Source: a virus
Strand: one strand, 5' to 3'
DNA length: 30,320 bases
IMG/VR virus record: IMGVR_UViG_3300042390_000357
Location: 1-30,320 of that record
Positions within the stretch are counted from its first letter, which is position 1; each line of letters begins with the position of its first letter. The position numbers and the translations under genes were made by a program. The notes beneath the pieces were generated by a model that was not told where the DNA came from, searched no databases, and worked only from the letters and a program-made list of their open reading frames with translations. Shown in pieces: positions 1 to 30,320 of this stretch.

Positions 1-126
1 TAAGGAAAGAAAATATGTTATTTGACCCTGGAGTAATCGAACCGGATATCTATACGGTACTTACCGCGGACGCTACGCTATCCGATCTACTCGCGGTAGA
101 TAATCTACCTAACGGTTACCAGCAGG
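1..126. repeat. Terminal direct repeat, left copy
   Basis: Bases 1-126 are identical to 30176-30301, in the same orientation. Bases 1-3 (TAA) are the stop codon of the gp10-like gene whose full copy ends at 30178, so the two window ends overlap and the genome closes as a circle of about 30,175 bp. A length of 126-127 is also a common assembler k-mer size. The repeat may therefore mark assembly circularity rather than a physical terminal repeat. Confidence 0.93.
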
Positions 127-500
127 GAGTGTACGCGCATATCTCCCCGGAAACCGATCCGGTATCTAGGAAACCTCCGCGCTTCCCCCTGATTGTATTT
201 ACGCGAGAAGGAAGCTTCGGAGCGGACCAAATCACGATAGGTAAAACCAGAGTAATAAGTACTCCTTACTACCGGATTAATATCTACGGTATGTCTAGTG
301 GAGCTTTATCCATGGTCCAGGTACAGAGCATAGCGGACCGCGTAGCGGCGTTACTAGATGGAAGGTACGTAACCTCTACGAATCCGTGCATCCTCTACAA
401 GCGGGAGAGTACGGACATGGTTTACGAGGACCAGGGCGGAGGACGGGTGGTATTTTGCGCTACACTCCTCTATAAGATTACAGCCCAGGTTATATCTTAG
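15..500 (+). CDS. Tail terminator / tail completion protein (DUF3168-like)
   Basis: This 161-residue protein sits between a gp10-like neck/tail completion gene (which wraps round the map end) and the tail tube gene. In siphophages that position usually holds the tail terminator, which caps the tail tube and joins it to the head. The sequence is mixed alpha/beta, with an N-terminal helical stretch (about residues 8-28), a strand carrying PLIVFTREG (about 58-66) and a C-terminal strand ending in LLYKITAQVIS, all in keeping with DUF3168/gpU-type proteins. An AAGGAAAGAAAA stretch precedes the ATG. The next gene starts 10 bases after the stop. Assignment rests mainly on gene order and size, since no diagnostic motif exists. 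Its first 112 bases are duplicated at the right end of the window by the terminal repeat. Confidence 0.6.
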   Translation: MLFDPGVIEPDIYTVLTADATLSDLLAVDNLPNGYQQGVYAHISPETDPVSRKPPRFPLIVFTREGSFGADQITIGKTRVISTPYYRINIYGMSSGALSMVQVQSIADRVAALLDGRYVTSTNPCILYKRESTDMVYEDQGGGRVVFCATLLYKITAQVIS

Positions 501-510
501 GAGTTTAAGT

Positions 511-945
511 ATGAAGTTTCTTCTCTATAACAACTGTACGGTTAAGATCGGTATCGGCGCGCTCCAGTCTGCAGGGACCCCAGCGGCTATTACTACTACC
601 GACCGTAGCGCGCTCTGTACTTCCTTCCGTCCTACCAGGTCGGCTAACTTTAAAAATGTCCAGACACTCGCGGACGCTACCGATAAATCCCTTACGGTTT
701 CCACTACCGGAAGCGTTGAAATCGAAATTAATTACGATGGTGATACAGGTAACGTAAACCCGATATTCTTTATGAAGGAAGGATACTTCGTAAAGCTGGA
801 GCTGGTACTCGCGGAAGGTACTCCGGTTACCCAAACATTTACGGGAGTAATCCAAACCGCTTCACAACCTGTAGTAGCGGACGATATCGTTAAGGAATCC
901 GCGACCATTAAATTAGGCGTAGCTTACTACGCAGGACTAGAATAA
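511..945 (+). CDS. Major tail tube protein (putative)
   Basis: This 144-residue protein is rich in beta-strand, Thr and Val. It lies between the tail terminator and the tail assembly chaperone, the standard place of the tail tube subunit in siphophages. Strands such as SVEIEINYDGD (about 69-79) and YFVKLELVLAEG (about 92-103) suit a tail-tube beta-barrel that polymerises around the tape measure. The ATG is preceded by a clear Shine-Dalgarno sequence (TTAGGAG about 10 bases upstream), fitting high expression, whereas most neighbours start by stop/start overlap. The chaperone gene begins 3 bases after the stop. It is somewhat shorter than many tail tube proteins. Assignment is from position and fold type, not from a signature motif. 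Confidence 0.6.
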   Translation: MKFLLYNNCTVKIGIGALQSAGTPAAITTTDRSALCTSFRPTRSANFKNVQTLADATDKSLTVSTTGSVEIEINYDGDTGNVNPIFFMKEGYFVKLELVLAEGTPVTQTFTGVIQTASQPVVADDIVKESATIKLGVAYYAGLE

Positions 946-948
946 TCT

Positions 949-1335
949 ATGTCGTTAACCGCGTTATCCTCTCTCCCCCAGGACGAGATTAAGCCGAACC
1001 TGGAAGTAGACCTTTCGGATTTCTTCCCTGGTGGAGAGAAGATTATCGTTACTTTCCGAGAACCTAAAATCCCGGATATGTATCCTAACGGATCGGCTAT
1101 TGAGCGTCTCCGTATCTCCTTCCCGGAGATGATTCTAGACCAGCTCCAGAGCTGCTATATCATCGGTAGATGTTACGTCCGGTCCGATAAGGACGCGCAA
1201 ACCATGGACCCGGTTAAGGATATCTGTAGACTAGCTCTCCGTAATAAGCGCGCATACCTCCGGATTTTCTCCAGGTTCCAGGAAGCTTTCCTCGTAGACT
1301 TTAATACGGAGATTAAAGAGTCGGGAAACGTCTAA
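949..1335 (+). CDS. Tail assembly chaperone, short form (gpG-like)
   Basis: The 128-residue product lies directly upstream of the tape measure gene, where lambda-like phages encode gpG. It has an acidic N-terminal part (EVDLSDFFPGGEKIIVTF, about 19-36) and a helical C-terminal part rich in Arg and Leu. The reading frame ends at TAA 1333-1335, but a canonical slippery heptamer lies just before it and the -1 frame stays open to the tape measure start. This is therefore the unshifted product of a G/GT pair. Such chaperones coat the tape measure and recruit tube subunits during tail assembly. The start follows the tail tube stop by 3 bases with no strong ribosome-binding site, so translation is probably coupled. 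Confidence 0.75.
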   Translation: MSLTALSSLPQDEIKPNLEVDLSDFFPGGEKIIVTFREPKIPDMYPNGSAIERLRISFPEMILDQLQSCYIIGRCYVRSDKDAQTMDPVKDICRLALRNKRAYLRIFSRFQEAFLVDFNTEIKESGNV

Positions 1336-1493
1336 GCGGAGTAGCGAAGGATATCCTCTACTACTCCGTTAAGTATCTACATCGACATCCAGTAGAGCTG
1401 GATTTATCCGTTTCTTCTCTAGCAGAGGTAGCGTGGATAGCGCGCGAGATAGAGAAGCTCGAAGCGGAGAAAGCATCTAAAGGTTTCTTCTAA
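949..1493 (+). CDS. Tail assembly chaperone, -1 frameshift product (gpGT-like)
   Basis: After Asn127 (codon AAC, 1327-1329) a -1 slip re-reads base 1329 and continues through 54 further codons to TAA at 1491-1493. The predicted product is 181 residues. The T-like extension begins RLSGVAKDIL and ends EKASKGFF. It is helical and charged, like known T extensions. Its stop overlaps the tape measure ATG (TAATG, 1491-1495). Without the frameshift the 157-base interval from 1336 would be the only sizeable coding gap in the tail operon, which supports the shift. In the lambda system the minor GT form links the tape measure to tail tube subunits. Confidence 0.8.
1323..1370 (+). promoter_or_regulatory. 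Programmed -1 frameshift signal: slippery heptamer plus hairpin
   Basis: The heptamer G GGA AAC (1323-1329) is in the correct phase for tandem -1 slippage to GGG AAA. A stem follows, pairing 1335-1344 with 1361-1370: nine Watson-Crick pairs and one G-U, with a 16-base loop that contains a smaller AGG/CCT stem. The spacer is 5 bases to the first possible pair, or 7 to the first G-C pair, within the usual range for stimulatory structures. The zero-frame stop (1333-1335) is four bases after the heptamer. Confidence 0.8.
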
Positions 1494-2947
1494 TGACTCT
1501 CGCGGACCTGGTAGTTAAGATATCTGCCGAAGGAGCGGACGGAGTAGTCTCCTCCCTGATGAAAATCGACCAGGGGATAGCCCAGGTTTCATCCCAGGGT
1601 GTAGCTCTCGGAGGTATGGCATCCGCTGTAGGAGCTGCCGCTGCTGGATTTGCCGCTCTAGCTGCTGGAGTATTTGCCTACGGTAAAGCTGCTGTAGATG
1701 CAGCTATCCCCCTGGACTCCGCGAAACGCGCGCTCCAGAGCGTCTCCCATAGTACGAAGGAATACGAGCAGAGTCTCCGCGATTTACAGGAAGCTGCTAA
1801 ACTCCCTGGTCTAGGATTCCAGGAGGTAGTCTCCGGAAGCGTAAAGCTACAGGGAGCGGGTATCTCCGCTAAGGTAGCTAAGGACTCTATCGTAGAGCTG
1901 GGTAACGCTATCGCTAATGCGGGACGCGGTAAAGCGGAATTTGCAGCGGCGGTAGACCAGCTAGCGAAAATGGCGGGGCTAGGTAAAGTAACCGCGGACG
2001 ATATGAACGAAATCGCCGCGTATGCTCCACAATTTCGGGCAGCATTTAAGGACGCTTTCGGGACGCTGGATATGGAGAAGTTTAATAAGAAAGGTCTAGA
2101 TATCGAGACTATCTTTATGCGTCTAAATGCCCAGCTTCGGGAAATGCCTAGAGCGGCGATATCTTTTCAAACCGCTATAGATAACCTGGGGGATAGTTTC
2201 CAAGTAGCTATGGAACCTCTCGGAGAGGGCATTCTAAACGGTTTCGCTACGCTTACATCCGATAGCGAATCTTTCTTTAACCAGCTCCAGAATGTAAACA
2301 AGGAGCTAGCTCACGTAATGGAACAGATGGGAGCTTTCTCTGGACCCATTAAAATTAACTTTCAGAATACGATGCTATTCCTAATCCATAGCTGGAGAGA
2401 TTTCGTTTACGAGCAGACGTTAGCGTGGTCCTGGTTATTCGAAACCTTACAGAAGTACTTTAACAATATCCAAAAGTTTATGAATACCGAAATAAACATC
2501 AAGGATATCTTAACCGGTAAGGGTTTCCCCAAAATGGAGTATGAAAAGATTACTCCCCAGGACGAATACATCCGTAAAGGTATGGCGGGATATCGTGAAT
2601 ATGACGCTATGGCATTTCCGCGAGATAAGAAAGTAGAGCTACCGGATCGAGAGCGGAAGATTCGAGATAACGAAACCGATAAGGATACGAAGGAAAGCAA
2701 AAACCATCTAAAGCAAATCTCCGCTAATACAGGTAAAACCGCTAACGCGTTGGAGTTTAACCGGCAGCTATTCGGAGGACGGCAGCTGGGGCAGCTAGGA
2801 GTAACAGCGGTAGAGCTGGGGATGTCGCGCGATAGGTTCCGCGGATCAACCCAGATACCAGGTAGTACTATGATTAACAGAGGTATCCTCCAGCTGGTCC
2901 AACAGTCCCAGCGTCAATACCTCAATACTCCTTTAGGTAGGTATTAA
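1493..2947 (+). CDS. Tail tape measure protein
   Basis: At 484 residues this is the long alpha-helical protein that follows the frameshifted chaperone, the invariant place of the tape measure. An N-terminal segment (about 1-35) is followed by a long Ala/Gly-rich hydrophobic stretch (about 38-66), typical of tape measures that can insert in the host membrane during DNA ejection. Helices rich in Ala and Lys follow (about 70-230). A second hydrophobic aromatic patch lies at about 290-325, and a charged DRERK/KDTKESK linker at about 386-407. It is short for the family. Using the usual relation of about 0.15 nm per residue, the tail would be roughly 70 nm. The start overlaps the upstream stop (TAATG), and the stop overlaps the next start in the same way. 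Confidence 0.88.
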   Translation: MTLADLVVKISAEGADGVVSSLMKIDQGIAQVSSQGVALGGMASAVGAAAAGFAALAAGVFAYGKAAVDAAIPLDSAKRALQSVSHSTKEYEQSLRDLQEAAKLPGLGFQEVVSGSVKLQGAGISAKVAKDSIVELGNAIANAGRGKAEFAAAVDQLAKMAGLGKVTADDMNEIAAYAPQFRAAFKDAFGTLDMEKFNKKGLDIETIFMRLNAQLREMPRAAISFQTAIDNLGDSFQVAMEPLGEGILNGFATLTSDSESFFNQLQNVNKELAHVMEQMGAFSGPIKINFQNTMLFLIHSWRDFVYEQTLAWSWLFETLQKYFNNIQKFMNTEINIKDILTGKGFPKMEYEKITPQDEYIRKGMAGYREYDAMAFPRDKKVELPDRERKIRDNETDKDTKESKNHLKQISANTGKTANALEFNRQLFGGRQLGQLGVTAVELGMSRDRFRGSTQIPGSTMINRGILQLVQQSQRQYLNTPLGRY

Positions 2948-5550
2948 TGTACGAAGTAAGGGTCCAGGTAGATACGGTAGAACCGCGTCCGGAGAAGGGA
3001 CGGTTAGCTGTAGGTTTCGACGGGACCATGCTCTCCCAGGGTTTCCGTACGGACGGGATATGGGTAGACCCCTGTACTCTTACGGCTATGCTTAAACCTA
3101 TCCCCCTAACCGAATCCTGGGGGAATACATACACTGGTAATAACGCGCGACTGGACCCGTCCGCGGCGTATACGATTCCGACCCCGGCTAAATGGGAACG
3201 TCTCCAGATACGCGCTTCGGGGGATTACTGGTTACGCGCTAAACAGTCTACTAACGAAATAGTACAGGTAACCTCCGCGCTCCCTGCTAATCAACCTATG
3301 TGCATTGGATGGTATAAACCGGAGCTAAAGATAGGCGCGGATGTACCCGTCCTGCGTCTCTACTATAACTATAACGCTGGTAGTACTAGCGGAGAAATAA
3401 AGCTAGTATTCTACGCGAACGGTAAAGCGGAGATTTATAAAGCTGGACTCCTAGTAGGTAGCTACGATCGTAGCGGTAGTAACTTTGCACCAGGTTCTAC
3501 CTATACCGCTAGCTTCTCCACTAACCAACAATTTAACGAGATAGTAATAATCCCTTTCCGTAGGAGAGAGCTTTTAGTCCATACAAATTACGGACTATCC
3601 TTCTCCCATATCTTTACGGATTTGGACGAGAGCTTAACCACTAACGCGATTACTCCAGCGGGTAAATTCGCATTTGCTGTACCTACCGGGAAGCTAGCTA
3701 TCCAGGTAGCTTACTGTAGGTTTAGTACCCAGGGGAGCTTTATAGCGTCCCAGCAGGTCCTCCGCTACGCTCCTCCTACTACGGTAGCTGGTCCTCCGGT
3801 TTATCCTCTCTTTACCTTCCTTCCGTTTAACGATACAGCGGGACCTACCGGAGACACTACCCAGCTGGTTACCTCTATCGTCCACGAAGCATCAGGGGAC
3901 TGGACTACGTGGACGGTACTAGATAACGGGACTACCTCCTCCTGGGACGGAATCAAGAAAACCGTCCGCGTGAAATGCTATCTACAGAATTTCACCGGTA
4001 CACAAAGTCCTACCGTTTACGCGGTAGACGCTTTCTGGGACCCTAATCCTAACCAGACATATAACGGAACGGTAGATATTACTAACGCGATCGGCGCGCT
4101 AAGTATCTCCGCTGGGGAGGATGGTAGAGCGACCGCTACTATCTCCGCGTATTCCGGACTCCTGGCAAATGCTGGAATGTACCAGGCTGAATACCAGAGC
4201 GACCGATCATTCCGGATACAGGTTAAGACTAAGGACGCGGTTATTACAGCTCCCGGAGCTTTATCCTCTACCGTTACGATTACCTCCGGAAACGTCCAGA
4301 TACCTGCTGGAGGGAATACGTATACGGTAGGTAATACCGTCCGGTTTAGTACTACTGTAGGTAACATCCTCTCTACCGAAACCTATACGGTAGCTACGGT
4401 TACTGGTACTACATCCTTTACGCTTACCGGTGTATTACCTACCGTTACAGGATCGGCTAAACATCAGGTAGTAACCGTTACTTCTCCTGCTGTATACGTA
4501 ACGATGATGGCGGGTACGCTCTCCGCTCCTAAGATAACCCGTATGGAGTCTGACTATACGGACCTCTGGAGTACCCTGGATTTCGTTGGATCGGATAGAG
4601 GTACGGACCTTGACCTAACGATGATACAAGCTACCCCAGCTCTAGACGGTTTCCGCCTATCGGACGCGGTACGGAGTCTCCTCCGTATCTCCGGTTACTT
4701 AGATAGCGGGAGCGCGTACGATAATACTAGTATCTTTATTAGCTATGATGGTTCCCCTACGGAGTTTACGCTCCCTCTATCGCCTGGAGCGTCTAAGGGA
4801 GAATGGGCATTTAGCATAGAGCGCGGAGAGACGGTAGGAGGCGCGCTAGAGCGTCTACATAGTACGTATGCAGCTACCTGGGTAAAGGGATGGATACCTC
4901 TCTCTAGCGTCCTGGGGGGATACCAGTATGCTTGGGAAGTACCGAATAAAACTCCTAGTACCTGGGACGTTACTATCTGGCAAACCCTAGAACAAGCTAT
5001 GGACCCTGCTAAGGGTAACCTTACTATGCCTTTCGCGAGTACCGTATTACTACAGGGACTATCGGAAACGCGCGAGAGTCCGGAAGCTAATAGCGTAGTA
5101 GTAGTAGGACGCGATCCGCGGAGGGGACAAATAATTTATGGTTACTACCAGGATGGACCTTCCCAGGATGCGACCCTAGCTCCTGTATCTCGTCCTTCAA
5201 ATTGGAGAGGTAGACCAGTAAGCTATATCCTCGCCGATCCGACCATTACCTCCCAGAGTAAAGTAGATTACGCGGTAACGGTTTTACAGGAGCGGTTAAC
5301 CGTTACCCGTAACCTGGTCGAATTTGATAGTGGTTTACTAATGTGGAATAAGGGAAACCTAGAGGACCAGTACCCTATCTGGTTAAACGATATCGTGAGG
5401 ATTATGGGTCCAACCGGTACGGGAGTTTATGGATGGTATAGGATTATCGCTATCCCTAGTATCAATTTTGAGAGGGAGTATACGGATGGAAGCGGTATCC
5501 AGCTCCGGTCCTGTACATACCGCGCGGAAGCGGTTACGATACCTACATAA
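2947..5550 (+). CDS. Fused distal-tail / baseplate hub (Tal-like) protein
   Basis: This 867-residue protein follows the tape measure. The first 400 or so residues are beta-rich, with jelly-roll-like stretches carrying many aromatic and Asn residues, suggesting a carbohydrate-binding or distal-tail module. Residues about 430-500 form a small Thr/Val-rich insert. The C-terminal third (about 505-867) resembles phage baseplate hub proteins of the gp27/Tal type: a region on repeated sampling of orientation (SDAVRSLLRISGYL, about 573-586), the NSVVVVGRDPRRG strand (about 716-728), the helix TSQSKVDYAVTVLQERL (about 762-778) and a final domain with LNDIVRIMG. No separate distal-tail gene lies between the tape measure and this gene, so the distal-tail role is probably fused here. 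Hub function is inferred from pattern and position. Confidence 0.6.
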   Translation: MYEVRVQVDTVEPRPEKGRLAVGFDGTMLSQGFRTDGIWVDPCTLTAMLKPIPLTESWGNTYTGNNARLDPSAAYTIPTPAKWERLQIRASGDYWLRAKQSTNEIVQVTSALPANQPMCIGWYKPELKIGADVPVLRLYYNYNAGSTSGEIKLVFYANGKAEIYKAGLLVGSYDRSGSNFAPGSTYTASFSTNQQFNEIVIIPFRRRELLVHTNYGLSFSHIFTDLDESLTTNAITPAGKFAFAVPTGKLAIQVAYCRFSTQGSFIASQQVLRYAPPTTVAGPPVYPLFTFLPFNDTAGPTGDTTQLVTSIVHEASGDWTTWTVLDNGTTSSWDGIKKTVRVKCYLQNFTGTQSPTVYAVDAFWDPNPNQTYNGTVDITNAIGALSISAGEDGRATATISAYSGLLANAGMYQAEYQSDRSFRIQVKTKDAVITAPGALSSTVTITSGNVQIPAGGNTYTVGNTVRFSTTVGNILSTETYTVATVTGTTSFTLTGVLPTVTGSAKHQVVTVTSPAVYVTMMAGTLSAPKITRMESDYTDLWSTLDFVGSDRGTDLDLTMIQATPALDGFRLSDAVRSLLRISGYLDSGSAYDNTSIFISYDGSPTEFTLPLSPGASKGEWAFSIERGETVGGALERLHSTYAATWVKGWIPLSSVLGGYQYAWEVPNKTPSTWDVTIWQTLEQAMDPAKGNLTMPFASTVLLQGLSETRESPEANSVVVVGRDPRRGQIIYGYYQDGPSQDATLAPVSRPSNWRGRPVSYILADPTITSQSKVDYAVTVLQERLTVTRNLVEFDSGLLMWNKGNLEDQYPIWLNDIVRIMGPTGTGVYGWYRIIAIPSINFEREYTDGSGIQLRSCTYRAEAVTIPT

Positions 5551-8450
5551 TGCCTACCTATCTAGACGTTACACGGACCAGTACCCAGGGAGCCTCTTTC
5601 GCGTTCACCGTAAAGAAACGATTAATCGACCCGTCCTACGCTATCCCCCCTGGTTTCTACGAATATGGAAGCTCCGCGGACTTCACCCTGGGAGGACATT
5701 ACGGATGTAGCGCGCGGTTCCAGGTAATCTACGTCCTTACTGGGAGCGCGACCGTACCTATTACCGTTAACTGGACCTGGGCTATTAAGGTTCGCGTTAC
5801 GGTTAATAACGGACATGGTGTATCAACTACCCAGGACGTAGTAATCGATAGCGGATCGGAGATTCCATCTCTCCACTATGTAGATAAAACCGGAGCTATC
5901 TCTGGGACCTTTAGCTTCTCCGTAGGTAGTAGTATTTTCTACGATATTACGGAATCACAACCCGACCCTAGTACTTATACGCATCCTCCCTATACGGTTT
6001 ATAACCAGTACGAACGGAGTACAGCGGGGAGTACCGCGGTATGTACAGGGACCGTTAACGGTACAGCGACTACAGCTACCGGAGCTGTATCTACTCCGCA
6101 GAGTACCCAGTATCGTTTTAACGTTACAGCTTCTAACCAGTGTAGCGGTAGTCTATCCGGAGTCCTGGATTTGCTTATCTCCGCAGCGACCACGAACAGC
6201 ATAGCCGTACCTAACTACAGCTATGTACAATTTGCGAGCGCGGATTTATTTGTCCTACAGACTAACAGCATAGAGCTAAAGAATGTCGGTACGGATGATG
6301 CTTTCGGCGACCCAGCGTTTACCTCCTGTACGCTCTCTAGCTATGTAGCTCTAAAGAGAAACATTAAAATGCTGGGGAAGATAAACGCGTTTAATGATAC
6401 TTATCCCGATCCACTAACGATAAAGCTAACCGGACTGGATAACAGTAATCGTACGATAGTCCGGACTGGAAGCTACGAGGAGAACGATGTATTCCACGAT
6501 TACTCCCTAGCGTCTACGATTACCGTATTAGGTACTACTACTCCCCAGAGCGCGTCCGGATACTCCATACCAGCGACCATTAAAAGCGAGATAATCGCGT
6601 CCTCTCTAACCGCGGTGGGAGATGATAATAAAGCTACGCGGTTAGCTTTCCGTGGATGGAATTTCCAGGGATGTTCTATGTCTCTCGCTAACGAGTACCA
6701 GGTACTAGCGGGAGGGACCAGTAATACCAGGTCATACTCTCCTACAGAGGATTTCGCGTCCTACCGCTTCCTAGATGTAGAGGTTAAATCGTTAACCGGT
6801 ACATCCCAGAGCGGACAAGTACAGGTTACATCCAGTCCAGGAGCGGACGTTAAAACCTGGGACTTTACTACAGCTAGCGCGTCCTACGAGTTTAAGCGTA
6901 TCGACCTAATCTCCCCAGGTAACCGGACGAGTACGATAGATACCCAGGATAATCCGTACCCCAGGTTAAATCCGATCTACCCTACAAGCTTCCCCGGACT
7001 GGAGCGCGTTAACTCCGATTACTACGGGATTACTCGCGCGGCTATCCTCTTCGTAAGTAATACAAATATCCAGCTTAACCGCGTCTACCTTCGAGCTAAT
7101 GCCCAGAGCTGTAGGTCTAACTTTATCCCTACCTTTAACTATGGTCTAAGTAACTTCGACCAGGTAGTAACTCCAGCGTCTATCGCGGGAGTAACCGTTA
7201 GCTATTATGGGCGGCGTTTCTGGCAGGTAAGCGTAGAAGGACGAAACGAGGAAGAGTACGATATCTATTACTCCACTTCCGGAGGTAGTAATACCTGGGT
7301 CCCTCTAACAATTTCGGATTTCGTATCCAGGGTATTAACCCATACTGGATGGAGCGCGAGTATAGGGACCTCCATAGGATCGGGTATTACCGCGTACGCT
7401 AATAGCGTTACTGGTTACGCTACCTGGTTAGGAGGTATCCAGTGGAAAGCAGCTACCGGAGGCGGGACCGATCAGAAGGACTGGATTAATGTAATCCAAA
7501 ATCAGGGAGAAGCGGATACTACCGTACGCGCTCAAACCATATTTGACCAGATAAACGGAAACCTTATCCCGGATTATTTCGACCCCTTCGGAGTCTATAA
7601 GAGTACAGATACCTGGATAACGCTTCCCTCCGCTTCTATCCTACGCGGATCGGCGCACGGTAACGTATTAAAATCAGATACTACTAACCGCGTAGGAGCG
7701 TCCGTATTCTATACGCTAACCTCTACCGGAGCGTCGAGAGGAAGCGGAGTAACGGACTCTGTAGGAGAGTACACCACTGGTCTACCGAAGGGACTACCTA
7801 CAGCAGGACATACGGTAACGTATAGCTCCCTGGCATCGGACATTACTCCTAATACCTTTACAGGTAAACGGACCAGGAGGACATTTAAGGACCCGTCTAC
7901 AGCTGGTAGCGGAAGCGTATCCGCGGATGTAGCTGGGGACCAAACCGTTACCCTGGGGATTGTAGAGTCTGGGACGGTTTACTTATGGTTTACTCCGGAA
8001 GCTACCCCGACCAGCTGGTACACCGTTAATACCGGTATTACCGGAGCGGCGGGAGTAGACATCCGCTACAGCGAAGCGTCTACAGAGCAGCGGTTAATCC
8101 TGGTAGTTTCGAAAACAGCAGGGACGGTAGATAGATACGAAACCGATACCCAGGGAGGGAGCGTAAGTATGGCGGTAGTACTAGGTACAGGGACACGTCC
8201 AGCGGTTACAGTTAATCCGTACGGAGTGGAGTACGTTATCTGGAGGACCAGCGGAGGCGCGATCCAGATAACGAAACGAGATGCCCAGGGTAACGTCCTT
8301 CTAGCAGCTACTACGGTAGTAGCTTCGAGCGTAGCGGACGATTCCATCGATATCTACTGGAGGCTGGATACGCTCTACATCGTTTACCGTCATACGGTTA
8401 ACGGGATTACGGTAGTAACCTCTACGGACGATGGAGATACATTCAGTTAA
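5550..8450 (+). CDS. Large tail fibre / tip protein with C-terminal Asp-box
   Basis: This 966-residue protein, almost entirely beta-rich (Thr, Ser, Val, Gly, Tyr), is the last tail gene before the endolysin and starts by TAATG overlap with the hub gene. The N-terminal half has repeated Ig/jelly-roll-like strands. The last 200 residues look like beta-propeller blades, with successive strands such as GTVYLWFTPE, EYVIWRTSGG and TLYIVYRHTV. The final residues STDDGDTFS match the Asp-box turn (S-x-D-x-G-x-T-F) of sialidase-like propellers. It is the best candidate for the receptor-binding fibre at the tail tip. The protein ends immediately at the Asp-box, where related folds usually continue with another strand. 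A catalytic role is not supported: no active-site set is visible. Confidence 0.6.
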   Translation: MPTYLDVTRTSTQGASFAFTVKKRLIDPSYAIPPGFYEYGSSADFTLGGHYGCSARFQVIYVLTGSATVPITVNWTWAIKVRVTVNNGHGVSTTQDVVIDSGSEIPSLHYVDKTGAISGTFSFSVGSSIFYDITESQPDPSTYTHPPYTVYNQYERSTAGSTAVCTGTVNGTATTATGAVSTPQSTQYRFNVTASNQCSGSLSGVLDLLISAATTNSIAVPNYSYVQFASADLFVLQTNSIELKNVGTDDAFGDPAFTSCTLSSYVALKRNIKMLGKINAFNDTYPDPLTIKLTGLDNSNRTIVRTGSYEENDVFHDYSLASTITVLGTTTPQSASGYSIPATIKSEIIASSLTAVGDDNKATRLAFRGWNFQGCSMSLANEYQVLAGGTSNTRSYSPTEDFASYRFLDVEVKSLTGTSQSGQVQVTSSPGADVKTWDFTTASASYEFKRIDLISPGNRTSTIDTQDNPYPRLNPIYPTSFPGLERVNSDYYGITRAAILFVSNTNIQLNRVYLRANAQSCRSNFIPTFNYGLSNFDQVVTPASIAGVTVSYYGRRFWQVSVEGRNEEEYDIYYSTSGGSNTWVPLTISDFVSRVLTHTGWSASIGTSIGSGITAYANSVTGYATWLGGIQWKAATGGGTDQKDWINVIQNQGEADTTVRAQTIFDQINGNLIPDYFDPFGVYKSTDTWITLPSASILRGSAHGNVLKSDTTNRVGASVFYTLTSTGASRGSGVTDSVGEYTTGLPKGLPTAGHTVTYSSLASDITPNTFTGKRTRRTFKDPSTAGSGSVSADVAGDQTVTLGIVESGTVYLWFTPEATPTSWYTVNTGITGAAGVDIRYSEASTEQRLILVVSKTAGTVDRYETDTQGGSVSMAVVLGTGTRPAVTVNPYGVEYVIWRTSGGAIQITKRDAQGNVLLAATTVVASSVADDSIDIYWRLDTLYIVYRHTVNGITVVTSTDDGDTFS

Positions 8451-8457
8451 AAAGAGA

Positions 8458-8486
8458 GGACGCTACCCTGGGAGAAGGTAACGTCC
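8458..8486 (+). other. Stem-loop between fibre gene and endolysin gene
   Basis: Bases 8458-8467 pair with 8477-8486 in a 10-position stem with one C/A mismatch, and a 9-base loop. There is no T-run after it, so it is a poor intrinsic terminator. It could be an attenuator, an RNA-processing site or a structure that slows read-through into the endolysin gene. Confidence 0.4.
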
Positions 8487-8528
8487 CTTACCGAGAAGAG
8501 TACTTACTAGAAACGTAAGGAGTATAGT

Positions 8529-9068
8529 ATGGGTAATAGAGCTATTGCAATGATGGCAGCGGAGCGCGCGCAGGATAATATCGGAGTCCAGGAAACCGGT
8601 AATAATCGCGGGAAGTACATCCGTAAGTACCAGCTTATCTGCGATCCTCCAGCTCCCGAAGGTTCCCCCTGGTGCGCGGCGTTTATGGTCTACCGTTACG
8701 TTTCAGCAGCGGCGGAGCTGGGAGAAGATATCCCGGACTCCTTCCCTAGATCGGCATGGTGTCCGGACTTTGCGCGCTGGGCTAAAAAGGAAGGACTCTA
8801 CACTCCCCAGGTTTCCGCGCGGGAGGATACGTCCTTGGTACGGGAGGGAGATATCGCTCTCTTCTACTTTAAAGCTCTCGGACGTATCGCACACTGTGGA
8901 ATCGTAACCGAAGTACTCCCCCTGGGAGTATGGACGGTAGAAGGTAATACCTCCCCCGAACCGGAGGACGCGGACCTGGTAGAGCGGGATGGAGACGGAG
9001 TCTACCGGAAGTTTAGAAACTGGTCGGAGCTAGGTAAGTATGGCGGTTTCGTCCGTATAAACTTCTAG
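8529..9068 (+). CDS. Endolysin with CHAP/NlpC-like cysteine peptidase domain
   Basis: This 179-residue protein has the motif layout of a CHAP-type cysteine amidase/endopeptidase. Cys49 is in PWCAAFMVYRY, His122 in RIAHCGIVTEV, and a polar third residue in VEGNT (Glu138 or Asn140). The DTSLVREGDIALFYF stretch just before the His is the usual GD motif of the fold. Such enzymes cut peptide or amide bonds in peptidoglycan to release progeny. It has no signal peptide and no evident cell-wall-binding domain, so it would need a holin for export. A good Shine-Dalgarno (AAGGAG, 8517-8522) precedes the ATG, unlike the overlapping starts of the tail genes. It is the last gene of the rightward late operon. 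Confidence 0.85.
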   Translation: MGNRAIAMMAAERAQDNIGVQETGNNRGKYIRKYQLICDPPAPEGSPWCAAFMVYRYVSAAAELGEDIPDSFPRSAWCPDFARWAKKEGLYTPQVSAREDTSLVREGDIALFYFKALGRIAHCGIVTEVLPLGVWTVEGNTSPEPEDADLVERDGDGVYRKFRNWSELGKYGGFVRINF

Positions 9069-9114
9069 CGTAAATCGCACGTAACCGCACGTAACCGCAC
9101 GTATAAACTTCTAG
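9054..9114. repeat. Short tandem repeats flanked by a 15-bp direct repeat
   Basis: The 15-mer CGTATAAACTTCTAG occurs at 9054-9068 (end of the endolysin gene, including its stop) and again at 9100-9114. Between them is a 10-bp unit, CGCACGTAAC, present in two full copies (9076-9095) and one partial copy (9096-9103). This looks like local duplication by slippage. The repeats are too short and too few for a CRISPR array. Confidence 0.8.
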
Positions 9115-9116
9115 AC

Positions 9117-9155
9117 AAAATAAAAGCTCCTCCCCTTATGTCGGAAGGGAGGAGC
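9117..9155 (-). terminator. Intrinsic terminator of the leftward recombination operon
   Basis: Bases 9126-9134 and 9147-9155 form a perfect 9-bp GC-rich stem with a 12-base loop. Read on the minus strand, the stem is followed at once by TTTTATTTTG, a good U-tract. It lies just past the end of the leftward gene at 9178 and faces the endolysin gene. On the plus strand there is no U-tract, so rightward termination is doubtful. Confidence 0.8.
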
Positions 9156-9177
9156 GCATAACGCGGGAAAGTTCAGG

Positions 9178-9756
9178 CTAGCGCGTTACAGAGGATTTTA
9201 TCGTAACCGATCTATGCTCCGGTACTACGTGAAAACCGATTACTTTAGCTCCCTCCGGATCGGCTATCATGCTCTGTAGGACATCCGCTGGAATCCGAGA
9301 AGCTAGTACCTTCTCTTCTACCTTTAGCGCGGCGGGACAATTTCTCCGTACCCAGTGGAGAGCTGTATCCGAATCCTCTACCTTGACTGTAGCGGAAACC
9401 TTACGGTAGCTAATCTTAAGGAACGGATTTGTATAGGTAGATACTTTCGGACTACCGTCCGCTTTCTTGGGGAGCATATCAAAAGCTAACCGCTGGAGTC
9501 CTTCCGAATACCGATACATCAGGTAATCGAGCTTACGCTCCTCTACCTTAAGCATAGCGCGAGTATTCTCTATAACATTCTCCAGCTGGAGTCTCCGAGC
9601 TTCTACGCGCGCTTCCGCTTCCGAGATAATGCGCGAGATGGTTACCAGGTCCTCCTCCGTTTCTACCGCGATAGGGAGAGTACCGTTATCTACGCGTCCA
9701 GCGTATTCTCCGGTTTCCTGGTCCCATAGCTCTCCATCCTTCTCTACTAATGCCAT
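9178..9756 (-). CDS. Siphovirus Gp157-like / Gam-like protein
   Basis: This 192-residue protein has a long charged coiled coil (about 35-90, with ISEAEARVEARRLQLEN and EERKLDYLMYRYSEGL) followed by a compact C-terminal beta/alpha domain with the pattern NPFLKISYRKVSATVKV (about 111-127). This layout matches the Sipho_Gp157 family and related host-nuclease-inhibitor (Gam-like) proteins that accompany ERF or RecT genes in phages. It probably protects DNA ends or assists the annealing recombinase encoded next to it. It is translated from its own AGGAGG Shine-Dalgarno. The ERF stop lies four bases upstream. A terminator follows the gene. Family assignment is by pattern, so Gp157 versus Gam-like is not settled. 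Confidence 0.6.
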   Translation of the reverse strand: MALVEKDGELWDQETGEYAGRVDNGTLPIAVETEEDLVTISRIISEAEARVEARRLQLENVIENTRAMLKVEERKLDYLMYRYSEGLQRLAFDMLPKKADGSPKVSTYTNPFLKISYRKVSATVKVEDSDTALHWVRRNCPAALKVEEKVLASRIPADVLQSMIADPEGAKVIGFHVVPEHRSVTIKSSVTR

Positions 9757-9760
9757 ACTC

Positions 9761-10210
9761 TTATCCTCCTAATGGTTTTAACGTTTTGACCGGAGGAAGC
9801 TTTACTCCTCCGGATGGTTTCGTACCTGGTACGTTACCGTCCTCGTCCTCGTCCGCGCTTATCGCGAGAAGCATGGAGAGAGAGTAACGTCTCCCGTATG
9901 TAACCGCTCCTCCCATACCGTGCGGATCGACGCGGTTTAAGGGAATCCATACCGCGCTAGAGCGCGTCTCCCCTTCCTTGTTATGGAGGGAGGTAGTAAT
10001 CTTTACCGCGGTAATCCGTCCGTCCTCCGTAAGCTTAAGGTCCTCCGCATCCTGGGTAATGTAAAGTCCATGCTTACTAAGTAGAGGACGTACCGTATCC
10101 AGGATAGCGTCCAAAGTAATGTATACACTATTGAAATGTGGATTCCTCCCGTCCTTACGGATACCTTTTAGCTCCGCGTTAAACGCTAATAAGCTCTCGT
10201 CCAGCTTCAT
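9761..10210 (-). CDS. erf: ERF-family single-strand annealing recombinase
   Basis: This 149-residue protein matches the ERF superfamily of phage annealing proteins. It has the N-terminal helix with NPHFNSVYITLDAILDTVRP (about 23-42), a central sheet with AVKITTSLHN, and the hallmark segment GGAVTYGRRYSLSMLLAIS (about 100-118), followed by an acidic ADEDEDGN. ERF proteins anneal complementary single strands during recombination-dependent replication, genome circularisation or concatemer formation. The start codon overlaps the upstream stop (ATGA, 10207-10210), so it is coupled to the 79-residue gene. The C-terminal tail (about 128-149) is Pro/Gly/Lys-rich and short, so the protein is near the lower size limit of the family. 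Confidence 0.88.
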   Translation of the reverse strand: MKLDESLLAFNAELKGIRKDGRNPHFNSVYITLDAILDTVRPLLSKHGLYITQDAEDLKLTEDGRITAVKITTSLHNKEGETRSSAVWIPLNRVDPHGMGGAVTYGRRYSLSMLLAISADEDEDGNVPGTKPSGGVKLPPVKTLKPLGG

Positions 10211-10446
10211 ATCTTAAGTCCCTTGTCCTTTACGTCCGACCATTTCCTATCGCGCTGTACACGCTTTAGCAGGATGTAAGCTTTACATCCGAACATCTCC
10301 ATTACCTTAGAGTAGACCTTCGAGTAGATATCTACTGGGACGATTTCTTCTATAAGGAAGTTAATCGTAGCTACCTTACTCGCTCCTCCGAAATCCTGGG
10401 TATGGGTTAGATGGATATCTACCTCTACCAGCGTTATCTTTTCCAT
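10207..10446 (-). CDS. Unknown protein, first gene of the leftward ERF operon
   Basis: I do not recognise this 79-residue protein. It is predicted beta-alpha: strands ITLVEVDIHLTH and KVATINFLIEEIV, then an amphipathic helix DIYSKVYSKVMEMFG, a strand AYILLKRV and a basic tail. Its first-gene place in the operon with ERF and the Gp157-like gene suggests a part in recombination or an early takeover function, but nothing in the sequence shows which. The start is set by a strong Shine-Dalgarno (GGAGGAG, ending 5 bases before the ATG). Its leader shares GAGGAGAGTAC with the other leftward operon at 25512. Confidence 0.75.
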   Translation of the reverse strand: MEKITLVEVDIHLTHTQDFGGASKVATINFLIEEIVPVDIYSKVYSKVMEMFGCKAYILLKRVQRDRKWSDVKDKGLKI

Positions 10447-10463
10447 GTACTCTCCTCCGCCTA

Positions 10464-10480
10464 TATATCATACGGATATA
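10464..10480. promoter_or_regulatory. Candidate secondary operator (TATATC-N5-GATATA)
   Basis: The inverted repeat TATATC (10464-10469) / GATATA (10475-10480) has a 5-bp centre, the same spacing as the stronger sites at 10503-10525 and 25551-25569. It overlaps possible leftward -10 hexamers. The arm sequence differs slightly from the other two, so it may be a lower-affinity copy. Confidence 0.4.
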
Positions 10481-10502
10481 CAGTGGATAGATACTAGCAT
10501 AA

Positions 10503-10525
10503 ATTATATACGTCTGGTATATAAT
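10503..10525. promoter_or_regulatory. Palindromic operator, 9-bp arms, at the repressor promoter
   Basis: ATTATATAC (10503-10511) and GTATATAAT (10517-10525) are perfect inverted copies around the 5-bp centre GTCTG. The palindrome covers the rightward TATAAT box and its leftward mirror image, so one bound dimer would block both directions. The core TATATAC-N5-GTATATA recurs at 25551-25569. The small HTH protein encoded immediately downstream is the natural candidate for binding it. Confidence 0.7.
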
Positions 10526-10530
10526 CGAGC

Positions 10531-10725
10531 ATGATTAGAGGAATAACCCAGCGGAGGATTTCGGAAGAGTCCGGTATCGCCCAACCAAATGTATGTAAGT
10601 ACTTAAACGGGAAAAAGATTCCTACCGTATCTACAGCTGGGAAGTTAGCGAAAGCTCTAGGTATAAGTACAGAGGATGTATACCGGATGGTCTATCGCGC
10701 ACGGTTGGAAAGAGGAGAAGAGTAA
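10531..10725 (+). CDS. Small Cro/C1-type HTH transcriptional regulator
   Basis: This 64-residue protein is little more than one XRE/Cro-type helix-turn-helix domain: helix TQRRISEESG (about 6-15), turn IAQ, recognition helix PNVCKYLNGK (about 19-28), then TAGKLAKALGIS (about 35-46). It would bind DNA as a dimer and probably controls the divergent early promoters through the palindrome at 10503-10525. The ATG has an in-frame TAA nine bases upstream and no Shine-Dalgarno. A TATAAT hexamer ends five bases before it, so the transcript may start at or near the ATG and be leaderless. There is no C-terminal peptidase or oligomerisation domain as in lambda CI. It is Cro-sized. The stop overlaps the next ATG by one base. 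Confidence 0.85.
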   Translation: MIRGITQRRISEESGIAQPNVCKYLNGKKIPTVSTAGKLAKALGISTEDVYRMVYRARLERGEE

Positions 10726-10997
10726 TGAAACGCTGTATCGATTGTGGATCGGAAGTGTACGGAAGCGATCCTGTATGTACTGGATGTAGAACCTCCGAAT
10801 GGTTGGATATGCATAAACCCAGGAGAGCTAAGAAAGAGCGCGTTATTAAAACCGTAGGGACGATATCTAAGTTAAGGGATGCTCTGGTTATCCTAATCCT
10901 GGTATCTCTAGCTGTAGCGTTTCTCGCTAACCTTCCGGCAGCTTTCGAGTATGACGGTAAGAAAATGGAGATACTCCGCGCTAATGGAGTCCAATAA
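10725..10997 (+). CDS. Zinc-ribbon protein with one transmembrane segment
   Basis: This 90-residue protein begins with a CxxC...CxxC zinc ribbon (Cys4, Cys7, Cys18, Cys21). A basic stretch follows (KPRRAKKERVIK, about 31-42), then one hydrophobic membrane segment (about 53-72). With positive residues before the segment, the ribbon should lie in the cytoplasm. I do not recognise a family. Its location between the repressor and sigma factor genes suggests a regulatory role, perhaps holding a partner at the membrane, but this is inference. The gene overlaps the repressor gene by one base (TAATG) and its 3' end overlaps the start of the sigma factor gene by 14 bases, so all three are probably translated together. 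Confidence 0.7.
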   Translation: MKRCIDCGSEVYGSDPVCTGCRTSEWLDMHKPRRAKKERVIKTVGTISKLRDALVILILVSLAVAFLANLPAAFEYDGKKMEILRANGVQ

Positions 10998-11811
10998 GAT
11001 TCGGCGGTTAATCTCCCGTATTAGGCGGGAGAAGTACCGCGGATTAAGCGCGGAGGAAGAAATCCTATTAAGTACCAGCTATCACGCTGGTATTTTTACT
11101 AACGCTATCGCGGATACATTTGTAGAGTGTAATCGCGGACTCGTTACCTGGATAGCTAATAAGTATGTAGGACGCGGAGTAGACTTCGACGATTTACACG
11201 CTTGTGGATACGCGGGAGTACTCCACGCTCTAGGTAAATTCGAACCTGCTAGGAAGTTTAAATTCTCTACGTACGCGGTTCCCTGGGTCCACCAGCATAT
11301 GAGACGCGCGGTGGAGAATACGTCCTACATAGTCCGTTTACCGTCTCACGTCCACGATTCGATGTTCCAGGTCCGCCGCGCGCAGGATAAGTACTACTCC
11401 GAAAATGGAGCTATGCCAACCGTAGAGGAGCTAGCTGTACTAACCGGATTAACCGTCCTTAAGATTAATAAAACGATAGACGCTATGGTTTCCCAACCGG
11501 CTAGCCTATCGACGATAATCAATAACGCGGAGATGCAGCTAGGGGACACTCTAAAGGTAGAGGACGAGAACATCCGGGAGGTAATCCGATCCGGACTCTC
11601 TCTGGAGATACAGCGAGTACTAACCCTGGTTAATGATTCGGAGAGAGAGGTATTAATCGCTTGTTTAGGACTGGATGGTAGCGAACCACTTAACCGGCAT
11701 CAATATGCCAGGATACGCGGAGTATCGCACCAGAGGATTTCCCAGATATGGGGGACCGCTATAGCTAAGATTCGAGAGTCCGGAGTGGACATCGAGGACC
11801 TAGCTCCGTAG
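10984..11811 (+). CDS. Phage-encoded sigma-70 family RNA polymerase sigma factor
   Basis: From the ATG at 10984 the protein has 275 residues and the domain order of group 3 sigma factors. Region 2 (about 45-113) has NRGLVTWIANKYVGRG, then FDDLHACGYAGVLHALGKFEP and FKFSTYAVPWVHQHMRRAV, the -10 recognition and core-binding helices. Region 3 is at about 118-190 (RLPSHVHD, PTVEELAVLTGL), and region 4 at about 205-265 (a helix-turn-helix with YARIRGVSHQRISQIWGTAIAKIRE), which reads the -35. It should direct host core polymerase to phage promoters. An alternative in-frame ATG at 10951 would add 11 residues and overlap the upstream gene much further. Region 4.1 shows GLDGSEPLNRHQYARI, where housekeeping factors have a similar loop. 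No anti-sigma gene is recognisable. Confidence 0.88.
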   Translation: MESNKIRRLISRIRREKYRGLSAEEEILLSTSYHAGIFTNAIADTFVECNRGLVTWIANKYVGRGVDFDDLHACGYAGVLHALGKFEPARKFKFSTYAVPWVHQHMRRAVENTSYIVRLPSHVHDSMFQVRRAQDKYYSENGAMPTVEELAVLTGLTVLKINKTIDAMVSQPASLSTIINNAEMQLGDTLKVEDENIREVIRSGLSLEIQRVLTLVNDSEREVLIACLGLDGSEPLNRHQYARIRGVSHQRISQIWGTAIAKIRESGVDIEDLAP

Positions 11812-11819
11812 GAGGATGG

Positions 11820-12185
11820 ATGCAATTTTTAGAGGATAGGGAACAGATAGCGTTATTCACCTGGGTACGCCTAATGGAGAAGGAGTATCCGCTCCTACAG
11901 CTTATCTACCATACGCCTAATGGCGGTTACCGGGATAAGCGGACCGCGGCTAAACTCCGCGCTATGGGAGTTAAACCTGGAGTATGGGATATCTTTATTC
12001 CCGCTCCCTCTCCTCTATGGGTAGAGATGAAGGTAGGAAATAACAAGCTAACCCTATCCCAGAAAAAATGGAAGGAGGATTTAGAACCGTACGGGTATAA
12101 ATTCGCTACCTGCTATACCTGGGTAGAAGCAGCGCGCGCGATCGGATTACATCTGGGGATACCAGAGGATAGATTACCTAGCTAA
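11820..12185 (+). CDS. VRR-NUC domain nuclease
   Basis: This 121-residue protein is a stand-alone VRR-NUC (PD-(D/E)XK superfamily) nuclease. The diagnostic residues are in order: HTPNGG (31-36), KLRAMGVKPGVWDIFIP with the metal-binding Asp57, then LWVEMKV with Glu69 and Lys71, and a conserved Gln81 in LSQKKW. Such phage enzymes occur in replication modules and are thought to cut branched or flap DNA, in the manner of Holliday-junction resolvases. A Shine-Dalgarno (GGAGG, 11811-11815) starts on the last base of the sigma gene's stop codon. The primase gene follows after 20 bases, placing the nuclease in the replication operon. Confidence 0.88.
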   Translation: MQFLEDREQIALFTWVRLMEKEYPLLQLIYHTPNGGYRDKRTAAKLRAMGVKPGVWDIFIPAPSPLWVEMKVGNNKLTLSQKKWKEDLEPYGYKFATCYTWVEAARAIGLHLGIPEDRLPS

Positions 12186-12205
12186 TAAGCTGGGAGGAGT
12201 ACAAA

Positions 12206-13069
12206 ATGGAAACGAAACCGGAGGAAGCTTCACGCTTCCTTTCGTCCGTATTCGGACACTATACGGAGGGCGTAATCGAGATTAGGTCCATCCACAAGAA
12301 ACGCGGTATCCGGAGGGACTGGATACCTCTCCCTTATGGGTTAAGTCCCAGGAGCTGTAGACATTACGGGAAAATGGTTAGCGGTTACGCTCTACAGGGA
12401 TTTGATGTTTACGTATCCGTCCTCCCCAGGACGAGTACGGAGAATAGCGGACGCTCCGGAGTATGCTCTATAGGCGCGGTATGGGTCGATATGGACCTTA
12501 AGGTACAGGGAGCGGATGTTTCTCTCTTAGAGCATACGGACGTTATTGTAGCTACCGGAAACGGTTACCACGGGTATAAGCTCCTGGAGCGTCCTAAGCT
12601 CATAAAGAGCGAGAAGGAGCGCGCTCTCTACGAGAGTAAAGTTTACGCTTTTAGCGAGTCCATCCTCCCAGGTCTAGATAACGTCTCTAACCTAGATCGG
12701 ATTTTAAGGATACCTGGGACCTTAAATTGGAAAAGCGAGGACCCGAAACCCGTAAAGCTTATCCGCGCGTTAGCTCCTCCGCTCCTTTCCTTCCGAACCG
12801 CTAGCGGATGGAAACCGGAGATAGATATCCCTGGTCTAGACGATATACATATCCTCGCTCTGGAGGGACGCTTAGGGACGTTATCTCCTCCTCTGCGTCT
12901 ACCTAGCGGTAGGGACGTTTACGACCTAGATAACGCGGTTAGCTCCTGCTATGACTACATCCAGCTATACAGACATAATCCGATCCGATACGATTATCTC
13001 CTCCAGATAGCGGCGGAAGATATGCCGCTTATTATGGACTACCTGGTAGGAGGTAACGATGTCAGATAA
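12206..13069 (+). CDS. AEP-superfamily / RepB-like primase
   Basis: This 287-residue protein shows the archaeo-eukaryotic primase motifs of RepB-type replication primases. Asp95 and Asp97 (VWVDMDL) form the metal site, GNGYHGYKL (118-126) carries the nucleotide-binding His122, and LDRILRIPGTLNWK (163-176) is the third motif. It should make the primers, possibly with polymerase ability, for phage DNA synthesis with the helicase encoded next. A GGAGGAG Shine-Dalgarno lies about 8 bases before the ATG. Its last 11 bases overlap the helicase gene, so the two are translationally coupled. The C-terminal part (about 200-287) is helical and of unknown role, perhaps the contact with the helicase. No DNA polymerase gene is present, so elongation probably relies on the host. 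Confidence 0.8.
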   Translation: METKPEEASRFLSSVFGHYTEGVIEIRSIHKKRGIRRDWIPLPYGLSPRSCRHYGKMVSGYALQGFDVYVSVLPRTSTENSGRSGVCSIGAVWVDMDLKVQGADVSLLEHTDVIVATGNGYHGYKLLERPKLIKSEKERALYESKVYAFSESILPGLDNVSNLDRILRIPGTLNWKSEDPKPVKLIRALAPPLLSFRTASGWKPEIDIPGLDDIHILALEGRLGTLSPPLRLPSGRDVYDLDNAVSSCYDYIQLYRHNPIRYDYLLQIAAEDMPLIMDYLVGGNDVR

Positions 13070-14408
13070 ATGGTTCGATGAAATCCAGGAGAGGATACCT
13101 CCACGCATACCAGGAGCTGTATCTGTACCTGGTATCCCTGAAACATCCGGGAGTATCTGGGATGGTCTATTCTCCGACCATCCGGAAGGGGGAGGAGCGT
13201 ATAGCGGGAGGGATAACGCGGTTACCGTCCTGGTCGGTTTCTTCCGAGCTAAGGATTTCCCTTACGATATCGCTCTGGATATCGCGAGAGGATGGAATCT
13301 CCAATATTGTAAACCTCCCTTAGAGGATGCGATCCTCTCCGATAAGCTGGGGCGCGCGTGGTTACGCTGGGAAGCTGGGACTATTCCGGACGCTTCCCCA
13401 GAGGACTTAAAGGAAGAAACTAAAGGACTGGAGTTTCTCCGCTGGGAAGATATGCAGAAGAAAGTTGCAAGTATCGGAGAGCTGGAATGGATTGTCCCTA
13501 ACGTCCTCCTCCGCGGGGGGATAGCTTTTATCTCCGCTCCAGCTGGGGGAGGTAAATCCTGGTTAGCTGCCGACCTGGTTAGATGCTGCGGGAGTGGAGG
13601 AAAATGGTTAGACTCTCTGGATGTACCTGTAACGAACGTCCTCTACATAGACGAGGAGATGGGCGTTACCGGGATGTTCCATCGACTGGACCAGCTGGAA
13701 GCTGTACCTAGTACTCTAATCTATACGGACCAGCAGGGAGTACGTCTAGATAATAAGGACCATCTACAGCAGATTCTAGACCTAGTAGAGCGCGAAAAGA
13801 TTGACCTGGTTATTATCGATACCTTCGTTAGAGTCCATGGTAAGGACGAGAACGATAATAGCGCGATGTCTCACCTCTACCGGAGCTTTAAAGCTATCAA
13901 GCAGAAAGGCGCGGCTATTCTAAACCTTCACCATAACCGAAAGAGCGGATCGGAGTCCGGGATAGCTCACGAACAAATGAGAGGAGCGGGAGACATTGCA
14001 GCTCAGGCTGATACGGTATTCTCCATCTCTAAAAAGGACGGAGTCTATTCCATGGTTACTACTAAGAACAGACACGGACGAGAGGAGGACTACATAAACG
14101 TATCCTGGACCATCGATAGCGGGGATGGAGCTACCAGGTTAAATAGCGTCCTTCTAGAGGTACGCGATACTGGACCATCCCTAATGGATGCGATCCTAGA
14201 AGCGGTAGCGGAGTCTCCTGGTCTATCCGGGAACCTGATAGCTAAACAGGTAAAGGGGAACCGTAACCGAATCTTAGGGACTATACAGGAGATGGTTACC
14301 GGACACGTCCTTACGTGTATGCGGGAGGGACGTACGGTTAAGTACTACCCATACGGCTACACAATGCCCCAGGAGGAGGAGGTAGAGCTATATGGCGGAA
14401 GTAACTAG
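13059..14408 (+). CDS. RepA-like hexameric replicative helicase (AAA_25 type)
   Basis: This 449-residue protein has three parts. Residues about 28-106 form a small helical domain like the primase C-terminal (PriCT) type, with RDNAVTVLVGFFRAK. Residues about 125-365 are a RecA-fold ATPase: Walker A APAGGGKS (160-167), catalytic acid in YIDEEM (about 196-201), Walker B LVIIDT (250-255), sensor LNLHHN (288-293) and RGAGDIAAQADTV (308-320). Residues about 372-435 look like a winged helix (LSGNLIAKQVKGNRNRI). This is the layout of RepA/RSF1010-type helicases, which work with RepB-type primases. The gene starts inside the end of the primase gene (11-base overlap), as expected for a primase-helicase pair. 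The last 17 bases overlap the next gene. Confidence 0.82.
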   Translation: MSDKWFDEIQERIPPRIPGAVSVPGIPETSGSIWDGLFSDHPEGGGAYSGRDNAVTVLVGFFRAKDFPYDIALDIARGWNLQYCKPPLEDAILSDKLGRAWLRWEAGTIPDASPEDLKEETKGLEFLRWEDMQKKVASIGELEWIVPNVLLRGGIAFISAPAGGGKSWLAADLVRCCGSGGKWLDSLDVPVTNVLYIDEEMGVTGMFHRLDQLEAVPSTLIYTDQQGVRLDNKDHLQQILDLVEREKIDLVIIDTFVRVHGKDENDNSAMSHLYRSFKAIKQKGAAILNLHHNRKSGSESGIAHEQMRGAGDIAAQADTVFSISKKDGVYSMVTTKNRHGREEDYINVSWTIDSGDGATRLNSVLLEVRDTGPSLMDAILEAVAESPGLSGNLIAKQVKGNRNRILGTIQEMVTGHVLTCMREGRTVKYYPYGYTMPQEEEVELYGGSN

Positions 14409-14613
14409 ACGGAGTACCTGGTCGGAGGAGGCTAAGGAAAAAGAAAGGGAGTGGAGTAGAAATAGATACGCTACCTACGGGTACGCGGTTCAGGATATTA
14501 AAGGGAATATCCTACACGTCTATGGACGTAAATGCAGAGCTGTAACTTTCTGTAATTTCCATCCGGAGTACAGTTTCTACAAGGTTCGGAGGGACACTTT
14601 AGAGAGGATTTAG
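14392..14613 (+). CDS. Small unknown protein after the helicase gene
   Basis: I do not recognise this 73-residue protein. It begins with a highly charged helix (TWSEEAKEKEREWSRNRYATYG, shown here at about 9-30), followed by a beta-rich portion with ILHVYGRKCRAVTFCNF and a basic C-terminus. A GGAGGAGG stretch in the helicase gene, about 10 bases upstream of the ATG, serves as a good Shine-Dalgarno, and the start overlaps the helicase gene by 17 bases. Both support translation. It closes the rightward early operon; the control region with terminator follows. Confidence 0.65.
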   Translation: MAEVTRRSTWSEEAKEKEREWSRNRYATYGYAVQDIKGNILHVYGRKCRAVTFCNFHPEYSFYKVRRDTLERI

Positions 14614-14693
14614 ATGGTATCAAATTAGTGGTATCCCTTAAGTATAGATACTGATACTACATGGTTTCCTCCCTTATATATCCCTCCTTCCGT

Positions 14694-14762
14694 TCCGGAC
14701 TCCCGGACGGTACGGACGCTAACGCTGTACCGTACCGGAGCGTCCGGATTACTTTGTTTTAT
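14694..14762 (+). terminator. Probable intrinsic terminator of the rightward early operon
   Basis: TCCGGAC (14694-14700) pairs with GTCCGGA (14742-14748), and inside it GGTACGG (14709-14715) pairs with CCGTACC (14730-14736). An alternative stem pairs CGGACGCT (14713-14720) with AGCGTCCG (14739-14746). A T-rich run (TTACTTTGTTTTA) follows from 14749. The structure is large and can fold in more than one way, so antitermination or another regulatory role is possible. Confidence 0.6.
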
Positions 14763-14776
14763 ATGCGATCCGTAGC

Positions 14777-14810
14777 TCCCAGATATGCCATTACAAATTA
14801 ATATCTGGGA
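14777..14810. promoter_or_regulatory. Inverted repeat upstream of the ssDNA-binding-like gene
   Basis: TCCCAGATAT (14777-14786) and ATATCTGGGA (14801-14810) are perfect 10-bp inverted copies with a 14-base spacer. The repeat ends four bases before a TTGCAC -35-like hexamer. That position fits an activator or repressor site, or an RNA hairpin if transcription reads through. Confidence 0.5.
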
Positions 14811-14813
14811 CTA

Positions 14814-14843
14814 TTGCACCAGCGAATATCCCGATGGTATATA
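14814..14843 (+). promoter_or_regulatory. Candidate sigma-70-type promoter for the ssDNA-binding-like gene
   Basis: TTGCAC (14814-14819) and TATATA (14838-14843) are separated by 18 bases. Transcription would start near 14850, downstream of the in-frame ATG at 14834 but upstream of the ATG at 14906, which supports the later start codon. The -10 box lies within GTATATA, a half-site of the operator found elsewhere, with an imperfect partner (AATATCC) upstream. Confidence 0.5.
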
Positions 14844-14905
14844 GAGGATGTCCTATATGGACGATGTTAGAAGGACTGGATAGTCCGAAAGGTAGAGTAA
14901 AGATA

Positions 14906-15388
14906 ATGGGTTTCTTCGGATCGGTCGGAGGTTTCTCCGAACCCAAACCAGCAGCTCCAGCAGACACGTACCTGTGTAAGCTGGTTAGCGTAGAACAAAC
15001 AGAGCGCAAAAAGTACCAGAGCGAAGAGAAGGAACCTTGTCTCCGCTGGGTATGGGAGACTACAGAGGTAGGAGACGATGAAGGTACTCCTTTCCGCTTC
15101 TCCCGGTTCACGTCCGTATGGTACGGAAATCCCCAGAGTAAGCTAACCCAGCTCCTGGATTCCATGCTGGGTAAGCGTCTCTCTAAAGTGGAATATAACG
15201 CTCTCTCCATCGAGGAGCTTAAGTCCAAACCGTGGAAGGTTACGGTTTCTGTAGCGGTTACTAACGCGGGAGCGGAAGTTAACAATATCGAGGATGTACG
15301 TCCGGTAGCGGCTACAGCTCCTAAGAAAATCTCTAAACCGATTAACACGGACGGCATTACCGATCCGTTCGCGGAAGCTACGTATTAA
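14906..15388 (+). CDS. OB-fold single-strand DNA-binding-like protein
   Basis: From the ATG at 14906 the protein has 160 residues. Its opening MGFFGSVGGFSEPKPAAPADTY is typical of short phage ssDNA-binding and DUF669-like proteins. It continues with YLCKLVSVEQTE, LRWVWETTE and FRFSRFTSVWYGN, the strand order expected of an OB fold, and ends in an acidic tail (DPFAEATY). Such proteins coat single strands during replication and work with annealing recombinases such as the ERF protein here. In-frame ATGs at 14834 and 14864 exist, but the likely promoter lies over the first. The gene has its own promoter and a terminator 4 bases after the stop, suggesting independent and strong expression. The family assignment is by pattern only. 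Confidence 0.55.
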   Translation: MGFFGSVGGFSEPKPAAPADTYLCKLVSVEQTERKKYQSEEKEPCLRWVWETTEVGDDEGTPFRFSRFTSVWYGNPQSKLTQLLDSMLGKRLSKVEYNALSIEELKSKPWKVTVSVAVTNAGAEVNNIEDVRPVAATAPKKISKPINTDGITDPFAEATY

Positions 15389-15392
15389 ACCT

Positions 15393-15425
15393 GGGGGGAG
15401 GAGTAATCCTCCCTCCTTTCGATTT
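15393..15425 (+). terminator. Intrinsic terminator after the ssDNA-binding-like gene
   Basis: Bases 15393-15402 pair with 15407-15416 (ten pairs including one G-U) around the tetraloop GTAA. TTTCGATTT follows. It lies between the stop at 15388 and the next gene's Shine-Dalgarno, so downstream genes depend on read-through or a further promoter. Confidence 0.7.
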
Positions 15426-15438
15426 GAAGGAGAGTACG

Positions 15439-15873
15439 ATGGATATTTTAGGTAGAGGTTACACGGACTGTAAGGGTACGTTTAACGAACAAATACAGCT
15501 AGCTATCGGTGGAATCGCTGGAAACTTTATTCACGAGGTTTATACCTCGCGCGCTAGTAAAGGTAAGCGATATAAGCTTAGTGGCTATCAATGTAGATAT
15601 GGATGGATATGTAACATCAACCAGGCTGCGGTATCTGTAGAAATCAAAGTAAGTACTATCCTGGATAAATACTATGTCTCTATGGAATTTGAGTCCTGCG
15701 GATTACCCTGTATGTTTATGCTGGTACATAACCCGAAAGAGAATAACGTTAGCAAATCCTGGGAGTATTACCATAAAGGAGCTAATCCAGAGAACGCGAT
15801 TATCCAGGGTATCTATGGACGTTTAGTGGATCATGCTTTCGACATGGACTACAAGGACCTGGATTATGTCTAA
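15439..15873 (+). CDS. Unknown 144-residue protein
   Basis: The ATG at 15439 follows a strong Shine-Dalgarno (AAGGAG, 15427-15432) and is preferred to the in-frame TTG at 15424, which lies in front of that site. I do not recognise the protein. It has several Cys residues (CKG, CRYGWIC, SCGLPC), aromatic-rich strands such as YYVSMEFESCG and a final helical acidic tail. The repeated Cys could bind metal, but spacing does not match a standard zinc finger. It sits in a run of small genes between the replication and packaging modules, typical of early accessory genes. The next gene starts within its last 8 bases. Confidence 0.65.
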   Translation: MDILGRGYTDCKGTFNEQIQLAIGGIAGNFIHEVYTSRASKGKRYKLSGYQCRYGWICNINQAAVSVEIKVSTILDKYYVSMEFESCGLPCMFMLVHNPKENNVSKSWEYYHKGANPENAIIQGIYGRLVDHAFDMDYKDLDYV

Positions 15874-16066
15874 GGAAATCCCTTGTATCGCTTTAACCGA
15901 TGCAGACGTAGAGCGTATTAAAAATAGCGTCTATTGTGTATATACATCTAAGGGAGTACTACTCCATACCTTTAAGGACTTTCTAAAGGCTATGGTATTC
16001 ATTTTCGAAAACGAGGGTACTTACTGGGAAATCGTAACGCTACCAGCGGAGGACTCTAATGTCTAG
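15866..16066 (+). CDS. Small unknown protein
   Basis: The likely start is the ATG at 15866, which overlaps the upstream stop (ATGTCTAA), has AAGGAC about 7 bases upstream and gives 66 residues. Using the in-frame ATG at 15833 would add 11 residues that overlap the upstream gene heavily. The sequence has an N-terminal DADVERIKNSVYCVY segment, then a helix TFKDFLKAMVFIFENEG. I recognise no family. The next gene overlaps its end by 8 bases, so translation is coupled. Confidence 0.6.
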   Translation: MSKEIPCIALTDADVERIKNSVYCVYTSKGVLLHTFKDFLKAMVFIFENEGTYWEIVTLPAEDSNV

Positions 16067-16373
16067 AGACGCGCATTACAGGAAGCAAACCATCCAGCCG
16101 ATAGAGGTAATCGAGAGCTATAAGCTCTCGTTTATCTTGGGTAACGTTATTAAGTATGTCCTCCGACACGAAGCGAAGAACGGACGCGAGGACCTGCTAA
16201 AGGCTCTCTGGTATCTCGTTTACAATCTATCCGGACACGCTGGTCTATCCGACCATGTAACCCAAACAGTAGACCAGGTAGGACGTTATACGAACGAAGT
16301 AACCGACGATCCGGAAGCGAAACCTAAGCTCCGTAGAGAGGTAAGTACTAAACCTTGGGACTTAAATATCTAA
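16059..16373 (+). CDS. DUF3310 / T7 gp1.7-like protein
   Basis: This 104-residue protein carries the DUF3310 pattern: an N-terminal QPIEVIESYKLSFILGNVIKYVLRHEAKNG (split here: IQPIEVIE at about 12-19, then FILGNVIKYVLRH at about 25-37), followed by EDLLKALWYL. The family includes phage T7 gp1.7, a nucleotide kinase-like protein that makes dTDP/dGDP and influences sensitivity to dideoxynucleotides. Many phages carry it near replication genes. Here the protein is short and ends soon after the conserved helices, so enzymatic activity cannot be assumed. The start overlaps the end of the upstream gene by 8 bases. Confidence 0.75.
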   Translation: MSRDAHYRKQTIQPIEVIESYKLSFILGNVIKYVLRHEAKNGREDLLKALWYLVYNLSGHAGLSDHVTQTVDQVGRYTNEVTDDPEAKPKLRREVSTKPWDLNI

Positions 16374-16390
16374 GTATGGAAGAGAAGAGA

Positions 16391-16783
16391 ATGAATAAGA
16401 ATGTTAATGGTATCGGTATGCTCCAGCTATTCGCGGATTTCTCCGCGCGAGGGAAGAGGACCATATCGGAGCTGGTAAAGCGCGACGATTTCGAGTACCT
16501 GGTATCCGATCCGATAGTATTTACTACTTTCGTAAATGCACGGCTAGAGGAGAGGTTTATCCGTATCAGGCATAACAAGGAAGCTAACCAGGATACATCC
16601 CTGGGTAATCCTCACGTATTCGATGTAGTCCCTACGGTTACCCCAGGTATAGAGAAAGCTTTCTTTACTACGGACGCGATCGGTATCCTCTCCTGGTTAG
16701 AAGGAGCTATATGTGTATCCTCCATCCTGGGGGGAGCTATCTCCGAGCTTAACGATTTGGACGTAATAGGTAAGGTCGAGTAA
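16391..16783 (+). CDS. Unknown protein before the terminase genes
   Basis: I favour the ATG at 16391 (130 residues), preceded by the purine run GGAAGAGAAGAG. Alternative in-frame ATGs lie at 16376 and 16355, and the latter would overlap the preceding gene. The protein has a charged N-terminal half (GKRTISELVKRDDFEYL, VNARLEERFIRIRHNK) and a hydrophobic C-terminal half (IGILSWLEGAICVSSILGGAI) that may be a buried helix or membrane-associated. No family is recognised. It is the last gene before the small terminase gene, with a 44-base gap. Confidence 0.6.
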   Translation: MNKNVNGIGMLQLFADFSARGKRTISELVKRDDFEYLVSDPIVFTTFVNARLEERFIRIRHNKEANQDTSLGNPHVFDVVPTVTPGIEKAFFTTDAIGILSWLEGAICVSSILGGAISELNDLDVIGKVE

Positions 16784-16827
16784 TCCATACTGGTTATCTA
16801 GTAGGATAAGAGAAGGAGAATCACATT

Positions 16828-17190
16828 ATGAAACCTGGACCAGGTAGACCTACAAAGTATAACCAGGAGACGGTAGACGCTATTATGGACGCTTTACGTA
16901 AAGGTAATACGCGTAAGGATAGCTGTAGCGTAGCGGGTATCTCGGAGGAGACATTCTCCCAGTGGAGGAAACGCTATCCGGAATTTCTGGACTCTATAGA
17001 AAAGGCGGAAGGTAAAGCAGCTTTCCACGCGGTAGATGTAGTTAGAACCGCTATGGACTCCGGAGTATGGCAGGCGGCGGCGTGGTGGCTAGAGCGTAGA
17101 CGTAAGGCGGAATGGTCCCTCCGTACCGAAACTGTAGGAGCGGATGGTAGTCCTCTGGAGATAGTTATCCGTTATGCGGATGTCGATTAA
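16828..17190 (+). CDS. terS: Terminase small subunit
   Basis: This 120-residue protein starts GPGRPTKYNQET, the standard opening of many terminase small subunits, followed by a helix-turn-helix (RKDSCSVAGISEETFSQWRKRYPEF, here about residues 29-53, split at GIS). An oligomerisation helix pair (about 55-95) follows, then a short C-terminal tail likely to contact the large subunit. TerS recognises the packaging site and regulates the motor. A strong Shine-Dalgarno (GAAGGAG) lies 7-8 bases upstream of the ATG, and the stop overlaps the TerL ATG (TAATG). This gene opens the late rightward operon. No cos or pac site could be identified by eye. Confidence 0.88.
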   Translation: MKPGPGRPTKYNQETVDAIMDALRKGNTRKDSCSVAGISEETFSQWRKRYPEFLDSIEKAEGKAAFHAVDVVRTAMDSGVWQAAAWWLERRRKAEWSLRTETVGADGSPLEIVIRYADVD

Positions 17191-18362
17191 TGGCGCGTAC
17201 GGAGCTAGTACTCCCGCGTCCCCATAGCGGACAAAAAGTAATCCTAGATAAGGCGCGGAGGTTTAACGTTCTCTCCTGCGGGAGACGTTTCGGTAAAACT
17301 ACCCTGGGGGGGAACCTGATAGCGGATGTCGCTGTAATCAAGCGTCTACCGGTGGGATGGTTCGCTCCTACATATCGCTTATTGGAGGAAGCTTATAGGG
17401 ACCATAAACGTATCTACGCTCCTCTAATAACGCGATCCGTAGCTACTCCGTACCCCAGGATAGAGCTAGTAACCGGAGGGAGTATCGATTATTGGACGCT
17501 AGACGATCCGACCACGGTAGCGCGCGGACGCAAGTATGGACGCGTAATCATTGATGAAGCGGCAATGGCACGGCATCTAGAGGAAGCGTGGACGGAAGCT
17601 ATCCGCCCGACCTTAACGGATTACCTGGGGGACGCTTTCTTCCTCTCTACCCCGAAGGGAAGAAATTATTTCTCGCTCCTCTACGATATGGAGAAGGAGG
17701 ACGAGGAGTGGATATCCTTCCGTCTACCTACTACGGATAATCCTTTTATCGATCCGTCAGAGGTAGAAGCTGCTAGTAAAGCTCTCCCCAGTATCGCGTA
17801 TCGGCAGGAGTTTCTAGCTGAATTTGTAGATACAGCAGGAGCGCGCGTATCCAGGGACTGGTTACGTACCGCGCATATCTCCGAGTATGGAGATACGTAT
17901 ATGGGAGTGGACCTAGCTATCTCCCAGAAAGCCGAAGCGGACTATACCGCTACCGTAGTCCTTACCCGTCTCCCGGACGGGAGTATCTACATCCTGGACG
18001 CGCAGAGGATACGCGCTCCTTTTAACCAGGTACTAGATCATATTAAAGCTGTAGCTTCCGTATGGACTCCTAAGATAATCGGTATCGAGAATGTGCAGTA
18101 CCAGGCTAGCGTAATCCAGGAGCTTCTCCGGACTACGAAGCTTCCGGTACGCGGACTACGTCCGGACAAGGATAAGGTTTCCCGCTTCCTGCCGTTAGAG
18201 GCGCGCTACGAGCAGGGACTGGTAATCCATAGTCCGAACCTCCCAGGATGGTTTACCGACGAACTTCTAAGCTTTCCGATCGGGAGACACGACGATGGAG
18301 TAGACGCGCTCTCCTATGCCTATAACGTCCTAGAGACGCGTAGAGGATGGACCGCGGTATAG
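17190..18362 (+). CDS. terL: Terminase large subunit
   Basis: This 390-residue protein has both motor and nuclease domains. The ATPase carries Walker A SCGRRFGKT (29-37), Walker B VIIDEA (119-124) with catalytic Glu123, and motif III LSTPKG (152-157). The RNase H-like nuclease has the acidic residues of GVDLAISQKAEADYTA (Asp241, Asp251), IIGIENVQYQ and the C-terminal DDGVDALSYA. It drives DNA into the prohead and cuts concatemers. At 390 residues it is compact compared with many terminases but has every expected motif. Packaging mode (cos or headful) is not clear from sequence. The gene is coupled to terS by TAATG. Confidence 0.95.
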   Translation: MARTELVLPRPHSGQKVILDKARRFNVLSCGRRFGKTTLGGNLIADVAVIKRLPVGWFAPTYRLLEEAYRDHKRIYAPLITRSVATPYPRIELVTGGSIDYWTLDDPTTVARGRKYGRVIIDEAAMARHLEEAWTEAIRPTLTDYLGDAFFLSTPKGRNYFSLLYDMEKEDEEWISFRLPTTDNPFIDPSEVEAASKALPSIAYRQEFLAEFVDTAGARVSRDWLRTAHISEYGDTYMGVDLAISQKAEADYTATVVLTRLPDGSIYILDAQRIRAPFNQVLDHIKAVASVWTPKIIGIENVQYQASVIQELLRTTKLPVRGLRPDKDKVSRFLPLEARYEQGLVIHSPNLPGWFTDELLSFPIGRHDDGVDALSYAYNVLETRRGWTAV

Positions 18363-18375
18363 GGAATAATAAGAT

Positions 18376-20238
18376 ATGGGTATTAAAGATATGTTCCGGG
18401 GCTTTCGTAAAGCTACCGCTAATCCCTCCGCTCCAGTACCGCTCCCGTTTAACCAGTCAAGGGATACGCGGTTCGCGGGAGGATATAACGGGCAGCTTAT
18501 AAGCGCGCTCCGGAGGATACTTCCTGGGAGCTACAGGGACTGGTCCGCGGTAGCTGGGGACCTGGGACTTAACTCCGTAGTAGCTGTAGGTATCGACTGG
18601 TACATCCGAAACTTTCCACAAGCTATCCCCCAGGTAGTCCGCGCGGTAGATAGTAACCAGGTAGAGGTAATCGTAGACCATCCAGCGATTAAGCTCCTAC
18701 GGGAGCCGTCTCCAGGTATTACCTCCTCTGTATTTTGGGGCTGGATTTTGCAGGACTATAAGCTTTTTGGTAACGCGTATATCCGTAAGATTAGACCGTC
18801 CAGGGTAGGAGAGCCTATCTACCTCCAGTACCTCCCCCAGGATATGGTCCGACCGGTTGGAGATGGTAGTAACCCGATTACCCATTACGTCTATACGAAG
18901 GATGGAGTCCAGTATTCCATCTCCGTAGAGGACCTAATCCATATGAGATACGGACGCGATCCGGACGATTTGCGGATCGGACGCTCTCCGGTTATGTCTG
19001 TACTCCGCGAGATAGCGGCGGACAATGAAGCGAGTACCGCGGCGTATGGACTCCTGGTAAATGGAGCTATGCCGTCCCTCCTGGTCGGTCCGGATTCGAA
19101 GGACCAGGTAGTAGATATCTCGCGCGAGGATGCGGAGATTATTAAGTCCCGTTTACGCGAGGACCTCACCGGAGATGGAGCGGGAGGAATCGTGGTTATG
19201 ACGGGTCCATACAAAATGGAACGCGTCTCCCTATCCCCTTCGGAGCTAGCTCTGGACTCTCTGCGGAGAGTACCGGAGGAGCGTATCTGTAGCGCGCTGG
19301 GACTAAACCCTATGGTCCTGGGATTAGGATCCGGATTAGAGCGGAGTACCTACAGTAATTATGAAGCCGCGCAGGAGGCAGCATGGCAGGACGGGATGGT
19401 CCCTCTCCTCCGCGCTCTAGAGGAGACTCTATCGGTTTCTCTCCTTCCGGACTTCATCGATACCCAGGATGGAGACAAGGTCTCCTTTAACCTCTCCGGA
19501 GTCCGCGCTCTCTCCGATGATATCGACGCGTTATCCGTCCGCGCGGAGAGACTCTATAAAGCTGGTATCTGTAGTCTAGCGGAAGCGAAGCGTTTAGTAG
19601 GTCTAGAAGCTTCCGACCAGGACGAGGTTACTCTCCATCCTTCTCTCCCGTCTAAGGTAGAAGCTCAACAAGGGGAAAGCGTAGCCGATCTAAACGATAA
19701 GGCTAATATCGCTGGAGTCCTGGTTAGAGCTGGTTTCGACCCAGCAGCTACCGCGCGCTTCCTGGGACTAAACATCCCGCATACGGGAGCCGAACCTGTA
19801 ACGCTCCGGGACGATACCACTAAGAGTATCGAGGTAATGGAGGACGGAAGCGTCTCCGTTAAGTACCGTCCTAATAGCGACATGGTAACCGCGGCGCGTC
19901 AAGCTCTGGAATGGAAAAAGGACGGGAAGCGCGGAGGTACGCGGATCGGCATTACGCGCGCTAACCAGATAGTAAACGGGGATGTACTCTCCGAGGACGT
20001 TATCCTCCGTATGTTCGCTTTCTTCTCCAGACACGAAGTGGATAAGGAAGCTCCTGGATTCGCGCGCGGATCGGAAGGTTATCCTTCCCCTGGTCGCGTA
20101 GCGTGGAACCTCTGGGGAGGAGATGCAGGTTACGCCTGGTCTAAACGGATGCGGGAAAAGATTATGCAGGATAGGAAGAGTATCCCTGTATATCCAGAGG
20201 ACTATACGTACGGTTCGGACTTTACCCCGGACGAATAA
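18376..20238 (+). CDS. HK97-type portal protein with a C-terminal extension
   Basis: Of 620 residues, the first 420 or so are an HK97-type portal: VAVGIDWYIRNFPQAIPQVV (about 70-89), the clip/stem region with WGWILQDYKLFGNAYIRK, EDLIHMRYG and the conserved ERICSALGLNPMVLGLGSG (about 301-319). The dodecameric portal forms the DNA gate at the prohead vertex. The extension (about 495-600) has a separate conserved-looking domain: ARQALEWKKDGKRGGTRIGITRA, then RMFAFFSRHEVDKEAPGF and SPGRVAWNLWGGDAGYAW. I recall this domain as an add-on in other phage head proteins and have no function for it. The gene starts 13 bases after terL and ends by TAATG overlap with the MuF gene. Confidence 0.9.
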   Translation: MGIKDMFRGFRKATANPSAPVPLPFNQSRDTRFAGGYNGQLISALRRILPGSYRDWSAVAGDLGLNSVVAVGIDWYIRNFPQAIPQVVRAVDSNQVEVIVDHPAIKLLREPSPGITSSVFWGWILQDYKLFGNAYIRKIRPSRVGEPIYLQYLPQDMVRPVGDGSNPITHYVYTKDGVQYSISVEDLIHMRYGRDPDDLRIGRSPVMSVLREIAADNEASTAAYGLLVNGAMPSLLVGPDSKDQVVDISREDAEIIKSRLREDLTGDGAGGIVVMTGPYKMERVSLSPSELALDSLRRVPEERICSALGLNPMVLGLGSGLERSTYSNYEAAQEAAWQDGMVPLLRALEETLSVSLLPDFIDTQDGDKVSFNLSGVRALSDDIDALSVRAERLYKAGICSLAEAKRLVGLEASDQDEVTLHPSLPSKVEAQQGESVADLNDKANIAGVLVRAGFDPAATARFLGLNIPHTGAEPVTLRDDTTKSIEVMEDGSVSVKYRPNSDMVTAARQALEWKKDGKRGGTRIGITRANQIVNGDVLSEDVILRMFAFFSRHEVDKEAPGFARGSEGYPSPGRVAWNLWGGDAGYAWSKRMREKIMQDRKSIPVYPEDYTYGSDFTPDE

Positions 20239-22316
20239 TGTACTACGGTAAACCATACCTCCGCGTTAAAGCTACGGACTCTCTCGTTACTAAGAGGATG
20301 GAGTCCGTATACGATTACTCCCAGCGGTTTCGTACGTCTCTCCTAAAAGAGGAGGATAAAGCGGTAAACGAAATCCGAGACGCTTACACCAGGTCCATAT
20401 CCTCCCTAGAGGAGGAGCTATCTGGTATGGAGGCGCGCGCTAAAGATTACGAAGCGCGAGGACTAAACTTTAATACGCTCTCCGCTATGATGGACCGTAC
20501 CAGGGAGATGATAAAGGAGCTGGAGCTTCGGGTTAATACCGTTAACGAACAAGCTGTACAGTACATCCTAGACGGACAAGAAAGCTCCGTTAACGCGGTA
20601 GATAGGAATACAGGGAAGCTTATAGCTTCTACCGATCCACTCCTCCCGAAGGAGATTACAGCTACCGCTACGTTTAACCGGATACCCCAGGAAGCTCTAA
20701 CCAGCTTTATAGGTTCATCCTCTCCGGATAGTCCGCTGGGTAAGCTTATCTCCGGTTTAGCTCTGGATACTTCCGAGAGGTTTCGTAATACGTTAGCTAC
20801 CGCTATCGTTAGCGGAAACAATCCGCGACAAGCAGCGCGGGACCTAGAGAAGGTAATCCAGTCCGCTCAAACCGACATCAACGTATCCAGGTCTAGACTG
20901 GAAACTATCGCGCGTACGGAGATGATTAGATCGGCGCGCGAAGGGCAGAAATACTTATACGAGAGTAATCCCGCGGTAGTAGGTTACCAGCGTCAAGCGA
21001 CCCAGGACGGTAGGACCTGTTTAGCTTGTTTAGCTCTCTCCGGCAAAAAGTATCCGACCTCCGAGATAATGCCATCGCATCCGAACTGTAGATGCGTTAT
21101 GTTGCCGATCACATTATCCGCAGAGTACATCCTGGGAGAGTCTACCGACCCAGGATTAAACTTCCCAGCTATCGGTCCGGAAGCTCTCCTCTCCGGAATG
21201 TCCGAAGGGGAGAAGCTCCAGGTAATGGGACCATCCAGGTACGCTCTCTACCAGCAGGGAGTACCTCTGGAGAAAATGGTTAACGTGGTAGGTAATAAAA
21301 CCTGGGGACCTACTACCCAGGTACTACCGCTCTCCCGGATAGGTAAGGGGAAGATACCAGCGGACAAAAAGCTGGTTATTCCTCCTCCCCCAGGAAGCGC
21401 GGGACCAGCTCCGGTTACTCCTTCCCCAGCTCCAGCTCCTACAGCTCCGAAGTTTACTCCAGCTCCGAAGGTAACGAAACCTCTACCAGCTCCTCTACCG
21501 GTAGGTCCGGTTATCGGTGATAGATCGGTGCGTAACCCTAACCGCGTATGGAACGGAGATAGATACGTACTAGACGTTAAAGCTATAACGGACTTCATCG
21601 AGCGGACTATCCCTACCCTGGGAGAGATGCCGACCTATGACATAACAAAATATAGCAGCTGGGCAGATTACAGGGACGCGCGTAGCGACTGGGATAAAGG
21701 CGTTAGAGAAGCTAAGGACCAGTATTTCCAACTACTCCTAGCGGACACTCCATCCGAAGTAACGGTAAATGCTAAAGAGAACCGTAAGGAAGTAGAACGT
21801 ATTCTAAACCTTATAAACCAGATAGTAGAGAAGCGTCCAGTAAAGCTGGAGGTAAACGTGGAACGTGGAGGAAGTAGAGCTTATTACCAGTCCGCGACCA
21901 GGACTATCCGCATAGATAAAACTACCGAGATAGGAAAAGCTCCGGACTGGAAACGTATCCAGTCCATCTCCGATATTTTCTCTAAAACTACCACTAGATG
22001 GTTCAGTACCTTAACGCACGAATACGGACACTTCCTGGATTTTCATCTACCAGGGAGTATAGAAGCGAGAAATAAAGCTTTCGATACGCGAACCGCGGGA
22101 GAAGCTATCCTCCACGAAGGACCATACAGCTCCTCCGGTTTCAACTATAAGAAAGATAGATTCTTCGATCGTTACGTAGGACGTATCTACGGACATTCGG
22201 ATGGAGAGGGAGCGGAGATTCCATCTATGGGACTGGAGTATATGGTCCGCGATCCGTTCCAGCTTTATAAGCAGGACCCCGAAACGCTAAAGCATATCCT
22301 GGAGCATATGTTATGA
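20238..22316 (+). CDS. MuF-type minor head protein fused to a zincin-like metallopeptidase domain
   Basis: This 692-residue protein has three parts. Residues about 1-295 form a phage Mu gpF/SPP1 gp7-like minor head domain: a long helical region, TIARTEMIRSAREGQKYLY (223-241) and the Zn-binding tail with Cys261, Cys264, His281, Cys284 and Cys286. A Pro/Ala-rich linker runs from about 382 to 425. Residues about 430-692 form a second domain with a zincin motif LTHEYGHFLD (His594, Glu595, His598) and a later SMGLEYM (Glu667), the likely third metal ligand. This matches the layout of polymorphic MuF proteins, in which a C-terminal effector rides on the head protein and may be ejected with DNA. A structural processing role is the alternative. 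The next gene overlaps its stop (ATGA). Confidence 0.82.
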   Translation: MYYGKPYLRVKATDSLVTKRMESVYDYSQRFRTSLLKEEDKAVNEIRDAYTRSISSLEEELSGMEARAKDYEARGLNFNTLSAMMDRTREMIKELELRVNTVNEQAVQYILDGQESSVNAVDRNTGKLIASTDPLLPKEITATATFNRIPQEALTSFIGSSSPDSPLGKLISGLALDTSERFRNTLATAIVSGNNPRQAARDLEKVIQSAQTDINVSRSRLETIARTEMIRSAREGQKYLYESNPAVVGYQRQATQDGRTCLACLALSGKKYPTSEIMPSHPNCRCVMLPITLSAEYILGESTDPGLNFPAIGPEALLSGMSEGEKLQVMGPSRYALYQQGVPLEKMVNVVGNKTWGPTTQVLPLSRIGKGKIPADKKLVIPPPPGSAGPAPVTPSPAPAPTAPKFTPAPKVTKPLPAPLPVGPVIGDRSVRNPNRVWNGDRYVLDVKAITDFIERTIPTLGEMPTYDITKYSSWADYRDARSDWDKGVREAKDQYFQLLLADTPSEVTVNAKENRKEVERILNLINQIVEKRPVKLEVNVERGGSRAYYQSATRTIRIDKTTEIGKAPDWKRIQSISDIFSKTTTRWFSTLTHEYGHFLDFHLPGSIEARNKAFDTRTAGEAILHEGPYSSSGFNYKKDRFFDRYVGRIYGHSDGEGAEIPSMGLEYMVRDPFQLYKQDPETLKHILEHML

Positions 22317-22585
22317 GAATCGCTAGTATAGTCTCTTTACGCTACGGTACTGGGGACCTGATAGATAAGGGTAACGGAGAATACGAGATTACCGGGACCC
22401 TGGGGGATTTCTTCCGTAAGGTTCCCATAGAGGAGTTTACTTACTTCTACCCTGGTAGCTTTATCTATGCTGGGCAGCTTCTCCCGTCTCTCGCGTCCTC
22501 CTTCGAAGCTAATAACCTAGGGACTGTATCCTGGGGAGAGCTTCCGGACGTGTACTCCGATGTACCTCCGGACGCTTTAGTCTAG
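22313..22585 (+). CDS. Small unknown protein coupled to the MuF-zincin gene (candidate partner)
   Basis: This 90-residue acidic protein starts on the last bases of the MuF gene (ATGA, 22313-22316), so translation should be coupled. I recognise no family. The sequence suggests a small beta-rich fold (IASIVSLRYGTG, EYEITGTLGDFF, FYPGSFIYAG) and a Pro/Asp-rich end. In polymorphic MuF toxin loci the gene following the effector often encodes its immunity protein, and the size, acidity and overlap fit that place. Equally, it could be a small head or assembly protein. Only 9 bases separate it from the prohead protease gene. Confidence 0.6.
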   Translation: MRIASIVSLRYGTGDLIDKGNGEYEITGTLGDFFRKVPIEEFTYFYPGSFIYAGQLLPSLASSFEANNLGTVSWGELPDVYSDVPPDALV

Positions 22586-22594
22586 AGGTTAAAT

Positions 22595-23593
22595 ATGGAA
22601 TACTCCTGTATGGATATCGTAGCTTTCTCTGGGGACGCGATTAAAAGCGACAAGCTGGGAACCGTTAGCGGTTACCTGGTGCGATTTGGTAGTCCGGAAG
22701 TAACCGACCTGGAGGGAGATTACTTTACGAAATCTACGGATTACGGTTTCCCTGTAGGGGAGGAAGTACCGATTAACCTCTACTGGAATCACGGTATGGA
22801 CCGTAAGGTAGGTAAGCGATCTATCGGTACAGGGTACGCGAAAGCGGACGATATCGGTATCTGGTATCAAGCTCAAATCGATATGGCGGACGAATACACT
22901 ACCGGTATCGCGCGTATGGCGAAGCTAGGAAAGCTGGGTTTCTCCTCTGGAGCCGCTTCCCATATGGTAGAGCGTAAATCGATGGGTAAAGCTAACGAGA
23001 TTATCCGCTGGACTATCGCGGAAGCGTCCGTTACTCCTACTCCTGCGGAGTACCGTAACCAGGTTAAGTCCGTAAAGGATATGGACTACATGGAAAATAT
23101 GGATATGGAGATGGGGATGGTATCTCCAGTGGATCAGACTCCGGAAGAATACGCGCGCGAAGTATTCGCGGAGGTAGAGTCCGACCTGGTACACGAAGGT
23201 ATGGAGAGCATCTACGAAGCTCTATGCGCGGGTATCTACGGAGCTATGGAGCTTACATCCAGCGACAAGCTTCCGTATCTAACGTCCCTGGTAGATGCTT
23301 TCGCGAGTACCGCGAAGGACTTTATAGGGAGTGTAGTAAAGTCCGGAGGGGAGACTAAAGCTATCTTTAGTACTCCAGATTCCCTCCGAAGTACAGAGCG
23401 AAGAATACGGGACGTATTCGGACTATCCAGGAATAACGCTAAACGACTAGCTCCTTCCTTCTACAAGCTTCTCCGGGATGGAGAAGTAGAGGAAGCGGAC
23501 TCTAGTAAAGTTAAGTCCTGTATCGTAGACCAGGAAGTACTCCTCCGGGAGTCCCTCCTATTACATTTGGAGCTTAAGAAATATGACTATTGA
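22595..23593 (+). CDS. HK97-family prohead serine protease with a C-terminal scaffold-like region
   Basis: Residues about 1-155 of this 332-residue protein match the prohead protease fold: VSGYLVRFG (25-32), the catalytic His66 in LYWNHGMD, the nucleophile Ser117 in LGFSSGAA, and the WTIAEASVTPTPA strand (139-151). It cleaves capsid subunit N-termini during maturation. The remaining half (about 160-332) is acidic and helical and ends with a segment RRIRDVFGLSRNNAKRLAPSF, often seen at the end of prohead proteases; it may act as an internal scaffold. The gene directly precedes the capsid gene, overlapping it by 11 bases. No strong Shine-Dalgarno is seen before the ATG (AGAGGTTAAAT). Confidence 0.88.
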   Translation: MEYSCMDIVAFSGDAIKSDKLGTVSGYLVRFGSPEVTDLEGDYFTKSTDYGFPVGEEVPINLYWNHGMDRKVGKRSIGTGYAKADDIGIWYQAQIDMADEYTTGIARMAKLGKLGFSSGAASHMVERKSMGKANEIIRWTIAEASVTPTPAEYRNQVKSVKDMDYMENMDMEMGMVSPVDQTPEEYAREVFAEVESDLVHEGMESIYEALCAGIYGAMELTSSDKLPYLTSLVDAFASTAKDFIGSVVKSGGETKAIFSTPDSLRSTERRIRDVFGLSRNNAKRLAPSFYKLLRDGEVEEADSSKVKSCIVDQEVLLRESLLLHLELKKYDY

Positions 23594-24896
23594 AGGACTC
23601 CGCGAGCGTAAGAATACTCTTATCGCTACCGCGCGCGAGCTAGCAGCTAAGAGCGATAACCTCTCCGAGAATAACGCAGAGATTAAGCGCATCATGTCGG
23701 ATGTAGACGCTGTAGAGGAGCGGATCGAAGCGGTTAAGCGTATGGGCGAAATGCATCCCGTAGCGAAGGAAGTTAAAGCTTCCGAACCGTGGAACGAATA
23801 TGGAAGCGTTAAGACTACTAGCGTATTCTCCGGAGGTACTTCGGAAGCTAACTATAAGGCTTACACTTTCGGACGTTACCTCCAGGCTATCGCTGGTAAC
23901 CGTAAAGCCGCATCCTGGTTGAAGGATAACGGACATATCAAGGCTAACAACGAGACTACAGAAAGCGCGGGCGGATACACCGTCCCTGTTATCACGTCTC
24001 CGGACCTTATCTATCTCCGCGAGCGTTTCGGTGTAGTCCGCTCCCTTTCGCGCGTCTACCCTATGACATCCGATACGCTCCTGGTCCCTAATCAAACCGG
24101 ATCGTCTACCGTCTACCATGTCGGGGAAAATACAGCGATTACTACGTCTGATTTCACATTCGACCAGGTACTCCTCCAAACCGTTAAACTTGCAGCCCTT
24201 AACCCGGTTTCGCGAGAGCTTTCGGAAGATACCATTATCGATTATGCTTCTATGGCAGCGCGAGACTTTGCAGTCAAGCTAGCCCAGCAGGAGGACGTAG
24301 ACTGTATTAATGGAGACGGTACAAATACTTATGGAAGTATTACCGGAGTACTCCAGGCTGTATACGGCTTGAACGCTACTAAAGCTAATATCGCATCCCT
24401 GGTCCTCGCGGATACTGGATCGGTAGCAGCTAATAAGCCGACACTCGCTAACATCCGTACGATGTCCGCGAAGCTCCCAGAGTACCCAGGTATCGATCCT
24501 GTATGGTTGTGTCATAAGCAATTTTGGTATGACTGTATCGCTCCTCTCCTGGATGCTCTCTCCGGGAACAGCATTATGGATATCCAACAGGCTTACGGAC
24601 CTAATCCTACGCTTTATGGATATCGCGTAGTATTCTCCCAGGTTATGCCGCGCGCTATGTCTACAGCTACTACTCCTGTACTTATCTTCGGAGATTTGGC
24701 ACAGGGTACAGCTTTCGGCGATCGGCGCGGGATTACCATCGAGATGTCTACGGACCGTGGATTTATCGAGGACCAGTACCTCTATAAAGCTACAGAGCGT
24801 TTCGCTTTTAAGGCGTTCGACTTGGGTAATGTTAACGCTACAGCTTCCCTGCGCGTACCAGGTTCGCTTATCGTTATGGCTACACAAGCTACCTAA
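23583..24896 (+). CDS. Major capsid protein, HK97 fold with N-terminal delta domain
   Basis: This 437-residue protein starts with a charged coiled coil (about 1-58, GLRERKNTLIATARELAAK to VEERIEAVKRM), the delta domain that acts as scaffold and is usually removed by the prohead protease. The HK97 fold follows from about residue 120, with GGYTVPVITSPDLIYLRERFGVV (about 129-151, P-domain and spine start), YHVGENTAITTSDFTFD, and the C-terminal FGDRRGITIEMS. The protease gene overlaps its start by 11 bases, typical of the pair. A strong bidirectional terminator follows 60 bases downstream and separates it from the leftward genes. Codon usage is like that of the other structural genes. Confidence 0.93.
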   Translation: MTIEGLRERKNTLIATARELAAKSDNLSENNAEIKRIMSDVDAVEERIEAVKRMGEMHPVAKEVKASEPWNEYGSVKTTSVFSGGTSEANYKAYTFGRYLQAIAGNRKAASWLKDNGHIKANNETTESAGGYTVPVITSPDLIYLRERFGVVRSLSRVYPMTSDTLLVPNQTGSSTVYHVGENTAITTSDFTFDQVLLQTVKLAALNPVSRELSEDTIIDYASMAARDFAVKLAQQEDVDCINGDGTNTYGSITGVLQAVYGLNATKANIASLVLADTGSVAANKPTLANIRTMSAKLPEYPGIDPVWLCHKQFWYDCIAPLLDALSGNSIMDIQQAYGPNPTLYGYRVVFSQVMPRAMSTATTPVLIFGDLAQGTAFGDRRGITIEMSTDRGFIEDQYLYKATERFAFKAFDLGNVNATASLRVPGSLIVMATQAT

Positions 24897-24955
24897 TAGG
24901 GTAGTCAATGTCCTGGATTTGCCACCTACGGAAACGTACCGATCCAGACGAGAAG

Positions 24956-24990
24956 AAACCTCCCAGGATACCTGGGAGGTTTTATCTTTT
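24956..24990. terminator. Strong bidirectional intrinsic terminator after the capsid gene
   Basis: AAACCTCCCAGG (24956-24967) pairs perfectly with CCTGGGAGGTTT (24971-24982) in a 12-bp stem with a 3-base loop. Rightward it is followed by TTATCTTTT. Leftward the stem's own A/T ends give TTT and then CTTCTCG. It lies between the convergent capsid gene and the leftward gene ending at 25010 and should insulate both. Confidence 0.92.
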
Positions 24991-25009
24991 ATGGAGTCTG
25001 AAATCTAAA

Positions 25010-25273
25010 TTAGGCTCCACTAGTCCACGGGACGGAGCTAACGTAATAACAGAGAGAATCTACATAGCGGACTCCTGGGTAGATTAACCCGTCCGCGGAG
25101 CTACAGGTCCAGAGATACTTAACGTCTACACTATGGGGAATATTCTCCCGGAAGTAGTAGTCCATCGTTATCTCGTCCTCCTTAAATTCGAACGGGTCAA
25201 GGTTAGCGTATTCCTCCCGGCTAGCTACGGGAACATACGTACGGATAAAGTCCGTTAGAGTTAATCCGTCCAT
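25010..25273 (-). CDS. Unknown protein, second gene of the leftward operon
   Basis: I do not recognise this 87-residue protein. It is acidic and Tyr-rich, with FIRTYVPVASREEYANLD near the start and many aromatic residues (MDYYFRENIP, RYVDSLCYYVSSVPW). There is no signal peptide or membrane segment. The start overlaps the stop of the upstream gene (TAATG read on the minus strand), so the pair is translated together. An operator-controlled promoter precedes the pair and a terminator follows. It is oriented against the surrounding structural genes, the usual sign of an accessory (moron-like) cassette; a host-takeover or anti-defence role is possible but not shown. Confidence 0.7.
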   Translation of the reverse strand: MDGLTLTDFIRTYVPVASREEYANLDPFEFKEDEITMDYYFRENIPHSVDVKYLWTCSSADGLIYPGVRYVDSLCYYVSSVPWTSGA

Positions 25274-25512
25274 TAGGAGACTACTCCATGGTCCGTATCG
25301 AGGTAATAGGTCGATACTCGTCCGTCCTCGTCCGCTATCGTAAGCATATCTACTCCGTAATAGTCCGCTCCCTCGGAGAGGATATCGAAGGTCATTCCAT
25401 TTTCGTGCATATACTGGGTTACTACAGCGCGGAGGTTATCCGTATTCTCCTGGTCCAGCTCTATTAAGCGGTAGCTGGTTACTCCGCATACCTCACATAA
25501 AAATCTAACCAT
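25273..25512 (-). CDS. Unknown protein, first gene of the leftward operon
   Basis: This 79-residue acidic protein is not recognised. It begins MVRFLCEVCGVTSYRLIELD: a lone CxxC (Cys6, Cys9), without a second pair, so a zinc site would need another protein or a dimer. The middle helix ENTDNLRAVVTQYMHENG is followed by two beta segments (FDILSEGADYYGVDML, RVSTYYLDTD). The ATG follows GAGGAGAGTAC by 6 bases, the same leader element as in the other leftward operon. Its promoter has a clear TTGACA and overlaps an operator palindrome, so expression should be early and repressible. Very small acidic early proteins often act on host proteins, but the sequence itself gives no target. Confidence 0.72.
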   Translation of the reverse strand: MVRFLCEVCGVTSYRLIELDQENTDNLRAVVTQYMHENGMTFDILSEGADYYGVDMLTIADEDGRVSTYYLDTDHGVVS

Positions 25513-25548
25513 GTCTAGTACTCTCCTCTAACGTAATCGAACATACAC

Positions 25549-25578
25549 AATATATACGATACGTATATAACGTGTCAA
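25549..25578 (-). promoter_or_regulatory. Sigma-70-type promoter of the leftward gene pair
   Basis: On the minus strand TTGACA (25578 to 25573) is followed, after 18 bases, by TATATT (25554 to 25549), or after 16 bases by TATATA (25556 to 25551). This is the best consensus promoter in the window. The spacer and -10 region are covered by the operator palindrome. Confidence 0.78.
25551..25569. promoter_or_regulatory. Palindromic operator over the leftward promoter
   Basis: TATATAC (25551-25557) and GTATATA (25563-25569) form a perfect 7-bp inverted repeat with a 5-bp centre (GATAC). Arms and spacing equal the core of the operator at 10503-10525, 15 kb away. The site lies between the TTGACA and overlaps the -10 hexamer, a classic repression geometry. 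Confidence 0.75.
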
Positions 25579-25613
25579 GTAGATACACGCAGAGGTAATA
25601 GAGGGGGATAGGG

Positions 25614-25630
25614 GGATTATGTCATAATCC
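25614..25630. promoter_or_regulatory. 17-bp palindrome at the start of the connector gene
   Basis: GGATTATG (25614-25621) and CATAATCC (25623-25630) are perfect inverted copies around one base. As RNA it could form a 6-bp hairpin with loop TGTCA, three bases before the ATG at 25634. It also contains CATAAT ending five bases before the ATG, a possible -10. It may be a DNA operator, a translational operator or both. The G-rich stretch just upstream (GAGGGGGATAGGGGG) is the only candidate ribosome-binding site. Confidence 0.5.
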
Positions 25631-25633
25631 TTT

Positions 25634-26122
25634 ATGGCGATTACCAGAGATGAGGCTTTAGCGTATGTTACGCTCCACGCCCAAACCAACTCGTATCCGG
25701 AGCTAGACGTATCTACGGTAGGTACTTTCGTGGACGCTAACCGGAGGTACTCCACCTGGACCGCTAATACCGCTTATGCTGTAGGGGACTACATCGTACC
25801 TACCGTCCCTAACGGACGCATATATAAAGCCGTGGTAGCTGGGACCAGCTCCGCGACCGAACCAGGGTTCCCGGTTTACGTCCTCTATAAAAGCTATCGG
25901 ATTAATGACGGTACAGCTCTCATATGGCAGGACTACGGACTAATCTCTCCGGACCAGTACGATACGCGATCCGCGGTACGCGCTCTCTGGATTTATAAAG
26001 CTGGTATCCTCGCTAACCAGGTAGACGCTTCCGACGATACATCTAACGTAAAGCTCTCTTTACTCCAGTCCCAATTTCTAACGATGGCGGAGAAGTACCG
26101 TCCATTTGAGGTAATCACATAA
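25634..26122 (+). CDS. Head-tail connector (gp6-like) with an inserted beta domain
   Basis: This 162-residue protein opens the second rightward structural block. Residues about 1-36 (helix with TRDEALAYVTLHA) and about 104-162 (helices with TRSAVRALWIYKAGIL and LLQSQFLTMAEKYR) look like the helical core of an HK97 gp6-type connector. Between them (about 38-104) is a compact beta module with AYAVGDYIVP, GRIYKAVVAGTS and NDGTALIWQDYG, similar to small carbohydrate-binding-like domains common in phage structural proteins. The insertion could be displayed at the neck. The start has no clear Shine-Dalgarno (see the palindrome just upstream), and the stop overlaps the next ATG (TAATG). Confidence 0.62.
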   Translation: MAITRDEALAYVTLHAQTNSYPELDVSTVGTFVDANRRYSTWTANTAYAVGDYIVPTVPNGRIYKAVVAGTSSATEPGFPVYVLYKSYRINDGTALIWQDYGLISPDQYDTRSAVRALWIYKAGILANQVDASDDTSNVKLSLLQSQFLTMAEKYRPFEVIT

Positions 26123-26499
26123 TGGATGCAGCTCTCGTAAACATCCTGGGAGCTGGTATGGAGCGTATGCTCTGTACGTCCCTGGTAGACGTATTCCGCT
26201 ACGTTACTACAGCGGATGGAGCTGGGGGGACTAACCTCTCCTGGGCTAAGATAGCGTCGATTAAAGGACGGATGATTAATACCGGAGACTCCGAGAATAT
26301 CCGATCTAACGGTTTTACTATGTCCGGAGCGTGGACTCTCGTAGCGTCCAGAAACGCGGATGTAATGTCCCAGGATCGAATCCGCATCCAGGGAGACACT
26401 TCTAGATACTGGGATGTTATCGGTACGGACTTCGGTAAAACCGCGCTCCTCGTCCAGCATATATCCCTGGTCGAATCGGTAGAAGGAAACGATTTCTAA
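26122..26499 (+). CDS. Head closure protein (putative, gp16/FII-like)
   Basis: This 125-residue protein is beta-rich after a short N-terminal helix. The pattern LVDVFRYVTTADGAGGTNLSW (split: LVDVFRYVT at about 21-29), IASIKGRM (about 47-54), then RIRIQGDTSRYWDVIGTDFG and LLVQHISLVE is that of the small barrel proteins that close the head after packaging and join the tail (SPP1 gp16 / HK97 gp7 type). Position after a gp6-like connector supports this. Start and stop both overlap neighbouring genes by TAATG. Confidence 0.62.
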   Translation: MDAALVNILGAGMERMLCTSLVDVFRYVTTADGAGGTNLSWAKIASIKGRMINTGDSENIRSNGFTMSGAWTLVASRNADVMSQDRIRIQGDTSRYWDVIGTDFGKTALLVQHISLVESVEGNDF

Positions 26500-26825
26500 T
26501 GGAGACTCCACAAGCGAGCATTAACTACCAGCAGCTTATAGCTGGTTTTATTGGAGCTGTAATTATGGTTCTACGTCAGCGTCCGTTTAGAGGGTTAATT
26601 ACTAACGCGTCCTCTGTACTCGCTGGTACAGCTAGCGCGACCTACCTAACGCCTATCCTGGGTAAAGCTCTGGGGCAAACCGATCCTAACTACCTCCTGG
26701 GTTTCTCCTTTCTCCTCGGAGTCCTGGGTCTACGTGGAGTGGAGCTTGTCGCGGACTGGATCGGCGTAGACGGTAAACCTGGATTAGATAGACCGGTTAA
26801 GCTAGATATACAAGGAGAAGAGTAA
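26499..26825 (+). CDS. Holin-like membrane protein
   Basis: This 108-residue protein has hydrophobic segments at about 13-26 (IAGFIGAVIMVLRQ), 36-52 (NASSVLAGTASATYLTP) and 65-86 (YLLGFSFLLGVLGLRGVELVADW), with a charged C-terminus. Small size, multiple membrane segments and charged tail suit a class I or II holin, which would let the signal-less endolysin reach the wall. The FLLGVLGLRGVELV helix is like that of several proposed phage holins. It lies among head-tail connector genes, 12 kb from the endolysin by the circular map. No antiholin or spanin is evident. The stop lies next to the following start. Confidence 0.55.
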   Translation: METPQASINYQQLIAGFIGAVIMVLRQRPFRGLITNASSVLAGTASATYLTPILGKALGQTDPNYLLGFSFLLGVLGLRGVELVADWIGVDGKPGLDRPVKLDIQGEE

Positions 26826-27008
26826 ATGTCCTGGTTTAGTAAGTTTCTAAAGATTAAAGCTAATATCCCAGAAGTAAAGATTCCTTTCGGGGAAGCTTTA
26901 CTCTTAGGTCAAATCGCGGAGAATCTCCACTTCCTCTCTACATCCGATCTAGAGAAGCTCCGGGACCTTACCCTGGTAGCTATCGCAAACCGGAAGGTCG
27001 GGAAATGA
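26826..27008 (+). CDS. Small unknown protein
   Basis: This 60-residue protein is helical, with an amphipathic N-terminus (SWFSKFLKIKANI) and a longer helix (FGEALLLGQIAENLHFLSTSDLEKL, here about 21-45) followed by a basic end. A clear Shine-Dalgarno (AAGGAGAAGAG) lies before the ATG, and the stop overlaps the next start (ATGA, 27005-27008). I do not recognise it. Placement after the holin-like gene could mean a lysis accessory, but nothing specific supports that. Confidence 0.6.
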   Translation: MSWFSKFLKIKANIPEVKIPFGEALLLGQIAENLHFLSTSDLEKLRDLTLVAIANRKVGK

Positions 27009-27232
27009 ACGTACAAAACTATTCATGTACACCGAATCCAGATGTCCCCGGAGACTGGATTATAAAGGGTGATATCTACGACGAAAACAATATCCTACTG
27101 GGTACTTTCGGACCTGATGGGACCAGCGTATTTACCTGGTGGAATCAACAAACAGTAGATTTTCAGTTAGCGTACGTAAATCAATTTAGTTCGATTATGG
27201 CGCGGCAAATTGCATATGGAGATGCTATCTAA
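27005..27232 (+). CDS. Small unknown protein preceding the beta-helix gene
   Basis: This 75-residue protein is beta-rich at the start (DWIIKGDIYDENNILLGTFG) and ends with a helix (QQTVDFQLAYVNQFSSIMARQIAYGDAI, here about 48-75). I do not recognise a family. It overlaps genes on both sides by a few bases. From about 27140 its codons become A+T-rich like the following fibre gene, so its 3' half may have arrived with that segment. It may be a chaperone or adaptor for the fibre-like protein, by position only. Confidence 0.6.
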   Translation: MNVQNYSCTPNPDVPGDWIIKGDIYDENNILLGTFGPDGTSVFTWWNQQTVDFQLAYVNQFSSIMARQIAYGDAI

Positions 27233-29394
27233 TGGCAACCTATTATGTTCGTCCTGATGGCAATGATGGTAATGCTGGTACTGGTTCAAGCACAGCACAA
27301 GCGTGGGCAACAATAGTTAAGGCATTAGGAGCCACTGGTATAACCGGTGGGGATACCGTCTATATTGCACCGGGGCGTTATGCTGCACAGATTGTAATTG
27401 GCGGTACTTATTCATCCGCTACAAATATAATAGGTGACCCGCTATGTACACAGTTTAGTGGTTTGACTGCTGGAAAGGTATTTATTACAAATGTCGCTTC
27501 CAGTGGAGCGTCTGTCTTTAGTGGAGTCTTAGTTAATGGGTCGGCTAAATCAAATCTAGCATTCTCTGGCATTGCATTTGAAAACACTAGTAATTCAACT
27601 CTTGCAAGATGTGTAGATTTGCTTTTAGGGCAGAACAATAGTTTTACAAAATGCACATTCCGTCAGACTGGATATGGTGCGCCTTTAATAAATATGAGCG
27701 CCCCTGCTTCATTAGCACTAAATGCGACATTCGATAGATGTGTAATGGGTGGTGGGCAGGTTAACTATTCTGGTACTCCAATGGTTGGACTTTATGGAAA
27801 CAATGTTTCCGATGCAACAACTGTAAAAAACTGTTTCTTTTACTCTGGGACATTAGGTGCTTTGTTGTACTTGGTAAGTGTGTCTGTATCCGTTTTTAAC
27901 TGCACATTTATAAATCATCCAGTTACAGCGATACAGAGTGCATCTGGGTCTTTGACATACCCAACGTACGTGAGAAACTGTTTATTTGTTGGAATAAATA
28001 GTGCAATGAACTCATCAGTTACTGGACATATTGTGCAGGAATATAATCGACTGATGAATAGTTCAATGTTTCAAGTAGCAACGTCTGTAACATCGTCTAG
28101 TAGTTATGATGCTGGCATAGAAGACGGTTATTCCTTAATCAATGGTTTAAATACAACGGCTATACACGCAACGCAATTAGGTGGTGCAAATACATCGTTT
28201 GGTACTGCTAGTGGTGCGCCGACAACAGATATCTACGGATTCCCGTGGTCGGGTACATCTCCGGATGCTGGAGCATCAACATACAAATTGTTGAGTACTA
28301 TTAACCCGACATACAACCCAACAGAGCGGAACGCGTCTACGATTACCATAGCTCCAGGTTCCACGTCCCAGAGTATAGAGGTTTACCTGGGAGCTACTGG
28401 GCTTACAGCTTCTACCGCTGGTCTATCCGCGCGCTATAACCGGACCAGGACCGCATCCGTAGACATCCCCCTGGTAGCGCGCACGATAGGACAAGCTTGG
28501 ATATCCGGAGGTTTCGCGGAAGTAGACGCGGTTAATATGCCTGGAGTCTACAGAGTAGATATCCCGGATGCAGCTCTAGCCGCTGGAGCGGACGATGTTA
28601 CCCTGGTAGTCCGCGGAGCTTCCGGGACTAATGGCGCGGTTATAACCGTCAAGCTATCCAGCGGAGGACTAACGTCCGGACAAACCGCATCCGCGGTATG
28701 GGGAGCTTCGGTCGCTGGTTATCTTGCAGAGACGGATTTCGGCGGCGTGGTTAATGCTACGCGTACCCTGGTAGGTAATATACCGGATCAAGTATGGGGC
28801 GAGTCTACAAGTAATCAGACAACGCACGGTACATTCGGATGGAATATCCTCCGCGCGGATCAACAGTCTAAAAAAGGTTTAGTTACACTGCATTCAAGCG
28901 GAGGTATAAACCGCGTAGACGCGGACGTACACGCGATCGTAAATGACACGGATGCAGCGGTAGAGCTTAAGGGAGCGTTACTCCATAACGGTACGGATTA
29001 CATCTCCGCGGATTTGCTATCTCCTACCAGTCCAGCTACCACTCTCCGTATGGGTCCGTACTCTGTAGTAGCCGATCAGACTAAGCAGGAGATTAATGTA
29101 GATATCCTAACCGGAGCTTCTCTCCCTGTAGTACTCCAGCTGGTAGACGCTAACGGTACTGGGATACCCGTTACGGGAGCGACCCTATCGGTTAAAATCT
29201 ACACTACATCCGGGACCCTGGTCGCTACGTATACGGGTACAGCTTCGTACGCGGATGCAGGTTTCGTAACCTTTACGCTAACATCGGCGGTAACCGCTAC
29301 CCCAGGTACTTACTACGTAACGGTTACTAGGTCCAGTGGAGCTACGGATACGTCCATCTATGGCGGTTTACGTCTCTATGTCAGGAGTAACTAA
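27232..29394 (+). CDS. Beta-helix fibre/appendage protein with mosaic composition
   Basis: Residues about 1-350 of this 720-residue protein form a right-handed beta-helix of the pectate-lyase type: it starts YYVRPDGNDGNAGTG, contains DTVYIAPGRY, then rungs with repeated NCxFxNxT-like steps (KNCFFYSG, FNCTFINH, VRNCLFVG). Residues about 365-480 form a conserved phage module (VYLGATGLTAST, NMPGVYRVDIPDAALAAGADDVTLVVRGA). The C-terminal part (about 615-720) resembles a BppU N-terminal/Ig-like domain, repeated in the next gene. The beta-helix part is A+T-rich with different codons (TTG, GCA, ACA) from about 27232 to 28320, then the sequence reverts sharply. This suggests recent replacement of the receptor- or glycan-recognition module. 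Depolymerase activity is possible but no active-site set is identified. Confidence 0.72.
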   Translation: MATYYVRPDGNDGNAGTGSSTAQAWATIVKALGATGITGGDTVYIAPGRYAAQIVIGGTYSSATNIIGDPLCTQFSGLTAGKVFITNVASSGASVFSGVLVNGSAKSNLAFSGIAFENTSNSTLARCVDLLLGQNNSFTKCTFRQTGYGAPLINMSAPASLALNATFDRCVMGGGQVNYSGTPMVGLYGNNVSDATTVKNCFFYSGTLGALLYLVSVSVSVFNCTFINHPVTAIQSASGSLTYPTYVRNCLFVGINSAMNSSVTGHIVQEYNRLMNSSMFQVATSVTSSSSYDAGIEDGYSLINGLNTTAIHATQLGGANTSFGTASGAPTTDIYGFPWSGTSPDAGASTYKLLSTINPTYNPTERNASTITIAPGSTSQSIEVYLGATGLTASTAGLSARYNRTRTASVDIPLVARTIGQAWISGGFAEVDAVNMPGVYRVDIPDAALAAGADDVTLVVRGASGTNGAVITVKLSSGGLTSGQTASAVWGASVAGYLAETDFGGVVNATRTLVGNIPDQVWGESTSNQTTHGTFGWNILRADQQSKKGLVTLHSSGGINRVDADVHAIVNDTDAAVELKGALLHNGTDYISADLLSPTSPATTLRMGPYSVVADQTKQEINVDILTGASLPVVLQLVDANGTGIPVTGATLSVKIYTTSGTLVATYTGTASYADAGFVTFTLTSAVTATPGTYYVTVTRSSGATDTSIYGGLRLYVRSN

Positions 29395-29753
29395 TGTCTA
29401 AAATCTACGCTCTCTCGGAGGACCCTAAGCTCTCTATGCAGGAGACGGATGTACTCTGGGTCGGAGATAGGAGCGCGCTTATAATGCGCCTGGTAGACGA
29501 GAACGGGACCTCCGTAGACGTTACTACAGGTACTCTCGCGGTTAGCTACATTAACGCGCTAACCGGATCGGCGTATACCTTCCCGTCCGGTACAGCTACA
29601 ATTACTAAACAGTATCCAGCGGAGGGAGTAATCTCTATCCTTCCTCCTGCCGCGTATCCTACCGCTGGAGTAATCCGGTTATCGGTTAGCTTTACTGTAG
29701 GGACTACTATCCGGAGATTCGGTCCGCTGTATACGGATATCCTTTCCCTGTGA
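29394..29753 (+). CDS. BppU-like Ig-fold protein, related to the fibre C-terminus
   Basis: This 119-residue beta-rich protein parallels the last 100 residues of the preceding protein. Both have a strand ending LxLVDxNGT (here LIMRLVDENGTSV), a GTLxVxY/K segment, an (Y)xxxGxVxxxL turn (YPAEGVISILPPAAYPTAGVIRLSV; here about 75-99) and a terminal strand leading to a conserved Y/L. This fits the BppU N-terminal domain found in phage baseplate and appendage proteins. It probably attaches to, or alternates with, the fibre-like protein. The start overlaps the fibre stop (TAATG), and the stop overlaps the next GTG (GTGA, 29750-29753). Confidence 0.55.
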   Translation: MSKIYALSEDPKLSMQETDVLWVGDRSALIMRLVDENGTSVDVTTGTLAVSYINALTGSAYTFPSGTATITKQYPAEGVISILPPAAYPTAGVIRLSVSFTVGTTIRRFGPLYTDILSL

Positions 29754-30178
29754 ATAAAGCTTCCGTAGAGGTAAAGAGTAATCTAATCCCAGCGTATATC
29801 CGAAACCTACATAAGATATCGGCTATCGTTGGAATGACGGTAGCGAACGTAGAAGCTACCGCTAAGAGAAGTATCGCGGAAAGCTCCGGAAAATACAAAC
29901 CATACACTAGAGGTAAAAAGAGGAAGCGTATCCACTGGTCCTCTCCCCCAGGTACTCCTCCGAATAGTGATACAGGTTTCCTTAAAAACCATATCTATTC
30001 CAGGATGGTTACAAAGTACAGCGGGATAGTATTTAGTAGCGCGAAGTACTCTATCCCCCTGGAGCTGGGATGGTATTCCAAGAAAGGGAAGCGGATACCT
30101 AAGCGTCCCTTCCTCCTACCAGCTCTCCAGAAGGAAGCTCCGGAGATGATAAACCGGATTAAAGCTTTACTGAAGTAA
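29750..30178 (+). CDS. Neck / tail completion protein (HK97 gp10-like)
   Basis: This 142-residue basic protein starts at a GTG that overlaps the upstream stop. It has an N-terminal helix, a central GTPPNSDTGFLKNHIYSRM-like stretch (about 66-84) and a C-terminal PKRPFLLPALQKEAPEM segment (about 117-133), which are the marks of HK97 gp10/minor tail-completion proteins (a conserved RPF(L)xPAL near the end). It probably acts at the head-tail joint. Its stop codon is the first three bases of the window's terminal repeat, so the circular map continues directly to the tail terminator at base 15. Confidence 0.78.
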   Translation: MNKASVEVKSNLIPAYIRNLHKISAIVGMTVANVEATAKRSIAESSGKYKPYTRGKKRKRIHWSSPPGTPPNSDTGFLKNHIYSRMVTKYSGIVFSSAKYSIPLELGWYSKKGKRIPKRPFLLPALQKEAPEMINRIKALLK

Positions 30179-30301
30179 GGAAAGAAAATATGTTATTTGA
30201 CCCTGGAGTAATCGAACCGGATATCTATACGGTACTTACCGCGGACGCTACGCTATCCGATCTACTCGCGGTAGATAATCTACCTAACGGTTACCAGCAG
30301 G
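30176..30301. repeat. Terminal direct repeat, right copy
   Basis: Identical to bases 1-126. It contains the stop of the gp10-like gene and the first 112 bases of the tail terminator gene. The identity stops at 30301. Confidence 0.93.
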
Positions 30302-30320
30302 TAGATTATCTACCGCGAGT
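30264..30320. repeat. Terminal 21-bp inverted repeat (probable fold-back artefact)
   Basis: Bases 30300-30320 are the exact reverse complement of 30264-30284, with 15 bases between. In the left copy of the same locus (89-126 onward) the sequence continues normally into the tail terminator gene and contains no second arm. The arm is therefore foreign to the genome at this place and looks like a fold-back from amplification or assembly. Confidence 0.8.

Follow-up and report, generated by a model that had tools for sequence, protein, structure and literature searches.

A frequently exchanged beta-helix module of a probable phage virion appendage and its constant A+T-rich composition

The N-terminal beta-helix of a 720-residue phage protein is exchanged often among related phages, and the A+T-rich composition that sets it apart from its genome belongs to the beta-helix segment in almost all copies examined and does not record a single recent import. 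Odd composition is routinely taken as a sign of recent transfer; here transfer is frequent, and composition is uninformative about its time and source. The whole reading, in which the gene encodes an often-exchanged beta-helix virion appendage that is put together by homologous joining and whose composition is a mark of the module, is about 80% probable in our estimate. Sequence comparison demonstrates the exchange, the joints, the tie between anchor and capsid, and the constancy of composition; glycan recognition, the place in the virion, the recombining enzyme, and the reason for the composition are inferences. The sequence analysed is that of IMG/VR record IMGVR_UViG_3300042390_000357, positions 1 to 30,320 (30,320 nucleotides, called the window below). 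Its close relatives are metagenomic contigs throughout (L003, L034, and so on), and the system is known here from sequence and predicted models alone. Terminase and capsid have distant matches only, all below 60% identity and spread over many host groups, and for that reason no host is named.

The gene product would be a virion appendage, encoded among the head-neck genes of the structural operon. Its predicted layout is an N-terminal pectate-lyase-like beta-helix (N), then a joint domain (C1), then a resident BppU-like anchor in the C-terminal part (Cr). The beta-helix has been replaced repeatedly among phages, usually together with its own 75-aa partner gene (p75), and has kept its A+T-rich composition in nearly every phage examined. 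The features are as follows.

25634: head-decoration match
26499-26825: holin-like gene, among the head-neck genes
26993..27010, + strand: 5' joint, in the ribosome-site and start region of p75, where identity to L043 and L034 ends and identity to L003 and L032 begins
27005..27232, + strand: p75, 75-residue open reading frame, partner of the beta-helix gene
27232..28311, + strand: N, exchanged beta-helix module, residues 1-360 (PF13229, AlphaFold2 model, composition)
28312..28425, + strand: 3' joint, at the start of C1 (comparison with relatives)
28312..28698, + strand: C1, conserved joint domain, residues 361-489 (conservation among relatives)
28699..29394, + strand: Cr, resident C-terminal part, residues 490-720 (tracks capsid and phage codon usage)
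29394..29753, + strand: 119-aa gene, diverged copy of the C-terminal beta-sandwich (34% identity to residues 622-705)
29750: Neck1/tail completion match
9761..10210, - strand: Erf-like single-strand annealing protein (PHROG 155, E 6e-33)

Residues 1-350 are modelled by AlphaFold2 as a right-handed beta-helix with a pLDDT of about 90, and PF13229 scores 25.9 bits against a cut-off of 25.9. Together with structural Z scores of up to 25.3, this places N among the pectate-lyase-like right-handed beta-helices. The closest folds are the PL6 alginate lyase BcAlyPL6 (7dmk, Z 25.3) and a rhamnogalacturonan lyase (5olq, Z 25.0). These PL6/PL9-type polysaccharide lyases, Pel9A (1ru4) included, share the right-handed beta-helix at Z 22.8-25.3 over 278-289 residues, but their identity to N is just 11-20%. 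A profile match to BcAlyPL6 has an E value of 1.2e-7, with other lyases and hydrolases scoring alike, and the PL6 family is not listed in the Pfam scans of the gene. Most likely, N binds or cuts a surface glycan. The initial annotation had proposed a host- or glycan-recognition module attached to a resident C-terminal anchor, and this part of its reading is supported.

The stop codon of p75 overlaps the start of the beta-helix gene (TAATG). In 102 of 103 relatives the beta-helix is immediately preceded by an open reading frame of at least 50 aa, which is exactly 75 aa long in 98 of the 102. Strands and one helix are predicted for p75 (pLDDT 90.6), and its fold drew no PDB matches with E <= 0.001. 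The joint domain C1 has a median pairwise identity of 82%, compared to 31% for N (54 genes). Its model confidence is low, with a pLDDT under 50 across much of residues 361-481, and it has no sequence matches with E <0.01 among solved structures. In the model, Cr ends in a beta-sandwich (residues 604-720), which is probably a BppU-like fold, the matched region being estimated from alignment length. Foldseek matches of the gene model are 3uh8, 6v8i, 9c39, and 9mt4, and they include TP901-1 ORF48, the baseplate of phage 80alpha, and neck proteins of phages; a BppU domain is absent from the Pfam scans of the gene. Because of the fold similarity, Cr is read as the anchor.

Relatives were taken from two scans, as the best 80 of 427 matches and the best 80 of 384 matches, and each distinct N sequence was entered once in the composition sets. 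In the set found through C1 or the two halves of the gene, 125 genes were reduced to 104 distinct ones and, upon exclusion of one with a 135-residue N, to 103; four of these lack 1,000 bases of flank, leaving 99 for composition. A scan with N enlarged the set to 162 complete genes, of which 130 are distinct and 123 have enough flank. Trees were built from 76 genes with flank and Cr, 66 of them with a G+C class and 10 intermediate ones excluded. Capsid comparisons use the 41 genes with a capsid gene in reach. The sampled copies are non-independent, and where copies stand in tandem, the flank measured for one takes in part of the other. Such tandem copies, with different beta-helices and mostly a 75-aa gene each, occur in some phages (L017 at 4888 and 7599, L036 at 2464 and 4906, L037 at 4897 and 7112, L039 at 4918 and 7392, L044 at 2577 and 4906). 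C1 is missing from 5 of the 130 distinct complete beta-helix genes (L054 6788, L055 6788, L144 1494, L160 7489, and L170 3757), and these may be free-standing modules.

The exchange of the module is seen directly when the window is compared with single relatives. A nearly identical beta-helix is present in three contigs (97, 87, and 86% aa identity), and a relative of the C-terminal half in 52. Against L003, N is 97% identical in amino acids and 96.8% in DNA, C1 is 72% identical, and Cr and the capsid are each 50% identical, so that the protein is a domain mosaic. Against L034, the capsid is 99% identical, C1 93%, and N just 31%. The same pattern holds among relatives. There are 68 pairs with capsids at least 95% identical (a set with duplicates and overlap, and thus non-independent); N is identical in 8 of them, which are apparent duplicates, and has an identity of 0.7-0.99 in none, 0.5-0.7 in 2, and under 0.5 in 58. 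Since N in these pairs is either identical or replaced, replacement of the module seems to be faster than its divergence in place. Part of the low N-N similarity between phages with like capsids might in theory be due to fast divergence at the same site, but the 97% match between phages as unlike as the window and L003 cannot come from it.

Linkage between segments gives the same picture. The Mantel correlation of Cr with the capsid is 0.73 (n 32), compared to 0.14 for N (n 41), 0.14 for p75 (n 41), and 0.14 for C1 (n 40). The correlation between p75 and N is moderate (rho 0.32, n 99), which means that the two are often separated, and that between N and C1 is 0.03 (n 99). On trees of the 66 genes, the G+C class of the host phage changes 17 times for N (shuffled mean 19.5), 17 times for p75 (18.3), 12 times for C1 (20.0), and once for Cr (19.9). 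Phage G+C class is thus scattered almost at random over the beta-helix tree, and it sorts cleanly on that of the anchor. Vertical inheritance of the module is ruled out by the Mantel linkage, the trees, the comparisons with L003 and L034, and the pairs with like capsids.

In the window, the exchanged module stands out by its composition, as the initial annotation had pointed out. The G+C content of 27140-28320 is 0.412, compared to 0.494 for the whole window, and only 0.3% of windows of that length are lower; the best single low-G+C segment is 26781-28200. Sliding-window and codon checks agree that the step is real. GC3 is 0.29 in residues 1-360, compared to 0.44-0.59 in the other genes listed and 0.39 in p75. 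The codons TTG, GCA, and ACA, said to be rare elsewhere, make up 2.2, 4.7, and 5.8% of the module and at most 1.4, 2.8, and 2.6% elsewhere. Of the oligomers said to be lacking, CGCG is indeed absent, whereas GCG and TCC still occur, at lower frequencies (0.83 and 1.02 per 100 nt, compared to roughly 2 and 2.7). The CA/TG odds are 1.30 in the module and 0.53 in the rest of the record, and the most deviant dinucleotide windows of the record start at 27121-27241. The right edge, given as about 28320, was found at 28311-28330. The left edge had been placed at 27140, in the end of the 75-residue gene; comparison with relatives moves this joint to about 27005-27010, at the start of p75. The junction with the anchor also needs revising: the C-terminal part is resident as proposed, but C1 (361-489) lies between it and the module and is itself exchanged.

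Amino-acid make-up is out as the cause of the step, as a large gap in GC3 is left once the amino acids are taken into account (0.29 observed in the module, 0.50 expected from the codon usage of the phage itself, z -8.7). Changes in the lineage of the window that could show amelioration of this copy are few: only 14 alter G+C, 8 toward G/C and 6 toward A/T; at third positions 7 go toward G/C and 2 toward A/T.

The same composition is found wherever the module is carried. In 99 genes, the G+C content of N is 0.421 (sd 0.017) and its slope on flank G+C is -0.02 +/- 0.04, whereas the slope of Cr is 0.91 +/- 0.04 on flank G+C (n 85) and 0.99 on phage codon usage. The 123 distinct modules have a GC3 of 0.318 (sd 0.039) with a slope on flank G+C of -0.09 +/- 0.09, flat over flank G+C bins from 0.42 to 0.57, and N is more A+T-rich than its flank in 119 of the 123. 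Conditioned on amino acids, GC3 of the module is 0.307 compared to 0.490 expected, with z below -2 in 83 of 99 genes. The partners that travel with the beta-helix are different. Synonymous GC3 is 0.442 in p75, where host codons predict 0.489 and module codons 0.306, and 0.474 in C1, where the predictions are 0.456 and 0.286; in the same comparison the beta-helix has 0.292 for a host expectation of 0.479. In other words, p75 and C1 look like sequences averaged over many hosts, and the beta-helix does not. This provides a natural control that separates foreign origin from selection or mutation specific to the locus, as p75 and C1 are exchanged without the step.

The cause of the constancy can be read in several ways, of which composition specific to the segment is the one we lean toward, tentatively and at somewhat under even odds. 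It says that the beta-helix has a set-point and holds GC3 near 0.3 in any genome that carries it, a set-point that p75 and C1 lack. In its selective form, codon selection would favor slow translation or folding of the beta-helix. In its mutational form, the beta-helix would sit at a mutational equilibrium; in other genes homologous recombination or codon selection would raise G+C above it, and the beta-helix modules, hypervariable and dissimilar to each other, would alone be exempt. A set-point would account for the flat GC3 across the whole range of host G+C and for N alone being low among the three exchanged segments. At the fourfold sites of N, A is close to T and G close to C, whether the host is low or high in G+C. 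This would be expected of a mutational equilibrium, but from such parity mutation cannot be told apart from other causes. The beta-helix spike genes of LKA1 (gp49, GC3 0.55 compared to 0.73 expected), P22 (0.38 and 0.47), and Geobacillus virus E2 (0.33 and 0.50) are more A+T-rich than expected, three of the four control phages, whereas those of KP32 are hardly lower (gp37 0.59 and 0.61, gp38 0.56 and 0.61). An A+T lean may therefore be common in beta-helix spike genes, judging from these few, four phages, but the values in LKA1 and KP32 mean that the fold itself does not dictate a GC3 of 0.3. If the set-point is true, the frequent A+T-richness of surface-recognition genes, an old observation, would become a measurable rule that is independent of foreign origin. 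A literature search found no report of constant composition in exchanged receptor modules; we do not claim that none exists.

A neutral pool with a low-G+C home is only slightly less probable in our estimate. Here the modules would reside mostly in low-G+C or unsampled members of the group and be lent briefly elsewhere. Residence seems to be short, judging by the pairs with like capsids, and hosts of high and low G+C are mixed on the module tree. The module also fits its surroundings in phages of about 42-46% G+C, with z of 0 to 1.6 in, for instance, L044 2577, L046, L053, L054, and L037 4897, and the fourfold G+C of N (0.27) is close to that of Cr in low-G+C phages (0.25). However, low-G+C phages (flank <0.46) account for just 26 of the 123 modules, p75 and C1 cross the same classes and yet are near the host average, and even in low-G+C hosts N is at 0.296, still below the 0.337 expected.

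One recent import from a foreign donor, whose signature has not yet been ameliorated, was the explanation offered by the initial annotation, and it is improbable as the cause of the step. What it has right is the exchange, which is recent in this phage: the copy of the phage was shared recently with an unrelated phage, L003 (the DNA and capsid identities above), and the dinucleotide contrast in its lineage, CA/TG 1.30 compared to 0.53, is extreme. Because the step recurs almost throughout the family, in 119 of 123 distinct modules, it can neither date an import nor reveal its source. Relatives sharing the step by vertical descent had been named as what would speak against an import; the step is shared, but the phylogeny is not vertical. 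The partners p75 and C1 travel too, without the step. No outside donor came to light: a genome_contigs scan with C1 gave no relatives among 48 pattern matches; one with N gave 7 weak relatives among 51, from Planctomycetota, Lysobacter, Lentisphaerae, and others, most of which match just its first 50-120 residues; and among 50,697 phage records none matches N and two match, within C1 only.

The step, then, is best read as a mark of the module, and the module is joined at fixed places. Identity of the window to L034 and L043 stops at 27009-27010 and resumes at 28330-28363; identity to L003 starts near 26993 and fades past 28300. Both joints lie in conserved patches: conservation is 94% for 15 nt at and near the p75 start (95 genes) and, as DNA, 84% for the opening 120 nt of C1 (103 genes). 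The 5' patch is a ribosome site and start codon, which is another sufficient reason for its conservation. Homologous recombination at the p75 start and the C1 start would be the simplest account of the joining, and the Erf-like annealing protein is a plausible candidate for carrying it out. Fast, localized turnover at fixed joints would also suit machinery dedicated to swapping the module, either a diversity-generating retroelement or a site-specific invertase or integrase, but this is highly improbable, as the differences are whole-module replacements, the record lacks reverse transcriptase (PF00078, positive in 3 of 14 control genomes) and the tyrosine integrase and serine resolvase families (control genomes positive), and around the gene there are no inverted repeats of at least 20 nt and no direct repeats above 82% identity.

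The closest known system is the neck passage structure (NPS) of lactococcal 936 and P335 siphophages. As characterized in the account of PMC6669499 concerning these proteins, a BppU-type beta-sandwich anchor, nearly identical among phages and proposed to form a collar at the head-tail connector, carries an exchangeable distal carbohydrate-binding module that falls into seven groups and is a beta-helix in some. The NPS gene lies among head-neck genes, and so does the gene described here (25634, 26499, 29750). However, the NPS anchor is N-terminal, whereas here the order is reversed, with the beta-helix first and the BppU-like beta-sandwich, whose matched region is a prediction, last. The phage gene also adds the C1 joint and the 75-aa partner, and no coiled coil appears in its model. 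The gene is not filed as a member of the NPS, because its anchor lies at the opposite terminus and sequence similarity to NPS proteins was not found. In canonical tailspikes (P22 gp9, LKA1 gp49, KP32 gp38), a beta-helix is likewise set on a virion anchor. The anchor of these tailspikes is N-terminal. Here an N-terminal virion-binding domain is missing, as the beta-helix starts at residue 1 and the other confident domain is C-terminal; also, GC3 of the tailspike controls differs from phage to phage instead of staying near 0.3.

Domain mosaicism of phage receptor-binding and neck proteins was the subject of Smug et al. 2023 (PMC10684548), whose examples include closely related phages that have recently exchanged a pectin-lyase-like domain while retaining the anchor, much as seen here. 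Constancy of composition is not described in the portion of that paper dealing with these exchanges, and by comparison with them the exchanged segment here is N-terminal and its co-exchanged neighbors do not have its composition. In the relevant part of Lucks et al. 2008 (PMC2266997), tail genes are less adapted to host codons, and it is suggested that frequent transfer may keep them from codon optimization. The idea fits p75 and C1 but not the beta-helix, which is far below the host average. The present comparison describes a probable appendage that is common in uncultivated phages, has its module first and its anchor last, and comes with an almost invariable 75-aa partner and fast turnover.

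The rest of the phage has its own peculiarities of composition. Outside the module (1-27000 and 28320-30320), the CA/TG odds are 0.53 and those of TA are 1.51, and GGCC does not occur in the first 27 kb, where 13.6 copies are expected. These odd dinucleotides are common to L006, L034, and L043 (CA 0.57-0.60, TA 1.45-1.50 upstream); the remaining relatives do not have them, save for L026, a milder case. DNA modification and restriction avoidance are candidate causes. Elsewhere in the window, an endolysin is encoded at 8529-9068, apart from the holin-like gene at 26499-26825, and a sigma-70 family factor at 10951-11811, with regions 2, 3, and, weakly, 4. The first 126 bases (1-126) are repeated exactly at 30176-30301, and L006 maps over the junction of the two ends of the record, which appears to be a circular genome, or one with terminal redundancy, of about 30.2 kb. 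The last 19 bases, as judged by eye, seem to be a fold-back copy of the adjacent preceding sequence, probably an assembly artifact.
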